Source: Alphaproteobacteria bacterium (GTDB taxonomy: Bacteria > Pseudomonadota > Alphaproteobacteria > TMED109). From it: DNA of 64,000 nucleotides. The notes under the pieces were generated by a model, which saw nothing but the letters and a program-made list of their open reading frames with translations, had not been told where the DNA came from and searched no databases. The translations under genes and the position numbers were made by a program. Below are positions 1 to 64,000 of this stretch, piece by piece (positions within the stretch are counted from its first letter, which is position 1; each line of letters opens with the position of its first letter). The stretch covers positions 1 through 64,000 of the forward strand of contig JAJEGJ010000053.1 of NCBI GenBank assembly GCA_022819905.1, in the 5' to 3' direction.

Positions 1-2
1 CT

Positions 3-716
3 TGGGTGTCAGGGGTTCCCGACGCCGTGGAGCTGGCCGATGCAGGCGGCATGGAAGGTGTTGGTGCTGAGACTCGATCGAAGAATCCTGACATATATTG
101 CCAGCTTTGGCACTGGATCGAGGCAGGGGCACCAGTTAGCCGGTCCGTCTTGCTTGGAGCCGCTAGGGCAATTGCAGTGAAGCGTCAGAGCCGAGCGGTG
201 CGCCTATTCCGACCAAGTAGTAGTCCGGACCCTGCCGTAGGGGCTGAGATGGTGCGTCACTTCGTCAGCCGGTTTGAGGTTCTATTGAACGAACTGCCGA
301 CACGAGGAAACCCCTACCTTGCTCACGCTCTCCTTGGAACGTACCCGAGGAGTGCGTTGCCCGATTACTTTCGGATGTCATCGCGTGGGGCACTGCGTGG
401 GGCGAAGTCCAGAGTAAGCTTGGTAAAGTCTGACTTGGCGGATGCGGTGGACGGTATGGGCGAGTGCACTCTAGCGGGCGCTGATATTTCCAATGTTGGG
501 GAATTTTTGTCCCGCTCGGAGTGGGACCGGGTGTTTGTGGCGCTACATCGCACGCTCCAGCCAGGTGCGGCTGTCGTCCATCGGAATTTTATTTGGGATG
601 AACCGTATCCAGTGGCCCACGGATTCTGGAGGGATGAGACGGTGTCTTCGTTGCTGTACAAGCGCGATCGGTCGTTCATCTATCGCGCCATTACGGTCGA
701 CCGTAGGGAAGCGTGA
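3..716 (+). CDS. DUF3419 (BtaA-like) family protein, C-terminal part, 5'-truncated by window edge
   Basis: The reading frame is open at the left edge, so the true start probably lies outside; the first in-window start is a GTG at 6. The visible ~236 residues match the C-terminal half of DUF3419: a segment with NPYLAHALLGTY and ALPDYF (about residues 100-120), then a SAM-methyltransferase-like stretch with an ADISNVGEFLS motif and a later HRNF strand. Known members include BtaA, which transfers the 3-amino-3-carboxypropyl group of S-adenosylmethionine to diacylglycerol in betaine-lipid synthesis; other members have unknown acceptors. The SAM-binding N-terminus is not visible, so activity cannot be judged. 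It lies just upstream of, and converges on, the double-HTH regulator gene. The family call is fairly sure, the substrate unknown. Confidence 0.6.
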   Translation, partial: WVSGVPDAVELADAGGMEGVGAETRSKNPDIYCQLWHWIEAGAPVSRSVLLGAARAIAVKRQSRAVRLFRPSSSPDPAVGAEMVRHFVSRFEVLLNELPTRGNPYLAHALLGTYPRSALPDYFRMSSRGALRGAKSRVSLVKSDLADAVDGMGECTLAGADISNVGEFLSRSEWDRVFVALHRTLQPGAAVVHRNFIWDEPYPVAHGFWRDETVSSLLYKRDRSFIYRAITVDRREA

Positions 717-766
717 AGGCGCTGGCTAGTGTTCACGGAGCTTGGTGATATCGAGGAAAGATGCGA

Positions 767-1453
767 TCAGTTTTTGACGAGGCGGGCGGCGGTCATCAAG
801 TCGATGGACTCGGCCCCGTATTGCTGCGCCATGTACGAAAGTAGAACTCGTCGAAGCAATGCGTTGTCCTCGGGCAAGAGCACAGAAATCCCACGGACCA
901 ACTGAGCTGAGATGTTCTTTCCGCGCAGGCATTCGCGAACGACGCGTGGCGAGACACCGCATTGTAGCGCGAGTTCGCGAGGCCGCACGTCGAGCGCTTC
1001 CATTACTGTCGACAAAGCATCGGTCAGTCCGACGTCGCTCGGCGGAAGGGGGGGGACGAACCGGCGTCTCAATGAGGATTGTGAGACGAGATGGGCGCGT
1101 TGGAGAATATCGAGCCAACTTTCGCCAAGTTGGAGCGCGAGATGCGAGATCAGGGCATATCGAAGCACCTTTGGTCGGTCGCGAAGCTCGAAGACGTCGA
1201 TGAGTCGCAGCACGAAACGGGCGTTGACAGACTTGCAATCGAGCGCATTCTTGACCGTTTGGGGTTGCACGTCGCAGAGGCGCGCCGTTTCGTGGCGATC
1301 CAACCCTCTCTCTGACATGAGAACGGCCAACAATTGGCCAAGACGCGGCAACTCATCCGGCGGGTTGCCGGAGGTTTGTGATTGTGACTTCGCCTCGTCC
1401 ACAGTAGCGGCTCGTGGCAATAGAGCCCCGTTTGGAGGAGCTAGCTTCCCCAT
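767..1453 (-). CDS. Regulator with two tandem HTH (XRE-like) repeats
   Basis: A 228-residue protein made of two similar halves. Repeat A (about residues 37-125) has a helix-turn-helix with ETARLCDVQPQTVKNAL, followed by a helical tail ending LQLGESWLDIL. Repeat B (about 140-225) has RELALQCGVSPRVVRECL, followed by a matching tail ending QQYGAESIDLM. Each half therefore looks like an XRE-type DNA-binding unit plus a short helical extension, suggesting an internal duplication that lets one chain contact two half-sites. No ligand or sensor domain is visible. It is transcribed divergently from the TldD-like gene, with about 128 bp between the starts, so it may regulate that gene and itself. The first ~35 residues look disordered and the true start could be slightly downstream. 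Confidence 0.6.
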   Translation of the reverse strand: MGKLAPPNGALLPRAATVDEAKSQSQTSGNPPDELPRLGQLLAVLMSERGLDRHETARLCDVQPQTVKNALDCKSVNARFVLRLIDVFELRDRPKVLRYALISHLALQLGESWLDILQRAHLVSQSSLRRRFVPPLPPSDVGLTDALSTVMEALDVRPRELALQCGVSPRVVRECLRGKNISAQLVRGISVLLPEDNALLRRVLLSYMAQQYGAESIDLMTAARLVKN

Positions 1454-1581
1454 TGCTCTGCCTCCGTGGAACTCGTCGACGGAGGCTGAGCAGTTCCAAT
1501 GTGCCCCGAGCCTCTCTAGCTGTCAAGATTTGCGGAATGGCGCAATTAGCTGGCTGGGGCGGGAAGCCGACCCGGATAGCC

Positions 1582-3048
1582 ATGTCTGACAAGGAACAAA
1601 AGACGGCGTCGAGTAGGTCGGCGATCGTATTTCCGAAGCCCAGGCACGGAATTTCGATCCAGAGCCTCAAGGCATTTGCGGCCCGCGGACAGGAGTGCCT
1701 CGCGAAGCTGGACAGGCGTGCAGATGCTCGGTTGGAGTCGTCGCGCACAACTCGGTATCGGTTGGCAGGGAATGGGCGACTGTCCCCACGCGATGTGGCA
1801 GCGGAGAATATTGGAGAGTTCGGTTGCGGAGTTAGGGTTGGGGACAGACACGGGGTTGGGTTTGCGGTGGGAGAAGGAGCGTTCTCATGGTCAGAGCTTC
1901 TGTCCGCTGCCGGACAGCATACACGTGGCACGAATCGCAATGTGTCAACGCTTCCGTCGTATGCGGAGGATGAATTGTGCGAGCAAAACACCTATGCCTT
2001 GCCAACGGAGTTAACGACGCCGACTCGAAGCTGGTTCGTGGGAGTGCACCAAGAGCTGCAGTTCCCGCGCAAGAGTCTAGTGCTGAACGAATTGGGGCTT
2101 TGGTGCACGATTGGGTGGCGAGCCGTACTTCGCAGTGGTGGTACTTATTTGCTGCGCAACGTCCACGATATCCGGCTGTCAGCGCTGGGGACTGTTAGGA
2201 GCCCGTGGGGTGAGCAGTGGCCGGTCAGCGTTTCGGCGGGATCAACGTACGACTGGCTTGGTATGGGTGTGGCATTGCTTGGAGCGGTGTCAGGACTGGA
2301 TGGGTTACTGCGTTTCGACCGAAGGCCGGAGACAGGAGACTACGCGGGGCCAGTTGTGCTGGATCCCCAAGTGGCCGGGTTCCTTGTTCATGAAGCAATC
2401 GGCCACTTGTCAGAAGCTGACCGGTTGCCGCGAGACGTCCGAAATCAGATAGTCACTGGCGGTCGTGTACGAGTTGGCCCGGACGAGTTGAACATAACCG
2501 ATCATGCGGAGGAACCGCTCGCGCGCGGAGCAATCCCATTCGATGATGAGGGCGTCAGGTGTATCGCTGCGCCATTGGTTCGCGGCGGTTACTGGGAAGG
2601 GTTGCTTCACTCCGGGCAAACTGCAGCTGCTGACTCGGCGGCGGCCACAGGGAATGCGCGCACGACGTCCTTTCGTCATGTGCCGTTGTGTCGGATGCGC
2701 ACAACCGAAATGCACGGTGGTAGTACGGCACGAGAAGACATAATGCTAGATAGTGGTGATGCTTTGTACCTAGGCTGCGCTCAAGAAGGGGAGGTACCGG
2801 GAGGGAACGTCCAGATTCGGGCTTGGGCATGGCGTATTCGAGACGGTGAAGTGAGGAACTGCCTAGGGCCAGTAACGCTATTTGGTGAGGCGCCCACGGT
2901 CCTCGCGGCGATAGATGCGATCGGCTCGGACCGCAGGGTGATTGATGGTCACCCAGGCTGCGGACGAAAAGGACAGCCGGGACTACTCCCAGTGAGCATG
3001 ATTGCTCCTACAGTGCGGCTGCGAAGTGCGGAGGTTCGATTTGGATGA
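1582..3048 (+). CDS. TldD-family zinc metallopeptidase, stand-alone
   Basis: TldD/PmbA-family metallopeptidase of 488 residues from the ATG at 1582. Earlier in-frame starts would run into the divergent regulator gene, and 488 fits the family's usual ~480. The zinc motif HEAIGH (HExxxH) sits at about residues 270-275, as expected for TldD. A C-terminal HPGCGRKGQ segment supplies the conserved cysteine associated with the third metal ligand. So this is a catalytically equipped TldD-type chain, not the motif-less TldE/PmbA type. In E. coli TldD and TldE form a complex that degrades unfolded peptides and matures microcin B17. No TldE partner is visible here, although one could lie left of the window. 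Its context next to a dedicated HTH regulator and a DUF3419 protein is unusual; the substrate is unknown. Confidence 0.75.
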   Translation: MSDKEQKTASSRSAIVFPKPRHGISIQSLKAFAARGQECLAKLDRRADARLESSRTTRYRLAGNGRLSPRDVAAENIGEFGCGVRVGDRHGVGFAVGEGAFSWSELLSAAGQHTRGTNRNVSTLPSYAEDELCEQNTYALPTELTTPTRSWFVGVHQELQFPRKSLVLNELGLWCTIGWRAVLRSGGTYLLRNVHDIRLSALGTVRSPWGEQWPVSVSAGSTYDWLGMGVALLGAVSGLDGLLRFDRRPETGDYAGPVVLDPQVAGFLVHEAIGHLSEADRLPRDVRNQIVTGGRVRVGPDELNITDHAEEPLARGAIPFDDEGVRCIAAPLVRGGYWEGLLHSGQTAAADSAAATGNARTTSFRHVPLCRMRTTEMHGGSTAREDIMLDSGDALYLGCAQEGEVPGGNVQIRAWAWRIRDGEVRNCLGPVTLFGEAPTVLAAIDAIGSDRRVIDGHPGCGRKGQPGLLPVSMIAPTVRLRSAEVRFG

Positions 3049-3632
3049 GGTCTAGATGTCAGAATAAGATTGGATAGTTTCCGATTTCCCTCAACATCCC
3101 TTCCGCCCATTTTCACGTGTCATTGCGGGGACTTTCGCATGAACTTTATCATCCCCATGTGCAGAATCACTTATCTGGTAGATACTGCTCAATAGGCTGG
3201 CGCTTGCTCCAAAGAACGTCAGCGGAACGCTGCCAGAGCCTCAGTCCGGCGCTGCGTTCAAGGCTCCAATCGCTGTCGTCGGCTTGCTTGAATGCCGGCT
3301 CTTCGGACGAACCGGATGAAGAGGGTATCCAACGCTACGCTGTGGTCGCCAGCGGGCACAGCAGCAACGCTATCCAGGAAGTGGCCCTAGGTGGCGTGCT
3401 CTAGGGCCACCAACTCGTGCGATGCTTGGTCGAGTCTGGATAACTCAAGTCCGACAAGAGTTTGCGTGCCGAAAACGTTGCCCGCCTCGCTATCCGCCCC
3501 GCCCGACCAAACATTTGCATCGCGGCATTTGTCGTGGTCGCCGCGCCGAAGTGCTCGCCACGCGGTGGGCCGGATCAGCCTTCGACAGTTGGTATTTCGT
3601 GGTGCTCAGATGCAAGGTTGGGGTAGCCAGAG
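3049..3632 (+). other. Intergenic stretch between convergent TldD and restriction enzyme genes
   Basis: About 580 bp with no recognisable gene. Reading frames are short, and their translations show no family signature on either strand. The only clear structure is the perfect hairpin at 3381-3410, listed separately. Confidence 0.5.
3381..3410. repeat. Perfect 10-bp inverted repeat with 10-nt loop
   Basis: GTGGCCCTAG at 3381-3390 is the exact reverse complement of CTAGGGCCAC at 3401-3410, with a 10-nt loop. It lies between two convergent genes, which suits a bidirectional transcription stop. It has no U-tract on either side, so it could instead be a protein-binding palindrome. Confidence 0.5.
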
Positions 3633-4238
3633 TTAGCCTTGCAGATTTCGTTGTCCCATCCTGTGTTCTCGAATCGCTGAAAGTATATCGTCAGGCGTTT
3701 CGTCTCTCGGTGTCAGGTGCGCTGCGTACGACCTACCTGGATGAAGAGTGTCCCATTGCGATCGGCGCTGATTACGTCGCCCCTTTCCGGGATCGTTGAT
3801 CCCGAAGCCAGCCACTACGACATTCCACAGGGGTTGGTATTCAGCAATAAGGACTTGTTCGGTGAGACCGATCCAAACCTCATCGAGCACGAGCCATCGG
3901 CACATGAAATCCGAAAGACAGATGTTGCTTGCATTCTTTATTGAGACCGCGTGTTTGGTTAGCCGATCATACAGTGCTGGCTTGATGCTTTGGGACAAGG
4001 ACCGTTCCAGTAACGACCTACCCTGCCGTTTACCCGGTGGATCGGCCTTCCCGACGTAAATGGGTTCGTGGTCAGGCATCCCGTGGTAAGCGTTGAAATC
4101 ACCGCGATAGTGAATTGTGTACACGCCAGCACCCTCAAATGACGAATGCGGAGGGAGTTGCTCGGCGGGATAACTCATCAACGCTCGGGCGGCGTTTTGC
4201 CCAAGCTCGTCCACGTTGAGCGGGTTATAGGCCCGCAC
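3633..4238 (-). CDS. Eco29kI-family type II restriction endonuclease (GIY-YIG)
   Basis: A 201-residue GIY-YIG nuclease of the Eco29kI type. The GVYTI strand is at about residues 38-42 and YVGKA at 61-65, giving the GIY-YIG core. A downstream RLTKHA helix supplies the Arg and His, TEQVLI the metal-binding Glu, and PLWNVV the Asn used in this family. The conserved tail NDPGKGRRNQ and WDTLHPGR is also present. Eco29kI cuts CCGCGG; the specificity here is only presumed. It lies 3 bp downstream of the methyltransferase gene on the same strand, forming a two-gene restriction-modification operon. All catalytic positions appear intact, so the nuclease is probably functional. Confidence 0.88.
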   Translation of the reverse strand: MRAYNPLNVDELGQNAARALMSYPAEQLPPHSSFEGAGVYTIHYRGDFNAYHGMPDHEPIYVGKADPPGKRQGRSLLERSLSQSIKPALYDRLTKHAVSIKNASNICLSDFMCRWLVLDEVWIGLTEQVLIAEYQPLWNVVVAGFGINDPGKGRRNQRRSQWDTLHPGRSYAAHLTPRDETPDDILSAIREHRMGQRNLQG

Positions 4239-4241
4239 GGT

Positions 4242-5012
4242 TCATCTTTCGCAGCTGCGTCCGTTGCGGCAAATGATCCAGAAACAGTGCCGCTTTCTGG
4301 CGTGGTGCGCATTCTTCCACTTCGTTGAAACCATTGGCCCAGTTCGCACCTTCACGATCAAATCACACACAGTAAAGCCAGCTTCATCTGCCATGCGCAT
4401 GAAGTCGCAGTGCGGCCATTTGGAGCGATGACTATTCACCATGTCAGTGATCTTCGCCAATAGCAGTCCGCGAGGCTTAAGAACGCGCCTAGCTTGCTTC
4501 AAGAACGGTGGATAGAGATAACTGAGGGTCCAACCTTGCTCTTTCCCGCATTCGACAGTGGCACCGAAGTCCTCATCGAATCGTTTTCGGCTCTTATCGC
4601 GCCCTTGCGGGCCGACGTGCGGAGGATCATAGACAACGCAGCCAAAAGTTGAATCGGGAATGCCGCCCATATCCCGATTGTCACCGACGATCATGGGATT
4701 GAACTTGGGATTAATGTCCATTGACACGACACGGCGGACCGAGCCTTTCCAAAACCGGCCAGTGTTGTATGTGGAGTCCAAGATTGGTTCTGGTGGGATG
4801 GAAGGGTAAAATCGCAGCATCTGTTCAAGCAGCCTGCTGTCGCTACCCTCCCACACGCTGCTGAGAGGTTCGTACTTCTCAAGACCTGGGAGTGATCGAG
4901 AGGATGTCTCATCGAGATTCTGGGCGCGACCTCTAGAGAATAACTTGCTACTCACGACACCAGCTCCCTGCAGCGGAGGCTCTGGTCCGCTGGGCCACGA
5001 ATAACGCCCCAC
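4242..5012 (-). CDS. DNA methyltransferase of the DPPH (amino-methyltransferase) type
   Basis: A 256-residue protein with a DPPH motif at about residues 129-132 (motif IV of the D/N/S-P-P-aromatic amino-methyltransferases). It is preceded by ILDSTYNTGRFWKG (motif I region, about 78-90) and SMDINP (motif II). It ends with the KNAHHARKRHCFW segment common to small adenine- or N4-cytosine-specific enzymes. It lacks the PCQ and ENV motifs of 5-methylcytosine methyltransferases. As the upstream gene of the operon it should protect host DNA from the adjacent Eco29kI-like nuclease. If that nuclease cuts CCGCGG, N4-cytosine methylation is the obvious possibility. The exact base modified is inference. 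Confidence 0.8.
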   Translation of the reverse strand: MGRYSWPSGPEPPLQGAGVVSSKLFSRGRAQNLDETSSRSLPGLEKYEPLSSVWEGSDSRLLEQMLRFYPSIPPEPILDSTYNTGRFWKGSVRRVVSMDINPKFNPMIVGDNRDMGGIPDSTFGCVVYDPPHVGPQGRDKSRKRFDEDFGATVECGKEQGWTLSYLYPPFLKQARRVLKPRGLLLAKITDMVNSHRSKWPHCDFMRMADEAGFTVCDLIVKVRTGPMVSTKWKNAHHARKRHCFWIICRNGRSCER

Positions 5013-5060
5013 ATTTGGTGAACGGTGTAGGTCTCTCGCTGATTGTGACGATTCGAGAAT

Positions 5061-5183
5061 TCACTCGCGTGCCAGTTTAAGTATTTCTCTCTGAACTGAT
5101 GAATTGCTGAACTGACGTAAAGTGCCGACATATCGCTGCTTTAGTTTGCTCCAGAAAGATCTGTTTCCTTTAGTGTGTGCCAT
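5061..5183 (-). CDS. Possible small basic protein upstream of the methyltransferase
   Basis: An ATG at 5183 opens a 40-codon frame ending at 5061, 48 nt before the methyltransferase start and on the same strand. The peptide is rich in Lys and Arg and begins MAHTKGNRSFW. Its Shine-Dalgarno sequence is weak. It could be a leader or controller peptide of the restriction-modification operon, but it does not resemble known C proteins, which carry an HTH and are about 80 residues long. It may equally be chance. Confidence 0.2.
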   Translation of the reverse strand: MAHTKGNRSFWSKLKQRYVGTLRQFSNSSVQREILKLARE

Positions 5184-5428
5184 GTTCCGTACGTATTCGC
5201 CGGTTGAGTGCTTGATTGCATTGAGCGGGTTGGATGTCCCTACGTAGGTGACAGCCTCAACAGTGTAGACCCTCGCCTCGGGCTTTGCAGCATCCGCCCC
5301 GCTACATTACGAACGTCACCAAGCCCTCTTGCCGCGGTGGCCGGTGCGTTCGTTGCAGCGGGGCAGGACCGTCCGGTTGCGAGAACCCGCCAAGGACATC
5401 CCAACGGCGCATTGTCGGGTCGCGCAAC

Positions 5429-6367
5429 CTAGGCTCCGTGATAGAGGGTCACGACGTGCTTGGCCTCAGCGAAGAACAGCCAGCGTTCGATGACCACCCC
5501 CACCGACCCCGAGAGCGCGGCAGCGACCGCGGCACCGGCCGCGATCCAGGAGTGGGTCGCCACCGTCGCCAGGGTGAGCACGAACGGCAGTGCAAACAGA
5601 AGTACGGAAGCGTAGCGCCTGAGCTTCGCTGCGTGCCTGCGGGCGACGCGGTAGCCCATCTCCTGGGTCACGTAGGTCGTCTGGGTCCGGGGCGGATCCA
5701 GCAGGCGTACCTTCCCGATCGAGCCCAGCCCGGTTGCGGTTTCCGGCGTTGATCCAGCCCGGGCGCCGTCCAGATAGCGCCAGTACGCCCATTTGAGGGA
5801 AACCGACAGGAGAAGCGTCGCTACGACCACCAGCGAGGCATCGGCGGCCGGGTGGCCGAAGAGCAGGCGAATTGCATTCAGCCAAAGCGCGCCGGTGAAG
5901 AGGGCGAGCGAGAGGTAGACCGGAACGACCCACCGGTTGCACCAGGCAGGAATCGGCCGCAGCGATGCGTAAATCATGCCCGTGGAATAGACAGTGAATC
6001 CGGCCAGGACGGCGGCCGCGAGCCCGCAGACACCCCAGAAGCCGACAACTTCGCCGAAGCCGATCCAGCCGATCGCGAACAACCCGGCCGGCGCGTACGT
6101 CACGGTCGCCAACACGCCCTCGCGGGAGAGCCAGCTCGACCGCCATTGCGTGTAGGCGAGGAGCACGCGCTCCGGGTGGCCAAGGTGCCACATCGACGAG
6201 ACGAGCCCGAAGGTGACGGCGCCGAGGGCAAAGCCCAGGGAGACCAGGCCAAACGCGCGGTTGTCCGGGATCATCTCTGCCGGAGCCAGGACGCCGAGCA
6301 GGATCAGGAGGCCGTAGCCCATCCCCGATGCCGAGGGAAAGAAGATCACCGAATAGGCGGGTTGCAA
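5429..6367 (-). CDS. soeC: DmsC-like membrane anchor subunit, probably sulfite dehydrogenase SoeC
   Basis: A 312-residue polytopic membrane protein with about eight hydrophobic helices, matching DMSO reductase anchor subunits (DmsC family). It shows the early MWHLGHPER and RSSWLSREG motifs of that family (about residues 60-85). In SoeABC the anchor passes electrons from the iron-sulfur subunit to the quinone pool. It lies 10 nt downstream of the iron-sulfur subunit gene and is the last gene of the three-gene operon. The assignment to sulfite oxidation rather than another substrate rests on the absence of a Tat signal on the catalytic subunit and on the adjacent persulfide dioxygenase. Confidence 0.75.
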   Translation of the reverse strand: MQPAYSVIFFPSASGMGYGLLILLGVLAPAEMIPDNRAFGLVSLGFALGAVTFGLVSSMWHLGHPERVLLAYTQWRSSWLSREGVLATVTYAPAGLFAIGWIGFGEVVGFWGVCGLAAAVLAGFTVYSTGMIYASLRPIPAWCNRWVVPVYLSLALFTGALWLNAIRLLFGHPAADASLVVVATLLLSVSLKWAYWRYLDGARAGSTPETATGLGSIGKVRLLDPPRTQTTYVTQEMGYRVARRHAAKLRRYASVLLFALPFVLTLATVATHSWIAAGAAVAAALSGSVGVVIERWLFFAEAKHVVTLYHGA

Positions 6368-6377
6368 GGGATTCGTC

Positions 6378-7127
6378 CTAGCGGGACAGCGTCGCGTCGA
6401 GCCAGCGAAGGAAACGGCCGCCGTCGGATTCCGGCTCGGGCCGCAACGGGTCCGCGCCGCCTTCTGCGGGATCCGTGCCGCCGCGCGTCGGCCGCGGCGG
6501 CAGGTACTTGTTGACCGGCCGATACCCCAGTTCCGGCATCAGGTCGCGGCCGCCGCGCTCGGCCACCAGGCGCGAGATGGGAGAATCGGGATCGCCGAGG
6601 TCGCCGAAATGGCGGGCCGACGTGGGGCATGCGGTCACGCATGCAGGCACCCGCTCGGGCTCCGGCAGGTTCTCGTTGTAGATGCGGTCGATGCACAGCG
6701 TGCACTTCTTCATGACGCCCGCGTCGCGGTCGTATTCCCGGGCCCCGTATGGACAGGCCCAGGAGCACAGCTTGCATCCGATGCACAGGTCCTCGTCGAC
6801 CAGGACGATCCCGTCCTCCTCCCGCTTGTAGGAGGCGCCGGTGGGACAGACGCTGACACAGGCGGGCTCGTCGCAGTGCAGGCACGAGCGGGGAAAGTGC
6901 ACCGTCCGCCCGCCCATGCCGTCGCCGGCCTCGTAGGCGTGCACCCGGTTGAACCAGACGCCGACCGGATCGGCGCCGTAGGGGTCCAGGTCCGTGAGCG
7001 GGGCGGCGACGCCGCCGGTGTTCCACTCCTTGCAGCTGACGGCGCAGGCGTGGCAGCCGACGCAGGTATCGAGGTCGATGACCAGACCGAGTTTCTTCGG
7101 TCCCGGATCACGGGGGAGCGAGGTCAT
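6378..7127 (-). CDS. soeB: 4x[4Fe-4S] electron-transfer subunit, SoeB-like
   Basis: A 249-residue ferredoxin-like subunit of the DmsB/SoeB type. The first cluster motif CVGCHACAVSC is at about residues 22-32. It is followed by CDEPACVSVCP, CIGCKLCSWACP and the CTLC...CVTACP sets, giving ligands for four [4Fe-4S] clusters. There is no signal peptide, so it is cytoplasmic with its catalytic partner. The start overlaps the stop of the catalytic subunit by 4 nt, indicating translational coupling. It should carry electrons from the molybdenum centre to the membrane anchor. Confidence 0.85.
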   Translation of the reverse strand: MTSLPRDPGPKKLGLVIDLDTCVGCHACAVSCKEWNTGGVAAPLTDLDPYGADPVGVWFNRVHAYEAGDGMGGRTVHFPRSCLHCDEPACVSVCPTGASYKREEDGIVLVDEDLCIGCKLCSWACPYGAREYDRDAGVMKKCTLCIDRIYNENLPEPERVPACVTACPTSARHFGDLGDPDSPISRLVAERGGRDLMPELGYRPVNKYLPPRPTRGGTDPAEGGADPLRPEPESDGGRFLRWLDATLSR

Positions 7128-10009
7128 CGCGCTGCACGCTCTGGGCGGCGAGGCCGAAACCCGGCACCGAAACGGAGGACGGAAGACGGCGCCGCCAGTC
7201 CCGGCGGCCGGGGCAAGGGATCGAACCGGGGCGCGCTCGCAGTCGCGCCATCGGTCGCCGGCTTAAGGCGGACGCGCAGGTCGTACCAGGCCGCCTGCCC
7301 GGTCACCGGGTCGGCATTGGCGTGGCGGTGGCCGTCCGGTTGCGGCGGCAGCCGTTCGGGGATCAGGTGATTGAGCAGGAAACCCTCGCGGGACTCGGGG
7401 GCATCGTCGGAGAGCGCCCAGGCGCCGGCGCGCTTGCCAATCGCGTTCCAGGTCCAGACCGTGTCCTCGTTGACGCCCTCCATCAGCTTGACCCGCGCGC
7501 GGACCCGCCCGTGCGGACTCACGATATCGACCCAGCTGTCGTCCTCGATACCGAGCGCTTCGGCTCGCCGGCGCCCGATGTAGAGCCGGTTCGAGGGATG
7601 GATCTGCCGGAGCCAGGCGTTCATGGACCCCCAGGAGTGGTACATCGCCATCGGTCGCTGGGTCAGCGCGTGCAGCGGGTAGGCGTCGCCGTCGGTCGCG
7701 GCTTCGTGGAACGGCTGGTACCAGATCGGCAGCGGGTCGAAATAGCGGTCGATCCGCTCGCGCAGCTCGGCGGGCGGGAGGACCTGGCCGTGTCCCCGTG
7801 CGGCCAGGCGGAAGCGCTGCATGGGCTCCGAATAGAGCTGCAGGATGATCTGGTCCGGCGAACCGATCCAGCCCATCGCGACCGCATGCTTCAGGTAGTC
7901 GCGGTTGGCGTGCTTGAAGAAGCGCATTTCGGGCGCCAGCGGCTGTTGCCAGAAGCTGCCGGCCTCGACGTAGCGTTCCAGCTGTTCCGGATTGGGGTCG
8001 CCGGTGCCTTCCATGGTGCCGTCGACGCCCCGCCAGCCGGCGAGGCTGCCGATACCGGGGACGCGCTGATGGTTGACCAGATAGTCGGGGTAGCCACCGG
8101 GATAGCGCGGCGACCCGTCGTCCCGAACCAGCCCGGGAAGGCCGAGCCGGGCGCCGATGTCGATCAACACGTCCTGGAAGGGTCGAACGTCCCGGTCGGG
8201 CTGCACCACCGGGTGGCGGATCGCATCGGCCGCGCCGTCGGCGCTCGAGATCGGCCGGTCGAGCAGCGAGATACAGTCCCAGCGCTCGAGATAGGTGGTG
8301 TCCGGCAGCACCAGGTCCGAATAAGCGACCATCTCGGAGGCGTAGGCATCGGCGCAGATGATGTGCGGAATGCGGTAGCCGCCGGCGTCGTCCCGGTCGG
8401 TCAGCATGTGCATGGTTTCGGCGGTGTTCATCGCCGAATTCCAGCTCATGTTCGCCATGTAGATGAACAGCGTGTCGATCGGATAGGGGTCGCCGCGCCA
8501 GGCATTGGCGGGAACCATGTGCAGCATCCCGTGGGCAGCGAGCGGCGCTTCCCACGAGAACGCCTTGTCGATCCGGACCGGGCTGCCGTCCTCGTTCACC
8601 AACAGGTCGGCGGGCCCGGACGGGAAGCCCAGGGGCGGCCCCGGCATCGGCGCACCGGGCACGATCTCGCCGGGTTTCCCGGCGGGCTTGAGCGGCGGCG
8701 GCGCGGGTTTGGGAAACGGCGGCTTGTAGCGGAAGCCGCCCGGTACATCGACCGTCCCCAGCAGCATCTGCAGGAGATGGATCGCCCGGCAGGTATGAAA
8801 GCCGTTGGAGTGGGCGGAAATGCCGCGCATCGCGTGCATGGCGACCGGCCGGCCGGTCATCCGCTCGTGCCGCCGTCCGGCCCAGTCCGTCCACGGCTGC
8901 TCGATCGTCACCGTCTCCTGGAACGCGGCGGCGGCGACCTCGGCGGCGATCCGCCGAATCGTTGCCGCCGGCACGCCGGTCGTGCCGGCGACGGCGTCGG
9001 GTGCGAATTCGGGCTGCTGGTAGCGGCGCACGAGGAGTTCGAACGCGGGCGTCCCCGAGCGGCCGTCGGGGAGACGGTAGCTGCCGGACAGTGCCGGCGA
9101 GATGTCGGGCGCGAGCGCCGACGACAGTTCCTCGGACCGCAGGTCCCAGCACAGCGGAGCGCCGTCCCCGTCGCGCGCGATCAGCCCGTCCTCCGGACCG
9201 CCCTCGTCCCGGATCACCAGCCACGGCGCGTTGGTGTAGCGAATCAGGAATTCAGCATCGACGCTGCCGGCGCGCAGCAGCTCGTGCACGAGGGCAAGCA
9301 CGAACAGCCCGTCGGTGCCGGGCCGGATTCCGATCCACTCGTCGGCGATCGCCGAGTAGCCGGTTCGTACTGGGTTGACCGAGACGAACTTCGCGCCATT
9401 CGCCTTGAGCTTGGAAAGCCCGATCTTGATCGGATTGGAGTCGTGGTCCTCGGCGACCCCGAACATGAGCAGCAGGCGGGTGCGTTCCCAGTCGGGCTCG
9501 CCGAACTCCCAGAACGATCCGCCGATCGTGTAGATCCCGGCCGCCGCCATGTTGACCGAGCAGAAACCCCCGTGCGCGGCGTGGTTCGGCGTGCCGAACT
9601 GGCTCGCCCACCAGCCGGTGAGCGCCTGGCTCTGATCCCGTCCGGTGAAGAACGCGAGCTTCTTCGGATCGGAGCGACGGATGGCGCCCAGCCACTCGAC
9701 GGCCAGCGCGATCGCCTCTTCCCACTCGATTTCCTCGAACCGGCCCTCGCCACGCGCGCCGACCCGCCGCAGCGGTTTCCGCAGGCGGGCCGGTGAGTTG
9801 TGCTGCATGATGCCCGCTGAACCCTTGGCGCAGAGGACGCCCCGGTTCACCGGATGCCGTGGGTTTCCCTCCAGATAGCGAATGTGCCCGTTCCGCAGAT
9901 GCACGCGCACGCCGCAGCGGCAGGCGCACATGTAACAGGTGGTTTCCTTGACCTCGTCGCTTATCTTCGGCGCGGTGTCAACGCGTTCGCGTTCGCGGTT
10001 CGCTGGCAA
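7124..10009 (-). CDS. soeA: Molybdopterin oxidoreductase catalytic subunit, SoeA-like sulfite dehydrogenase
   Basis: A 961-residue member of the DMSO-reductase superfamily that binds bis-MGD. The N-terminal cluster motif has Cys at about 25, 28, 32 and 60 (CYMCACRCG and GVLCAKG). Cys150 in GGFCSVN is a candidate molybdenum ligand. The C-terminal molydopterin-binding domain carries SWGSMNAWLRQIHP. There is no twin-arginine signal, so the enzyme is cytoplasmic, as known for SoeABC, which oxidises sulfite to sulfate. Length and operon order (A-B-C) fit that family. The divergent neighbour encodes an ETHE1-like persulfide dioxygenase, a sulfite producer. Polysulfide or thiosulfate reductase function is the main alternative. 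Confidence 0.75.
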   Translation of the reverse strand: MPANRERERVDTAPKISDEVKETTCYMCACRCGVRVHLRNGHIRYLEGNPRHPVNRGVLCAKGSAGIMQHNSPARLRKPLRRVGARGEGRFEEIEWEEAIALAVEWLGAIRRSDPKKLAFFTGRDQSQALTGWWASQFGTPNHAAHGGFCSVNMAAAGIYTIGGSFWEFGEPDWERTRLLLMFGVAEDHDSNPIKIGLSKLKANGAKFVSVNPVRTGYSAIADEWIGIRPGTDGLFVLALVHELLRAGSVDAEFLIRYTNAPWLVIRDEGGPEDGLIARDGDGAPLCWDLRSEELSSALAPDISPALSGSYRLPDGRSGTPAFELLVRRYQQPEFAPDAVAGTTGVPAATIRRIAAEVAAAAFQETVTIEQPWTDWAGRRHERMTGRPVAMHAMRGISAHSNGFHTCRAIHLLQMLLGTVDVPGGFRYKPPFPKPAPPPLKPAGKPGEIVPGAPMPGPPLGFPSGPADLLVNEDGSPVRIDKAFSWEAPLAAHGMLHMVPANAWRGDPYPIDTLFIYMANMSWNSAMNTAETMHMLTDRDDAGGYRIPHIICADAYASEMVAYSDLVLPDTTYLERWDCISLLDRPISSADGAADAIRHPVVQPDRDVRPFQDVLIDIGARLGLPGLVRDDGSPRYPGGYPDYLVNHQRVPGIGSLAGWRGVDGTMEGTGDPNPEQLERYVEAGSFWQQPLAPEMRFFKHANRDYLKHAVAMGWIGSPDQIILQLYSEPMQRFRLAARGHGQVLPPAELRERIDRYFDPLPIWYQPFHEAATDGDAYPLHALTQRPMAMYHSWGSMNAWLRQIHPSNRLYIGRRRAEALGIEDDSWVDIVSPHGRVRARVKLMEGVNEDTVWTWNAIGKRAGAWALSDDAPESREGFLLNHLIPERLPPQPDGHRHANADPVTGQAAWYDLRVRLKPATDGATASAPRFDPLPRPPGLAAPSSVLRFGAGFRPRRPERAAR

Positions 10010-10163
10010 TCGGGACTCCCGTCTGCGCGGCGCGTGAGTGGTCGGAACGAATAGGGGGTAGATGAAGTGCGGTCAAATCGGGGCGGCGGCAATGCCTGGG
10101 ACCAGGCGGGCCGGGTTTGTTGTAAAATTTGCGACGGGCGAAACCGTTCAGCGGGCAGGTTCG

Positions 10164-11027
10164 ATGCGAGCTAGGGTCGATGGGTTTCTTGATCCCACGA
10201 CCAATTCGATCTCCTACATCGTCTCCGACCCGGAGACGAAACGTGCCGCGATCGTCGATTCGGTGCTGGATTTCGACCCGGAAGCGGGACGGACGATGAC
10301 GGGATCGGCCGACAAGCTGATCGCCGCTGTGGAATCCGATGGTCTTCGCGTCGAGTGGATTCTCGAGACCCATGTCCATGCCGACCATCTGTCGGCGGCG
10401 CACTACCTCCAGGGAAAGCTCGGCGGACGCACCGGGATCGGCGCCGGCGTGATCGAGGTGCAGAAGACGTTCAGCGCGCTGTTCAACATGGGAGGGGAAC
10501 TCGCGACGGACGGCTCGCAATTCGACCGGCTCCTGTCGGACGGGGAGACCTTCCCGCTGGGAGGTATCGCCGGTCGGGCGCTCGCCACGCCGGGTCATAC
10601 ACCCGCCTGCACATGCTATGTCTTTGGCGACGCTGCGCTTGTCGGCGACACGATGTTCATGCCCGATTCGGGTACCGCGCGCGCGGACTTCCCCGGTGCC
10701 TGCGTCGACACGCTCTACGATTCGCTGCGCCGGATCCTGTCCCTTCCGCCCGAGACCCGGCTGTTCATGTGCCACGACTACGGGGCGGGCGGCCAACGCG
10801 AGCTCGCGTGGGAGAGCACGGTGGCGGCGCAGCGCCGGGACAACATCCACTGCCGCGACGGGATCAGTCGCGAGAGTTTCGTGGCCACCCGGCGGGCCCG
10901 GGACGCCGAACTCACCGTGCCGCGGCTGATGGTGCCAGCCGTCCAGGTCAATGTCCGCGGCGGCCGCATGCCGCCCCCGGAACGCAACGGAACCGCCTAC
11001 CTGAAGCTGCCGATCAACGTGTTCTGA
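10164..11027 (+). CDS. ETHE1/Blh-like persulfide dioxygenase (metallo-beta-lactamase fold)
   Basis: A 287-residue metallo-beta-lactamase-fold protein from the ATG at 10164, which begins with the family-typical DGFLDPTTNSISYIVSD. An earlier in-frame ATG at 10062 would add an unconserved tail. The metal motif HVHADH is at about residues 70-75, followed by TPGHTPAC, GDTMF and CHDYG, all typical of ETHE1-type sulfur dioxygenases that need a mononuclear iron. The enzyme oxidises glutathione persulfide to sulfite. It is divergent from the SoeABC operon, so the pair could convert sulfide-derived persulfide to sulfate. No rhodanese domain is fused, and no BigR repressor is visible in the window. Confidence 0.82.
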   Translation: MRARVDGFLDPTTNSISYIVSDPETKRAAIVDSVLDFDPEAGRTMTGSADKLIAAVESDGLRVEWILETHVHADHLSAAHYLQGKLGGRTGIGAGVIEVQKTFSALFNMGGELATDGSQFDRLLSDGETFPLGGIAGRALATPGHTPACTCYVFGDAALVGDTMFMPDSGTARADFPGACVDTLYDSLRRILSLPPETRLFMCHDYGAGGQRELAWESTVAAQRRDNIHCRDGISRESFVATRRARDAELTVPRLMVPAVQVNVRGGRMPPPERNGTAYLKLPINVF

Positions 11028-11064
11028 CGGGACCGGCCATTCCGCCTGCCGCGGCCCGCTTCGT

Positions 11065-12069
11065 TTACAGCAGGCCTGCGTCGGCCACGAGTCCCTGCAG
11101 GTCCGCTTCCGGGCGCGCGCCGTGATGGCTGATGATTTCGGCCGCGCATACCGCACCGACCCGCGCAGCCTGGGGCGGCTCCAGCCCACGCCGAAGCCCG
11201 AAAAGGGTTCCCGCCGCAAACAGGTCCCCGGCCCCGGTGAGGTCCTCGATGCCGCCGGGCACGCCGGCGGCCGGCACGGCATCCATGCGCCCGTCGAGGG
11301 CGACGACGGCGCCGGCGGCGCCGCGCGTCAGGAAGGCGATCCGCACGTCCGCGGCGGCAGCAGCCGCGGCCTCGCGAAAGTCGCGCGTGCGGTAGAGACC
11401 GGTGACCTCTTCCTCGTTGGCGAACAGCAGGTCGACTCGCGAGCGGACCAGGTCCAGCAGCTGGTCCCGGTTGTGTTCGACGCAGTTGGGGTCGGACAGC
11501 GACAGTGCGACCGTGCTCCCGTTCGTAGCGCCCCACCCCGCCGCGGCCCGCGCCGCCCGCGCCGTGCACTCGGCGTAGAACAGGTAACCCTCGATGAACA
11601 GGGTGGCGCCACCGGTCACGTGCGCGGGATCCAGATGGTCCCTGGCGAGCGTCGCGGCCGCTCCCGGAAACGTCATCATGGAGCGTTCGTGGTCCGGAGA
11701 CACCAGGATGATCGATCGACCGGTCGGTGGGTCGGGGGGGCCGAATTCAATCGGATGCGCGACCCCCGCAGCCTCCAGGCTGTCCCGGAACGCGCGCCCC
11801 ATGAGGTCGTCAGCGCATCGTCCGAGAAAGGCGGCAGTGCCGCCGAGCGCTGCGACGCCGACCGCCGTGTTGGCGGCCGAGCCGCCCGCAACCTGGCGGG
11901 CGGCCTGAAGTTTGGCGGTAACGGCCAGCGCGTCCGGCTGGCTTCCGAGAATCATGCGCCCGCGCTCGAATCCGTGCTGCGCGACGAAGTCGTCGTCGAC
12001 GTCGGCTACCAGATCCATGATCGCGTTGCCGACCGCGACCACATCCCGGGCTGAGGCCGGCGCGGCCAT
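11065..12069 (-). CDS. Adenosine kinase (PfkB/ribokinase family)
   Basis: A 334-residue PfkB-family sugar kinase of the adenosine-kinase subgroup. The start VAVGNAIMDLVADV, the GGSAANTAVGVAALGG loop (about residues 61-76) and the GAGDLFAAG catalytic/ATP motif near the C-terminus (Asp as general base) are all present. It phosphorylates adenosine, or a related nucleoside, to the monophosphate in purine salvage and in removal of S-adenosylhomocysteine breakdown products. It is convergent with the persulfide dioxygenase gene, 37 bp apart. The group is frequent in Alphaproteobacteria. A fructokinase-like substrate cannot be excluded but is less likely. Confidence 0.8.
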   Translation of the reverse strand: MAAPASARDVVAVGNAIMDLVADVDDDFVAQHGFERGRMILGSQPDALAVTAKLQAARQVAGGSAANTAVGVAALGGTAAFLGRCADDLMGRAFRDSLEAAGVAHPIEFGPPDPPTGRSIILVSPDHERSMMTFPGAAATLARDHLDPAHVTGGATLFIEGYLFYAECTARAARAAAGWGATNGSTVALSLSDPNCVEHNRDQLLDLVRSRVDLLFANEEEVTGLYRTRDFREAAAAAAADVRIAFLTRGAAGAVVALDGRMDAVPAAGVPGGIEDLTGAGDLFAAGTLFGLRRGLEPPQAARVGAVCAAEIISHHGARPEADLQGLVADAGLL

Positions 12070-12098
12070 AGAGCGGGCGACGGCTCCCGAGGCGGTCG

Positions 12099-12521
12099 TC
12101 AGTGAATCGTCGCGCCGTCCGGGACTGCATCAAGAGCAGCGTTCCGGACGACGTCGAGGCCGTATTCGGCCAGCGTTTCGCCGTTCACCAGCAGTTCGAA
12201 TCGGTAGGTGCCGGTCTCCGGGAGGTGGATCTCGGAGAGATTGGACGTGCTTTCAACGACTCCGCCCGGCGAGGCGTTGTAGCTGTGGGTTTCCGTGGTG
12301 GCACGTTTGCCTGACGGGGTCACGATGGCAAGGCCCATCTCTACCCCCTGCATCTGCTGCGGCAATACCAGGCGGACGTAGACGGTGGCGTCGCGGTGCA
12401 CCGCGGGCAGCTCCTTGACGGCGATGTGGTCGAACACCCCGGTAATCTGAATCTTACCGCTCGACTTGTCGCGGAGGGCGCCGTCACAGATCAGGAATGC
12501 CTGCAGACGTGGTGATGCCAT
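12099..12521 (-). CDS. DUF6941 family protein
   Basis: From the ATG at 12521 the protein has 140 residues and begins ASPRLQAFLICDG, the usual start of DUF6941 proteins; a longer start at 12557 would add an unconserved tail. The conserved body has KIQITGVFDHI and a beta-rich middle with VYVRLVLPQQ, and ends with TYRFELLVNGE. These are small cytoplasmic beta-sandwich-like proteins of unknown function. It lies 29 bp upstream of the adenosine kinase gene on the same strand and may be cotranscribed with it. No catalytic motif is visible. Confidence 0.65.
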   Translation of the reverse strand: MASPRLQAFLICDGALRDKSSGKIQITGVFDHIAVKELPAVHRDATVYVRLVLPQQMQGVEMGLAIVTPSGKRATTETHSYNASPGGVVESTSNLSEIHLPETGTYRFELLVNGETLAEYGLDVVRNAALDAVPDGATIH

Positions 12522-12688
12522 ATCACCCTCCGAGCGTGGTATCGAGTATTGCCACAACCACGGACGCTTGCAAAGTCAGATCGGGCCGGGGGACGCTTCC
12601 GCGTGCACCCGGCTAGCATGCTCTCGAAACGTCCTGGCCCCGGACCGGGCGGAAGGACCTTCGGCGGAAGGACGAGGACAGACACACC

Positions 12689-14134
12689 ATGCACGAACTC
12701 GCTCGCATGAGCGCGCGCGCGGTCGTCGCGGCGCTCAGGAATGGTGAAGTGACCCCGGCCGCAGCGATTGACGCCGCGCTCGAGCGCATCCGGGAGACCG
12801 ATCCCGTGATCAACGCGGTGCCCACGCTGTGCGAGGACCGGGCGCGCCGTCGGGCCAGCCGCCTGCCGACCGACCGGCGGGACGATCCGGGATACCTGCA
12901 CGGGCTGCCGGTACTGATCAAGGACCTCACGGACGTGGAAGGCGTCCGCACCACGTACGGATCCCCCGTGTATGCAGATCACGTCCCCGAGCGCTCCGAC
13001 ATCGTGGTCGAACGCATCGAGCGCATGGGCGGGGTCGTTCTGGGAAAGACGAACACGCCGGAGTTCGGCGCCGGTTCACAGACGTTCAACAAGGTGTTCG
13101 GCGCCACCCGCAATCCCTGGGACCCTTCCAAGACGGTCGGCGGTTCGTCCGGTGGTGCGGCGGCGGCGCTGGCGGCGGGTTCGGCCTGGCTGGCCACCGG
13201 TTCCGATCTCGGCGGCAGTCTTCGGAACCCGGCGTCGTTCTGCTCCGTTACCGGGTTGCGCTGCAGTTCGGGGACGGTCGCGCACGGGCCACGCGAACTC
13301 GCCTGGGATTCCCTGATGATCAGCGGGCCCATGGCGCGTGACATCGCCGATCTCGCCCTGTTCCTCGACACCATGGCCGGGTTCGACCCCCGTGATCCGC
13401 TGTCGCGGCCACGTGCCCCGGACCCGACGGGCGGGCCGGCAACGTACACGGAGGCCCTCGATCCGGACGCCTGGCCGGCCAGGCCACGGCTTCGGCGGGT
13501 AGCCTGGACGACCGGGTTCGGTTACCTCCCGTGCGATCCGGAGGTGGCGGCCATCACCGAGCGCGCGGCCGGGCGGTTCGCTGAACTCGGTGCGGACGTG
13601 GTGCCCGCAACGCTGGACCTCGGGCAGGCCGAGGACATCTTCCAGACGCTCCGTGCCGACCTGCTCGCCACCGACAAGGGCGCGCTCTACGCGGCACACG
13701 GCGATTCGCTGAAGGCGGATCTGCGGTGGAACATTGAGCTGGGGCTTGCACAGGAACGTCCGGACGCGGGCCGGGCGGCGCTGGCGCGCGGCCGGATGCT
13801 GGCCGATGTACAGGACTTCTTCGTCGATCACGATCTCTTGCTCGCGCCGGTTGCGATGGTCCCGCCGTTCCCGGCGGATGTCCCGTGGCCGCGCTCGGTC
13901 GCGGGGGTCGAGTTCGACAACTACGTGGGCTGGCTGATGACGGCGGCCACGATTTCGCTCACGGACTGCCCGGCGCTCTCGGTGCCCTGCGGCTACACCG
14001 AGACGGGCCTGCCGGTGGGCCTGCAGGTGATCGCGCCCGCGCGCCACGAGGGACGGCTCCTGTACTGGGCGCGCCGGTTCGAGGAGCTTGCCGGAATTGC
14101 CGGCGGGGTGCCCAGGGATCCTGCGACCGGGTGA
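12689..14134 (+). CDS. Amidase (amidase-signature family)
   Basis: A 481-residue amidase-signature hydrolase. The Ser-cisSer-Lys triad is visible: Lys78 in LPVLIKDL, Ser153 in VGGSSGG and the nucleophile Ser177 in GSDLGGSLRNPA. The fold also carries the usual ETDPVINAV N-terminal helix region and a C-terminal GLPVGLQVI strand. Such enzymes hydrolyse amides, acylated amines or aryl amides; GatA function is unlikely because gatB and gatC are absent and the length and C-terminus differ. A good Shine-Dalgarno region (GAGGACAG) precedes the ATG. Its stop overlaps the start of the next gene (GTGA). Confidence 0.85.
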   Translation: MHELARMSARAVVAALRNGEVTPAAAIDAALERIRETDPVINAVPTLCEDRARRRASRLPTDRRDDPGYLHGLPVLIKDLTDVEGVRTTYGSPVYADHVPERSDIVVERIERMGGVVLGKTNTPEFGAGSQTFNKVFGATRNPWDPSKTVGGSSGGAAAALAAGSAWLATGSDLGGSLRNPASFCSVTGLRCSSGTVAHGPRELAWDSLMISGPMARDIADLALFLDTMAGFDPRDPLSRPRAPDPTGGPATYTEALDPDAWPARPRLRRVAWTTGFGYLPCDPEVAAITERAAGRFAELGADVVPATLDLGQAEDIFQTLRADLLATDKGALYAAHGDSLKADLRWNIELGLAQERPDAGRAALARGRMLADVQDFFVDHDLLLAPVAMVPPFPADVPWPRSVAGVEFDNYVGWLMTAATISLTDCPALSVPCGYTETGLPVGLQVIAPARHEGRLLYWARRFEELAGIAGGVPRDPATG

Positions 14135-14826
14135 CGTTCGGGGGCGCAGTCGTCGCGGCGGGCAGGGATCTCTTCCGGAGGCAGGTACTTGTCTGGGTCT
14201 TGGCCACGGCGCTCGTGGCCGCGGCCGCCGTGGCCGCGTTCTGGTCGGCGCTCGCCTACTGGCTGCTGCCGTTCTCCACGGGAATCGGCTGGCTCGACGA
14301 CCTGTTGGTCGACTATTTCGTCTTCGGCGTTGGTGCCGCCCTCGCGTTGTTGATCACGGCGCTGCTGTTTCCCGCTCTCGTCACGACGCTTGCCGGCCTG
14401 TTTACCGACCGGATCGCCGCCGTTGTGGAGCAGGCCCACTATCCGCACGTGGTGGCACGGGACATGGGCGTGTGGGCCGGGATCGGATCGGGATTGCGGC
14501 TGATCGGCGTGACGGCGATGGTGACCGTCGTGATGGTGTTTCCGCTCTGGCTGCTGTTCGCCGGGACGCCGGTCTGGTTCCCGCTGTGGATCGTCATCCT
14601 CGGTTACCTGTTGGGGCGCGAGTACTTCGATGCGGTGGCGGGGCGGCGCTGTTCGCTGGACCGGACCGCGGCCCTTCGCCGGTCCCGGTTTCTCGAAATG
14701 TGGGGGGCAGGACTGCTCATCGCGGGCGCGTTCACGGTTCCGTTCTCAGCGTTGTTCGCGCCGAGTTTCGGGACGGCCCTGATGGTGCACGTGGTGGAGC
14801 GCGGTCTGTCGCGGCACGGCCCGTGA
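14131..14826 (+). CDS. EI24-domain integral membrane protein
   Basis: A 231-residue membrane protein with about five hydrophobic helices, matching the EI24 family (CysZ-like in bacteria; the E. coli member is a sulfate transporter). It begins at a GTG overlapping the amidase stop by 4 nt (GTGA), and it has the family features of a long central loop, a GREYFDAVAGRR segment and a following helix pair. The role is probably transport or membrane homeostasis. CysZ function is uncertain because no cys genes are adjacent. Confidence 0.7.
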   Translation: MTFGGAVVAAGRDLFRRQVLVWVLATALVAAAAVAAFWSALAYWLLPFSTGIGWLDDLLVDYFVFGVGAALALLITALLFPALVTTLAGLFTDRIAAVVEQAHYPHVVARDMGVWAGIGSGLRLIGVTAMVTVVMVFPLWLLFAGTPVWFPLWIVILGYLLGREYFDAVAGRRCSLDRTAALRRSRFLEMWGAGLLIAGAFTVPFSALFAPSFGTALMVHVVERGLSRHGP

Positions 14827-14872
14827 GTGCCGTGCCGTCATGCCGGCAACGGGGTAAAGCGGGTCCCTGATC

Positions 14873-15571
14873 GTGGCGGCGGTCCAAAAATTCGCCCCGA
14901 ATGAGTCGGGCCGCGACTTCGTCGTGGGCGACATTCACGGGACGTTTCCGGAGCTGGAGGCAAAGCTCAGCGAGGTTCAGTTCGACGTCGCCAGCGACCG
15001 GCTGTTCTCGGTGGGCGACATCGTGGATCGCGGTCCGGCATCGGCGGATGCGCTGGAGTGGTGGAACCTCCCCTGGTTCCACGCCTGCCGCGGGAATCAC
15101 GAGCAACTGCTGCTGGACTGCCACCGGGACCCGACGCGTTGGTCGCTGTGGGCGATGAACGGCGGAACATGGTGGGTGGACGTCCCGGCCGCGCGGCGGG
15201 ACGCCTTTGTCGAGGCTTGCCTCGCCCTTCCTTTCGCGATGGAGGTCGAGACTGCCCGCGGGCCGATCGGCATCGTGCATGCGGACCTGCCGCGCGGATG
15301 CACCTGGGACGGCCTTCTCGATGCGCTGAACCGGGGTGATCGCGACGTGATGGCGGAAGTGCTGTGGTCGCGCACCCATGTCCGGGAGGATGGGCCGGTG
15401 CCGGACCCCGGCGAGCGGATCCGGCACGTGTATTGCGGCCACACCGTGATCGGGCAGCCGAGGACGCGCGGGAAGGTGACCTGGATCGATACCGGCGCTT
15501 GCTACGCGGACCGTTTCCCGCCTGCGCGCCTGACCCTGCTGGAGTTCCATCCAGGCGGCGCCGATGCCTGA
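14873..15571 (+). CDS. Metallophosphoesterase (serine/threonine phosphatase, PrpA-like)
   Basis: A 232-residue calcineurin-like phosphoesterase starting at GTG 14873. The complete metal-binding motif set is present: GDIHG (about residues 19-23), GDIVDRG (about 48-54), GNHEQ (about 74-78), a His in GIVHADLP and a late CGHTVIG. This matches the bacterial PrpA/PrpB and diadenosine tetraphosphatase-like group, which dephosphorylates phosphoproteins or nucleotides with Mn or Fe. It follows the EI24 gene after 46 bp and may belong to the same transcript. The substrate is not predictable from sequence. Confidence 0.82.
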   Translation: MAAVQKFAPNESGRDFVVGDIHGTFPELEAKLSEVQFDVASDRLFSVGDIVDRGPASADALEWWNLPWFHACRGNHEQLLLDCHRDPTRWSLWAMNGGTWWVDVPAARRDAFVEACLALPFAMEVETARGPIGIVHADLPRGCTWDGLLDALNRGDRDVMAEVLWSRTHVREDGPVPDPGERIRHVYCGHTVIGQPRTRGKVTWIDTGACYADRFPPARLTLLEFHPGGADA

Positions 15572-15764
15572 ACCCGCATTCAGCGATGCAGGATGCCGTC
15601 GTGCTCCAGATGTTGGCTGTCGCGCCCGGCACACGGCTGGTCAGTTGCGAGGCCGCCTGATGACGGTGCCCGCCGTCCGGGCCGCTGCCGGGCGGGAGTT
15701 CCGCCGCGCGCCCGGGCCTTGCCCTTCGGGTCAAGCTGGCGGCGGTGCGGCCTGATCTACGCCA

Positions 15765-16379
15765 TCACGTCGAGGCGCGGTGTCGCACGGACCCGACGAC
15801 AATTCCCTTGATTTCGAATTGGCCGTCGCCAGACGAAACGCGCTGAAAGTCAGGGTTATCGGGCACCAGGTCTGCGTGCCCGTTGTCGCGGAGCAGCCGG
15901 CGAACGGTGACGTCGCCGTCCACTGCGGCCACGACCAGGCTGCCATGCCGGGCGTCCGAGGCCTTCTGGGCAGCGACGAGATCGCCGGCATGGATCCCTG
16001 CGCCCGCCATGGATTCGTCCCGGACCCGCAGCAAGAAGTCCGTCCGGGTTCGGAACAGGGCGGTCGCGGTCGATGCGGAGACGGAGTCCTCGATGTTCTC
16101 CTCGGCGAGCAGGTCGGCGTCGGGGACGATCCGGCCGATAATCGGAATGTCGTCGGCGCCGGAAACCGGGCTCGCCAGACCAACCCGCCGGGACTCGCCG
16201 TGAACGATCTCGATCGCGCCCTTGCTGGTCAGGCGGTTCAGGAAATACTGCACCGTGCCCAGGGACTCCCAGCCCATGGCGATTCGGAGTTCTGTGCGCG
16301 ACGGAACCTCACCCGTCCGCTCGACGTGCCGTTCGAATGCTTCCAGGAGCTTCGCTTCGCGGCGGGTGAGATCAGGCAT
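15765..16379 (-). CDS. LexA-like repressor lacking self-cleavage residues
   Basis: A 204-residue two-domain protein aligning along its length with LexA. It has a winged HTH (residues ~3-65, with PSRTELRIAM and GTVQYFLNRL) and a peptidase S24-like C-terminal domain. The start is the ATG at 16379, because upstream extensions are not LexA-like. The catalytic Ser is present (Ser123 in DESMAG), but the catalytic Lys is Arg160 (VTVRRL instead of VTVKRL). The Ala-Gly cleavage dipeptide is Pro86-Asp87 (GRIVPDADLL instead of GRVAAGEPLL). The protein should thus bind DNA and dimerise but not self-cleave after DNA damage. It is followed downstream by a non-coding gap and converges on the phosphatase gene. 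A candidate operator lies upstream. Confidence 0.82.
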   Translation of the reverse strand: MPDLTRREAKLLEAFERHVERTGEVPSRTELRIAMGWESLGTVQYFLNRLTSKGAIEIVHGESRRVGLASPVSGADDIPIIGRIVPDADLLAEENIEDSVSASTATALFRTRTDFLLRVRDESMAGAGIHAGDLVAAQKASDARHGSLVVAAVDGDVTVRRLLRDNGHADLVPDNPDFQRVSSGDGQFEIKGIVVGSVRHRAST

Positions 16380-16397
16380 CGGGCTTGTCGCGCGTGT

Positions 16398-16413
16398 GTC
16401 TAGACCTTGTCTA
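16398..16413 (-). promoter_or_regulatory. Candidate operator of the LexA-like gene (GTCTA direct repeat, 11-bp period)
   Basis: GTCTA occurs at 16398-16402 and again at 16409-16413, a direct repeat with exactly one helical turn, 19-34 nt upstream of the LexA-like start codon. The spacing equals that of the alphaproteobacterial LexA box (GTTC-N7-GTTC), and the first copy is part of the palindrome GTCTAGAC. Autoregulation is inferred from position only. Confidence 0.4.
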
Positions 16414-16667
16414 CCATACCGCGGCTTTACAGTTTGCCGAGCCCCCGTCCGAACGGGTCCCATCATCAGGACGTGCGGATAGGTATCTGCACCGATCCGC
16501 TCCTGACTCGGCTTCCGATAGCTGATAGCCCGATCCGGGCCGCGCCGATGTCCCCATCGAGGTCGGGAACACTCACGCGGCGAGCGCGTTCTCCAGCCCG
16601 AGAAACGAGGCGGCGGTCCCCGTGCCGAAGCCCCGCCCGCCCGGCCCCGCCGAGCGCGGACGAGACG

Positions 16668-17327
16668 TCAGGCAGTGCGCTCGGGGAACCGGCAGAGGTC
16701 GGGTATCGGGCACTCAGCGCATTTCGGCTTCCTGGCCACGCACGTATAGCGTCCGTGCAGGATCAGCCAGTGATGGGCGTGCAGCCGGTACGCTTCCGGG
16801 ATCCGCCTGAGCAGGGCCTTTTCCACCGCCAGCGGATCCCGCCCGGGTGCCAGTCCCGTTCGGTTGGAGACCCGGAAGATGTGCGTGTCAACGGCCATCG
16901 TGGGCTCGCCGAAAGCCACGTTGAGGACGACGTTCGCGGTCTTGCGGCCGACTCCGGGCAGGCTTTCGAGCTGTTCGCGGTCGGCCGGCACTTCGCCGCC
17001 GAATTCTTCGACCAGGCGCCGGGACAGCGCGATCACGTTCTTCGCCTTGTTGCGGTAGAGCCCGATGGTCCGGATGGCCTCGCGCAGCCGTTCCTCGCCG
17101 AGCGCGACCATTGCGGCGGGATTGTCGACCGACCGGAAGAGCGGCCCGGTGGCCCGGTTGACGCCGGCGTCGGTCGCCTGCGCCGAGAGCACCACCGCCA
17201 CCAGCAGGGTGTACGTGTTGGTGTACTCGAGATCGCTGCGCGGCGACGGGTTGGCGCGGGCGAATCGTTCGAACGCCTCGGCCACATCCTTGAGCGGCAT
17301 CGGCCGCGTCGCCCGCGGGGTCGTCAC
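16668..17327 (-). CDS. nth: Endonuclease III (DNA glycosylase/AP lyase)
   Basis: A 219-residue base-excision repair enzyme that removes oxidised pyrimidines and cuts at abasic sites. The helix-hairpin-helix LPGVGRKTAN carries the catalytic Lys (about residue 127) and AVDTHIFRVSNR the catalytic Asp. The C-terminal [4Fe-4S] cluster motif is complete (Cys-x6-Cys-x2-Cys-x5-Cys). Length and motifs match Nth closely. It lies upstream of the LexA-like gene on the same strand, but a ~290-bp gap argues for separate promoters. Confidence 0.93.
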   Translation of the reverse strand: MTTPRATRPMPLKDVAEAFERFARANPSPRSDLEYTNTYTLLVAVVLSAQATDAGVNRATGPLFRSVDNPAAMVALGEERLREAIRTIGLYRNKAKNVIALSRRLVEEFGGEVPADREQLESLPGVGRKTANVVLNVAFGEPTMAVDTHIFRVSNRTGLAPGRDPLAVEKALLRRIPEAYRLHAHHWLILHGRYTCVARKPKCAECPIPDLCRFPERTA

Positions 17328-17374
17328 TTCCCAGTCCTCAGGTCACGCTGACCCGATACCGATCGACAAGCCGG

Positions 17375-18088
17375 TCACCACTGTTCGCAGTAGGGGCGCA
17401 TTTCCACCTGGAATGACCAGGCCGAGCGGTCCTGGTGCGCCACCCGGTAGATCTCTTCCGCAATGGCGGTCGGCTTGGCGAAGAACTCGTCGGGCTTGTC
17501 CGGCGCGAGCATCGGCCGCGTGCGCGGGGTGTCGATCATGGCGTCGATGATGAAATACGCCACGTGGATGCCCTGGGGACCGAACTCGCGGGCCAGGGAT
17601 TCCGACAGGATGCGCTGCGCCGCCTTGGTCGAGGCGAAGAAGCCCCAGTACGCCTTGCCGCGCGTGGCCGAGGTATTGCCGGTGACCATGATCGCACCCT
17701 TGCCGGCCTCGAGCATGGCCGGGATCAGCTCGCGTGCCAGCACAAAGAGCGCCGTGGTGTTTACCCGGAAGTTGGCCTCCAGATCAGCCGGGTTCTGTTC
17801 GAGGATCGGGCCGCGGGTCGCGCGGGGCGCGTTATGCACGAAGATACTCGGCGCACCCAGATCGGTTCGGACGCGGCCGATCGTGTCGGTCAGCGCGTCC
17901 AGATCGCCGACGTCGCACGGAAACGCGGTCGCGTTCTCGTAGGCGTCTTCGAGGCGAGCGAGCCGCTCGGCATCGCGGGCCAGCATGGCGACGCTGTAAC
18001 CGCCGTCGGCGAAGCGTCGGGCGATCTCCGCCCCGGTACCGTTTTCAGGGCCGACACCGGTGACAAGACAGACAGGACGGGTCATCAA
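17375..18088 (-). CDS. Short-chain dehydrogenase/reductase family protein without the catalytic Tyr
   Basis: A 237-residue Rossmann protein of the SDR superfamily. The N-terminal nucleotide loop is TGVGPENGTGAEIA, variant from TGxxxGxG, and the strand CDVGDLDAL is present. The active-site segment reads GFFASTKAAQR, so the Tyr of YxxxK is replaced by Phe while the Lys is kept; the Ser position is in GNTSATRG. A subgroup of bacterial SDR proteins with FAxxK and HVAxxxIDxxID motifs is known and poorly characterised, and this protein fits it (HVAYFIIDAMID). Catalysis by the classical mechanism is therefore doubtful. Its start overlaps the end of the GST gene by 4 nt, so the two are coupled. Confidence 0.75.
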   Translation of the reverse strand: MMTRPVCLVTGVGPENGTGAEIARRFADGGYSVAMLARDAERLARLEDAYENATAFPCDVGDLDALTDTIGRVRTDLGAPSIFVHNAPRATRGPILEQNPADLEANFRVNTTALFVLARELIPAMLEAGKGAIMVTGNTSATRGKAYWGFFASTKAAQRILSESLAREFGPQGIHVAYFIIDAMIDTPRTRPMLAPDKPDEFFAKPTAIAEEIYRVAHQDRSAWSFQVEMRPYCEQW

Positions 18089-18915
18089 CTAGCTCCGTTA
18101 TCGTAAGCGGCGAGATCTGCAGCGATGGCCGGCTCCGCGAGGAGGCGGCGGAAGTGGGCAAGGGCGTTCGGATAGGCGCCTGGCTCCACAATGGGCCGGA
18201 GCTCCTGCTCCGTGAGCCAGTCATGGAAGCGGCGCTCCCGTCGGAACTGGGCCAGGTCGCAGACGAACGCGATATCGGCAATCGACAGTCTGCCGCCCAC
18301 CAGGCCGGCAGGGGCTTGAGTCGTGGCGGCGTCGATGCCGGCCAGGTAGAAGTCGTATGCGTCGCGCATCCGCGCCGACAGCTCCGGGCTGACGTCGCGG
18401 GCCTGGAGAGCGAGGAGATAGACCTGCGCTTCCCGGGCGAACACCAGGCTCTGGTCGAGGAAGCTGTCGATCCGCGAGGCCTCGAGATCGTTGGCCCCGT
18501 ACAGGTCGGCATCGCCCGCCCGGGCCACGGCACGGAGGATGCTGTTGGATTCGAAGATGCCGACCGCGCCGGTGGAGTCGAACGCCGCCGGCACGGTGCC
18601 GAAAGGATGCGCATCGAGGAACGCATCGGTCTTGTAGAGCGTGGCGCCGAAACCGCGCCGAGCCGTCCGTGCGTGCGGACTGTCAGGGTCGCGCTCCGCA
18701 TCGGCCAGCGGGCGGGCGTCGAAGTCCCAGAGCCAATCGGCCAGCGCCTTGGGCCGGTCGCCGACCACGTCGATGTCCACGCCGCCGATGCGCCCGGCAA
18801 TCGTGGCTTTCCAGACCCTGGGGTTGGGCAGATAGGAGAAGATGCGGAAATTGGGCACTGGCGTCACAGCCCGCTCGGGACGGGTTTCTGTCAGGGAGAA
18901 CGGCACACCATACAC
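18085..18915 (-). CDS. Glutathione S-transferase family protein
   Basis: A 276-residue GST-like protein. A thioredoxin-fold N-terminal part (about residues 22-125) is interrupted by a longer insert than usual. It has a FGTVPAAFDSTGAVGIFESNSILR stretch equivalent to the glutathione-binding cis-Pro and ESxAI segment (VPAAF, FESNSI). The helical C-terminal domain has the GGRLSIADIAFVCDL N-capping motif typical of GSTs. The start may be a little downstream, since the first ~20 residues are unlike the family. It overlaps the SDR gene by 4 nt, and the pair is divergent from the ketopantoate reductase-like operon. The substrate is unknown. Confidence 0.75.
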   Translation of the reverse strand: MYGVPFSLTETRPERAVTPVPNFRIFSYLPNPRVWKATIAGRIGGVDIDVVGDRPKALADWLWDFDARPLADAERDPDSPHARTARRGFGATLYKTDAFLDAHPFGTVPAAFDSTGAVGIFESNSILRAVARAGDADLYGANDLEASRIDSFLDQSLVFAREAQVYLLALQARDVSPELSARMRDAYDFYLAGIDAATTQAPAGLVGGRLSIADIAFVCDLAQFRRERRFHDWLTEQELRPIVEPGAYPNALAHFRRLLAEPAIAADLAAYDNGAS

Positions 18916-19003
18916 GCCTGCCGCGGGCGGCTCCCGACGCTCCCGAACGCGGCGGCCGCCACCCGACTAAGATCGGCCCCGGAAATCCCGCAGGGAGGGA
19001 AAC

Positions 19004-19984
19004 ATGGACATCACAGTAGTGGGGGCGGGCGCCATGGGCGCCTCCTACGGTGGCCTGCTTGCGGCCGCCGGAAACCGGGTGAGCCTGATCGACACCTGGC
19101 AGGATCACGTCGACGCCATCAACCGCGATGGCCTGCAGGTCGACGGTGCGCACGGCGAGCATCGCCTGCGCCTCGAGGCCGCCACCGAGCCGGGCGCAGG
19201 GCACTCGGCCGATGTCGTACTGATGTTTACGGACACGAACGGTACCGGCGATGCGGCCCGCACCATTGCCGACATCCTGTCGCCGGACGGCTTTGTGGTC
19301 ACTTCCCAGAACGGGATCGGCAACGTCGAGATCCTCCAGGAGGTCGTCGGCGAAGAGCGCGTGGTTGGCGGCTCGAGCATGTGCAGCGCCGCAACGATCG
19401 GTCCCGGACATGTGTCGCTGACCCATCTCGGACCGACGTCGGTCGGCGAGGTCAAGGGCGGTTCGAGTCAGCGTGTGGATGCGTTCCTGGCGGCCCTGGA
19501 AGCTGCGGGTTTCCCCTCGAAACCGGCACCCGACATCATGGCCGAGATCTGGCAGAAGTTCGTCGTGAACTGCTCGGCGAATGCGGTGGCCGCCGTCACC
19601 GGCCTGCGGTCGGGCGAGTTTGTCGACATCCCGGACCTCATGGAGTATCGCGTTCGCGTCGTCGAGGAGGTCATGACCGTCCTGGACGCGAAGGGCATCA
19701 CGCTTCCGGACCCCGAACTGATCAAGCGAATCTGCGCGGGCGGCCGTCGGATGAACCGTCCGTCGATGCTGCAGCATGTTCGCATGGGACGGAAGACCGA
19801 GATCGACACGCTGAACGGCGCGTTGGTGCGGGAAGCCAAGGCGCTGGGCATTTCGGTGCCGTACAACGAATCACTGGTGGCGCTGCTGCGGGGACGTGAA
19901 CTCGCGCAAATGCGGGCGGTGCACGAGCCCGATCTCGACTATGCGGCGTGGGAAGCCAGCTTCGAGAATCCGGACAAGGCGTGA
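19004..19984 (+). CDS. Ketopantoate reductase (PanE/ApbA) family protein
   Basis: A 326-residue protein with an N-terminal NADP-binding loop GAGAMGASYG (about residues 7-16) and the C-terminal helical domain of the PanE/ApbA family. The catalytic Lys lies in IWQKFVVNCSANAV (about residue 185). A strong ribosome-binding site (GGGAGGG) precedes the ATG. True PanE reduces 2-dehydropantoate for CoA synthesis, but many homologues in catabolic operons act on other 2-keto acids. Here the gene is translationally coupled to a GST and a CoA transferase, which favours a catabolic role. Confidence 0.78.
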   Translation: MDITVVGAGAMGASYGGLLAAAGNRVSLIDTWQDHVDAINRDGLQVDGAHGEHRLRLEAATEPGAGHSADVVLMFTDTNGTGDAARTIADILSPDGFVVTSQNGIGNVEILQEVVGEERVVGGSSMCSAATIGPGHVSLTHLGPTSVGEVKGGSSQRVDAFLAALEAAGFPSKPAPDIMAEIWQKFVVNCSANAVAAVTGLRSGEFVDIPDLMEYRVRVVEEVMTVLDAKGITLPDPELIKRICAGGRRMNRPSMLQHVRMGRKTEIDTLNGALVREAKALGISVPYNESLVALLRGRELAQMRAVHEPDLDYAAWEASFENPDKA

Positions 19985-20640
19985 CTGCCCACGCGGTTAC
20001 CGTTTGGGGGATTGGGTCCACGCGGACATTCCGGGTCCACTGGACGGTCGCTGAACTGGGCATCCCGTGCAGCGTTCGGCCGATTCGCTCCCGGACCGGC
20101 GAGACTCGGACCGAGGAGTACGGTCACGTCAATCCCAAGCGGAAGATCCCGACCCTGCAGCACGAAGACTTCGTGCTGTCCGAGAGCGGCGCCATCGTGG
20201 CCTACCTCACCCGCGCGTTTCCGGTGCCGCCCGGGTTCTTCGTTCCTCGGGAGCCGCGCGCCCAGGCCCGGCTCGACGAGTGGGTGTCGTTCGCCAGCAT
20301 GGAGCTTGATGCGCACTCCCTCTACCTGCTGCGCCGCCACCGTTATCTGCCCGAGATCTACGGCGAAGCGCCCGCGGCGTGCGAGTCTGCAGTCGAGTAC
20401 TTCTCGACGCAGGTCGGCGCGGTTGCCGAGCGGGTGCCTGCCGGCGACGGCTACCTGCTGGAGGAGTTCAGCATCGCCGACGTCCTGATGACCACGATCG
20501 TCGACTGGGCGATCGCCTACGACATCGACCTGCCCGGCCGCCTGGTCGCCTATCGGGACTTCACGGCCCGCCGCCCGGCCTACCGGACGGCGCTCCGACT
20601 CAATTTTCCGGAACGGTTTGACAACGGGAAGACAGCATGA
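19981..20640 (+). CDS. Glutathione S-transferase family protein, second copy
   Basis: A 219-residue protein starting at GTG 19981, which overlaps the preceding stop (GTGA). The N-terminal thioredoxin fold contains NPKRKIPTLQHEDFVLSESG: cis-Pro in KIPTL and the glutathione-binding ESG. The C-terminal helical domain contains LLEEFSIADVLMTTIVDW, the GST N-capping box. It is flanked by 4-nt overlaps on both sides, so three proteins are made from one coupled message. Substrates could include glutathione conjugates formed during degradation of aromatic or reactive carbonyl compounds, but this is inference. Confidence 0.82.
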   Translation: MTAHAVTVWGIGSTRTFRVHWTVAELGIPCSVRPIRSRTGETRTEEYGHVNPKRKIPTLQHEDFVLSESGAIVAYLTRAFPVPPGFFVPREPRAQARLDEWVSFASMELDAHSLYLLRRHRYLPEIYGEAPAACESAVEYFSTQVGAVAERVPAGDGYLLEEFSIADVLMTTIVDWAIAYDIDLPGRLVAYRDFTARRPAYRTALRLNFPERFDNGKTA

Positions 20641-21845
20641 CGGGACCCCTCGACGGATTTCGCGTTATTGATCTGACGGCCATGGTCTCGGGCCCGGTGG
20701 CCACCATGATGCTGGCCGATCAGGGCGCCGACGTCATCAAGATCGAGCCGCCGGGCGGCGAACTGATGCGCCGGGTCGGCATCGACAACCGGGGCATGGC
20801 GTCGTCGTTCCTGTCCTGCAACAGAAGCAAGCGATCGCTCGCCGTCGACCTCAAGGCGCCGGAAGGTCTCGCCGTGGTCAGAAAACTGGTGGGCACGGCC
20901 GATGTCCTCGTGCAGAACTTCCGTCCCGGCGCCATCGACCGGATGGGACTGGGCGAGGAAACGGTGCGGGCGATCCGGCCGGACATCGTCTACGTCTCGA
21001 TCAGCGGCTTCGGCGAAAGCGGGCCCTACTCGGGGCAGCGGGTGTACGACCCGGTGATTCAGGCGCTGTGCGGTCTTGCCGAGATTCAGTCCGATCGCAA
21101 GACCGGGACACCCCGGATGGTGCGCACCATCGTTCCGGACAAGACCACGGCCGTCACTGCGGCGCAGGCGATTACCGCCGCCCTGCTCGCCCGCGAACGC
21201 ACCGGCCGCGCGCAGCACGTGCGGCTCTCGATGCTCGACACCATGGTGGCGTATCTCTGGCCCGAGAGCATGTCCGCGCTTAACTACGTGGGGCGCGAGG
21301 GCGACCCGGCGCGCGGGCAGATGGGTCTCGACCTGATCTATCGGACGCAGGACGGGTACATCACGGCCGGGGCGGTGACCGACGCCGAATGGCTCGGCAT
21401 GTGCGAGGCGCTGGAGCGTCCCGATCTGGTCGAGGACGAGCGCTTCCGCACGCCCGGCGCCCGTTTTCGGAACGCGGCGGAACGCCGCGAAATCACGGCC
21501 GGAGAAATCGCCAAGCATGCCTCGGCCGACCTGATCGAGCGCCTGCAGGCGCGCCAGGTCCCGTGCGCGCCGATCTTGAGCCGGATGGACGTGCTCGAGA
21601 ACGATCAGGTCGAGCAGAACCGGATCATCGAAGTGCATGAGGACCCGGTCCTGGGCCCCGTGCGTCAGCCGAGACCGGCCGCCCGCTTCGAGGCGACTCC
21701 CGCGACCATCCGTCGCATGGCGCCGTTTCTCGGTGCCGACAACGCCGACATTCTCGCGGAGCTGGGCTACGGGACGGACGAGGTGCGGAAGCTGACCGAC
21801 GACGGCGTGCTGGTGTCGCGCCCGCCGGAGCCGGCGGAGAGCTGA
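20637..21845 (+). CDS. CaiB/BaiF (class III) CoA transferase
   Basis: A 402-residue class III CoA transferase. The N-terminal half has the family block RVIDLTAMVSGPVATMMLADQGADVIKIEPPGG-type sequence (about residues 8-42), followed by NRSKRSLAVDL and QNFRPGAIDRMGLG. The catalytic Asp is the one in IVPDKTTAV (about residue 166). These enzymes move CoA between carboxylic acids such as carnitine, formate/oxalate or aromatic acids. The ATG overlaps the GST stop by 4 nt. Together with the ketopantoate reductase-like and GST genes it forms a three-gene catabolic operon. Confidence 0.88.
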   Translation: MTGPLDGFRVIDLTAMVSGPVATMMLADQGADVIKIEPPGGELMRRVGIDNRGMASSFLSCNRSKRSLAVDLKAPEGLAVVRKLVGTADVLVQNFRPGAIDRMGLGEETVRAIRPDIVYVSISGFGESGPYSGQRVYDPVIQALCGLAEIQSDRKTGTPRMVRTIVPDKTTAVTAAQAITAALLARERTGRAQHVRLSMLDTMVAYLWPESMSALNYVGREGDPARGQMGLDLIYRTQDGYITAGAVTDAEWLGMCEALERPDLVEDERFRTPGARFRNAAERREITAGEIAKHASADLIERLQARQVPCAPILSRMDVLENDQVEQNRIIEVHEDPVLGPVRQPRPAARFEATPATIRRMAPFLGADNADILAELGYGTDEVRKLTDDGVLVSRPPEPAES

Positions 21846-21927
21846 TCGACGTCAGGCGGGAGCCTGCCCCGGCGGAAGCCGGCAGACAGCAGGCGCGCTG
21901 ACGTGACGGGCGGCTTCCCGTCGATGG

Positions 21928-23604
21928 TTATGCGCGCCGGGCCGCCTCCTCGGCGACCAGTTCCTTCTTGGAGAGCTTCCCGATCATGGTCTTCGGGAGC
22001 TCGTCACGGAACTCGATGTGTTTCGGCATCTCGTGCCGGCCGACCTTGTCCTTGAGGAACGCCCGGAGTTCGTCGGCGTCGAGGCTGCTGCCGTCCTTGA
22101 GCTTGATGAATGCCTTGACGGCTTCACCGGTGTAGTCGTCGGGCACGCCTATCACCGTGACCTCGTCCACCTCGGGGTGGCGGTAGATCCCTTCCTCCAC
22201 GTTGCGCGGGAACACGTTGAACCCGCTCACCAGGATCAGGTCCTTCATCCGGTCGATGATGAAGAGGTAGCCTTCTTCATCGAGATAGCCGACGTCTCCG
22301 GTGCGGAGCCGGCCCTCGACGATGGTCTCGGCGGTGGCCTCCTCGCGTCCCCAGTAGCCCATCATGACCTGCGGGCCGGAAATGCAGATCTCCCCGGCTT
22401 GGCCCAGCGGCAGCAGCGTCTGCGGATCCTCCTTGTCGACGATCGTGATGGTGGTGGCCGGCAGCGGCATCCCGACCGACCCCTCCTTGCCCGGGGCGCC
22501 GATCGGATTCGCGGTGGCCATCGGCGAGCATTCCGTAAGGCCGTAGCCCTCGACCAGCGAGCAGCCGGAGAGTTTCTCGAAGCGCTGCTTGACTTCCATC
22601 GGCAACGGTGCGCCGCCGGCCATGCACGTCTTGATGGAGGTGAGGTCGAAGCGCCCGATTTTCGGATGGTTGATGATGGCCATGTACATCGTCGGCACGC
22701 CGGGAAACAGGGTCGGTTTCTTCTTCACGATGTCCTTGAGGACGGCTTCGAGTTCGAACCGTGGATGCATGACGATCGAGCCACCCACGGCCAGTGTCAG
22801 CCCCATCACCACCGTCATGGCGAATACATGGAAGAACGGGAGCACGCCCATCATGCGCTCTTCGCCCCGCTCGACCTCCTGGTTCCAGAGCAAGGCCTGC
22901 TGGATGTTGGTGTAGATGTTCGCGTGCGTCAGCATGGCGCCTTTCGAGACGCCGGTGGTGCCGCCGGTGTACTGGAGGACGGCGATGTCCTGCTCGGGCT
23001 GGATGTCGACCGGCGGGCACGGAGCCCGCGGCGCGACCAGTTCGCGGAAGGTGACATGCGTGTCGTCATCGGCGACGTCGGCGATCTCGGCGCGTTTGAA
23101 CAAGGGGAACAGGAAATTCTTCGGGAAGGGCAGGACATCCTGCAGATCCCCGACGACGAGCTTCCGGACGCCGCTCTTCTTCATCGCCGACGCCATCTTC
23201 GGGTACAGGGCCTTGAGGCTCAGCGTCACCATGATGGTGGTACCGGAGTCCTCGATCTGGCGAACCAGGTCCTCCTCTGCATACAGGGGGCTGTAGTTCA
23301 CGACGGTCCCGCCCGTGCGCAGGACGCCGAAATAGGCGATGACGAACTGCGGGCAGTTCGGCAGGAACAGACCGACCTTCACGCCCTTCTCCACGCCTAG
23401 TGACCGGAACCCGGCGGCGGCCCGTTCGACCAGTTCGCCGAGTTCCGCGTACGTGTAGGTCTTGCCCAGGAAATCCATACATTCGTGGGTAGGGAATCTG
23501 GCCACGGAATCGTCAAGGAGCGCGGAGACGGGGCGTCCTGACAATTCTGCTTCCCAGGACACGTGATCAGGGTAGGCGTTGAGCCAAGGGTGTAGGTCTG
23601 TCAC
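21928..23604 (-). CDS. Long-chain fatty-acid-CoA ligase (FadD-like)
   Basis: A 558-residue ANL-superfamily ligase. The AMP-binding P-loop YTGGTTGVSKGAM is at about residues 213-225, EGYGLTE in the middle, GELRTGD-type RLRTGDVGYLDEEG later, and the C-terminal catalytic Lys in KTMIGKLSKKEL. It activates long-chain fatty acids through acyl-adenylate to acyl-CoA at the membrane. Strong similarity to FadD of Proteobacteria is apparent in the HPWLNAYPDHVSWE N-terminus. It stands alone, convergent with the CoA-transferase operon. Confidence 0.88.
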   Translation of the reverse strand: MTDLHPWLNAYPDHVSWEAELSGRPVSALLDDSVARFPTHECMDFLGKTYTYAELGELVERAAAGFRSLGVEKGVKVGLFLPNCPQFVIAYFGVLRTGGTVVNYSPLYAEEDLVRQIEDSGTTIMVTLSLKALYPKMASAMKKSGVRKLVVGDLQDVLPFPKNFLFPLFKRAEIADVADDDTHVTFRELVAPRAPCPPVDIQPEQDIAVLQYTGGTTGVSKGAMLTHANIYTNIQQALLWNQEVERGEERMMGVLPFFHVFAMTVVMGLTLAVGGSIVMHPRFELEAVLKDIVKKKPTLFPGVPTMYMAIINHPKIGRFDLTSIKTCMAGGAPLPMEVKQRFEKLSGCSLVEGYGLTECSPMATANPIGAPGKEGSVGMPLPATTITIVDKEDPQTLLPLGQAGEICISGPQVMMGYWGREEATAETIVEGRLRTGDVGYLDEEGYLFIIDRMKDLILVSGFNVFPRNVEEGIYRHPEVDEVTVIGVPDDYTGEAVKAFIKLKDGSSLDADELRAFLKDKVGRHEMPKHIEFRDELPKTMIGKLSKKELVAEEAARRA

Positions 23605-23826
23605 GGGCGGAGTTCCAACGAGAGCGCGGTGGAGCAGAGACTACCCACAATTTGCCAGGAGTAGCGAGTGCCGAAGACCGCGCCGCGCGGTTCCGACGCC
23701 GCATGTCGCGTGAGCGTTCAGGCCCGGTGTGACGAGTTGGCCGCAAGCAGGCCGGCGGCGACTCCTGCAATGGCGATCCGGCGGCGCCGTCCGGCATCGT
23801 TGCAAGCCGGTGGCAGAGGTCCCGAA

Positions 23827-24288
23827 TCAGAGTTCCAGCGCGAGAGTCATGAAGACGCTGTTCCGGTCTGGAACGTACGCGGCGAAGGGCTCGCATTCGA
23901 CGAACCCGTGTTTCCGGTAGAGCGCGCGGGCGGGCTCAAAGTACGACCACGAGCCGGTTTCGAGGCTAAGCCGCCGCGCGCCGCGTTGACGTGCGGCGTC
24001 GATGATATGCAGCAGCATGGCGCCGCCGACTCCGGTGCGCCGGCTGGCGACCGCCGTGTGCATCGACTTGATTTCGAAGTGGTCGCCGGACAGCCGCTTC
24101 ATGGCGCCGATCGCAAGCAGTTCGTCCTCGCGCCATACCGACCAGAAGTCGATGTCCGGTGCATGCAGGTCTCGAAGGTCCAGCGCATGGGCGCTGCCGG
24201 GCGCGGTTTCGGAGCGAGCCTGACGAAGGTGCGTCCGAAGGAGGTCCTGTACGCGTGGATCCTCCAGCCCGCCGCGACGAATTTCCAT
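23827..24288 (-). CDS. GNAT-family N-acetyltransferase
   Basis: A 153-residue protein from the ATG at 24288, which opens with MEIRRGGLEDPRV; a much longer upstream frame is arginine-rich and not conserved. The acetyl-CoA-binding loop is SRRTGVGGAMLLHII (RxxGxG/A, about residues 80-94). The late ALYRKHGFVECEPF is typical of GNAT motif B. It resembles the small single-domain YitI-type acetyltransferases, and the acceptor is unknown. It is divergent from the acyltransferase gene. Confidence 0.82.
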   Translation of the reverse strand: MEIRRGGLEDPRVQDLLRTHLRQARSETAPGSAHALDLRDLHAPDIDFWSVWREDELLAIGAMKRLSGDHFEIKSMHTAVASRRTGVGGAMLLHIIDAARQRGARRLSLETGSWSYFEPARALYRKHGFVECEPFAAYVPDRNSVFMTLALEL

Positions 24289-24608
24289 CACCGAAAGCAC
24301 CTCGCGTGGTGGCCGTGATCCGACGGCGGCACGAGCAATGGCCCGGCCGGCCTCCGGCGGGGCGGCCGGACGTTGCCACTTGCCGACCGCATCCGCACCA
24401 GGCATCCGCGATATCCGACCTGTGGCCTTGCCGGCGAGCCGGGGCTGCAATGGGAGCGCGGAAGATGTGAGGATATTCGCGCCATGCTGCCGTTGCCTGC
24501 CGGGCGGACAGGTGCAGGTGTTTGCTGATTCGTTATGGCATGCTGCCCGGACGAACTCGCCGGAGAAGCGGATGCGTTCGAACCGGCCCGTCGGATCCTG
24601 GGCGGCGA

Positions 24609-26051
24609 GTGATCGCCGATGACGTCGTGACGCTCCCACTCTGGCTGGTCGTCGCGGGGGCCGTACTCGCAGCTTGGTCGATCATCGACCGCATGCTGGT
24701 GCCGAGCGTTCGCTGGTTTCTACGCCGCCGCCTCAATCGCGTGATCGAAGACCTCAACGAGCGTCTGCAGTTCGAGATTCCCCGCTTCGCGAGGACCAAG
24801 CGCCAGGTCCTCATCGATCGCCTGACCTACGACCCCGAAGTGCTGGAGGCCGTCGATCAGCAGTCGTCCGCGACGGGCACCCCGCGAGACGTGCTGATGG
24901 CGGAGGCCGCTCGGTACGCCCGGGAAATCGTGCCGTCGTTCAATGCCTATGCGTACTTCCGCGTCGGCCACTACCTGGCCCGGCGGCTCATTCGGCTGCT
25001 GTACCGCGTGCGACTCGGGTCCACCAACGAACAGGCGCTGGCCACGATCGATCACAACTCCAGCATCGTGTTCGTCATCAACCACCGCAGCAACATGGAT
25101 TACCTGATCCTCGCCTACATGGTGGTCAATCGGTCGGCGCTGAGCTACGCCGTTGGCGAATGGGCGCGGATTTGGCCGCTGCAGACGCTGATTCGGACGC
25201 TGGGGGCGTACTTCGTCCGGCGCGGCTCGGGGAACAGTCTGTACCGCAAGGTTCTCGCCCGATACGTTCAGTTCGCAACCGCCGGCGGGATGGCGCAGGC
25301 GGTGTTTCCGGAGGGCGGACTGACCCGTGACGGGCGCCTCCGTACACCCAAGCTCGGCCTGATCAAGTACATGGTCTCGGAGTTCGATCCGGATGGCGAC
25401 CGTGACCTGGTCTTCGTGCCAGTCGGAATCAACTACGACCGTGTCCTCGAGGATCGTTCGCTGGTCCGCACGCTTGAACCCGGCGCCGCCCGACGAACTC
25501 GAGCATTCATCGTCAGGACGGTCTTGACGTGGATCGGTCACAACGTCTGGCTCATGCTGAGCGGGCGCTGGTATCGATTTGGCTACGCTTGCCTGAGCTT
25601 CGGGCAGCCGTTGTCCATGCGATCCTATGTCCGCGAGAACGGCGTCGACTTTCGATCCGACGACGCGGACAGCAGGGAGGCGGCGCTCCAGGTACTGGGA
25701 ACGCAATTGCTGGACGCTGTTGCTCGTTGCATTCCTGTGACACCGGTTGCCGCCGTCGCGACGGTGTTCGTGCAAAACCCGGCCGAGGCGATGAGCGAAC
25801 TGGAAATCAAGGCGCGTGCACATCGCCTGATCGAGGATCTCGAGCATCGTGAAGCGTACGTTCACATCCCGCGCGCCGACCGGGACTACGCGGTCACGGT
25901 CGGCCTGCGCATGCTCACGCTCCGGCATCTGGTGACGACGTCGGACGGGCTCTACCGCACGAGCGGCGACGCCCTGGATGTGCTTGCCTTCTACGCCAAT
26001 TCCATCGAGCATTTTGCTTCCGGCAGCCGGGCGAAGGCGATCGGCGCCTGA
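24609..26051 (+). CDS. PlsB-like glycerol-3-phosphate 1-O-acyltransferase
   Basis: A 480-residue membrane-associated acyltransferase beginning at GTG 24609, ahead of a hydrophobic helix (LPLWLVVAGAVLAAW). The PlsC/PlsB acceptor motif HRSNMDYL (HX4D) is at about residues 160-167. It is followed by FVRRGSGN and the glycerol-3-phosphate-binding FPEGGLTRDG. The distal VFVPVGINYDR strand is also typical. It is much shorter than E. coli PlsB (about 800 residues), like many alphaproteobacterial homologues that lack the N-terminal domain. It would attach the first acyl chain in phospholipid synthesis. Confidence 0.8.
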   Translation: MIADDVVTLPLWLVVAGAVLAAWSIIDRMLVPSVRWFLRRRLNRVIEDLNERLQFEIPRFARTKRQVLIDRLTYDPEVLEAVDQQSSATGTPRDVLMAEAARYAREIVPSFNAYAYFRVGHYLARRLIRLLYRVRLGSTNEQALATIDHNSSIVFVINHRSNMDYLILAYMVVNRSALSYAVGEWARIWPLQTLIRTLGAYFVRRGSGNSLYRKVLARYVQFATAGGMAQAVFPEGGLTRDGRLRTPKLGLIKYMVSEFDPDGDRDLVFVPVGINYDRVLEDRSLVRTLEPGAARRTRAFIVRTVLTWIGHNVWLMLSGRWYRFGYACLSFGQPLSMRSYVRENGVDFRSDDADSREAALQVLGTQLLDAVARCIPVTPVAAVATVFVQNPAEAMSELEIKARAHRLIEDLEHREAYVHIPRADRDYAVTVGLRMLTLRHLVTTSDGLYRTSGDALDVLAFYANSIEHFASGSRAKAIGA

Positions 26052-26160
26052 CCGCGCGCTCTGCGCGTCGCCGACAAGGGCAGACCGTCTGAACGGGATG
26101 TCGCCACAAGCGTTGGCGCGCTTCTCGCAACCCTATGCTGGCCCCACGGGGAGATGGCCG

Positions 26161-26457
26161 ATGACCCTGGACGAGTTCCGCGAAACGCTCCGCGAGACAA
26201 CACCGCCCGCAGGTCTGTCACGATCTCTCGAGGCACTGTGGCAGATTGCCAACGACGAATGGGACGCCGCGCACCGATTGGTGCAGTCGGGGCTGGGCAG
26301 CGACGGGGCGTGGATCCATGCCCATCTGCATCGGATCGAGGGCGACCTGTCCAATGCGTCGTACTGGTACCGCCGCGCCGGCAAACCCGTCTGCTCGGTG
26401 TCGCTGGACGAAGAGTGGGCGGCCATTGCCAACGCCCTGCTTTCGGCCAGCGACTGA
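26161..26457 (+). CDS. Conserved hypothetical protein
   Basis: A 98-residue cytoplasmic protein from the ATG at 26161 (MTLDEFRETLRE); upstream in-frame codons look non-coding. The body contains WDAAHRLVQ, WIHAHLHRIEGDLSNASYWYRRAG and EEWAAIANALL, a pattern I recognise from a small conserved family of unknown function with a TPR-like helix pair (work on rows of Ala and Trp). It is 109 bp downstream of the PlsB-like gene. No catalytic residues are evident. Confidence 0.6.
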   Translation: MTLDEFRETLRETTPPAGLSRSLEALWQIANDEWDAAHRLVQSGLGSDGAWIHAHLHRIEGDLSNASYWYRRAGKPVCSVSLDEEWAAIANALLSASD

Positions 26458-26532
26458 GCGGCCAGTACCCTAGCGGATCCCGCTGCGAGCCCGGCTGCCA
26501 GGAATCCGCCTCGGAAGTACCACTTGGGGCCG

Positions 26533-26554
26533 GGTGCTAGGGCGCAGCACCTTT
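26533..26554 (+). terminator. Weak Rho-independent terminator candidate
   Basis: GGTGCT at 26533-26538 pairs with AGCACC at 26546-26551 across a 7-nt loop and is followed by TTT. It sits downstream of the small conserved gene and upstream of the convergent end of smc. The stem is short and the U-tract brief. Confidence 0.3.
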
Positions 26555-26613
26555 GTCCTGACAGCAGATCCGACGTGGCGGGTGGCCGGCCGACGCCCGG
26601 GGCGTCGTTGAAC

Positions 26614-29600
26614 TCAGCTGGCCTCGCGCAGCCCTTCCGCGTGCGCGAGATCCACCGAGACCATCGTCGAGACACCGGGTTCCTGCATGGTCACGCCGTA
26701 CAGGCGATCCATCTGGGTCATGGTGAACGGGTGGTGCGTGACCACCAGCAGGCGGGTGTTCGAAGCCTTGGCGATCTCGGTGAGCAACCCGCAGAAACGC
26801 TCGACGTTGCTGTCGTCCAGCGCGGCGTCGACTTCGTCCAGGACACAAAGAGGGGCAGGCCGCGTCAGGAACATGGCGAAGATCAGGGAAAGGGCAGCCA
26901 ACGCCTTCTCCCCGCCCGACAGCAGCGAGATTTTCTGGAGCTGCTTGCCCGGCGGGCTGGCCACGATCTCCAGCCCCGCCTCGAGCGGATCTTCCGAATC
27001 GACCAGTTCGAGGCGCGCTTCGCCTCCCTGGAACAGGGTCTTGAACACGGATTGAAAGTGCTGGTCGACCGTGCCGAATGTGCTTCGCAGACGCCCCCTG
27101 GCTTCGCGGTTCAGCCGGTTGATCGCGCTTCGCAGCTTTTCCACGGCCTGGACCAGTTCCGAGCGGCTCTCGGACAGCTTGTCGATTTCGGCCGCGGCCT
27201 CGTCTGCCTCCACTTCGGCGCGCAGATTGACGGAACCCACGTTGTCGCGTTCGCGGTAGAGCCGTTCCAGCGTGCGTTCAAGCTGATCGCGGGGCGCAAG
27301 CATTTCGCCTTCCTTGAGACCGGCGAGTTCGGGAAGCCGGTCGGGGGCGGCACCCAGGCGCTCCCGGATCCGTTCGCGTTCGCCGGTCAGGCGTTCCTCT
27401 ACCTGCTTGCAGGCACCCTCGGCCCGGGCCATCGCCTCCCGGGCCTCCGCTTGTCGGTTGTTGGCCTCCGCGACGGCCTGGTTGGCCTCGCGGAGCGCCG
27501 ATTCGCGCGACACGCGCGCATCCGCCGCGGACTGTTGCTGACGCTCTGCCTCCTGCAGGCGATCGACTAGCCCTTCCAGCTGCGTCTCGAGTTCCTGCGG
27601 TTTCCGGTCCAGCACCGCAAGCTGACCATCTAGTTCATCGAGACGCCGACGTAGCTCCACCAGGTGCTGCTCGGTCGCGATCTTCCTTCGCTCCCAGTTC
27701 TGCCACTGCTGACGCACGGTCTCGAGGCGCTGCTGCCGATGGGTCTCCGCTTCCTGCATCCGGGTATGGGACTCGAGGGCCCGATTGAAATCCGTGAGCG
27801 CGGTCTCGGTTTCCTGCTGTCGTTCTTCCGCGGCCCGGGCCAGAGGCTCTGCCCCGGCGTAGCTGCTGGCTGCCGAGCGGGCGTCGTCGAGCGATCGCTG
27901 GTGCAATGCGCGTTCTTCGGTCAGGCGGGCGTGCGCTTCGCTGAGCGACGCGTGCTTGGCTCGGACCTCGACGCTGGCGGCGAGCGCCGCGGCATGGCGG
28001 TCGCGCGCGGCCTTGCGTTCCAGTTCCGCCGCCTGGCGGGTCTCGACGGCGTGGTTCAGGGCTTCCTGAGCCTCGGCAGTACCGGCATCGGCGACCCGGG
28101 CATGCTCTTCGGCGGCGCTCGCGCGGGCCTGCGCCTCCGCGCGTTGCTGCTGGGCAGCATCGATCGCGCGGGCCAGCTCGTCGAACCGGTTCTTCTGCTG
28201 GAACCGGCGGGACACCGGAGTCGTTTCGCCCGAGGAGTGCGTGTACCCGTCCCACCGCCAGAGCGCGCCGGTGCGGTCAACCAGCCGCTGACCGGGAACC
28301 AGTTCCTCCTGAAGGGCATTGCCCGCGTCGTCGGCGACGACGCCGGTGAAGGAGAGTCGTCGCTGCAGCGCTGCCGGGCCGCTCACGTATTCGGACAGCG
28401 GCACGCTGCCGGCCGGCAGCGCGCTGGCGGCGAGTTCCCCCAGGTCATGCCAGGTCACCGGGCCACCGGCGGGGTCCGCCTCCAGGTCGTCACCCAGTGC
28501 GGCGGCAGCGGCACGCTCGAACCCCGGCTGAATCTCCACCAACTGAGCCAGCGTGCTCTTGCCGCTCGCGTCGAGTTGGAGGGCGAGCGTGTCACGTTCG
28601 GCACGGAGCGGATCGAGGCGGCGATCGGCAGCGATCAGCTGGGCCCTTGCCGTCTCGAGGGATTCGGCAGCGGACTTGCCCGCCTTCTCGGTTTCGGCAA
28701 GCCGGCTTCGTGCCGTGGCCTCCGCAGCCTCCGCGGCGTCGGCGCGCGCGTCGACCGCACGAACGTCGGCCTCGAGCGCATCCGGGTCGCCAAGTGGCGT
28801 CTGGTCCCCTGCCGCCAGCTCCTCGAGCGCCGCTTCGGTCGCAGCGATACGGCCGTCCAGTCGATCGAGTGCGCTGGCCTTTTCGTCGACGTCCTGCGCC
28901 AGTGCCGCCGCCTGCGCTTCGGCCCGGGTAAGGGCCCGGTCCGCCTCGGCCTGCGCCGCTTGCGCGGTCTCCAGGACGGTCCTGGACGCGGCGAGGTTCG
29001 ATTCGAGATCAGCTCGGGTCTCGGCCTGGCCCCGGTGCTCAGCCTTGATCGTCTGCTGCTCATCCCGAAGCGCCGCCTGCTCGCGGGCAATGTCGTTCAG
29101 GCTCTCCTGTTCGCGTGCCAGGTCGTTTCGCGTTTGGCCGCACTCGGTATCGAGCTGCCGCCGGCGACCGGCCACGTCGTCGAGCTCGCGGTTGAGGAGA
29201 GCCTGCTCGTGCGCGATCCGCTGGACGGCGGCGCTCGCCTTCGATTCCGCCTCGCGCAGCTGCGGCAACTCGTCTTGCAGGGTAGCTTGCCGCGAACTCT
29301 CTTCAGCCGCCGCGGTGGTGGCCGCCGTGACGTTCCGCCGGGCGCCATCGAGGTCCGACCGCGCCGCCTCGCCCTCCTCCTGGGCCGCCCGCCAGCGATG
29401 GAGGGACAATCTGGCGTCAGCGGTTCGCAGCCGGTCGGATACCGAGCGGTACCGCGCGGCCTGGCGGGCCTGTCGCCGAAGCACGGCCAGCCGCGCCTGC
29501 TGGGTGCCCAGCAGGTCGTCCACGCGGTTGAGGTTCTCTTCAGTGGATCGGAGTCGGAGCTCGGCCTCATGCCGTCGGGAATGCACGCCCACAATGCCGG

Positions 29601-30102
29601 CGGCCTCTTCCAGCAGCCGCCGGCGATCCGCCGGCTTGGCGTGAATGATCGCGTCGACATGCCCCTGCGCCACGATGGCATGCGAGCGGGCCCCGAGCGC
29701 GCTGTCGGCAAACAGCAACTGCACGTCTCGGGCGCGTACTTCGCGCTGGTTGACGAAGAAGGAGGAGCCCTGGCCCCGCCGAATGCGGCGGCAGATCTCG
29801 AGCGTGTCCGAGTCGTTGAACGGCGGTGGGGCGCTCCGGTCCTCGTTGTCGATGACGATCCGGATTTCGGCGAGGTTCCGGGCAGGACGGGCTGCGGTTC
29901 CGTCGAAGATGACGTCGTCCATCTCGGCAGCACGCACACTGCGGGGGGCGTGTTCGCCCATCGCCCAGCGAAGGGCTTCTACCAGGTTGGACTTGCCGCA
30001 GCCGTTCGGGCCCACGACACCGGTCATGCCGGGGCCGATTTCGAACGTCGTCTCTTCGACGAAGGACTTGAACCCGGTCAGGGCGACGCGCGTCAATCGC
30101 AC
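26614..30102 (-). CDS. smc: Chromosome segregation ATPase SMC
   Basis: SMC condensin subunit of about 1162 residues. The GTG at 30102 gives the normal start MRLTRVALTGFKSF and has GGAG 8 nt upstream; a longer frame to 30156 exists. Walker A is GPNGCGKSN (about residues 32-40), followed by long coiled coils rich in Ala, Glu and Arg. The hinge is in the middle (around residues 490-640), and the C-terminal head carries LLSGGEKALAA (ABC signature) and CVLDEVDAALD (Walker B). SMC dimers organise and segregate chromosomes. No scpA or scpB lies next to it. Confidence 0.95.
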   Translation of the reverse strand: MRLTRVALTGFKSFVEETTFEIGPGMTGVVGPNGCGKSNLVEALRWAMGEHAPRSVRAAEMDDVIFDGTAARPARNLAEIRIVIDNEDRSAPPPFNDSDTLEICRRIRRGQGSSFFVNQREVRARDVQLLFADSALGARSHAIVAQGHVDAIIHAKPADRRRLLEEAAGIVGVHSRRHEAELRLRSTEENLNRVDDLLGTQQARLAVLRRQARQAARYRSVSDRLRTADARLSLHRWRAAQEEGEAARSDLDGARRNVTAATTAAAEESSRQATLQDELPQLREAESKASAAVQRIAHEQALLNRELDDVAGRRRQLDTECGQTRNDLAREQESLNDIAREQAALRDEQQTIKAEHRGQAETRADLESNLAASRTVLETAQAAQAEADRALTRAEAQAAALAQDVDEKASALDRLDGRIAATEAALEELAAGDQTPLGDPDALEADVRAVDARADAAEAAEATARSRLAETEKAGKSAAESLETARAQLIAADRRLDPLRAERDTLALQLDASGKSTLAQLVEIQPGFERAAAAALGDDLEADPAGGPVTWHDLGELAASALPAGSVPLSEYVSGPAALQRRLSFTGVVADDAGNALQEELVPGQRLVDRTGALWRWDGYTHSSGETTPVSRRFQQKNRFDELARAIDAAQQQRAEAQARASAAEEHARVADAGTAEAQEALNHAVETRQAAELERKAARDRHAAALAASVEVRAKHASLSEAHARLTEERALHQRSLDDARSAASSYAGAEPLARAAEERQQETETALTDFNRALESHTRMQEAETHRQQRLETVRQQWQNWERRKIATEQHLVELRRRLDELDGQLAVLDRKPQELETQLEGLVDRLQEAERQQQSAADARVSRESALREANQAVAEANNRQAEAREAMARAEGACKQVEERLTGERERIRERLGAAPDRLPELAGLKEGEMLAPRDQLERTLERLYRERDNVGSVNLRAEVEADEAAAEIDKLSESRSELVQAVEKLRSAINRLNREARGRLRSTFGTVDQHFQSVFKTLFQGGEARLELVDSEDPLEAGLEIVASPPGKQLQKISLLSGGEKALAALSLIFAMFLTRPAPLCVLDEVDAALDDSNVERFCGLLTEIAKASNTRLLVVTHHPFTMTQMDRLYGVTMQEPGVSTMVSVDLAHAEGLREAS

Positions 30103-30271
30103 CGGAGGCACTCCGTGGAGATTGCCGCAAATATACCATTGCGGCGGAAATGACACAGCATTTGGTAGCTCCGGGCAGGATCTTACCCATATAGCGTGTA
30201 GCCGTCTGCCGCGTCAGGCGGGTGAGCAGGTTGCTGATGAGCTTCGGTTGACCGGTCTGGGACGATGGACG

Positions 30272-31168
30272 ATGCTCCGCGCCATGCAGATTGAGCCTAT
30301 CCTCCCTTCGATCGAGTTCGGCGCGCGGATCACCGGTGTCGATCTCGGCTCCATGGACGACGAGACCTTCGCAGCGTTCGAGGCAGCCGCGAATCGGTAC
30401 GCGGTACTGGTGGTTCCCGACCAGCTCATGGACGATTCCGTTCAGTTGGCCTTCAGCCGTCGGTTCGGCCCGCTGGAAACCAGCATTCTTGAAGACAGTG
30501 TCGCGCACGGCTTCCCGCCCGAGATCCAGCATCTCGGGAACATGGATGCCAACGGGCGCTGCCATGCCGCCGAAAGCAAGAAGGTGGTCTACGACCGCGG
30601 CAATCGGTCGTGGCATTCCGACAGTTCGTTCAAGACGGTGCCGGCCAAGTTCTCCATTCTTTCGGCGCGCATACTTCCGGGCGAAGGCGGGGGCACGGAA
30701 TTCGCCGATGCCCGGGACGGGTACGACAGCTGGACCGGCGGCGAACACGGCGTCGACAAGGAAGCGTTGGTGGACGAGATCTGCGCCCACAGCATCATCT
30801 ATTCGCGCATGCGCAATACTGGCGACATCTTCGACGAGACCGAGAAAGCCACGCTGCCGGGGTCGCGGCAGCGCCTCATTCGTCGCCACCCCGCGACCGG
30901 AAGGCGAAACTTCTACGTGGGGTCGCACGCGGCCTACATCGAGGGCTGGGAAGAGCAGCGCAGTCGCGACCTGCTGGACGAACTGATCGACTGGTGTGTG
31001 CGGCCCGAGCGCGTGTACTCGCACACCTGGAACGAGGGGGACGTGGTCTTGTGGGATAACCGACGGGTCATGCACCGCGGCAAGGAATGGCCGGAAGGCG
31101 AGTACATCCGGGTCATGCACAGGAGTACGGTGGCGGGCGACGCCCCGTCGGTCGATGAGCCCACTTGA
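30272..31168 (+). CDS. TauD/TfdA-family Fe(II)/2-oxoglutarate dioxygenase
   Basis: About 298 residues from ATG 30272 (an ATG at 30284 is an alternative; neither has a strong ribosome-binding site). The N-terminal FGARITGVDL is the usual TauD family start. The iron ligands are visible as HSD in SWHSDSSF (about residues 112-117) and a distal His in RRVMHRG; SHTWNEGDVVLWDN carries the Trp and Asp of the family. The Arg for 2-oxoglutarate is in EYIRVMHRST. The substrate could be taurine, another sulfonate, or an aryloxy acid. It is divergent from smc. Confidence 0.85.
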   Translation: MLRAMQIEPILPSIEFGARITGVDLGSMDDETFAAFEAAANRYAVLVVPDQLMDDSVQLAFSRRFGPLETSILEDSVAHGFPPEIQHLGNMDANGRCHAAESKKVVYDRGNRSWHSDSSFKTVPAKFSILSARILPGEGGGTEFADARDGYDSWTGGEHGVDKEALVDEICAHSIIYSRMRNTGDIFDETEKATLPGSRQRLIRRHPATGRRNFYVGSHAAYIEGWEEQRSRDLLDELIDWCVRPERVYSHTWNEGDVVLWDNRRVMHRGKEWPEGEYIRVMHRSTVAGDAPSVDEPT

Positions 31169-31461
31169 GGCAAGGGCCTCTGGTGCTGACCTGACGGGTT
31201 CCGGCTCTCGGCCCTGACGAGGGGTCAAAACGAGTCACTGAGCGCGCCGCCAGGCGTCGTGTGAAACGAAAAGCCTGGCCGCAGGTACCGGGTGCAGTCG
31301 CGACGCTTGATGACCTGGCCTCCACAGGTCTTCACCGATCAGCCCCCGCGCACGGGGCCCTGCAACACGTCCGCCCACGGCGAGAACCCGGCCGGCGCGC
31401 TCGGAACGCAGGCAGCGACGGCATTCGCGAAGCTTCGTCGAACCGCGGCGCGTGCGGCCTC

Positions 31462-31512
31462 GGTCGGGACCGGACTCGAACCGGCAACCAGCGCCTGAGA
31501 GCCGGCCCGACC
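31462..31512 (-). other. 51-nt D-armless tRNA-like fold
   Basis: Read on the minus strand, GGTCGGG (7 nt) pairs fully with CCCGACC at the other end. Between them are a 5-bp arm with an 8-nt loop containing CTCAG, two linker bases, and a perfect T-arm (GCCGG, loop TTCGAGT, CCGGT). The T-arm carries the classic GGTTCGAGTCC B-box. No D-arm fits and no encoded CCA is present. It may be a tRNA remnant or a truncated tRNA-like element rather than a working tRNA. Confidence 0.4.
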
Positions 31513-31560
31513 TGTCCTCCCAATGAGTTGACAATGGCCGGCGCCTGCTACATGAAGCGG

Positions 31561-31725
31561 CGCAGACGGTGCCCCGCAACCGGGGCCTAAGAGGGAAACC
31601 GGTGAGAATCCGGTGCTGTACCCGTAACTGTTAGCCGGGAGCTGATGGCCAAGCGTGCCACTGGGAAGCAATTCTTGGGAAGGCGGCCAAAGGCGTGGAT
31701 CGGCGAGCCAGGAGACCTGCCGTCG
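31561..31725 (+). ncRNA. Cobalamin riboswitch (B12 element) controlling btuB
   Basis: The leader of the TonB-dependent receptor carries the conserved cobalamin-riboswitch landmarks in order: AGAGGGAAACCGGTGAGAA, TCCGGTGCTGTACCCG, an ACTGT-type junction, CACTGGGAAG-like segment, and finally GAGCCAGGAGACCTGCC at about 31705-31722. The last is the B12 box. It begins near the GGTGCC-type stem at 31568. About 185 nt separate its end from the btuB start, enough for an expression platform. Vitamin B12 should repress the receptor gene. The element is on the same strand as btuB. Confidence 0.93.
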
Positions 31726-31909
31726 CGTCGTTCGTCCGTGGGCCGGGATTCGCCCAGCGGGCGGGAAAGAGTAAGCGCACGAAGCAGGCGTCTTTCCTGA
31801 GTAGCGACACCCGAATCGGCCCAGCCGTCCACGCTGGCGTCAGTGGGGCCGCATGTCGTTGCGAAGCGCACCTCCTCGATGGGCGGCGAGGTGCGACAGG
31901 GAAAGGCCC

Positions 31910-33754
31910 ATGCCACACAGAAAAATCCTTCTCGGTGCGGTGGCACTGGCTGCCGCGATACCCGCCACCGCGCTCTCGGAGGACCGCGGGGAACGGGCAC
32001 TCGACCGCATCGTGGTGGAGGGATTTCGGCTCGGTCAAACGCTTCCGGAGGTCGGCTCCAGCGTGACCGTCATTACCGCCGAGGACATCAAAGCGCTCGG
32101 TTTCGGTTTCGCGGTCGACGCGTTGGCTGCAGCTCCCGGCGTCACGATCAATGCGAACGGCGGCTTCGGCGGCGTCGCCAGCATGCGGATTCGCGGCGCC
32201 GGCAGCGAGCAGACGCTCGTTCTCGTGGACGGAGTACCGGTGAACGATCCCACCGCCCCCGGGGGCGGATTCAATTTCGCACGCCTTGACACCGCCAATA
32301 TCGAACGCATCGAAGTCCTGAAGGGGCCGCAATCCACGTTCTGGGGAACGGACGCGATCGGCGGCGTCGTGTCCGTTATCACCAAGCGACAGGAGGAACC
32401 TTTCGAAGCGAGCGCATTCGGCGAATACGGGTCGTTCAACACGTTTCGCGGGGGATCGTCGGTCGGCTATGCGAGCAGTCGGGGCGAGTTCCGGCTGGGG
32501 CTCACGGGAACGGAAACAGACGGGATTTCCAAGGCAGACCGGCGAAACCGCAATCCCGAGGAGGATCCGTACAGCTCCCGCGCGATCTATTCCCGCGGGG
32601 GATGGCACCTGGGAGCGGACACCCGGCTCGAAGCAAGCCTGCAATGGAGCACGGCAGACACGGCGTTCGACAGCTATTCGGCCGATGCGCAGGGCAATGT
32701 CGCAGACGGGGACGAGGACGACGAAACCAGGGAACTCACGGGGAACGTGCGCCTCAGTTGGCTGCTGCTCGACGGGCGGCTCGAGAGCGTCGCGTCGATC
32801 GGCCATGCCGAGATCGAGAGGCGAAGTCTGGCGGGGGGCCTGACCACGTTCACGGCCGACGGCGAACGCCGGATCTATCGCTATCAGGGCACGCTCGCCG
32901 TCGACGCCCGCAACGCCCTCGCCTTCGGTCTCGAACGCGAAGAGACCATGGCGAACGGCGATGAAGCCTCCTCGGATGGTTACTTCGCGCTCTACGAAGT
33001 GGAGCCGGTGGAGCCACTCGTTCTGACCGCGGGATGGCGCGTTGACGAGCATGGGCATTTCGGTTCGCAAAGTGCCGGCCGTTTCGCGGCCGCTTGGTCT
33101 GCAAGCGAAGCGGTCACGCTCCGCGCCAGCTGGGGGCAGGGCTTCAAGGCACCCACCATCTTTCAGACCACCTATTTCTGCTGCGGTGCGACGGCGCCCA
33201 ACAGCGCGTTACGTGCAGAGACGTCGGAGTCGTTCGATGCAGGAGTTGAATGGCGCGGCGTCGATGACCGGGCGACGTTGGCGGTCACGTACTTCGACCA
33301 GCGCACCGAGGATCAGATCGACTTTTCATTCGCACTCGGCGGCTACGAGAACATTGCGGAGGTTGATTCCCGAGGTTTGGAACTTGCTGGAAGCTACCGT
33401 CTCAACGACTGGCTGGCGCTGACCATTGACTATGCCTACATCGATGCGAGGCAGGGAACCGGGGAGCCGCTCGCGCGACTTCCGAGGCACTCGGGAGATC
33501 TCGCCGCCCGGTTCGAACCCGACGGTCCGTTCTCGGGAACCGTGTTGTTGCGTCACAACGGGACGGAACGAGCCGGGAGCGATGCTTCACTCGGAAGCTG
33601 GACCCGCATCGATATCGTCGGTGCCTACGGTCTCTCCGATCGCGTGGAGTTGTTTGGTCGCATCGAGAACTTGCTTGACCACGACTATCAGCAGGTTCTG
33701 GGCTACGGAACGCCGGGCCTGTCCGGATCGCTCGGCCTGCGGTTACGCTACTAG
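31910..33754 (+). CDS. btuB: TonB-dependent vitamin B12 receptor BtuB
   Basis: A 614-residue outer-membrane receptor. From the ATG at 31910 it has a signal peptide (MPHRKILLGAVALAAAI, cleaved after about residue 23), and an earlier frame would hide it. A TonB box-like DRIVVEG follows. The plug domain has SSVTVITAEDI and RIRGAGSEQTLVLVDGVPVND, and the 22-strand barrel ends with the aromatic C-terminus GLRLRY needed for outer-membrane insertion. Repeated GxxxE-rich barrel strands fill the rest. Assignment to cobalamin transport rather than iron rests on the riboswitch immediately upstream. Confidence 0.92.
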   Translation: MPHRKILLGAVALAAAIPATALSEDRGERALDRIVVEGFRLGQTLPEVGSSVTVITAEDIKALGFGFAVDALAAAPGVTINANGGFGGVASMRIRGAGSEQTLVLVDGVPVNDPTAPGGGFNFARLDTANIERIEVLKGPQSTFWGTDAIGGVVSVITKRQEEPFEASAFGEYGSFNTFRGGSSVGYASSRGEFRLGLTGTETDGISKADRRNRNPEEDPYSSRAIYSRGGWHLGADTRLEASLQWSTADTAFDSYSADAQGNVADGDEDDETRELTGNVRLSWLLLDGRLESVASIGHAEIERRSLAGGLTTFTADGERRIYRYQGTLAVDARNALAFGLEREETMANGDEASSDGYFALYEVEPVEPLVLTAGWRVDEHGHFGSQSAGRFAAAWSASEAVTLRASWGQGFKAPTIFQTTYFCCGATAPNSALRAETSESFDAGVEWRGVDDRATLAVTYFDQRTEDQIDFSFALGGYENIAEVDSRGLELAGSYRLNDWLALTIDYAYIDARQGTGEPLARLPRHSGDLAARFEPDGPFSGTVLLRHNGTERAGSDASLGSWTRIDIVGAYGLSDRVELFGRIENLLDHDYQQVLGYGTPGLSGSLGLRLRY

Positions 33755-34364
33755 CCCCCGTCGCGACGTCAATCGCAGGAATTGGTCGCGAGTCATCGTG
33801 GTCCGGGCAGATCTAACGCCGGATTCGCGTGGCGGCTTGAACGCTACGCGAACCCGGTGGCGGCACACGAGGACCGTGTGGTCCAAGCCCCGCGTCCGTC
33901 GAGGATCCGGCGATCACGGTCACGATGCCGCCGGCATGAGTAGAAGATGTCGATGGCAGCGTGCACTGCAGACGTTCGATAGTCCCGATGGGAGATCAAA
34001 TGCTCTTCTCAATGTAAAGGTCAACGATAATATACGAAGGTTTGCTTGACAGGACTAAACTTGATAGAGCCTAAACACGGGAACGGCGTTTTATTTTTGA
34101 AAGTAGATTGATACAATTTCACTTCAACCCTGAAGATTTTCTTGACAGTAAAATCAGGAAGCACGAGTTAGACACAATTGGAACCGGGATTTTGTTGCGT
34201 TCGAATGTTGTGTTCCTATAATTTGGACAGTTGGGTGGACCATCAGGTTCAGTTTGCACTCTGAAGCCTGGTGCTCCGCCACCATCTCCACCTGATCATC
34301 CCGGCGCGGTCAAGCGGAACCTTAGGCGCGTCGGGCTGTAACCCCTGAGATCCGGAGTTCTTGC
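33755..34364 (+). other. AT-rich intergenic region between btuB and the peroxiredoxin gene
   Basis: About 600 bp with no convincing gene. The first half is GC-rich; from about 34000 to 34250 it is strikingly AT-rich compared with its surroundings, with TATAAT, TTGACA copies (34142, near 34044) and A/T runs. It looks like a promoter or leader region of the peroxiredoxin gene, possibly with regulatory sites. Confidence 0.55.
34195..34222 (+). promoter_or_regulatory. Candidate sigma70 promoter for the peroxiredoxin gene
   Basis: A perfect -10 TATAAT lies at 34217-34222 with a weak -35 TTGCGT at 34195-34200 (16-bp spacer). It would start transcription about 135 nt before the peroxiredoxin ATG, giving a long leader. 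Assigned from the motif only. Confidence 0.3.
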
Positions 34365-35021
34365 ATGTCTCTTCGTATCGGTGACGTGGCTCCCGACTTT
34401 GTCGCGGAGACGACGGTCGGAAAAATCAGCTTCCACGACTGGATAGGCGATTCATGGTGCGTCCTGTTTTCGCACCCGAAGGACTTCACCCCGGTCTGTA
34501 CCACGGAACTCGGATACATGGCAGGGCTGCAACCGGAATTCGAAAAACGGAACTGCAAGATCATCGGTCTCAGCGTGGACCCGGCCGACCGTCACCAGGA
34601 ATGGTCCAAGGACATTGCCGAGGTGACCGGTCACGCTCCGAATTACCCGATGATCGGGGATACGGACCTGGGGGTTTCGAAGCTGTACGGAATGCTTCCG
34701 GCTGACACCGCCGGCGGTTCCGAGGGGCGGACCCCGATTGACAACGCGACCGTGCGAACGGTCTTCGTGGTTGGCCCCGACAAGCAGATCAAGCTGATGC
34801 TGTCCTACCCGATGAGCACCGGTCGCAATTTCGACGAGATCCTTCGGGTCATCGATTCGCTTCAGCTGACGGCTAACTACAAGGTCGCCACTCCGGTCAA
34901 CTGGCAGAACGGTGAGGACGTCATCATCGTCCCGGCGGTTCCGGACGACGAGGCGCGAAAGCAGTTTCCCGAATGGAAATCGCCGAAGCCGTACATGCGG
35001 ATCGTGCCGCAGCCGAATTGA
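34365..35021 (+). CDS. 1-Cys peroxiredoxin (Prx6-like)
   Basis: A 218-residue thiol peroxidase reducing hydrogen peroxide and lipid hydroperoxides. The peroxidatic Cys lies in the family motif PVCTTELG (about residue 45) within HPKDFTPVCTT. No resolving Cys at the 2-Cys position is present, and the length of about 218 together with the C-terminal extension EWKSPKPYMRIVPQP fits the Prx6/1-Cys subgroup. It is likely recycled by glutathione or another thiol. It follows the AT-rich region and is followed by a strong inverted repeat terminator at 35041. Confidence 0.9.
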   Translation: MSLRIGDVAPDFVAETTVGKISFHDWIGDSWCVLFSHPKDFTPVCTTELGYMAGLQPEFEKRNCKIIGLSVDPADRHQEWSKDIAEVTGHAPNYPMIGDTDLGVSKLYGMLPADTAGGSEGRTPIDNATVRTVFVVGPDKQIKLMLSYPMSTGRNFDEILRVIDSLQLTANYKVATPVNWQNGEDVIIVPAVPDDEARKQFPEWKSPKPYMRIVPQPN

Positions 35022-35040
35022 TCCTTCGAGGTTGAAGGAG

Positions 35041-35082
35041 AGGCACATCCGGGCTCGCGTACCGCGTTCGGATGTGCCTTTC
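35041..35082 (+). terminator. Rho-independent terminator-like hairpin of the peroxiredoxin gene
   Basis: AGGCACATCCG at 35041-35051 pairs perfectly with CGGATGTGCCT at 35069-35079 across a 17-nt loop and is followed by TTTC. It starts about 20 nt after the peroxiredoxin stop codon. The 11-bp perfect stem with a short T-run suits transcription termination. Confidence 0.6.
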
Positions 35083-35503
35083 GGCAGGCTGTTGCTGACG
35101 GACGCGCGGGCCCTTGTTCCGCTTGCGGTCGCATCGGAGCAGGAGTCGCGAGGTTGCCCGCTTAGGTATCGCAGATAGAAGCTGAGCGATTTTTGCGGAA
35201 ACAGGTTGCGGTGAAATTTGCCGGAGCTCGTCACCGGAATCCGGACAGGCGAATCCGCCTTCAGTGCGAAGCGAAGCCGTCATCCCCGCGTTGGGGAAGC
35301 GCCAGTGCTGCGCGGCGCGACAGGGAAGCTGGTCAGCCTTCCAAGCGAAATGCCGGGACTGCGACCGACGCACAGCGAGGGAATCCGTCCCCGGGACCGA
35401 CGAAGCCACCCGGGCAGCGCTGGCGGAACGGCGGTCGGGCAGCATTTCACGTGCCGGCTCGGTCGCGCAATCCCGAGCGCCCTGACGGTCTGATCGCGCG
35501 GAA
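35083..35503 (+). other. Intergenic region without recognisable gene
   Basis: About 420 bp between the peroxiredoxin terminator and the convergent end of the guanine deaminase gene. No coding frame has family resemblance and no insertion-sequence end is visible. It contains scattered short repeats only. Confidence 0.4.
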
Positions 35504-36868
35504 TCACCGGCCCACGCTGGGCCGGTGTCGGGTCGCCGGCACCGTCCCCCACACTTTGCGCCCGGCAAGGTACGTCGCCCGTACGGCCCGGTCGTCGCCC
35601 AGCAGCATCAGGGTGAACAGCGTGTCCTCGAGATTCCTCGACAGCGCCTGCCGCGCTTCCAGGACGGGAGTTGCCGAGGGGTTCAAGACAACGATGTCCG
35701 CCCACCGTCCCGGATCGAGCGTCCCGATCTCGTCCGCAAGCCCGAGGCGCACGGCGTTGCCGCGCGTTGCCAGGTGGAAGAGTTCGTGGGCGGTGAACAC
35801 GTGACCGCGCAACTTGGCGATCTTGTAGGCCTCAGCAAGCGTTTGGAGCATCGAATAGCTGGTGCCGCCAGCGACGTCGGTGGCGATGGCGATGGGGACG
35901 GGACGGTCCCGGCGACCGAGGTGTTTCGCGTCGAAGAGCCCCGAGCCGAGAAAGGTGTTCGACGTCGGGCAGTGCACGATCGTGGTTCCGGTGGCGGACA
36001 GCCGGGAGCATTCGCGCTCTGAGAGGTGGATGCCATGCGCGTACAGGCTGCGCGGCCCAAGCAGGCCGAAGCGGTCGTAGATGTCGGTGTGATCGCTGGC
36101 CCAGGGGAACAGCTGCTTGACGAGCGTCATCTCTTTGCTGGATTCGGCGAGATGGCCCTGCACGTAGCAGTCGGGATACTGGGCGGCGAGGGCGCCGGCT
36201 GCCCGCAGTTGCTCTTCGGTCGATGTGACGGCAAACCGCACGGTGATCGCGTACCGGGACCGGGGCCTGCCGTGCCAGCGCTTGATCAGCGCCTCGGTGT
36301 CACGGGCGCTCGATGCAGGGTCGTCGCGCAGGCTGGCGGGCGCGTTGCGGTCCATCATCGACTTGCCGCAGACGATGAAATGCCGGCGGCGATCGCCTGC
36401 GGCGAAAAGCGCTTCGGTGGCTGACCGGTGGACGCTGGAAAACACGACCGCCGCGGTCGTCCCATGCTGGGCCAGCCGGTCGAGGAAGGCATCGGCGGCG
36501 GCGCGGGCGTGCGCCTTCGATGCGTACCGGGATTCTTCCGGGAAGGTGAAGCGCTCCAGCCAGTCGAGCAGGTCGCTGCCCGGCGCTGCAAGCATCCGGT
36601 GCTGGGGAAAATGGATGTGGGCGTCAATGAATCCCGGCAGTACGAGCGCGCCTTGGTAGTCGTCCACCGGCAGGCCCAAGTACGCGCGCGGTAGCCGCGC
36701 CGCGTGGCCGCGCCAGGCGACACGCCCGCTCTCGTCGATGGCGACTGCGCCTCGCCGGTAGTACCTGACGGCCCGCCGACTGCCCAAATGGGAAGGATCG
36801 TCGCGAAAGCTGACCACGCTCCCGAGGATCACCCGCGCCCCGGGAGAAGCGCCCGAGTTGCCTTCCAT
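35504..36868 (-). CDS. guaD: Guanine deaminase (amidohydrolase)
   Basis: A 454-residue amidohydrolase converting guanine to xanthine and ammonia. The zinc motif is PGFIDAHIHFPQ (about residues 77-88), with later His ligands in GHLAESS and YAHGIHL and the metal Asp in ATDVAGGTSYSM. The EPPS and PGFVDSHxHxPQ pattern of guanine deaminases fits better than those of atrazine chlorohydrolases or cytosine deaminase. It is followed downstream by the terminator-rich gap and lies upstream-adjacent to, and on the same strand as, the TRAP transporter genes, 117 bp apart. Confidence 0.82.
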   Translation of the reverse strand: MEGNSGASPGARVILGSVVSFRDDPSHLGSRRAVRYYRRGAVAIDESGRVAWRGHAARLPRAYLGLPVDDYQGALVLPGFIDAHIHFPQHRMLAAPGSDLLDWLERFTFPEESRYASKAHARAAADAFLDRLAQHGTTAAVVFSSVHRSATEALFAAGDRRRHFIVCGKSMMDRNAPASLRDDPASSARDTEALIKRWHGRPRSRYAITVRFAVTSTEEQLRAAGALAAQYPDCYVQGHLAESSKEMTLVKQLFPWASDHTDIYDRFGLLGPRSLYAHGIHLSERECSRLSATGTTIVHCPTSNTFLGSGLFDAKHLGRRDRPVPIAIATDVAGGTSYSMLQTLAEAYKIAKLRGHVFTAHELFHLATRGNAVRLGLADEIGTLDPGRWADIVVLNPSATPVLEARQALSRNLEDTLFTLMLLGDDRAVRATYLAGRKVWGTVPATRHRPSVGR

Positions 36869-36985
36869 CAGCGGTCTTGGGACAACATCCGGGCTCGCCT
36901 CATCAGCGTTGAAGACGGATGGATCAGGGCGCCGGCGTCATTCTCGGTTGGGCGCACATCATGGGTCCCGCGACATCCGGAGCGG

Positions 36986-38305
36986 TCATTCTCCCCGGAT
37001 GGTTCGGGGCAGCCAGAGCGCCAGTTCCGGCCAGAACAACACGATGGCCAGGCCGATGACCTGCAGCGCGATGAACGGCCACATCGCCTGATAGATGTGA
37101 CCAAGCTTGATGTTCTCGGGTGCCACGCTCTTGAGGTAGAAGGCGGCCGGTCCGAACGGCGGGGTCAGGTAGCTCGTCTGCATGTTCATGCAGAAGAGGA
37201 TCCCGAACCAGACCGGGCTGTAGCCCAGCGAGGCAACGACCGGCACGAAGATCGGCATGGTCAGCAGGCAAATCCCGATCCAGTCCATGAACAGGCCGAG
37301 CACCAGCAGGATGCCCATCATCACGACGACGATGCCCAGCGGCGGGAGCGGGAGTCCCGTGATCAGGTCTTCGACGAACGTGTTGCCGCCGATCAGGTTG
37401 TAGGTCCCGATGAGCGCGGTGGCCCCGAAGGTGATCCAGAGCAGCGTGCCGCACGTGTTCATGGTCTGGTAGAGCGCATCGCGGAGCATCGCCCACGAGA
37501 GCTCGCGTCGCACCCACGCCGAGGCGATGGCGCCAAGCGCCCCCATCCCCGCGGCTTCGCTCACGGATGCGATACCGAGATAAATCGAGCCCAGCACCCC
37601 GGCGCCCACGCCGATCGGGAGCACGAGCCCCCGCAGCAGCCGCAGCTTCTCCTCGCGCGGCAGGGCCCGCTCCTCGATCGGCGCCGGCGGTCCCAGGGCC
37701 GGGTTCAGGTGGCAGCGGACCATGATGTACGACACATAGAGGGTCGCCAGCAGGAGGCCCGGGACGATGGTCGCGATGAACAACTCACCGATGTCCACGC
37801 CCGCGGTCAGCCCGTAGATGATCAGGACGATGCTCGGCGGGATCATGGTGCCGAGCGAACCGCCGGCGCAGATGGTCCCGATCGCGAGGCTGCGGTCGTA
37901 GTGCAGGCGCAGCATCTGCGGCAGCGCGACGAGCCCGAGCAGGATGATCTCGCCGCCGATGATGCCGGTCATGGCGGCCATCAGGATGGCGACCGCCATC
38001 GTCTGGATTGCCAGGCCGCCGCGGAGTCCGCCGGCCCAGATATGCATGGCCCTATACAGGTCCCGGGCGACGCCGGATCGCTCCAGCACGGATGCCATCA
38101 GGATGAACATCGGCACGGCGACGAGGACGAATTCGCGGACGAAGCTGAAAATCCGGCTCTCGATGAGGTAGAGGCCGGGCAGCCCGAAATAGCCGAAGGC
38201 GAATGCCAGCGCCACGAATCCCGTGACGAAGGCCAGCGGCAACCCCAGTACCAGCAGAACCGCCATCGACCCGACGAGGACGATGGTGGCGAGTTCAATT
38301 CCCAT
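36986..38305 (-). CDS. TRAP transporter large permease (DctM)
   Basis: A 439-residue inner-membrane protein with about 12 hydrophobic helices of the DctM family. It contains the family segments VPMFILMASVLERSGVA (about residues 65-82) and GIIGGEIILLGLVALPQML, and a late GMILVLGLFMDWIGICLL-like helix. With the small permease and periplasmic binding proteins it imports an organic acid using the sodium gradient. It is the most downstream gene of the TRAP operon, 12 nt after the small permease gene. Confidence 0.9.
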   Translation of the reverse strand: MGIELATIVLVGSMAVLLVLGLPLAFVTGFVALAFAFGYFGLPGLYLIESRIFSFVREFVLVAVPMFILMASVLERSGVARDLYRAMHIWAGGLRGGLAIQTMAVAILMAAMTGIIGGEIILLGLVALPQMLRLHYDRSLAIGTICAGGSLGTMIPPSIVLIIYGLTAGVDIGELFIATIVPGLLLATLYVSYIMVRCHLNPALGPPAPIEERALPREEKLRLLRGLVLPIGVGAGVLGSIYLGIASVSEAAGMGALGAIASAWVRRELSWAMLRDALYQTMNTCGTLLWITFGATALIGTYNLIGGNTFVEDLITGLPLPPLGIVVVMMGILLVLGLFMDWIGICLLTMPIFVPVVASLGYSPVWFGILFCMNMQTSYLTPPFGPAAFYLKSVAPENIKLGHIYQAMWPFIALQVIGLAIVLFWPELALWLPRTIRGE

Positions 38306-38317
38306 CGGGTAGGGAGG

Positions 38318-38806
38318 TCAGTCGCGCGCGCGGATGGCGCGGGCAAGATGCACGGCGCCCAGCACGAACATGGCGGCGCACGCGATTGCCAGCGACGACT
38401 TCACGATCGGCGGCAGCGGCAGGCGCGAGGCTGTTCCCGCCGTCTCCATGATCAGGATGGAGCCCCACGCATCGACGGCGGTCTGCGCACCGAGCAGCCC
38501 GACGAAGGTCAGCACGATGACCCCATTGAGGATGTCGATTCCTCGGCGAACGGCCGGCGGGAGACGGTCGTAGATCAGCGTGACCCGGATATGGGCCCGG
38601 CGCTCCATCGTGTAGAAGCCGCTCATCACGAAGCCGACGGCTGCCAGAATCGTGATGACGTCGTGTGCCCACACAGTCGGAGCCCCGAAACCGTACCGGG
38701 CCACCACCTCAATCGCGATGATCACCATGCACGCGAAGAAGAGGTAGCTGAAGACTTCTCCTGCCCGGCGGCAGGTTCTCTCCACGGCCGTGTTACCGGA
38801 CTTCAT
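38318..38806 (-). CDS. TRAP transporter small permease (DctQ)
   Basis: A 162-residue protein with four hydrophobic helices, matching DctQ. It includes the EVVARYGFGAPTVWAHDV motif (about residues 33-50), typical of TRAP small subunits. It lies between the binding-protein gene and the large permease gene with short gaps, so the four genes probably form one transcript. The same operon carries two binding proteins, hence this permease may serve more than one. Confidence 0.88.
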   Translation of the reverse strand: MKSGNTAVERTCRRAGEVFSYLFFACMVIIAIEVVARYGFGAPTVWAHDVITILAAVGFVMSGFYTMERRAHIRVTLIYDRLPPAVRRGIDILNGVIVLTFVGLLGAQTAVDAWGSILIMETAGTASRLPLPPIVKSSLAIACAAMFVLGAVHLARAIRARD

Positions 38807-38826
38807 CTCGTTCTGGTGTCCGGCGG

Positions 38827-39861
38827 CTACTTGGCGAGCAGACCGAGCTCCCGCAGGAACGCGATCTGGGCGGTATAGGCGGCTTCGGCTTCGGGGCTGC
38901 GGGTGCTCCAGTCCGCCCAGATCCCGGTCGCAATTTCACGCAGGCGGGACCGTTCCTCCATGGGCCAGTCGATGATCTCGACGCCGTCCGCCCTGGCCGC
39001 AGCCACGTCCGCGAGGTCGCGGAGCTCAAGCCGATACGTGATGTCGCGGCTGAAATCCCAGACAGCCGCCTCCAGGATGGCCTGGACATCGGGCGCCAGC
39101 GCATCCCAGCGTTCCTGATTCACGGCGACGTCGATCACCGGCAGCGAATGGATGCCCGGGTATACGGGGTACTGCGCGATCCGGTGGAAACCGAGCTGGT
39201 GGTTCATCGAGAACGTTGCCCAGTCGGCCGCGTCCACGACGCCGCGTTCGATCGCCGTGAACACTTCGGCCGCGGGCAGGTTGACCGGGGCCGCACCCAC
39301 CACGCTGAAGATGTCCTGGGCCATGCCTTCCGGAGCCCGGATCTTGATGCCATCCAGGTCGTCCACGCCACGGAGCGGGATCGTGGAGACGAGGGCTTCC
39401 TTGCCGGTCGCGGCGCCGCCGATGTAGTACACGCCGTACTCGGCGTAGAGGTCCCGCAGGAGGCCGTCGCCGCCGCCGCGCCGCAGGAACAGGAACATCT
39501 CCTCGGTGTGGTTGTAGGCGGCGATCAGGTCGCCCAGCAGCGCGAAGGCCGGGTTCTTCCCGGAAAAGTAGACGGGCGCCGTGACCTGGCCGTCGAGGAT
39601 GCCGGTGCCGACGGCATCCAGCGTCTCGCTGTACTGCACCACCGAGCCGACCGGCAGCAGTTCAACCTGCAGCCGGCCGCCGGTCAGCGGGCCGATGCTG
39701 TCGGTGAACTCCTTCATGATCTGGAATGCGATCTCGCCGGCCTGGGTGGCCGCCTGCATTTTCCACTGCTCGGTCTGCGCGTGGGCGGGCGCGGCGCCCG
39801 CGGCGAGGGCGAGGACGCCTGACAGCAGCAGGGAGGCAGCTCGGTCACGGGCACGCATCAT
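38827..39861 (-). CDS. TRAP transporter solute-binding protein (DctP), soluble paralogue
   Basis: A 344-residue periplasmic binding protein with a Sec signal peptide (MRARDRAASLLLSGVLALAAGAAPAHA, cleaved near residue 27). The DctP fold follows: EQWKMQAATQAGE, then the family motif KIRAPEGMAQDI (about residues 160-180), VNLPAAEVFTAIERGVVDAADW, and the C-terminal region. The conserved Arg in KIRAPEG should bind a carboxylate. The start at 39861 overlaps the end of the upstream gene by 4 nt (ATGA). It is clearly paralogous to that upstream gene. Confidence 0.88.
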   Translation of the reverse strand: MMRARDRAASLLLSGVLALAAGAAPAHAQTEQWKMQAATQAGEIAFQIMKEFTDSIGPLTGGRLQVELLPVGSVVQYSETLDAVGTGILDGQVTAPVYFSGKNPAFALLGDLIAAYNHTEEMFLFLRRGGGDGLLRDLYAEYGVYYIGGAATGKEALVSTIPLRGVDDLDGIKIRAPEGMAQDIFSVVGAAPVNLPAAEVFTAIERGVVDAADWATFSMNHQLGFHRIAQYPVYPGIHSLPVIDVAVNQERWDALAPDVQAILEAAVWDFSRDITYRLELRDLADVAAARADGVEIIDWPMEERSRLREIATGIWADWSTRSPEAEAAYTAQIAFLRELGLLAK

Positions 39862-40946
39862 TCGTCCAGCAGTCCAATCTGCCTCAGGAAGGCAAGGTGG
39901 GATTCGTAGATCCGCCCGGCCATCTCGCTGCGGGCTCCGTACTCCGCCCAGACTTTCTGGGCCGCTTCCCGGAACGTCCGGCGGTCGGCGTCGGACCAGC
40001 GGATCAGCTCGATCCCCTTGGCCTCGGCGTCCCGGATCACTTCCGCATCCTGCATGGCGATCGTTTCCACCATGTCGAGCGCAAACGTCCGCACGGCCAG
40101 CGTCACGATTCGCTGCAAGTCGTCGGGCAGCTCGTCCCACCGTTCCTGCCGCACCGAGACGTCCGTCAGGGGCAGCGAGTGGAAGCCCGGAAACAGCGGG
40201 TAGGGTGCGATCTGGTGGAATCCGAGCTCATCGTTCATGCCGATCGACCCCCAGTCGGCGGCATCCACCACGCCCCGCTCCAGCGCCGTGTAGACCTCGG
40301 CGCCCGGCAGGTTGACCGGCGCCGCCCCGATGGACGCGAAGATCTCCTGGCTCATGCCTTCCGGGGCCCGGATCTTGACGCCCTGGAAGTCTTCGATGGT
40401 GCGGATCGGCGTCTTGGCCGGGATCGACTCCGCCGCCCATGGCACGCCGCCGATGTAGAAGAGGCCGTACCGGGCAAACAGTTCGCGGGCGAGTTCCATG
40501 CCGCCGCCGTACTCGAGCCACATCAGGATCTGGCGCGGCGTCTCGTACGCGCCGTTGAGGTCGGCCAGCAGCGCGAAGGCGGCATCCTTGCCGGAGAAGT
40601 ACCCGGTGCCGCCGTTCTGTCCGTCGAGGATGCCGGCGCTGACCGCGTCCAGGGTCTCGTGGTAGGCGACCACCGACCCGACCGGCAGGGGCTCAATAGT
40701 GAGGCGGCCGTCGCTCATGGCGCCGACGCGGTCGCAGAAGCGGGCGAAGACCTCCTGGTTGATGCTGCCGGCCTGCCACGGCGACTGCATCTTCCATCGG
40801 ATGGCGGTATCGGCCTGGGCGGGCTCCGGCTCGACTGCCGGAGCCGCTTCCTCAGGCGGCGGGCTCCGGAGGAGCAGGGCCCCGATCAGGATGCCGGCGC
40901 CGACAGCGACGGCGCCGGCGATGAGATAACGGCGGGATCGGTCCAT
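39858..40946 (-). CDS. TRAP-type solute-binding protein, membrane-anchored paralogue
   Basis: A 362-residue DctP-family protein starting at ATG 40946. Instead of a cleavable signal it opens with RRYLIAGAVAVGAGILIGALLL, which looks like an N-terminal membrane anchor, then a Pro/Glu/Ala-rich spacer (EEAAPAVEPEPAQAD). The binding domain parallels the downstream DctP: KIRAPEGMSQEI, VNLPGAEVYTALERGVVDAADW, ELGFHQIAPYPLFPGFHSLP. So two binding proteins, one likely soluble and one tethered, feed one permease pair. It lies 8 nt downstream of the dioxygenase gene. Confidence 0.83.
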   Translation of the reverse strand: MDRSRRYLIAGAVAVGAGILIGALLLRSPPPEEAAPAVEPEPAQADTAIRWKMQSPWQAGSINQEVFARFCDRVGAMSDGRLTIEPLPVGSVVAYHETLDAVSAGILDGQNGGTGYFSGKDAAFALLADLNGAYETPRQILMWLEYGGGMELARELFARYGLFYIGGVPWAAESIPAKTPIRTIEDFQGVKIRAPEGMSQEIFASIGAAPVNLPGAEVYTALERGVVDAADWGSIGMNDELGFHQIAPYPLFPGFHSLPLTDVSVRQERWDELPDDLQRIVTLAVRTFALDMVETIAMQDAEVIRDAEAKGIELIRWSDADRRTFREAAQKVWAEYGARSEMAGRIYESHLAFLRQIGLLDE

Positions 40947-40954
40947 GACGGCGT

Positions 40955-41794
40955 TCAGCCCGGGACCGTCCCGAGGCTGCCGTGGGTTCCCCGGTACAGA
41001 ATCTTCGTGTGCACCTCGAGCAGGTGGCGATGCCGGTCGAGCGCCGCCGGATCCAGATCGCTGTCCGGCCGTGGCTCCGGAGCAAAGTGCTGGTAGCGGT
41101 CCTGTCCGCGTACCAGCGTCGCCGAGTCCTCGTCGCTGTAAAGCTGGTGAAGGTGAGGCGCCGCATAGCGGATCGCGTAGCCGATCCGCCGGTCGTTGGA
41201 AGTGTTGGCCCGCGACCCGTGGATCAGCCGGACGTGATGCAGCGACATTTCGCCCGGCTCCAGCAGGACGTCGACGGCAGCGTCGTCGTCGACCTCGGCC
41301 TGGACCACCTGCCCACGTGACAGCATGTTGCCCTCCGCGTGGGTGTCGGTATGGCCGATCTGTTCCGCATGGGTGCCCGGCACGACGCGCATGCAGCCGC
41401 TCGCCACGGTGCTCGGGCTGAGCGCGATCCATGCCGTGCAGACATCCGGTCCCGACAGGCCCCAGTAGGTCGAGTCCTGGTGCCAGGAGACGTAGGCAGG
41501 GTCGTGTGCCTCCTTGGTGAAGAAATTGGATGCCCAGCAAAGGACGTCATCACCGAGAACTTCCGACACCGGGCCGGTGATGCGGGGGTCGCTGACCAGG
41601 TCGTACAGCCACGGGTACAGCAGGTGCGGCTTGAACTTGAGGCCGCCCTCCAGCTTCCCGCCAGCCGCTGCCTCGGCCGCTTCCAGCTTCTGCCGGAGCG
41701 CCGCCGCCTCGTCGGCCGGCATCGCCCGGACCGGATGGAGCGCGCCATCCCTTTGGTAGGTCTCGACGGCCTCGGGCCCGAGCGTCTCGGCCAT
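40955..41794 (-). CDS. Phytanoyl-CoA dioxygenase (PhyH) family protein
   Basis: A 279-residue Fe(II)/2-oxoglutarate dioxygenase of the PhyH family, starting at ATG 41794 (MAETLGPEAVETYQRDG). The iron motif is HQDSTYWG (HxD, about residues 104-106), with the distal His in HHVRLIHGSRANTS and the 2-oxoglutarate Arg in NDRRIGYAIRY. The WIALSPSTVASGCMRVVPGTH segment is typical of the family. It is first in a tight operon with the two binding proteins and the permeases (8-nt gap), suggesting that it hydroxylates the imported compound or a derivative. The substrate is unknown. Confidence 0.85.
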   Translation of the reverse strand: MAETLGPEAVETYQRDGALHPVRAMPADEAAALRQKLEAAEAAAGGKLEGGLKFKPHLLYPWLYDLVSDPRITGPVSEVLGDDVLCWASNFFTKEAHDPAYVSWHQDSTYWGLSGPDVCTAWIALSPSTVASGCMRVVPGTHAEQIGHTDTHAEGNMLSRGQVVQAEVDDDAAVDVLLEPGEMSLHHVRLIHGSRANTSNDRRIGYAIRYAAPHLHQLYSDEDSATLVRGQDRYQHFAPEPRPDSDLDPAALDRHRHLLEVHTKILYRGTHGSLGTVPG

Positions 41795-41878
41795 GATCGT
41801 GTTTTCTCCAAAAAGATTCGCGGTGCAGACTACCACGGTCGGTCCCCGGACCCGGATCGGAAGGGCTAAACTGCCAGC

Positions 41879-43060
41879 ATGAGCACTATTGATCGCGTTG
41901 AAGTCCACGTCTTTAGTTTCCCGCTTCCCGACCTGGGAGTCGGGAAGGCCCGCGGCCCCGGTGTCGGTAACGTCGTCTTTGAGCAGGGTGCAACCCTGAC
42001 GCCAACCCGCTTTGCCGTCCGCATCTGCACCGACGACGGCGCCGTCGGATCCTACGTGACGCACTGGGTGGGCACCCGTGCCGCGCTGGGGCAGACGGAG
42101 ATGCTGGCGCCGCTGCTGATCGGGCGCGATCCCGCCCACCGCGAAGCCCTGCACGACGACATGAAACGCGAGCTCCGCGCCTACGACCACATGGGACAGG
42201 GCCCGCTCGACATTGCCCTCTGGGATCTGGCCGGGCGGCAGCACGGCATGTCGGTGGCGGCGATGCTGGGCGCCTTTCGCGAGCGGCTGCCCACGTATGC
42301 GAGCACCTATCACGGACAGTCGACGCCCGGCGGCCTCGACACGCCGGCCGCGTTCGCCGACTACGCCGCCGCCTGCCAAGAACGCGGCTTCCACGGCTTC
42401 AAGATTCACGGCTGGAACGACGGCGACGTCGCGCGTGAATCGGAGAACCTCAGGCAGGTACGGGCACGGATCGGCGATGACATGCCGCTCATGCTCGATG
42501 CGGCCTGTGAGCTCCGCACGTGGATGGACGCCCTGGCGGTGGGACGCGTGTGCGATGAGGTCGGGTGCTTCTGGTACGAGGATCCCTACCGCGACAGCGG
42601 GGTCTCGATCACCGGCCACCGCCGGCTGCGCGAGCGCCTGCAGACGCCGGTGCTGGTGAGTGAGCATATCCGCAGCGTCGAGGAGAAGGCCGAGTTCCTG
42701 ATCGGCGGCGGCTGCGACATGATCCACGTGGACCCCGAGTACGATCTCGGCATCACCGGGGCGATGAAGATCGTGCACGTCGCCGAGGCCTTCGGGCTCG
42801 ACGTCCAGGTGCACGCCTGCGGGCCGGCCCACCGGGCGGTGTCCGCCACGGCACGCAACACGCATTTCTACGAGATGGCGCTGATCGGCCCGGGCATGGC
42901 GAACTGCGTGCCGCCCGTCTACGACGCCGGCTACTCGGACCAGCAGGAGGACCTGCCGGCGGACGGCTGCGTGCCGGTTCCGAACGGCCCCGGCCTCGGC
43001 GTGGAGTACGACTGGGACTTCATCGAGCGCAACCGCACGGACCTCCTCGTCTGGCCGTGA
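41879..43060 (+). CDS. Enolase-superfamily dehydratase/racemase (mandelate racemase type)
   Basis: A 393-residue member of the mandelate racemase/muconate-lactonising group. Catalytic/metal positions are visible: Lys in FKIHGW (about residue 177), metal ligands Asp in MLDAACE, Glu in YEDPYRD and Glu in SEHIRS, and His in VHACGP. The family N-terminal domain has YVTHWVGTRAALG. The KxH arrangement is shared with sugar-acid dehydratases. It is divergent from the PhyH gene (84 bp between starts) and coupled to the next gene by a GTGA overlap. Acting on a sugar acid or a hydroxy acid imported by the TRAP system is plausible. Confidence 0.85.
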   Translation: MSTIDRVEVHVFSFPLPDLGVGKARGPGVGNVVFEQGATLTPTRFAVRICTDDGAVGSYVTHWVGTRAALGQTEMLAPLLIGRDPAHREALHDDMKRELRAYDHMGQGPLDIALWDLAGRQHGMSVAAMLGAFRERLPTYASTYHGQSTPGGLDTPAAFADYAAACQERGFHGFKIHGWNDGDVARESENLRQVRARIGDDMPLMLDAACELRTWMDALAVGRVCDEVGCFWYEDPYRDSGVSITGHRRLRERLQTPVLVSEHIRSVEEKAEFLIGGGCDMIHVDPEYDLGITGAMKIVHVAEAFGLDVQVHACGPAHRAVSATARNTHFYEMALIGPGMANCVPPVYDAGYSDQQEDLPADGCVPVPNGPGLGVEYDWDFIERNRTDLLVWP

Positions 43061-44334
43061 TCGGATCGCGTGCCGCGGGCTCCGCGGCGCGACTCGCCCT
43101 CTCGATTGCTGGCGCCGGTCTCCTGTGCGGCGCCGTTGCGGCCGCCGAACCCGACCCGTCGCGGGACGATTTCTCGCGGCCGCTGCCCGGTCTCGAGGGC
43201 GAGGAATTGGCCGGTTTCGCGCTTGGCCGGGCGCAGTTTCGGACGATCCGGCTGTCGGGCGCACGCGCGGACGGGAGCGGCGGTCTCGGGCCCGTGTTCA
43301 ACCGCACGTCATGCTCGGGCTGCCATGTCCGGAACGGCCGGGGGCGCCCGCCGGAGAGCGATGCCGCGCCGCTGACCACCATGGTGATCCGCCTCGGTCC
43401 CGGATCGCAGTACGGCGGGCAGCTCAACGACAAGGCCGTGCCCGGCGTGGAGCCCGAAGGGCGGGCGGTGTTCCTGCCGAATCCGGCGGTGCACGTCGAG
43501 CTCGACGGCGTAGCGTGGCCCTTGCCCTCGGCCCGTGTCGCCATCCGGAAACCGGCGCTCGGCCCGCCCGCGCCGCACGTGGCGCTTTCGCCGAGGGTGG
43601 CCCCGCACGTCGCGGGCACCGGACTGCTCGAACGCATTCCGGACGCGGCGCTGGCGGCGTTGGCCGATCCCGACGACCGGGATGGCGACGGCATTTCCGG
43701 GCGACGCGGTGGCGACGGCAACGGGCGGCTCGGCTGGCGGGCGGAACTGCCCGGTGTCGAGGCGCAGGTCGCGCGGGCCCTGCACGAGGACATGGGGGTG
43801 ACCAGCAGCCTCCAGCCATCGGCGAACTGTGCTGTCGGCCACGACGCGTGCGCGGTGCAGGCCGGCGGCGGGATTGAGATCTCGGATGTAGCGTTCCAGG
43901 CGTTGGTGGCGTACGTCAGAAATCTGGCGCCGCCGGCACCGCGTGCCTCACCCGCTGCAGACGCCGGCAGCAGGGTCTTCGATGCCATCGGGTGTACGGC
44001 GTGCCACACCGCTGAATGGGAACTTGAGGGCACGCCCGTCCGCGTCATTCGTCCCTATACGGACTTGCTCCTGCACGATCTTGGACCCGGGCTGGCAGAC
44101 CGAAGGGTCGACGGCAGTCTGGGCAATCGCGAGTGGCGCACCGCGCCGCTATGGGGAGCCGGGCGGATATTCGCGGTCAACGGCCATCGCCGGCTCCTGC
44201 ATGACGGGCGGGCACGGGGATTCGTTGAAGCCATCCTCTGGCATGGGGGGGAGGCGGCTCCTGCCCGCGACCGGTTCCGAGGGCTCGAGGCTGCCGACCG
44301 GTCGGCACTGCTCGCGTTTCTGGCTTCGCTGTAG
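43057..44334 (+). CDS. Di-haem thiol oxidoreductase (DHOR, DUF1111-like) with signal peptide
   Basis: A 425-residue exported protein. A signal peptide (ARLALSIAGAGLLCGAVAA, about residues 11-30) is followed by two haem c sites: CSGCH at about 86-90 and CTACH near residue 310. The family features RTSCSGCHVRNGRG, LERIPDAALAAL, DGDGISGR and GRLGWRAELPG correspond to the DHOR cytochromes often annotated as thiol oxidoreductases. It starts at a GTG overlapping the dehydratase stop by 4 nt. It may pass electrons from a periplasmic reaction to the respiratory chain; its pairing with the enolase gene is unusual and its role unknown. Confidence 0.85.
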   Translation: MIGSRAAGSAARLALSIAGAGLLCGAVAAAEPDPSRDDFSRPLPGLEGEELAGFALGRAQFRTIRLSGARADGSGGLGPVFNRTSCSGCHVRNGRGRPPESDAAPLTTMVIRLGPGSQYGGQLNDKAVPGVEPEGRAVFLPNPAVHVELDGVAWPLPSARVAIRKPALGPPAPHVALSPRVAPHVAGTGLLERIPDAALAALADPDDRDGDGISGRRGGDGNGRLGWRAELPGVEAQVARALHEDMGVTSSLQPSANCAVGHDACAVQAGGGIEISDVAFQALVAYVRNLAPPAPRASPAADAGSRVFDAIGCTACHTAEWELEGTPVRVIRPYTDLLLHDLGPGLADRRVDGSLGNREWRTAPLWGAGRIFAVNGHRRLLHDGRARGFVEAILWHGGEAAPARDRFRGLEAADRSALLAFLASL

Positions 44335-44491
44335 GTCGGCATCCGGGACGGGCACGAACGGGGCGGTGCCAGGTAATTCTGCGGGCGGGTTTCTAGAATT
44401 CGACGTGGAATGACCTGCTCGCGTTGCTGGCGGCCGAAATTTCGTGCCAAAGGACCGTGACGGTGTTGCAAGGCTGAAAAGGGGACTATAT

Positions 44492-44528
44492 GGTCGATAC
44501 CGTGCATTCAAAATGCATGATATCGACC
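44492..44528. promoter_or_regulatory. Nested inverted repeat over the start of the DUF4143 ATPase gene
   Basis: GGTCGAT at 44492-44498 pairs with ATCGACC at 44522-44528, and inside it TGCATT at 44503-44508 pairs with AATGCA at 44512-44517, with equal 4-nt gaps. The whole dyad covers the ATG at 44513. It could be an operator for an autoregulator or a hairpin hiding the start codon in mRNA. A GGGGAC Shine-Dalgarno at 44481-44486 precedes an out-of-frame ATG at 44490, opening a 15-codon leader ending at 44537. Confidence 0.45.
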
Positions 44529-45757
44529 TATCTGTGACCGAATCATATATCGCCCGCTCTATCGAGCCGGTCCTGAAGAGAGCCGCCGCCGAGTTCCCTG
44601 CTGTCGCGGTCACTGGGCCGCGGCAGTCCGGCAAGACAACGCTCTTGCAGCGGCTGTTCGGCGAGACGCATCGGTACGTCTCCTTGGAGCCGCCAGACGT
44701 TCATGCGGCGGCCACAGCCGATCCCCGTGCATTTCTGGAAGTGTTCAAACCCCCTGTCATCTTCGACGAGGCGCAATACGCACCGAGTCTGTTCCCCTAC
44801 GTAAAGGAGAAGATCGACGCGGATCGACATCATGCCGGGCAGTACCTGTTGACGGGCTCACAGAACCTGTCGTTGGCGGAGGACATCAACGAGTCGCTGG
44901 CCGGCCGCATCGCCATGCTGTGCTTGCTGCCGCTTTCCCGACGGGAGGCGGAAGGACGACCGGACCTCCTCCTGCCGTGGGAAGCACAGCGCCCCCCGAC
45001 CCCGGCCAGGCGTTTTACCTACGACGGGTTCTGGAGGGCATTCCTGAGAGGTGGGTTTCCCGAGCTCTGCGCCCAGCCGGAGCGCGATGTCGCGCTGTGG
45101 CACGGGAGCTACAACCAGACCTATCTGGAGCGGGATGTTCGTGCGCTTCGGCAGATTGGCGACCTCACGGGATTCCGTAACTTCCTGCAGGTCCTGGCGG
45201 CCCGAAGCGGGCAATTGCTGAATCTCACCGGCATTGCGCGCGATCTGGGTCTGGCCGTCAACACGATCAAGGCCTGGATATCCGTGCTGGAGGCGACCTA
45301 CCAGGTGTTTGTGCTCCGCCCGTACCATGCCAATGTCGGGAAGCGACTCGTCAAGACTGCGAAAGTCTATTTCATGGACACCGGAACGCTCTGCCATCTC
45401 GCGGGCCTCCGGGATGCTGGACATGCCGCGTCCGGTCCAATGGGGGGCGCCATCATGGAGACAGCGGTACTGTCGGAGATCGTGAAGGCGTTGACTCACA
45501 GGGGGATTGCACCGCAAGTGTTCTTTTGGCGAACCTCGGCGGGAACCGAGGTCGATTTTGTCGTGGTAAGTGCGGGAAAGCTCGTGCCCATCGAGGTCAA
45601 GCTCTCCGCCACGCCGCGGCCCGGCATGGCGGCCTCGATCCGCGCGATGCGAGGGGATTTCGGCGAACAGGCCGTGGCCGGCTACGTGGTTCATCCAGGC
45701 GACGTGCAGTTGCCGTTGGGTCCGGGCGTGACCGCCCACCCGTTCGCGGACCTATGA
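44513..45757 (+). CDS. DUF4143/AAA ATPase (ATP-binding protein)
   Basis: A 414-residue protein from ATG 44513 (MHDIDLSVTES). The Walker A loop is GPRQSGKTTLL (about residues 33-43) and a Walker B-like VIFDEAQ follows at about 80. A sensor-like TGSQN comes next, then a C-terminal DUF4143 domain with a PD-(D/E)xK-like segment (GTEVDFVV, IEVKLS). Family members of this ATPase group are common, often mobile or horizontally exchanged, and sometimes act like antitoxins or DNA-associated ATPases, but their function is not established. A longer start at GTG 44444 is possible. The surrounding DNA is more AT-rich than the neighbours. Confidence 0.78.
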   Translation: MHDIDLSVTESYIARSIEPVLKRAAAEFPAVAVTGPRQSGKTTLLQRLFGETHRYVSLEPPDVHAAATADPRAFLEVFKPPVIFDEAQYAPSLFPYVKEKIDADRHHAGQYLLTGSQNLSLAEDINESLAGRIAMLCLLPLSRREAEGRPDLLLPWEAQRPPTPARRFTYDGFWRAFLRGGFPELCAQPERDVALWHGSYNQTYLERDVRALRQIGDLTGFRNFLQVLAARSGQLLNLTGIARDLGLAVNTIKAWISVLEATYQVFVLRPYHANVGKRLVKTAKVYFMDTGTLCHLAGLRDAGHAASGPMGGAIMETAVLSEIVKALTHRGIAPQVFFWRTSAGTEVDFVVVSAGKLVPIEVKLSATPRPGMAASIRAMRGDFGEQAVAGYVVHPGDVQLPLGPGVTAHPFADL

Positions 45758-45981
45758 TGACCGTGGCCCGTTCCCACGAGAGCGGGCGACACCAATTGGA
45801 ACGATGCCCGCGTCGATCGAACGCAGGCCCGTTCGGATGCGGTCACGACGTCGTCTCGCGATCCCGAGGGCCCGACTGCCCGGTGGCTTCGCGAAACCCG
45901 GCGTCGTCGAATGCAGGCCCTCTTTGCGGTGCCGGGCCACCCGCTCGTATGGCCCAGACGATGCGCGGCCGGTGACTCGGA
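45758..45981 (+). other. Intergenic region upstream of aroA
   Basis: About 220 bp with no gene of family resemblance. It contains an imperfect direct repeat of about 19 bp (CGTCGATCGAACGCAGGCCC near 45811 and CGTCGTCGAATGCAGGCCC near 45899), possibly regulatory or degenerate. It probably holds the promoter of the aroA-cmk-rpsA block. Confidence 0.35.
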
Positions 45982-47349
45982 ATGATGCAACCCAGTTCTG
46001 ACTCACCTTCGGCCGGGACTGCCGTCGGTCGCCCCGGCGGCGTCCTGTCCGGTCGCTTGCGGGTGCCCGGCGACAAGTCCATATCCCACCGCGCCTTCCT
46101 GATCTCGGCCCTTGCGGTCGGCGAGTCGCAGGCCGACGGCTGCCTCGAATCGGACGACGTGCTGGCCACGCAGGCGTGCCTCCGCGCACTGGGTGTGGAG
46201 ATCCGGCGAGCCGCTCCGGGCGCCTACCGGATTCACGGGCGGGGGATCCACGGACTGGCGCCGCCCGACGGCGTTCTCGATTGCGGCAACAGCGGCACGG
46301 CCGCCCGCCTGCTGGCAGGGATCCTTGCCGGGCACACCTTTTCCGCCGTGCTTTCCGGCGACGCCTCGCTCCGGAGCCGGCCCATGCGGCGGGTGATCGA
46401 CCCGCTCATGGCCATGGGGGCCGAGTTTCTCACGTCCCAGGACGGCAGGCTGCCGATGACCGTCACCGGGACCGACGAACTGCTGCCCCTCGACTGGAGT
46501 AGCGCGGTGCCGTCCGCCCAGGTGAAGACGTGCGTGCTGCTCGCCGGGTTGCATGCGAGCGGCACCACCACCGTGGTGGAACCCCGCCCCAGCCGGGATC
46601 ACGGCGAGCGCATGCTGCGCGGGTTTGGCGCGGCCGTGTCTACGGCCGCGGTTGATGGCGGCCTGGCCGTGTCGGTGGAGGGCAACGCGCCGCTGCGCCC
46701 GACAGCGATTTCGGTTCCCGGGGACGTGTCGTCGGCGGCGTTCCCGATCGTGGCTGCGCTGCTTGCAGACGGCTCCGAGGTGGAATTCGAAAGAGTCGGC
46801 ACCAATCCGACCCGAACCGGCGTGCTGGACGCGCTCCGTGCGATGGGGGCCGACATCGACGAGGAGGCCGTTGCCGGCGCGGGAGGCGAACCGATGGCCA
46901 ACCTCCGCGTGCGCGGCCGCGCCGGTGGTCTGCGGGCAGTGGATCTCGGGCCCGAATACGCGCCTCGAACGATTGACGAGTATCCCGCGCTGGCGATGGC
47001 CGCCGCCTGCGCCGATGGCGTAAGCCGGTTCCGCGGTGTCGGCGAGCTTCGGGTCAAGGAGAGCGATCGGCTCGAGGTGCTCCGGTCTGGCCTGGTTGCG
47101 GCGGGGGTTGCCGCGCGGGTCGAGGATGACGACCTGCTGATCGAGGGCACGCCGCGCCCCCGCGGCGGCGTGCGGATCAATTCGTCGCTGGATCACCGGA
47201 TTGCCATGGCGTTCCTGATCCTGGGTACGGCCTGCGCGGAACCCATCGAAGTCAAGGGGGCGGGCACGATCCGTACCAGCTGGCCGGAATTCGGCGCGGC
47301 CATGCGTCACCTTGGCGCCGCGATCGACACAGGGACGGCTGCACCGTGA
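45982..47349 (+). CDS. aroA: 3-phosphoshikimate 1-carboxyvinyltransferase (EPSP synthase)
   Basis: A 455-residue enzyme joining shikimate-3-phosphate and phosphoenolpyruvate, the sixth step of chorismate synthesis. The N-terminal GDKSISHRAFLISALA (about residues 31-46) is the signature, followed by LDCGNSGTAARLLAG and SGDASLRSRPMRR. The C-terminal RVKESDRLEVL and the late HRIAMAFLILG are also typical. It is the class I-like alphaproteobacterial form with a ~25-residue N-terminal tail. It is the first gene of the coupled block aroA-cmk-rpsA. Confidence 0.95.
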   Translation: MMQPSSDSPSAGTAVGRPGGVLSGRLRVPGDKSISHRAFLISALAVGESQADGCLESDDVLATQACLRALGVEIRRAAPGAYRIHGRGIHGLAPPDGVLDCGNSGTAARLLAGILAGHTFSAVLSGDASLRSRPMRRVIDPLMAMGAEFLTSQDGRLPMTVTGTDELLPLDWSSAVPSAQVKTCVLLAGLHASGTTTVVEPRPSRDHGERMLRGFGAAVSTAAVDGGLAVSVEGNAPLRPTAISVPGDVSSAAFPIVAALLADGSEVEFERVGTNPTRTGVLDALRAMGADIDEEAVAGAGGEPMANLRVRGRAGGLRAVDLGPEYAPRTIDEYPALAMAAACADGVSRFRGVGELRVKESDRLEVLRSGLVAAGVAARVEDDDLLIEGTPRPRGGVRINSSLDHRIAMAFLILGTACAEPIEVKGAGTIRTSWPEFGAAMRHLGAAIDTGTAAP

Positions 47350-48059
47350 TCATCGCCGTGGACGGGCCGGCGGCAGTCGGCACCGGCACGCTGGCCCGGG
47401 GGCTGGCGGAACAGTTCAACCTGGCCCACCTCGACAGCGGCCTCCTGTACCGCGCCGTCGCTGCGCGCGTGCTCGCGACCGGCGGCGACGGCTCCGATCC
47501 GGTCGGCGCCGAGGAAGCGGCGCAGGCCGTTACGATGCAGGACCTGACCGAGCCCGATCTGCGGAGTGAACGTGTGGGTCGGGTTGCCTCGATGGTGGCC
47601 GTGCACCCGGGCGTTCGGGGCTCGCTGCTGGAGCGCCAGCGGAACTTTGCGCGTCATCCGCCCGGCGGGGCGGCCGGTGCCGTGCTCGACGGACGGGACA
47701 TCGGAACCGTGGTACTGCCCGACGCCGACGTGAAGATTTTCCTGGCCGGATCAGCCGAAGTCCGGTTAGCTCGGCGGGTCAAGGAGTTGCGGGCCCGTGG
47801 AGAGCCGTTTATACAAGCCCGTGTTGAGCAGGACATGCGAGAGCGTGACCAGCGCGACCGGTCTCGCGCGGCAGCACCGCTTGCGGCCGCTACCGACGCG
47901 CATGTGATCGATACCACAGAACTTGACGCCGACGCTGTGCTTGATACGGCCTGTCGGCTGGTGAGGTCGAGTCCGAGGGCCTCACGCAGGATGGTTCGCG
48001 CGATCAGCGGCGAACTATCGGACACCGCCCTGAAGGTGCGGAATCAGGAGAGCCCATGA
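47346..48059 (+). CDS. cmk: Cytidylate kinase, with altered Walker A motif
   Basis: A 237-residue CMP/dCMP kinase starting at a GTG that overlaps the aroA stop by 4 nt. The start IIAVDGPAA, the substrate loop LDSGLLYRAVA, DGRDIGTVVLPDADVKIFL and the final RDxxR-type RERDQRDRSR are as usual. But the phosphate-binding loop reads GPAAVGTGT where the family has GPxxSGKGT. Lys13 is Thr and the preceding Ser is Val, with codons GTC GGC ACC. The Lys is normally essential for binding the nucleotide phosphates. Everything else looks intact and it is coupled to rpsA, as usual in Alphaproteobacteria. Confidence 0.9.
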   Translation: MIIAVDGPAAVGTGTLARGLAEQFNLAHLDSGLLYRAVAARVLATGGDGSDPVGAEEAAQAVTMQDLTEPDLRSERVGRVASMVAVHPGVRGSLLERQRNFARHPPGGAAGAVLDGRDIGTVVLPDADVKIFLAGSAEVRLARRVKELRARGEPFIQARVEQDMRERDQRDRSRAAAPLAAATDAHVIDTTELDADAVLDTACRLVRSSPRASRRMVRAISGELSDTALKVRNQESP

Positions 48060-49762
48060 GCAACACAGTGCCGTCCGCCGAGACGCACCCCGCATTCGAG
48101 GAGAACTTCGACGAGCTGTTCGCGGCGTCGGTCGCCGCCACCGAGAAACGTGAAGGCACCGTTGTCGTTGGCAAGGTCATCGCCTTGGAGAACGACGCCG
48201 CCGTGATTGATGTCGGCCTCAAGGCCGAAGGCCGCGTCCCGTTCAAGGAATTCATCGCGCACGGACACGGCAGCGAGCCTGCCGTCGGGGACGAGGTCGA
48301 GGTATTTCTCGACCGCATCGAAAATCGGAACGGCGAAGCGGTGCTGTCGCGCGACCGCGCGCGGCGGGAGCAGGCCTGGGCTGAACTCGAGGAAGCGTTC
48401 GAAGCCAAGACGCAGGTGACGGGGATCATCTGGGGGCGGGTCAAGGGCGGCTACACGGTCGACCTGCAGGGGGCCAGCGCGTTTCTCCCCCGCAGCCAGG
48501 TGGACCTCCGACCGGTCCGCGACGCCCAGCATCTGTTCGGCACCAAGCAGCCCTTCTACATCCTGAAGATGGACCGCCGACGCGGGAACATCGTGATCTC
48601 GCGGCGCGCCGTCCTAGAGGAAACCCGCGCCGAGGCGCGCGCCGAATTGGTGGCCACGCTCAAGGAAGGGCAGATTCTCGACGGGGTGGTCAAGAACATC
48701 ACCGAGTACGGCGCCTTCGTGGACCTGGGCGAGGTGGACGGTCTGCTGCACGTGGCGGACATGAGCTGGCGGCGTGTGCATCACCCGAGCGAAGTCGTGT
48801 CGGTCGGGCAGAAGCTCCGCGTGCAGGTGGTGCGGTTCAACCCGGCCACGCAGCGGATCAGCCTCGGAATCAAGCAACTCGAGGCGGACCCGTGGGAAGG
48901 GGTCGTCGAGAAGTATCCGAAGAGCACCAAGTTCCGCGGCCGCGTCACGAACATCACCGAGTACGGCGCCTTCGTAGAACTGGAGCCCGGTATCGAGGGC
49001 CTGGTCCATGTCTCCGAAATGAGCTGGACCCGCAAGAACGTGCCGCCGTCGAAGCTGGTGTCCACGAGCGAAGAGGTCGAAGTGATGATCCTCGGCGTGG
49101 ACCCCAACCGCCGTCGCGTCAGCCTGGGGATGCGCCAGTGCGCCGGGAACCCCTGGGAGAAGTTTGCCGACGAGCATCCGGTCGGCAGCGTCATCGAGGG
49201 CGAAGTCCGCAACATCACCGAGTTCGGTGTGTTCCTGGGCATGCCGGGCGACATCGACGGCCTCATTCACCTGAGCGACCTCGATGCCTCGCGTCCCGGT
49301 GAAGAGGCCATCAAGGAATTCCGGAAAGGCGACCGGGTCCGGGCGAAGGTGCTCGAAATCGACGTCGAGAAGGAGCGCATCAACCTCAGCACGCGCCAGC
49401 TCGAGGAAGAGAAGGTGGCCGGCGCGCTGGCGCCGTATTCGCGCGGCCAGGTCGTGACCTGCGTGGTCACGGAGGTCACCGACAGCGGCCTGCGGGTGAC
49501 GGTGGACGAGGTCAACGGCTTCATTCGTCGCAGCGACCTGTCGAAGCTCCGCACCGACCAGAATCCGCACCGGTTTGCGGTTGGCGAGCGGGTGGACGCC
49601 AAGGTGGTGTCGATCGACACCAAGGCGGCGCGCCTGGTCCTGTCGATCAAGTCCCTCGAGATCGAGGAGGAGCAGCGCGTGCTCCGCGAATACGGGTCCA
49701 GCGAGTCCGGAGCGTCGCTCGGCGACATCCTGAGCGAGGCGCTGAAGCCGAAGGAGGAGTGA
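48056..49762 (+). CDS. rpsA: 30S ribosomal protein S1
   Basis: A 568-residue protein with six S1 RNA-binding domains, the normal length. Repeats are visible as GxVxxITEYGAFVDLGEVDGLLHVADMSWRR and as ITEYGAFVELEPGIEGLVHVSEMSWTR, plus a more divergent first repeat with VIDVGLKAEGRVP and a last with GLRVTVDEVNGFI. It recruits mRNA to the 30S subunit. The ATG overlaps the cmk stop by 4 nt. It ends 93 nt before ihfB. Confidence 0.96.
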   Translation: MSNTVPSAETHPAFEENFDELFAASVAATEKREGTVVVGKVIALENDAAVIDVGLKAEGRVPFKEFIAHGHGSEPAVGDEVEVFLDRIENRNGEAVLSRDRARREQAWAELEEAFEAKTQVTGIIWGRVKGGYTVDLQGASAFLPRSQVDLRPVRDAQHLFGTKQPFYILKMDRRRGNIVISRRAVLEETRAEARAELVATLKEGQILDGVVKNITEYGAFVDLGEVDGLLHVADMSWRRVHHPSEVVSVGQKLRVQVVRFNPATQRISLGIKQLEADPWEGVVEKYPKSTKFRGRVTNITEYGAFVELEPGIEGLVHVSEMSWTRKNVPPSKLVSTSEEVEVMILGVDPNRRRVSLGMRQCAGNPWEKFADEHPVGSVIEGEVRNITEFGVFLGMPGDIDGLIHLSDLDASRPGEEAIKEFRKGDRVRAKVLEIDVEKERINLSTRQLEEEKVAGALAPYSRGQVVTCVVTEVTDSGLRVTVDEVNGFIRRSDLSKLRTDQNPHRFAVGERVDAKVVSIDTKAARLVLSIKSLEIEEEQRVLREYGSSESGASLGDILSEALKPKEE

Positions 49763-49855
49763 CGCCCCGGTGGCGGATCTGCTCCACGGTTTGACCGGCA
49801 CGCCGCGATTTGGCAGGAATCAGCGTGGAGATTCGTCCATGGGAGGTACGTCCCC

Positions 49856-50140
49856 GTGAACCGGTCTGACTTGGTAAAGCGGATCCAGAAGGCATATCCA
49901 GACCTGCATGGTGTGGAAGCCGACCGGGTCGTCCGAATCGTCTTCAACGAGATCGAGGAAGCTCTTGCTAGGGGGGATCGCGCCGAGTTTCGCGGGTTCG
50001 GCAGCTTCTCGGTGCGTCTTCGCCCTGCCCATACGGGCCGCAATCCGAAGACCGGCGCCGCGGTGCAGGTACCCGAGAAGAGCGTGCCGTACTTCCGCGC
50101 CGGCAAGGAACTCAGGAAAAGGGTCGATACCGAGGAGTAA
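49856..50140 (+). CDS. ihfB: Integration host factor subunit beta
   Basis: A 94-residue DNA-bending protein of the HU/IHF family. The start is GTG 49856, preceded by GGGAGG. The DNA-binding beta-arm GRNPKTGAAVQVPEK (about residues 61-75) and the FRGFGSFSVR core identify it. The location directly after rpsA is the IHF-beta position in Alphaproteobacteria, which favours IHF-beta over HU. It works with an IHF-alpha made elsewhere in recombination, replication and promoter architecture. Confidence 0.93.
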   Translation: MNRSDLVKRIQKAYPDLHGVEADRVVRIVFNEIEEALARGDRAEFRGFGSFSVRLRPAHTGRNPKTGAAVQVPEKSVPYFRAGKELRKRVDTEE

Positions 50141-50164
50141 TCGCGGGGCTCGACCCGGGGTCAC

Positions 50165-50404
50165 ATGATGCTGCGCCTTGCGCGGCGCATCGCCGTCCTG
50201 CTTCTCACGCTGCTGTTCATCCCGTTCGCGCTGTCGAACCGGCAGACCGTGGCGCTGGCCTTCTGGCCCTTCGAAGGAGTCGTCGAGGTGCCTCTCTACC
50301 TGCTTCTGGTGGCGGTACTCGCCCTGGGGATCATCCTCGGTGGCTTCGCACGGCTCGTTGAGCGGCTGGGGTCACGCGGACGTCCGGGGCGCGTGTCGTC
50401 GTGA
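50165..50404 (+). CDS. LapA-domain (DUF1049) membrane protein
   Basis: A 79-residue inner-membrane protein with two hydrophobic helices and the RQTVALAFWPF segment typical of LapA/DUF1049. These proteins assist lipopolysaccharide assembly (LapA/LapB partners) in E. coli. It follows ihfB and is coupled by a 4-nt overlap to pyrF. The position after ihfB is conserved in Alphaproteobacteria. Confidence 0.82.
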   Translation: MMLRLARRIAVLLLTLLFIPFALSNRQTVALAFWPFEGVVEVPLYLLLVAVLALGIILGGFARLVERLGSRGRPGRVSS

Positions 50405-51111
50405 CGCAGCGGTCCGGCGCGCGAATCGTCGTCGCCATCGATACGCCCGACGTCGAACGCGCAGAAGCGCTCGCGAGCGAATGTCGGTCGGCCGCGGCGG
50501 TGAAGCTCGGGCTCGAGTTCTTCGCGGCGCAGGGACCATCGGGCGTAGAGCGTGTCGGGCAGGCCGGCGCCCCGCTGTTCCTGGATCTGAAGCTGCACGA
50601 CATTCCGAACACGGTGGTGGGCGCCATCCGGGCGCTCCGGCCGCTCGCTCCCGCCATGCTGACCGTGCACGCCGGCGGCGGCAGCGCCATGCTGGCGTCC
50701 GCGCAGGCGGCAACCCAGACATACGAAGAGCCGCCGGCGCTGCTCGGCGTGACCACCCTCACCAGTCTCGATTCAGCCGACACCGCGGCGATCGGGGTCC
50801 ATGGTTCCACTTCCGACCAGGTGGTCCGGCTGGCCATGCTTGCCCGCAACGCCGGCCTCGCCGGCATCGTCTGTGCGCCGACCGAGGCGGCGCGGGTGCG
50901 CAGCGAGACCGGACCCGATTTCCTGATCGTGACCCCGGGTATCCGCCCGGCAACATCCGCGGTACAGGATCAGAAACGCGTGGCCACGCCGTCGGTAGCA
51001 GCGGCGGCCGGCGCCGACCTGCTGGTCATCGGCAGGCCGATCACGGGCGCCGAGCATCCGGCCGAAGCCCTCGCGGCCATCGCGTCCGAGCTGCGGGCCG
51101 CCCCGCGGTGA
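50401..51111 (+). CDS. pyrF: Orotidine 5'-phosphate decarboxylase
   Basis: A 236-residue TIM-barrel enzyme making UMP. The catalytic motif DLKLHDIPNTV (about residues 61-71) contains the Lys and Asp dyad. VKLGLEFF precedes it, and VTPGIRP and VIGRPIT occur late, holding the phosphate site. It starts at a GTG overlapping the lapA stop (GTGA) and its own stop overlaps the trpF start (GTGA), so lapA, pyrF and trpF are translated in a coupled series. Confidence 0.95.
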   Translation: MTQRSGARIVVAIDTPDVERAEALASECRSAAAVKLGLEFFAAQGPSGVERVGQAGAPLFLDLKLHDIPNTVVGAIRALRPLAPAMLTVHAGGGSAMLASAQAATQTYEEPPALLGVTTLTSLDSADTAAIGVHGSTSDQVVRLAMLARNAGLAGIVCAPTEAARVRSETGPDFLIVTPGIRPATSAVQDQKRVATPSVAAAAGADLLVIGRPITGAEHPAEALAAIASELRAAPR

Positions 51112-51773
51112 GCGTGCAGGTCAAGATCTGCGGTCTCCGCGAGCCGGGACATGCCGCCCTGGCGGCGGCGCACGGGGCACGGTGGATCGGGGTGGTGTTC
51201 TTCCCTGCCTCGCCCCGGTACGTGGAACTCGACCGGGCACGCGCGATCGCGGCCGTTCTGCCGTTGTCGGTCGAGGCGGTCGGGGTGATGGTGGACCCTG
51301 ATGACGAGGCGGTGCAGGCGGCCGCCGCCAGCGGCCTCGGCGCCTTGCAACTGCACGGTCGCGAGACGCCGGAGCGGGTCGCGGCCGTGAAACGGATCGC
51401 GGGCGTTCCCGTGATCAAGGCCCTGGGGATCTCCACGCAGGACGATGCGCGTCGCGCGGCATCGTTCAGCGGGGCTGCCGACATGGTGCTCTTCGACGCC
51501 CGCCCGCCTGAAGGGGCCACGCGTCCAGGGGGCAATGCGCGGGCGTTCGACTGGCAGGTCCTCAGCGGCCTCGACCTCCAGCTCCCGTGGATCCTCTCGG
51601 GCGGACTGACGCCGGCCAATGTCGGGGAGGCCGTCGCGAGATCGGGCGCGGCGGCCGTCGATGTCTCGTCGGGGATCGAGCGCGCGCCCGGCGAGAAGGA
51701 CGAGGCGCTGATCGTGGAATTCCTGGCCGCCGCGCGGGCACCCGTGCAACGCCCGGCGCCGGTTTTGCAGTAA
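51108..51773 (+). CDS. trpF: Phosphoribosylanthranilate isomerase
   Basis: A 221-residue TIM-barrel isomerase of tryptophan synthesis. It begins at GTG 51108, overlapping the pyrF stop by 4 nt. The start [13 protein letters not shown] carries the catalytic Cys (KICGL), and [16 protein letters not shown] (general acid Asp) and [10 protein letters not shown] (phosphate site) follow. It directly precedes trpB and trpA, making a trpFBA block. Confidence 0.95.
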
Positions 51774-51808
51774 GGTCGGCAACGACCCACTGTCGGCGGA
51801 TACGCACT

Positions 51809-53020
51809 ATGGACCAGTCCAACACCCTCCGGAGCGGACCCGACGAGGACGGGCACTTCGGAACGTACGGCGGCAGATTCGTCGCCGAGACCCTGATGCC
51901 GCTGATCCTCGATCTGGAGGAACACTATGCGGCGGCCTCGCGGGACGAAGCGTTCTGGTCTGAATTCAACGATCTGCTCAAGCATTACGTCGGGCGCCCC
52001 AGCCCGCTGACCTTCGCGCCGCGCATCACCGAACGGTTCGGCGGCGCCAAGATCTATTTCAAGCGCGACGAGCTCAACCACACGGGGGCCCACAAGATCA
52101 ACAATTGCATTGGGCAGATCCTCCTGGCCCGGCGCATGAAGAAGACCCGCATCATCGCCGAGACCGGGGCCGGGCAGCATGGCGTCGCGACCGCGACGGT
52201 GTGCGCGCGGTTCGGCATGCCGTGCACGGTGTACATGGGCGAGACGGACATCGAGCGCCAGCAACCTAACGTCTTTCGCATGCGCCTGCTCGGCGCCGAG
52301 GTGCGCCCGGTGAGTTCGGGCACGCGCACGCTGAAGGACGCCATGAACGAGGCGCTTCGTGACTGGGTCGCGAACGTCGAGGACACCTTCTACATCATCG
52401 GCACGGTGGCGGGACCGCATCCGTACCCGGCGCTGGTCCGTGACTTCCAGGCCGTGATCGGCAACGAGGTGCGGGAGCAGATCGTGGAGGCCGAGGGACG
52501 GCTGCCGGACACGCTGGTCGCCTGCATCGGCGGCGGGTCCAATGCGATGGGGCTGTTTCATCCGTTCCTGGACGACCCCGACGTCCGTCTGGTCGGCGTC
52601 GAAGCGGGCGGCGAGGGCGTCGAGACGGGGCGCCATGCGGCCTCGCTCACGGCGGGGCGGCCCGGCGTGCTGCACGGCAACCGCACCTACCTGCTGCAGA
52701 ACGATGACGGCCAGATCAACGACGCGCATTCGATCTCGGCGGGCCTCGACTATCCGGGAATCGGGCCGGAACATGCCTGGCTGCACGATGTCGGGCGGGT
52801 CGAGTACGTGTCGGTGACCGACACCGAGGCGCTGGCGGCGTTTCAGCTCTGCACGGAGCTCGAGGGGATCCTGCCGGCGCTCGAGCCCAGCCACGCGCTC
52901 GCGCACGTGGCGAAGATCGCGCCGGACCTGCCGGCCGATCACCTGCTGGTCATGAACCTCTGCGGGCGCGGTGACAAGGACGTCTTTTCGGTGGCCGAGG
53001 CGCTGGGAGTCGAGTTGTGA
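51809..53020 (+). CDS. trpB: Tryptophan synthase beta subunit
   Basis: A 403-residue PLP enzyme condensing indole and serine to tryptophan. The ATG at 51809 gives [29 protein letters not shown]-type N-terminus. The PLP Lys lies in HTGAHKINN (about residue 91), and the phosphate-binding Gly-rich loop is GGGSNAMG (about 237). GPEHAWLHD and the C-terminal [14 protein letters not shown] are typical. It forms an alpha2-beta2 complex with the product of the next gene, whose GTG overlaps this stop. Confidence 0.96.
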
Positions 53021-53844
53021 GCAACCGCATCGATGCGCGGTTCCGCCGGCTGGCCGAGGAACGCCGGGCCGGCCTGGTCACGTTCGTGACCGCCGGCGAC
53101 CCGAACCCCGCCGAGAGCCGGCGCATCCTGGCCGACCTGCCGCGGGCCGGCGCTGACGTGATCGAGCTCGGCATGCCGTTCAGCGATCCGATGGCGGACG
53201 GCCCGGCGATCCAGAAGAGCTCGCTGCGGGCCCTCAAGGCGGGTCAGACCCTGGCCGAGACGCTGGCGATGGTGGCCGAGTTCCGGTCCGGCGACGACGC
53301 GACGCCGATCGTGCTCATGGGGTACTACAACCCGATCTTCTCCTACGGGGTGGACCGGTTTCTCGAGGACGCGACCGGCGCCGGCGTGGACGGCCTGATC
53401 GTCGTGGACCTGCCGCCCGAGGCGGATTCCGAACTCTGCCTTCCCGCGCGTGCCTGCGGGATCGACTTCATCCGACTGGCCACCCCGACCACGGACGACC
53501 GCCGGCTGCCCAGCGTCCTCCGGAACGCGTCGGGCTTTCTCTACTATGTCTCGATCACCGGGATCACCGGTACACGCGTGGGGGAGTCGGACGTGGTGGC
53601 CGGGGCGCTCGCCCGCATTCGTGCCCATACCACCCTGCCCATCGCCGTCGGGTTCGGGATCAGAAGCCCCGAGCAGGCCTCGCGGATCGCCGAGACCGCG
53701 GATGCCGTGGTGGTGGGCTCGGCGCTTGTCGGCGCGGTCGAGCAAGCCCCCGGGAACGCCGCTGCCGCGGTCTCCGAGCTCGTGGAGGAACTGAAGGCCG
53801 GCGTGCTGTCCGCGCGAGGGGGTGCCCGGGGAGGTCGCGCATGA
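53017..53844 (+). CDS. trpA: Tryptophan synthase alpha subunit
   Basis: A 275-residue TIM-barrel enzyme cleaving indole-3-glycerol phosphate. It starts at GTG 53017, overlapping trpB by 4 nt. Catalytic Glu in [16 protein letters not shown] (about residue 49) and Asp in IVVDLPPEA (about residue 60s of the barrel) are present, and SVTGITGTR and [11 protein letters not shown] are the phosphate sites. The stop overlaps the accD start (ATGA). Confidence 0.95.
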
Positions 53845-54743
53845 GCTGGCTGTCCGAATTCATCCGGCCCAAGCTGCAGGCAGTCGTGGGCCGGCAGGCC
53901 GTTCCGGACCTGTGGACCAAGTGCCTTGGCTGCGACCGCATGATGTTCCACAAGGAACTGGAGGCGCAACTCCGGGTGTGTTCGGCGTGCGGCCATCACC
54001 TGCAGATGCCGGTCAGCGCCCGCCTCGAGCTCCTGTTCGACGAGGGCAGCTACGAATTGATGGAGCTGCCGGCAGTCGAGGAAGACCCGCTGCGGTTCCG
54101 GGACCGCAAGCGCTATACGGAGCGGCTGAAGGTTGCCCGCGCGGAATCGGATGCCGCCGACGCGATTGCGGTGGCCACCGGGGAGATTGGCTTGCGTCCT
54201 TCGGTGGTCGCGGTGCTTGACTTCGGCTTCATGGGCGGCTCCATGGGGATGGCCGTCGGCGAGGGGCTGGTACGGGCGGCGGAATTCGCCAGGAAGCAAG
54301 GCCAGCCGTTGATCGCGGTCACCGCTTCCGGCGGCGCCCGCATGCAGGAGGGGATTCTCTCGTTGATGCAGTTGCCGCGCACGGTCGCGGCGATCGAGGA
54401 TGCGCGGGAAGCGGGCTGTCCGTACGTCGTGATCCTCACGCATCCCACCACCGGTGGAGTGACGGCGTCGTTCGCCATGCTCGGCGACGTGGCGCTGGCG
54501 GAGCCCGGTGCGTTGATCGGGTTTGCCGGGCCGCGGGTCATCGAGAACACGGTCGGCGAAACCCTCCCGGAGAACTTCCAGCGTGCCGAAAAGGTGTGCG
54601 AGCTCGGAATGATCGACGCCGTGGTGCCGCGCTCGGAGCTGAAGGCCACGCTGGTACGCATTCTCGCGCATCTGACCAACGTCCCCCTGCCGCCTCGAGA
54701 AGACACGACAGCGGGTTCCACCAGCGTTGCCGTCATCGCTTGA
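53841..54743 (+). CDS. accD: Acetyl-CoA carboxylase carboxyltransferase subunit beta
   Basis: A 300-residue subunit of acetyl-CoA carboxylase. The N-terminal zinc finger is CLGCDRMMF...CSACGHH (Cys pairs at about residues 33-36 and 52-55). The crotonase-like domain has [21 protein letters not shown] and [11 protein letters not shown] motifs. The ATG overlaps the trpA stop by 4 nt. accD-folC adjacent to trpBA is the standard order of many Alphaproteobacteria. Confidence 0.96.
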
Positions 54744-56025
54744 CGCGCGGCTGACCCGCCTCGCCGAGCTTCATCCGCGATCCATCGACCTTTCGCTGGA
54801 GCGAATCCAGCACCTGCTTCGGAAGCTGGGCAATCCCGAGCGAGGTCTCGGTCATGTGGTGCACGTGGCCGGCACCAACGGGAAGGGCTCCGTCGTCGCC
54901 ATGCTGGACGCCGTGCAGCGGGCAGCCGGGCGCACGGTCAATGCCTACGTGTCCCCGCACCTGCTGCGCTTCAACGAACGGATCCTGATCGACGGGCAAC
55001 CCATCGACGACGGCGCCCTTGTGGCCGCGCTCGACGCGGCCGAGCAAGCCAATGCCGGCGCGCCGATCACGTTCTTCGAGATCACGACCGCGGCGGCGTT
55101 CCTGGCCTTTCGCGCGCGCCCGGCGGAGGTCACGCTCCTGGAGACCGGGCTCGGGGGACGCCTCGACGCCACCAACGTGGTGGAGCGGCCGGCGCTCACG
55201 GTGATCACGCCGGTCGGGCTGGATCATTGCGACCGCCTCGGCGCCACGTTGCCCGAGATCGCTGCCGAGAAGGCCGGGATCCTGAAGAAGGGGGTGCCGG
55301 CGGTGGTGGGGCGCCAACAGCCGCCGGCGATGCAGGTCATCGCCGAGCGCGCGGCCGCACTGGGTGTGCGGTTGCATCGCCATGGTGTGGAATGGCGTCT
55401 GCAGGCGGATGGAACACCGGCCCGGTACGTCGATGCGGCCGGCCGCCGGATGGACCTGCCCACTGCGCTGCCAGGCGCACACCAGGCCGAGAACGCGGCG
55501 ATCGTCGCCGCGAGCATCGCGCTGGTTCCGGAACTCGGCGTACCGGACGAAACCGCCGCCCGGGGATTCGAACGCGTGCGTTGGCCGGGCCGGCTTCAGC
55601 GACTGAAAGAAGGAAGGCTTGCCAAAATCGCTGCCCCGTCCGAGCTCTGGTTGGACACGGGGCATAACGCTGACGCAGCCAGAGTGCTTGCGGACTGGGG
55701 GCGGGAAGGCCCGCCGTTGCGGTTGATCGTCGGGCTCCTGACGACCAAGGACCCCGCTTCATTCTTCCGGCCGTTCCGCGGCGTTGCCCGGGACGTGGGG
55801 ACCGTACCGCTCGGATCGAGCGCTGCCGCGTGGTCGCCCGCTGAACTGGCCGATATCGCGCAAAGCGTCGGTCTGTGCGCCTCGCCACACGATTCACTGG
55901 AAGCCGCCGTGAGGCGGGCCGGCGGGACGGGGCAGCGTCAGAGGATCTTGATCGCCGGATCGTTCCTGCTGGCCGGGCAGGCGTTCAACTGTTCGGGGGT
56001 GGACGAAATCGCGATGGGCGGTTGA
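54727..56025 (+). CDS. folC: Dihydrofolate synthase / folylpolyglutamate synthase
   Basis: A 432-residue Mur-ligase-family enzyme adding glutamate to folate. The ATP loop HVAGTNGKGSVVAML is at about residues 45-59 (GTNGKGS signature), with LLETGLGGRLDATN following (metal and substrate site), and the C-terminal domain with WLDTGHNADAA. The best start is TTG at 54727, which overlaps the accD coding sequence by 17 nt; no other early start fits. It converges with trxA, 66 bp apart. Confidence 0.92.
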   Translation: MPSSLDARLTRLAELHPRSIDLSLERIQHLLRKLGNPERGLGHVVHVAGTNGKGSVVAMLDAVQRAAGRTVNAYVSPHLLRFNERILIDGQPIDDGALVAALDAAEQANAGAPITFFEITTAAAFLAFRARPAEVTLLETGLGGRLDATNVVERPALTVITPVGLDHCDRLGATLPEIAAEKAGILKKGVPAVVGRQQPPAMQVIAERAAALGVRLHRHGVEWRLQADGTPARYVDAAGRRMDLPTALPGAHQAENAAIVAASIALVPELGVPDETAARGFERVRWPGRLQRLKEGRLAKIAAPSELWLDTGHNADAARVLADWGREGPPLRLIVGLLTTKDPASFFRPFRGVARDVGTVPLGSSAAAWSPAELADIAQSVGLCASPHDSLEAAVRRAGGTGQRQRILIAGSFLLAGQAFNCSGVDEIAMGG

Positions 56026-56091
56026 AGAGAAGGGTGTGCCGGAGCCCCGCGCGCCCCTACCGGCAGCAACGGGGGGCCGGCGTACTGATGG

Positions 56092-56430
56092 TCAGGCGTC
56101 GGTGCCGGCCCCCAGCGAGTCGTCAATCCAGTTGTAGAGGGCCTGCTTGGAGACGGATCCCACCAGGCTGTCCACCAGCGTGCCGCCCTTGAACAGCATC
56201 ACGGTGGGAATGCCGCGCACCCCGTACTCGGTCGGCGTGGCAGGGTTGGCATCGATGTCGACCTTCGCGATCTGCAGCTTGCCTTCGTACTCCTTGCTGG
56301 CCTCGTCGAGAATGGGGGCAATCTGCTTGCACGGCCCGCACCATTCCGCCCAGAAGTCAACGAGAACCGGAATCTCCGACTCCAGTACGTCGGTCGCGAA
56401 TGAATCATCGGTAACTGCCTTCGTGCTCAT
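56092..56430 (-). CDS. trxA: Thioredoxin
   Basis: A 112-residue thioredoxin with the WCGPC redox site (about residues 32-36) in FWAEWCGPCKQIAP and the cis-Pro in GIPTVMLF (about 78). It reduces disulfides in the cytoplasm. In most Alphaproteobacteria trxA directly follows addA; here addA is about 6.9 kb away because glycan genes lie between. It starts about 180 bp from the epimerase gene, which is divergent. Confidence 0.95.
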   Translation of the reverse strand: MSTKAVTDDSFATDVLESEIPVLVDFWAEWCGPCKQIAPILDEASKEYEGKLQIAKVDIDANPATPTEYGVRGIPTVMLFKGGTLVDSLVGSVSKQALYNWIDDSLGAGTDA

Positions 56431-56611
56431 GGCCTCGGTCCTCGTTCAGATGCAACGGATGAATGCGTCGCGGAGTCTAGCGGCGGCGCGCTTCGGTTGC
56501 CTCCTCACCAGAAACATCGCGCACGCACATACGCATAGCGCTCCCGGTATTCTCGCCGGGGGAAACTGGACCCCAAACAGATTTCGGATCTTCCAATCGA
56601 GGTGCGTGTTT

Positions 56612-57592
56612 GTGAGCATATTGGTAACGGGAGTCGCCGGTTTCATTGGGTTTCACGTGGCAAAGAGACTTGCCGAGTGGGGTGAAGCGGTTCTCGGAGT
56701 CGACAACCTGAACGACTTCTATGATCCGATGTTGAAGGAAGCTCGTTTGCGGCAGCTCACACAGCTGGCAGGATTTACCTTTCGACGAGTCGACATCGCC
56801 GAGCCCAATGGATTGGATGAAGCGGCGCGGGGGATGGAAATCGACACCGTGATCCATCTTGCCGCCCAGCCCGGAATCCGCAACGCAGACCCCCGCGCCC
56901 ATGTACGCGACAACCTTCTGGGTCAAATTGAAGTCTTGGAATTCTGCCGCCTGCGCTCCGTGGGACATTTCCTGCACGCCAGCACCAGTGCGGTCTACGG
57001 GGCCAACCGGAAACTCCCGTACTCCGAGGGAGACCGCGTCGACGATCCGCTCTCCGTATATGCGGCGACGAAGCGTGGCGGTGAACTGTTGTCTCGGACG
57101 TATTCGGCCCTTCATCAACTTCCGGTTACCTCGCTCAGGTTCTTCACTATCTACGGACCATGGGGGCGTCCCGACATGGCCGCGTGGCTGTTCACTGACG
57201 CCATCCTTGCCGGACGGCCAGTTCGCCTTCATGGTCGTGGGAAAATGCGGCGGAGCTTCACGTATATCGACGACTTGGTCGACGGGATCGTCCGGGCTAG
57301 AAGCCGGGTTCCGGGATCGGGTGGGTCAGGTGCCAGGCATGCCGTCTACAATTTGGGGGACCCGGGCTCGGTGGACCTTGAACGCTTCGTGTCCATTCTG
57401 GAGGCTGCTATCGGCCGACCGGCTACCCGTGAGCATGTGGACGGAGCTCCGGGTGAAGTTGAACTCACCGCCGCCGACATTCGGTTGGCTGAAAAAGATC
57501 TTGGATTTCGGCCCCGCGTGTCGGTCGAGGAGGGCCTGAGGCATTTCGTGGACTGGTTCCGTCAATACCGGGAAGAGACGGTGGAGGGATAG
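56612..57592 (+). CDS. NAD-dependent epimerase/dehydratase, UDP-glucuronate 4-epimerase-like
   Basis: A 326-residue extended SDR enzyme starting at GTG 56612, with GAGGTG ahead of it; upstream in-frame codons overlap the trxA promoter. The nucleotide motif is GVAGFIG (about residues 8-14) and the catalytic YAATK is at about residues 150-154. The VDNLNDFYDPMLKEARL stretch is characteristic of UDP-glucuronate epimerases, and the LEVLEFCRL-like and STSAVYGANRKLPYSE segments support it. It would supply UDP-galacturonate for a surface polysaccharide or lipopolysaccharide. It is the first gene of the glycan island and is visibly less GC-biased than the neighbouring core genes. Confidence 0.82.
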   Translation: MSILVTGVAGFIGFHVAKRLAEWGEAVLGVDNLNDFYDPMLKEARLRQLTQLAGFTFRRVDIAEPNGLDEAARGMEIDTVIHLAAQPGIRNADPRAHVRDNLLGQIEVLEFCRLRSVGHFLHASTSAVYGANRKLPYSEGDRVDDPLSVYAATKRGGELLSRTYSALHQLPVTSLRFFTIYGPWGRPDMAAWLFTDAILAGRPVRLHGRGKMRRSFTYIDDLVDGIVRARSRVPGSGGSGARHAVYNLGDPGSVDLERFVSILEAAIGRPATREHVDGAPGEVELTAADIRLAEKDLGFRPRVSVEEGLRHFVDWFRQYREETVEG

Positions 57593-57798
57593 GAAGCCTC
57601 CCCTTCAGAAATCGAAAATAATGAACGGAACCCATCTGCATGCGGCAGCCGGGCAACGGCGTCCGGTGGCATACCGGCGACGAGGTCGCCAACCCCCGGT
57701 GCATCGTCCCAATGGTCGAGCTTGTCTAGAAATCTCAGATTTCTTGGCACAGTGAAACAAATTGAACTCAATCGCCGATACAGTATGAGCAAGCGTGC

Positions 57799-58578
57799 TC
57801 ATCTTCGCCCGACACCCATTCTGTCCTCCCTGATCCGACGTTGAAATTCCTGACGTCTAGACCATTCCCGCTGAACGCAATTGATTCCCCGGCGCCACAG
57901 CACGTATGCTGAATTTGCTTTTTCTCGATGTTGTAGGGGCGAAAGTACTCGATCTTCCGCAATCTGGGAATCGCCTCGGTCGTCATGAGCAACAACAGGC
58001 GGGTCCAGATGGAAGATGTTCAAGCCAGTCTCCCAGTAGTAGTTAATTGCTTGGTCAAGTTCCCAGGTCATTTTGGGGGTAGAGGCTAGGAACCGGCGCG
58101 CTGCTCCTCGAGTGATGACATAGCCTTCGGTTCCGAAATCGTGATAGCGCACACGCCCCACTCTATGCCCGGTTGAAAGCCGCATGGACGACACAAATTC
58201 TTTTTCTGGCGTGCGTCGGCTCAGCTTGACGATGTCGAAGGCGAGAGGCAGTTGCTCCAGCGCTGCAAGGACCGATGGGAGGTCTGGTGAAAGCTCCGCA
58301 TCATCCTCGAAGATCGCGAACACTTCCGTCCCGTTCTCTGCGACTTCCTGCATCACGCGACGCTGGCTCAGCCAATTGGCGATGGAGCCGTCGGCTTGTG
58401 GCTTCAAGCCCATGCGCTTCCGAGCGTTCCGGTCTACCTGGGCATACTGTTTCTTGGTCAGGTGCCTGCCGTCGACAGCCTCGTGAAATTCCACTTCCAG
58501 TCCAAGCTCGGTGAATTGCTGAAGCATGTAGCATCGACGGGCTTCAGCACGCGCCAGATTGATAACGAAAATGCGCAC
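57799..58578 (-). CDS. Glycosyltransferase family 25 protein
   Basis: A 259-residue cytoplasmic glycosyltransferase of the GT25 family, the group of lipooligosaccharide beta-galactosyltransferases. It begins at a GTG (58578) with AAAGGA upstream. INLARAEARR at the N-terminus, the EDDAELS metal motif (about residues 90-96), KLSRRTPEK and the late TEGYVITRGAARRFL, all typical of GT25, are visible. It adds a sugar to a lipid-linked or lipopolysaccharide acceptor. It stands 73 bp downstream of the next glycosyltransferase gene on the same strand. Confidence 0.8.
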   Translation of the reverse strand: MRIFVINLARAEARRCYMLQQFTELGLEVEFHEAVDGRHLTKKQYAQVDRNARKRMGLKPQADGSIANWLSQRRVMQEVAENGTEVFAIFEDDAELSPDLPSVLAALEQLPLAFDIVKLSRRTPEKEFVSSMRLSTGHRVGRVRYHDFGTEGYVITRGAARRFLASTPKMTWELDQAINYYWETGLNIFHLDPPVVAHDDRGDSQIAEDRVLSPLQHREKANSAYVLWRRGINCVQREWSRRQEFQRRIREDRMGVGRR

Positions 58579-58650
58579 ATGCGGGTCCTTTGCTGATCCA
58601 GCTGGGCTCGACTATAGGTCAGCCAAGAACAAACGTTTCACGCACCGACC

Positions 58651-59862
58651 TCAATTCGCTTTCATCAGGTCGTCCGCCATTCTGCGCGCCTGCCTTTCGC
58701 GTACTACGCCAAGGATCAAGCGTTCATAGCGCTCGATCGCATCGTCAACATCGAACGTCCGACCTCTATTCCGCAAAATCGCCTTGTCGGGCGGAGAATC
58801 AAGCGCATGACAAATTTCCCTCGCCAGTGCCGTCGCATCTCCAACGCGTACTAGGGGCCCAATTCGTCCGTTCTCGAGAATCTCTGCTGGTCCGTGTGGA
58901 CAGTCCGTACTTATGCATGGGCAGCCGCAAGCAAGCGCCTCGACAAGCACATTTCCGAAACCCTCATACCGCGACGATAGAACGAAGACCGATGCCCTTC
59001 GCATGAAAGGAAACGGATTGTCGACCCATCCGTTGAAACACACGCGGTCCGCAACCCCTAGCTTTCGAGCCCGTTTCTCCAGCCGCCTTCGCCAACGGCC
59101 ATCCCCAAGCACGATCAAGCGCATCGAACGGGTTCTTGCCGCCTCAGCAAATGCTTTCAGCAATGTCGGAAAATCCTTGACCCGCGACAACCTCCCGGCC
59201 GCCAGTACGATTGGCGGCCCGCCGTCATGTAGCCACGGATGACCTGCCTCTTCGTCGGCCAGCGCCTCTATGCAGTTGCTCACCACAGGGTTATAGATCC
59301 TTTCAACTAGCCCTTTCTTGAGCCCTAGCCTCGAGATCAGATCACCAGAAACACCGTCAGATACCGCGATGATCTTTTCTGAACTTGGAAACATTATCGA
59401 ATACAGGTAAAGGTACTTACGTGGTCGATTTGAAAGATTACTGTGCACGACCGGAACTATCGATTGGTCCCTTGATGAGAGATAACCTGCGATAAATGCG
59501 GCTACTTTCATTTTCGGCAGTGACGGAACGACACAGTCGGGGTTCTCTCGGTCGAGATACTTGGCGAATCCACGAGACTGCCCGACTAGCGTACCCGACA
59601 TGCAAAACGCAGCGCGCAGCCCAAATGCCCGCACCATAAGGCGACGGTCTTGAAGCCAGCCCCTGCGTTCTGGCCTCAGAACGAAATACCGCGCGCCCTC
59701 CGGTAATTCTATCCCTCCCACAGGTCCATCACGGAAAACCACCAGGTCGACCCTGTGGCCGCGTTCCAACAGTCCACGAGCAATTCGCAACGTAGTTCGT
59801 TCCGCACCTCCGCCCCACAGGTGTGGTATCGCTAGAGCTACATGAACCTGCTTTGCATCCAT
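58651..59862 (-). CDS. Glycosyltransferase family 4 protein
   Basis: A 403-residue GT-B glycosyltransferase. The N-terminal IPHLWGGGAERTTLRIARGL (about residues 13-32) is the acceptor-side motif, VLAAGRLSRVKDFPTLLKAFAEA the donor strand (about 225-247), and the SSRYEGFGNVLVEALACGCPCIS segment the E-x7-E signature of GT4 (about 310-333). It transfers a sugar from a nucleotide donor, likely in lipopolysaccharide or exopolysaccharide assembly. A partial, decayed copy of its C-terminal part lies just upstream in the genome (60130-60370). Confidence 0.85.
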   Translation of the reverse strand: MDAKQVHVALAIPHLWGGGAERTTLRIARGLLERGHRVDLVVFRDGPVGGIELPEGARYFVLRPERRGWLQDRRLMVRAFGLRAAFCMSGTLVGQSRGFAKYLDRENPDCVVPSLPKMKVAAFIAGYLSSRDQSIVPVVHSNLSNRPRKYLYLYSIMFPSSEKIIAVSDGVSGDLISRLGLKKGLVERIYNPVVSNCIEALADEEAGHPWLHDGGPPIVLAAGRLSRVKDFPTLLKAFAEAARTRSMRLIVLGDGRWRRRLEKRARKLGVADRVCFNGWVDNPFPFMRRASVFVLSSRYEGFGNVLVEALACGCPCISTDCPHGPAEILENGRIGPLVRVGDATALAREICHALDSPPDKAILRNRGRTFDVDDAIERYERLILGVVRERQARRMADDLMKAN

Positions 59863-60129
59863 TCCCTAAACGGCCCACCACCCATTGGTTTGGCTAGGAA
59901 CGCTCCCACCATTATCTCCGAGCTTGCCTACTACGTCAGGCTGCCATGAGTTGGCACGTTTCGACCGATTGAGTCGGCTCCCGTTCTGGTTCTGCGCAAC
60001 CACCTGAAGAACTCCGTTACCTTGGCTGCGCAGTGGACGACCATGGGATGCCCGCCGACTTCCAATAGCACGCCGGGCCAAATGTGGCGAACTCTTGGGT
60101 GCAAATGCTCAGTTGGAATAATGTGTTTT

Positions 60130-60370
60130 GTGAGCACAGAATGTAGCTTTCAGGGTGTCAATGGTGACATGTTCGTAACGCTCGATGACTCTGTCGAACG
60201 AGAACATTTCTGCTCTGGCTTGCTGGTCCCCCCCCTTTCGGGAATAATGGAGGATTGAAGCAGCTATTTTGACGGATTTCTGCAAGTCTGAACGGACAAT
60301 CGGCGGAGATGCATGGACAGCTGATTGCAATTGCTTCAGAGCGCACGTTACCAAATACCTCGAAGGGATA
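60130..60370 (-). pseudogene. Decayed C-terminal fragment of a GT4 glycosyltransferase
   Basis: On the minus strand, one frame encodes FEVFGNVRSEAIAISCPCIS ADCP...AEI (60370-60263), the GT4 donor-site signature. A second frame, further on, encodes FDRVIERYEHV (around 60200-60140), matching the FDVDDAIERYERL tail of the intact GT4 at 58651-59862. The two halves are in different frames and no intact N-terminus precedes them, so the gene is broken. It lies between the intact GT4 and the GT8 gene. Confidence 0.7.
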
Positions 60371-60456
60371 TGACTTGGCTAAATACGTGCACGACTCGTG
60401 TTGCGCCTCATAGAGTTGACGAGAATGCAAGAACAGATTGTTGGTTGAAGGTCCTC

Positions 60457-61401
60457 TCAAACCCCAAATACGATTCCAGTCTTGGCGTTGAACTCTCGAC
60501 ACGTGTTGGCGTAGTCCCTATAGGCTCGTCGAAACCTCAAGAGCCTTCTCCACCGCTTGATCCAAGGCTTTCTCCGCCCCATGAAATGCCATAGCTTCGG
60601 ATTTGTGGCGGCCTCCAGCATCTGCGCACGTAAGTCTTCCGAAATGTGCCGAAACTGGTGTTTGCGCATTTCAACATCTCTCACGATTCCGGGGCGCGTG
60701 TTCCACTTCAACGGGAACTGATGCCACCGACCTGCGAAGAACTCGTTCAATCGATCTTGGTCCGGCAGGCTATGCAGGTTGTGGATGTATGGGCGGAGTT
60801 CGTCCATGCTGGCCAGGTCGGCATGATCGGCAAAGTTGCTTCGAATAGTGTCGCAGTCCATAACTAGAACGCCGGAATTGAAATAGTTTTCACCGGGCAT
60901 AAATCCCAAGTTGAGAATTCGATCAATGTGGTTCCTCTTCTTGAGCTGCGCACGGGAAGGCTGAAACAAGTCCGATGCTCGCGTTTTGAGAAGCCTGTCC
61001 TCCAAGGTCACCTGACCAACATCCGTGCAAGCGCCGATGGGCATTCCGCCCAGATCTGCAGTCAATAGTTCCCAAATATCCCCCATGACCAAGGTGTCGG
61101 CATCAATGAACAGGCATCTCCCATGCATAAGGTGAGGCAAGAGCAGTGGCAGTAAACTGACTACTGGATAACCTGCGCCTGAACCAGAATATTCTTCGAA
61201 TCCGGTAGCATCAAAGTCCTTAACCTGAATAGGCAATCCACACTCTTCGCTAACCCGCCGTATCATGTCAAGACTATCTTCATTGATGGCTTCAACGTAG
61301 ATCGTAACACCAACTGACTTGCTGGCGTGCTTCCACACAGAGTAGATCGATACCAAGGCAGGTAGCACATAGTCTGCGTTCACGCCATAAATGATTTGCA
61401 T
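60457..61401 (-). CDS. Glycosyltransferase family 8 protein
   Basis: A 314-residue GT8 enzyme. The start is ATG 61401, preceded by GGAGGA at the right distance; the longer upstream in-frame start lacks a site. The N-terminal IIYGVNADYVLPALVSIYSV, the DxD motif FIDADTLVMGD (about residues 90-100), LNLGFMPGENYFNSGVLVM and the late PDQDRLNEFF and WHFMGRRKPW are all typical of GT8 (LgtC-like galactosyl- or glucosyltransferases). It likely builds lipopolysaccharide core. Its end overlaps the broken GT4 fragment region. Confidence 0.85.
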   Translation of the reverse strand: MQIIYGVNADYVLPALVSIYSVWKHASKSVGVTIYVEAINEDSLDMIRRVSEECGLPIQVKDFDATGFEEYSGSGAGYPVVSLLPLLLPHLMHGRCLFIDADTLVMGDIWELLTADLGGMPIGACTDVGQVTLEDRLLKTRASDLFQPSRAQLKKRNHIDRILNLGFMPGENYFNSGVLVMDCDTIRSNFADHADLASMDELRPYIHNLHSLPDQDRLNEFFAGRWHQFPLKWNTRPGIVRDVEMRKHQFRHISEDLRAQMLEAATNPKLWHFMGRRKPWIKRWRRLLRFRRAYRDYANTCREFNAKTGIVFGV

Positions 61402-61846
61402 TAGTCCTCCATTGTGCAAGGACTAGTGTTCTTGAAGCCAAATGGTGCCATGCCATTCCACCAAAAATGAAAAACGCGTGTAATGAAGAAACATCTCCCG
61501 CCGAGTGAATTCTAACTGGATGAGAAAGTAATCGATAAAGTGACCACAGCCGTAGCGTGTAGAGAAGAAATTTGACTTTACCCAGCCACCTGTCCGACGT
61601 TGCGTAAACGGTTGTTGTGTTTGCCGAGTACTGCAGCTTTCTGGTTGTTGGCTTAGTAGACTTGGAAGAGTACAAGAAATCGGTAATCAGCGCAACTGAG
61701 CCTTTTCTGGCGTCGGCGCCGATGTGATGCTGTTGTTCTCTATTTGGATGTTTGGAATAGTGACCGATAGAAATCAGGAAAAGATGATTGGGGAAGCCCT
61801 GAGGGAGTATTCTGATGTAGCGAGGGATCATGGTGGACCCGTTCAT
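61402..61846 (-). CDS. Unidentified reading frame upstream of the GT8 gene, probably decayed
   Basis: A minus-strand frame of about 148 codons with weak start context (longer frame ends inside the GT8 gene). It contains RWLGKVKFLLYTLRLWSLYRLL and HSAGDVSSLHAFFIF, which loosely recall the N-terminal half of GT4 enzymes. No complete motif is present. It may be a second glycosyltransferase remnant or a non-coding frame. Confidence 0.2.
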
Positions 61847-62084
61847 AACATTGTCGGCGGATACGGCTGGTCACGAGTAATTTGATCGGTGGGGAGACAA
61901 AAATGGGGGTGACCAGAGGGTTAGGCAGCGTGGCACTCAAGGACGACTGAGCAAATTCGCCAGTGTCGACAGCAATTCAACAGTTGAAAGCAATATGCAT
62001 AGAATACAAGACGCGGCCGGGGTCTTCCGTCGGATTTCTCGAGCCCGACGTAACGATGAATGTTGGTGGAACAGGGACAGCGGT

Positions 62085-63128
62085 ATGGAATTGATCGTCA
62101 CGAACCTGCATCGGAGCTTTACTGGGGTGTCGGCGACCACTGCTGCTGTCGTTTGCCGGCAGGCAGTGCGTTACCGCATGCGGCTAGTTGGGCGTGCGTT
62201 ACCTGACTGTCCTGCCCCAGTGTCGATCTGGCAGGGGATGACTGGTTCACGGAGGCCGACAGCAGGCAGGACACACGTACTCTGGCATGTGCGTCGAAAC
62301 AACGAAATGCGTGCAGCTTTGATGGCTCGTGACGTCCTTAAGCTTCCGGTGCGAACCGTGTTTACATCGGCTGCACAGCGTAGTCATTCCGCGTTACCGC
62401 GTTGGCTCATGTCCCGCATGGATGCCGTAATTGCCACGACGGAGAAGGCAGCTTCGTTTGTTCCGAACCTCCACGCCGTGGTCCATCACGGCGTGGACGC
62501 CGACAAATTCCATCCACCTGATGATCTTGAGCTTGCGTGGAAGCGAACTGGCTTTCCGGGCCGTTTCGGGATTGCGACGATCGGCCGTGTGCGGCCCGAG
62601 AAAGGTACCGATCTGTTTGTCGAGGCAGTGACCCGTGTGCTGCCCGACTTTCCCGACGTGACGGCGTTGGTTGTCGGCAAGGTATCTCTTGGAGACCGAC
62701 GCTTCCAGGCTGATCTTCAGGCCAAGGTCGAGGCGGCCGGACTGTCAAGACGAGTGATCTTCACCGACCAGATCAAGGCGGAGAAGATGCCCGCGCTCGT
62801 TCGGAGCTTGGGGCTGCTGGTCGCATGTCCACGATACGAAGGGTACGGCATGACCCCGCTTGAGGCTATGGCAAGCGGTGTGCCGGTCGTAGCGACCGAT
62901 ACTGGGTTTTTCTCGTCCTTTGTTGGTGACAACGAGGCCGGGACGCTGGTGACGGAACCCACGGGCAGCGCGGTCGCCGAAGCCATTCGCGTGCTTCTGG
63001 AACAACCGGCCGACCGCGCACGGAAAAGTCGCGTTGCTAGGGGCAAAGCGGTCAATCGATTCGGGATCAATATGGAGATTGAAGGTATCCACAGGGTGTA
63101 CGAAGACTTGTGGTCAGGCAGGCAATAG
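62085..63128 (+). CDS. Glycosyltransferase family 4, LpcC-like lipopolysaccharide core mannosyltransferase
   Basis: A 347-residue GT4 enzyme from the ATG at 62085 (MELIVTNLHRSFTGVSAT), preceded by an AGGGA site. Features: HVLWHVRRNNEM (about residues 65-76), VHHGVDADKFHP, TIGRVRPEKGTDLFVEA donor strand, and CPRYEGYGMTPLEAMASGVPVVA as the GT4 signature (E-x7-E, about 247-255). The N-terminal half follows the LpcC/Kdo mannosyltransferase pattern of Alphaproteobacteria. It probably adds mannose to the inner core of lipopolysaccharide. It is the last intact gene of the glycan island before addA. Confidence 0.82.
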   Translation: MELIVTNLHRSFTGVSATTAAVVCRQAVRYRMRLVGRALPDCPAPVSIWQGMTGSRRPTAGRTHVLWHVRRNNEMRAALMARDVLKLPVRTVFTSAAQRSHSALPRWLMSRMDAVIATTEKAASFVPNLHAVVHHGVDADKFHPPDDLELAWKRTGFPGRFGIATIGRVRPEKGTDLFVEAVTRVLPDFPDVTALVVGKVSLGDRRFQADLQAKVEAAGLSRRVIFTDQIKAEKMPALVRSLGLLVACPRYEGYGMTPLEAMASGVPVVATDTGFFSSFVGDNEAGTLVTEPTGSAVAEAIRVLLEQPADRARKSRVARGKAVNRFGINMEIEGIHRVYEDLWSGRQ

Positions 63129-63338
63129 GAGAACGTTGTCCCGGAGATCGTCTCAGAGGCGGCTGTCGGGACGATCCCTGAGTGGCCGGCAACAGTGGTG
63201 AAATGGGCTTTGTGCCGCAAGCCGGCATTCATGGATCGGTTTGGCCAAATGCATGTTGTTCGGTCTGGCTCTCTGGGGATTGGGCGCTTCGTTCGGTTGT
63301 GCGCGCTGCACGACCCCGCAGTCTGGCGGTCAGACCTC

Positions 63339-64000
63339 TTAGTCGGTCTTCGAGAGCAACACCGGCCCTTCGATGTAGAACAGCATCCCGCGAATGTTCC
63401 GTCCGGGGTAGGTGTTGGCCAGGAGTGCAACGTAGTCGGCGATTTGGTCGCGATAGCCAATCGGCGCGTCTTGCCAGGAAGAAGGCGCCGCCCCGGTCTT
63501 GAAATCAATGACGATTACCTCGTCGTCGGTCACGACGAGCCGGTCGATCTGCCCCTCGACCAGGCGGCCCTCGAGTTCGCCGGCAATGCGAACTTCGGCC
63601 CGGCTGTCCCCCGAGAACATGAATGCAAACTCGGGGCGTTCGAACACGTCCAGCACGACCGAGCAGAGAGCTGCGCGCATGCTGTCGGGCAGTTCGGGGG
63701 CCAGCCGTTCGGCAAGAGCTGCAGCGCGCCCGCGCCGTTCCGCGCCGCCGAGACCGGCGAGATGCTCGAGCAGCTGGTGCGCCAGCGTCCCGCGCGCGAG
63801 GGCCACGGCCTTGCTGTCGTCGTCAACGTCGGGAGCGGCGTGGCGTGCCAGTCGCGGCGCGCGCTCGGACGGGGCGAGAGTCTCGAGCCAGGTCGGGAGA
63901 TCGGGTCGGTCGACGGAAGCGGATGGGGCCGGCTTCGGTTCCTCGCCCGAGCCCGTCACGTTCTCCTCGAAGACGTAGGCCGGGGTCTCCGCCTTGTCGA
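63339..64000 (-). CDS. addA: ATP-dependent double-strand break repair helicase-nuclease AddA, C-terminal part
   Basis: The frame runs off the right edge, so only about the last 220 residues of AddA are present. This is the RecB-type nuclease domain: ALARGTLAHQLLEHLAGL, then the PD-(D/E)XK core GQIDRLVVTDDEVIVIDFKTG (about 150 residues in from the visible N-terminal end of the fragment), and YRDQIADYVALL. AddAB processes double-strand breaks for RecA. The gene normally precedes trxA, but is now separated from it by the glycan island. The C-terminus is intact up to the stop at 63339. Confidence 0.9.
   Translation of the reverse strand, partial: DKAETPAYVFEENVTGSGEEPKPAPSASVDRPDLPTWLETLAPSERAPRLARHAAPDVDDDSKAVALARGTLAHQLLEHLAGLGGAERRGRAAALAERLAPELPDSMRAALCSVVLDVFERPEFAFMFSGDSRAEVRIAGELEGRLVEGQIDRLVVTDDEVIVIDFKTGAAPSSWQDAPIGYRDQIADYVALLANTYPGRNIRGMLFYIEGPVLLSKTD

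Follow-up and report, generated by a model that had tools for sequence, protein, structure and literature searches.

A lexA-like gene in the 64,000-nucleotide stretch of alphaproteobacterial DNA analysed here (the window) encodes a full-length LexA homologue in which the scissile bond and the catalytic lysine are replaced, and it accompanies a canonical LexA throughout its genus. We consider it reasonably probable that a horizontally acquired LexA was turned into a constitutive, RecA-insensitive DNA-binding regulator beside the native LexA.

A full-length LexA homologue

The gene is read from the minus strand, which the sequence-only reading had not specified; the plus-strand frame at the same coordinates was rejected. 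The gene and its two domains are as follows.

15765..16379, minus strand: lexA-like paralogue, 204 aa, ATG start, stop codon included (ORF and translation)
16182..16379, minus strand: N-terminal LexA winged-HTH domain, residues 1-66 (PF01726 residues 1-64 and alignments)
15783..16151, minus strand: S24 (LexA-type) C-terminal domain, residues 77-199 (PF00717 residues 88-195 and predicted-fold match)

The translated protein begins with MPDLTRREAKLLEAF. In the NCBIfam profile search it matched TIGR00498 (LexA) over residues 1-200 with 145 bits (cut-off 110.95), and the matches to PF01726 (LexA_DNA_bind) and PF00717 (Peptidase_S24) both exceeded their gathering scores. The E. coli LexA structure 1jhf aligned to residues 2-200 (E-value 2e-34). 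Judged by these matches, the paralogue is a full-length LexA homologue and a member of the LexA sequence family TIGR00498. The sequence-only reading, which had described a LexA homologue keeping the HTH and the catalytic serine, was borne out by TIGR00498, PF01726 and the alignment of Ser123 with E. coli Ser119. Given the passed TIGR00498 cut-off, automatic annotation would name the protein SOS repressor LexA.

A structure model was obtained with AlphaFold2 from 23 sequences (modest mean pLDDT of 78.5, pTM 0.58), in which the linker was poorly predicted. The predicted fold matches LexA, the G85D mutant 1jhf being one of the best matches, and the predicted C-terminal domain alone gave a TM of ~0.85 to the LexA C-terminal domains 8b0v and 7b5g.

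Cleavage site and catalytic dyad

The residues of the self-cleavage reaction were located by alignment to E. coli LexA.

16119..16124, minus strand: Pro-Asp codons 86-87, at the place of the scissile Ala84-Gly85
16011..16013, minus strand: Ser123 codon, equivalent to E. coli Ser119, retained
15900..15902, minus strand: Arg160 codon, standing where E. coli has the catalytic Lys156; CGC here, AGG in the clade of G001 and G006

Both replacements had been pointed out in the sequence-only reading, and the 1jhf alignment and a residue table agree with it: P86-D87 stands at A84-G85, S123 at S119 and R160 at K156. Ala-Gly, Ser and Lys occupy these positions in all 57 rows of the comparison set, which consists of LexA proteins of the same class and phylum and leaves out the degenerate genes of this genus. 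Because every row keeps them, the double change (Gly85 to Asp and Lys156 to Arg) is, by this alignment, far outside normal LexA variation.

Alignment of homologues from related genomes, which had been proposed as a check on fixation, gave Asp87, Ser123 and Arg160 as invariant in the six complete orthologues of the genus. The dyad thus keeps its Ser and has Arg for its Lys in every complete copy, and the scissile Ala-Gly (or Cys-Gly) bond is replaced in all six by Asp preceded by Pro, Ser or Ala. The pair is Ala-Asp in G001 and G006, Asp being common to all; the suggested order of changes would be Asp first, with Ala84 lost only in the clade other than G001/G006. Arg160 persists although the two clades encode it differently, by CGC and by AGG. 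AGG is one base away from the Lys codon AAG; nonetheless Lys is absent at position 160 in the six complete orthologues. Sequencing error was ruled out, as the same residues occur in six complete copies from separate assemblies.

Replacement of Gly85 by Asp is known from E. coli as lexA3(Ind-); the mutant LexA is non-cleavable and retains binding to RecA filaments but does not induce SOS (PMC6363387). The earlier statement that each change alone blocks autocleavage is therefore documented for G85D. It is plausible for Lys to Arg, for which no open paper with a measurement was found; the open literature searched held nothing usable on K156R or on natural loss of the catalytic Lys. Arginine is a very poor general base. 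Its substitution for the general-base Lys should likewise disable catalysis. As the Gly to Asp change equals lexA3/G85D and both replacements have reached fixation in the genus, loss of self-cleavage is well supported at the level of sequence. The paralogue very probably cannot switch SOS on, and it should not be filed as an SOS LexA because two features of a self-cleaving repressor fail. In it the best-known mutation abolishing LexA cleavage has become fixed naturally throughout the genus.

Canonical LexA and SOS in the host

The genome of the window has a second, canonical LexA (G000:C74:69263-69898) with Ala-Gly, Ser and Lys intact. A search for such a gene had been recommended, and its finding rules out the paralogue as the sole LexA of the cell. 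A canonical LexA with the same residues is present in 7/7 genomes of the genus (dN/dS 0.00-0.09). The genome also contains recA, split over two contig ends, L101 (G000:C47) and L102 (G000:C52); since the two pieces overlap in sequence, the split is apparently an assembly break. Because recA coexists with an intact canonical LexA under very strong constraint, the host most likely keeps a normal SOS switch. Of the earlier view, a repressor not inactivated by RecA and no SOS response, the loss of cleavage agrees with the sequence, and the second part gives way to a probably intact SOS. The paralogue is most likely an extra LexA gene, and not the SOS repressor minus its switch.

Two further S24-domain proteins lacking the LexA HTH are encoded at G000:C14:6368-6736 and G000:C79:39018-39386. 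Both resemble the ECH_1013-type regulator family, below its cut-off.

Origin and distribution

In the phylogenetic tree, which has long branches, the paralogue groups with the gamma/beta-type LexA (support 100/99), apart from its genus's own alphaproteobacterial LexA and hence outside that native lineage; the gamma/beta label refers to the position of E. coli LexA in the tree and to the group lying outside the class of the window. The gene was probably acquired horizontally, before the genus diversified. Orthologues are present in 7/7 genomes of the genus (that of the window, five further complete copies, and one cut at a contig end in G004). None was found outside the genus among the sampled genomes of the order, class and phylum or in a contig scan, which relied on two short peptide motifs and could have overlooked diverged copies. 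An origin as a phage or plasmid gene was rejected: phage records, plasmid records and viral contigs contained nothing closely related, and the best phage- or plasmid-record matches are ordinary LexAs of about 36% identity. Those relatives that bear names are MAGs of uncultured alphaproteobacteria, one of them labelled Rhodospirillales.

The gene neighbourhood is identical in the seven genomes, with the nth side alone on the contig in G004. Its order is amidase, CysZ/EI24-like, metallophosphoesterase, lexA-like paralogue, nth, SDR, GST-like, ketopantoate-reductase-like and GST-like; the ketopantoate-reductase-like gene and the second GST-like gene were named by our own reading of the sequence and the others by family match.

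Two other LexA-like genes were observed in the genus. G005 carries one at L045:6446-7060 (minus strand), with 39% identity to the window protein; its cleavage site reads Pro-Asp, and the dyad positions hold Ile instead of Ser and Gly instead of Lys, taking the same degeneration one step further. In G006, L047:6213-6884 (plus strand) encodes a LexA-like protein that lacks both Ala-Gly and the catalytic Ser. The gene lies divergently next to an ORF of 936 aa whose product has an integrase core and a Mu transposase C-terminal domain (TnsB-like). The protein is possibly a transposon regulator derived from LexA.

Upstream region and operator search

Two elements were noted upstream of the paralogue.

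16410..16419, minus strand: GTATGGTAGA, tentative extended -10-like element (alignment and upstream listing)
16401..16413, no strand assigned: perfect palindrome TAGAC-N3-GTCTA, candidate operator, 22 bp upstream of the start

TGGTAGA is kept in 6/6 upstream regions of the paralogue; a sigma-70 consensus scan gave no match. The palindrome (TAGACCTTGTCTA) occurs once in the genome and is absent upstream of the sister-species orthologues, where the G005 upstream listing is spoiled by masked bases (N). No conserved operator emerged from the upstream comparison and the genome palindrome search. The GTTC-N7-GTTC LexA box was found neither upstream of the paralogue nor in front of this genome's canonical lexA, which makes the pattern a weak test.

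The recognition-helix region of the paralogue, ESLGTVQYFLNRL, is near-invariant across the genus. E. coli has RSPNAAEEHLKAL at this place, and the native LexA is likewise different. Because the helix is unlike both, the paralogue probably recognises an operator other than those of E. coli and native LexA.

The canonical lexA promoter (L007:5890-6100) has TTGACT-17-TAGAAC together with TTGTTGCGAACAA and GAAC-N6-GAAC. This spacing departs from the GTTC-N7-GTTC usual in alphaproteobacteria, and a variant SOS box may be in use in the genus.

Selective constraint and possible roles

Selection was estimated as dN/dS among the genus orthologues by the Nei-Gojobori method with our own script, on small samples without confidence intervals. 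The overall value is 0.21-0.41. In the more distant pairs the HTH gave ~0.19-0.27 and the C-terminal domain 0.14-0.22, and in the more divergent pairs the linker/cleavage segment gave 0.59-0.95. From this contrast between segments, both domains appear to be maintained and the old cleavage loop appears to be relaxed. A pseudogene is unlikely, because the frames are open and the overall dN/dS stays at about 0.21-0.41.

The reading that we favour would run as follows. A LexA of the gamma/beta-proteobacterial type would have been acquired horizontally and retained next to the native alphaproteobacterial LexA, and would have lost self-cleavage through the changes of A-G to X-D and of Lys to Arg. 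It would be retained for DNA binding by its winged HTH and for its S24-fold domain, and would probably be dimeric. As a constitutive regulator insensitive to RecA it may act on its own small gene set, with control by its own abundance or another signal. Several points stand against a regulator: no operator was identified and the window palindrome is unconserved, the gene evolves several-fold faster than canonical LexA (dN/dS 0.21-0.41 vs 0.00-0.09), its more degenerate relative L045 in one species could mean drift, and Ser123 is kept without obvious need if catalysis is gone.

The kept Ser123 and the constrained S24 domain would also fit an SOS damper, in which the uncleavable paralogue docks on RecA filaments, competes with canonical LexA and delays or grades SOS induction, DNA binding being secondary. 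E. coli LexA G85D binds RecA* uncleaved and in vivo seems to be a competitor for RecA* sites (PMC6363387). However, the HTH is about equally constrained, which a pure decoy does not need, and the cleavage loop is variable. This role is therefore possible but unlikely. We hold it doubtful, slightly more so, that the lineage has domesticated an uncleavable LexA either as a RecA-filament-binding damper or as a parallel repressor opposing its own cleavable LexA; if true, this would make an SOS circuit of two LexAs that carries its own brake.

Alternatively, a horizontally acquired lexA may have lost its role and be drifting towards loss. The faster evolution relative to canonical LexA, the still more degenerate L045 and the identity in the deepest pairs (72-73% vs 81-92% for flanking genes) would all agree with decay. 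However, the frame is intact in 6/6 complete copies, the gene is kept in 7/7 genomes, dN/dS is well below 1 in the HTH and C-terminal domain, and Asp and Arg are invariant, so that we regard decay as quite improbable. Slow or altered cleavage, in which Ser123 paired with Arg160 or another base cuts the original bond or some other one, or a separate protease (Clp, for example) inactivates the protein on a signal, would explain the serine in 6/6 complete orthologues and has precedents in IrrE/DdrO and HdiR-Clp, repressors cut or further processed by another protease, but it is very unlikely given the poor basicity of Arg, the block of E. coli cleavage by the G85D equivalent alone (PMC6363387) and the neighbour family matches in seven genomes, among which no partner protease gene adjoins the paralogue.

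Whether dimerisation, RecA docking or another need keeps the S24 fold in place is now directly testable.

Comparison with known LexA variants

The structure 1jhf shows E. coli LexA with G85D, and 8b0v its P. aeruginosa counterpart with G91D. Together with E. coli LexA3 (G85D, Ind-) they share with the paralogue the Gly to Asp change at P1' in an otherwise LexA-like architecture. However, in those cases a sole SOS repressor was mutated in the laboratory, whereas the change in the paralogue is fixed in nature and accompanied by Lys to Arg.

Natural loss of LexA cleavage is already known, with the LexA of Synechocystis sp. PCC 6803 as precedent. This protein is uncleavable, with Gly-Gly for Ala-Gly and Asp for Ser (PMC3091678), and two further papers describe non-SOS targets or roles (PMC4759255, PMC7567884). 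Like the paralogue, it is natural, is without the Ala-Gly bond and has a changed dyad residue. It differs in being described as the LexA of that strain and in having lost Ser, whereas the paralogue coexists with a canonical LexA, keeps Ser and has lost Lys.

Leptospira interrogans LexA2 is a second, horizontally acquired LexA beside the resident one; it has a Cys-Gly bond, retains both dyad residues (Ser and Lys) and is no longer seen after UV, in keeping with cleavage (PMC3789691). Both proteins are second LexAs, the paralogue probably acquired like LexA2, but the dyad is kept by LexA2 only. The paralogue combines the situations of Synechocystis (natural and uncleavable) and Leptospira (acquired second LexA), and it shows how a LexA can escape RecA control, because a canonical LexA is present in the same genomes.

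The GIL01 phage protein gp6 is also a LexA homologue; it does not itself act as SOS sensor and has a DNA site of its own, is an HTH-only truncation and activates transcription (PMC6182141). Unlike gp6, the paralogue is full length.
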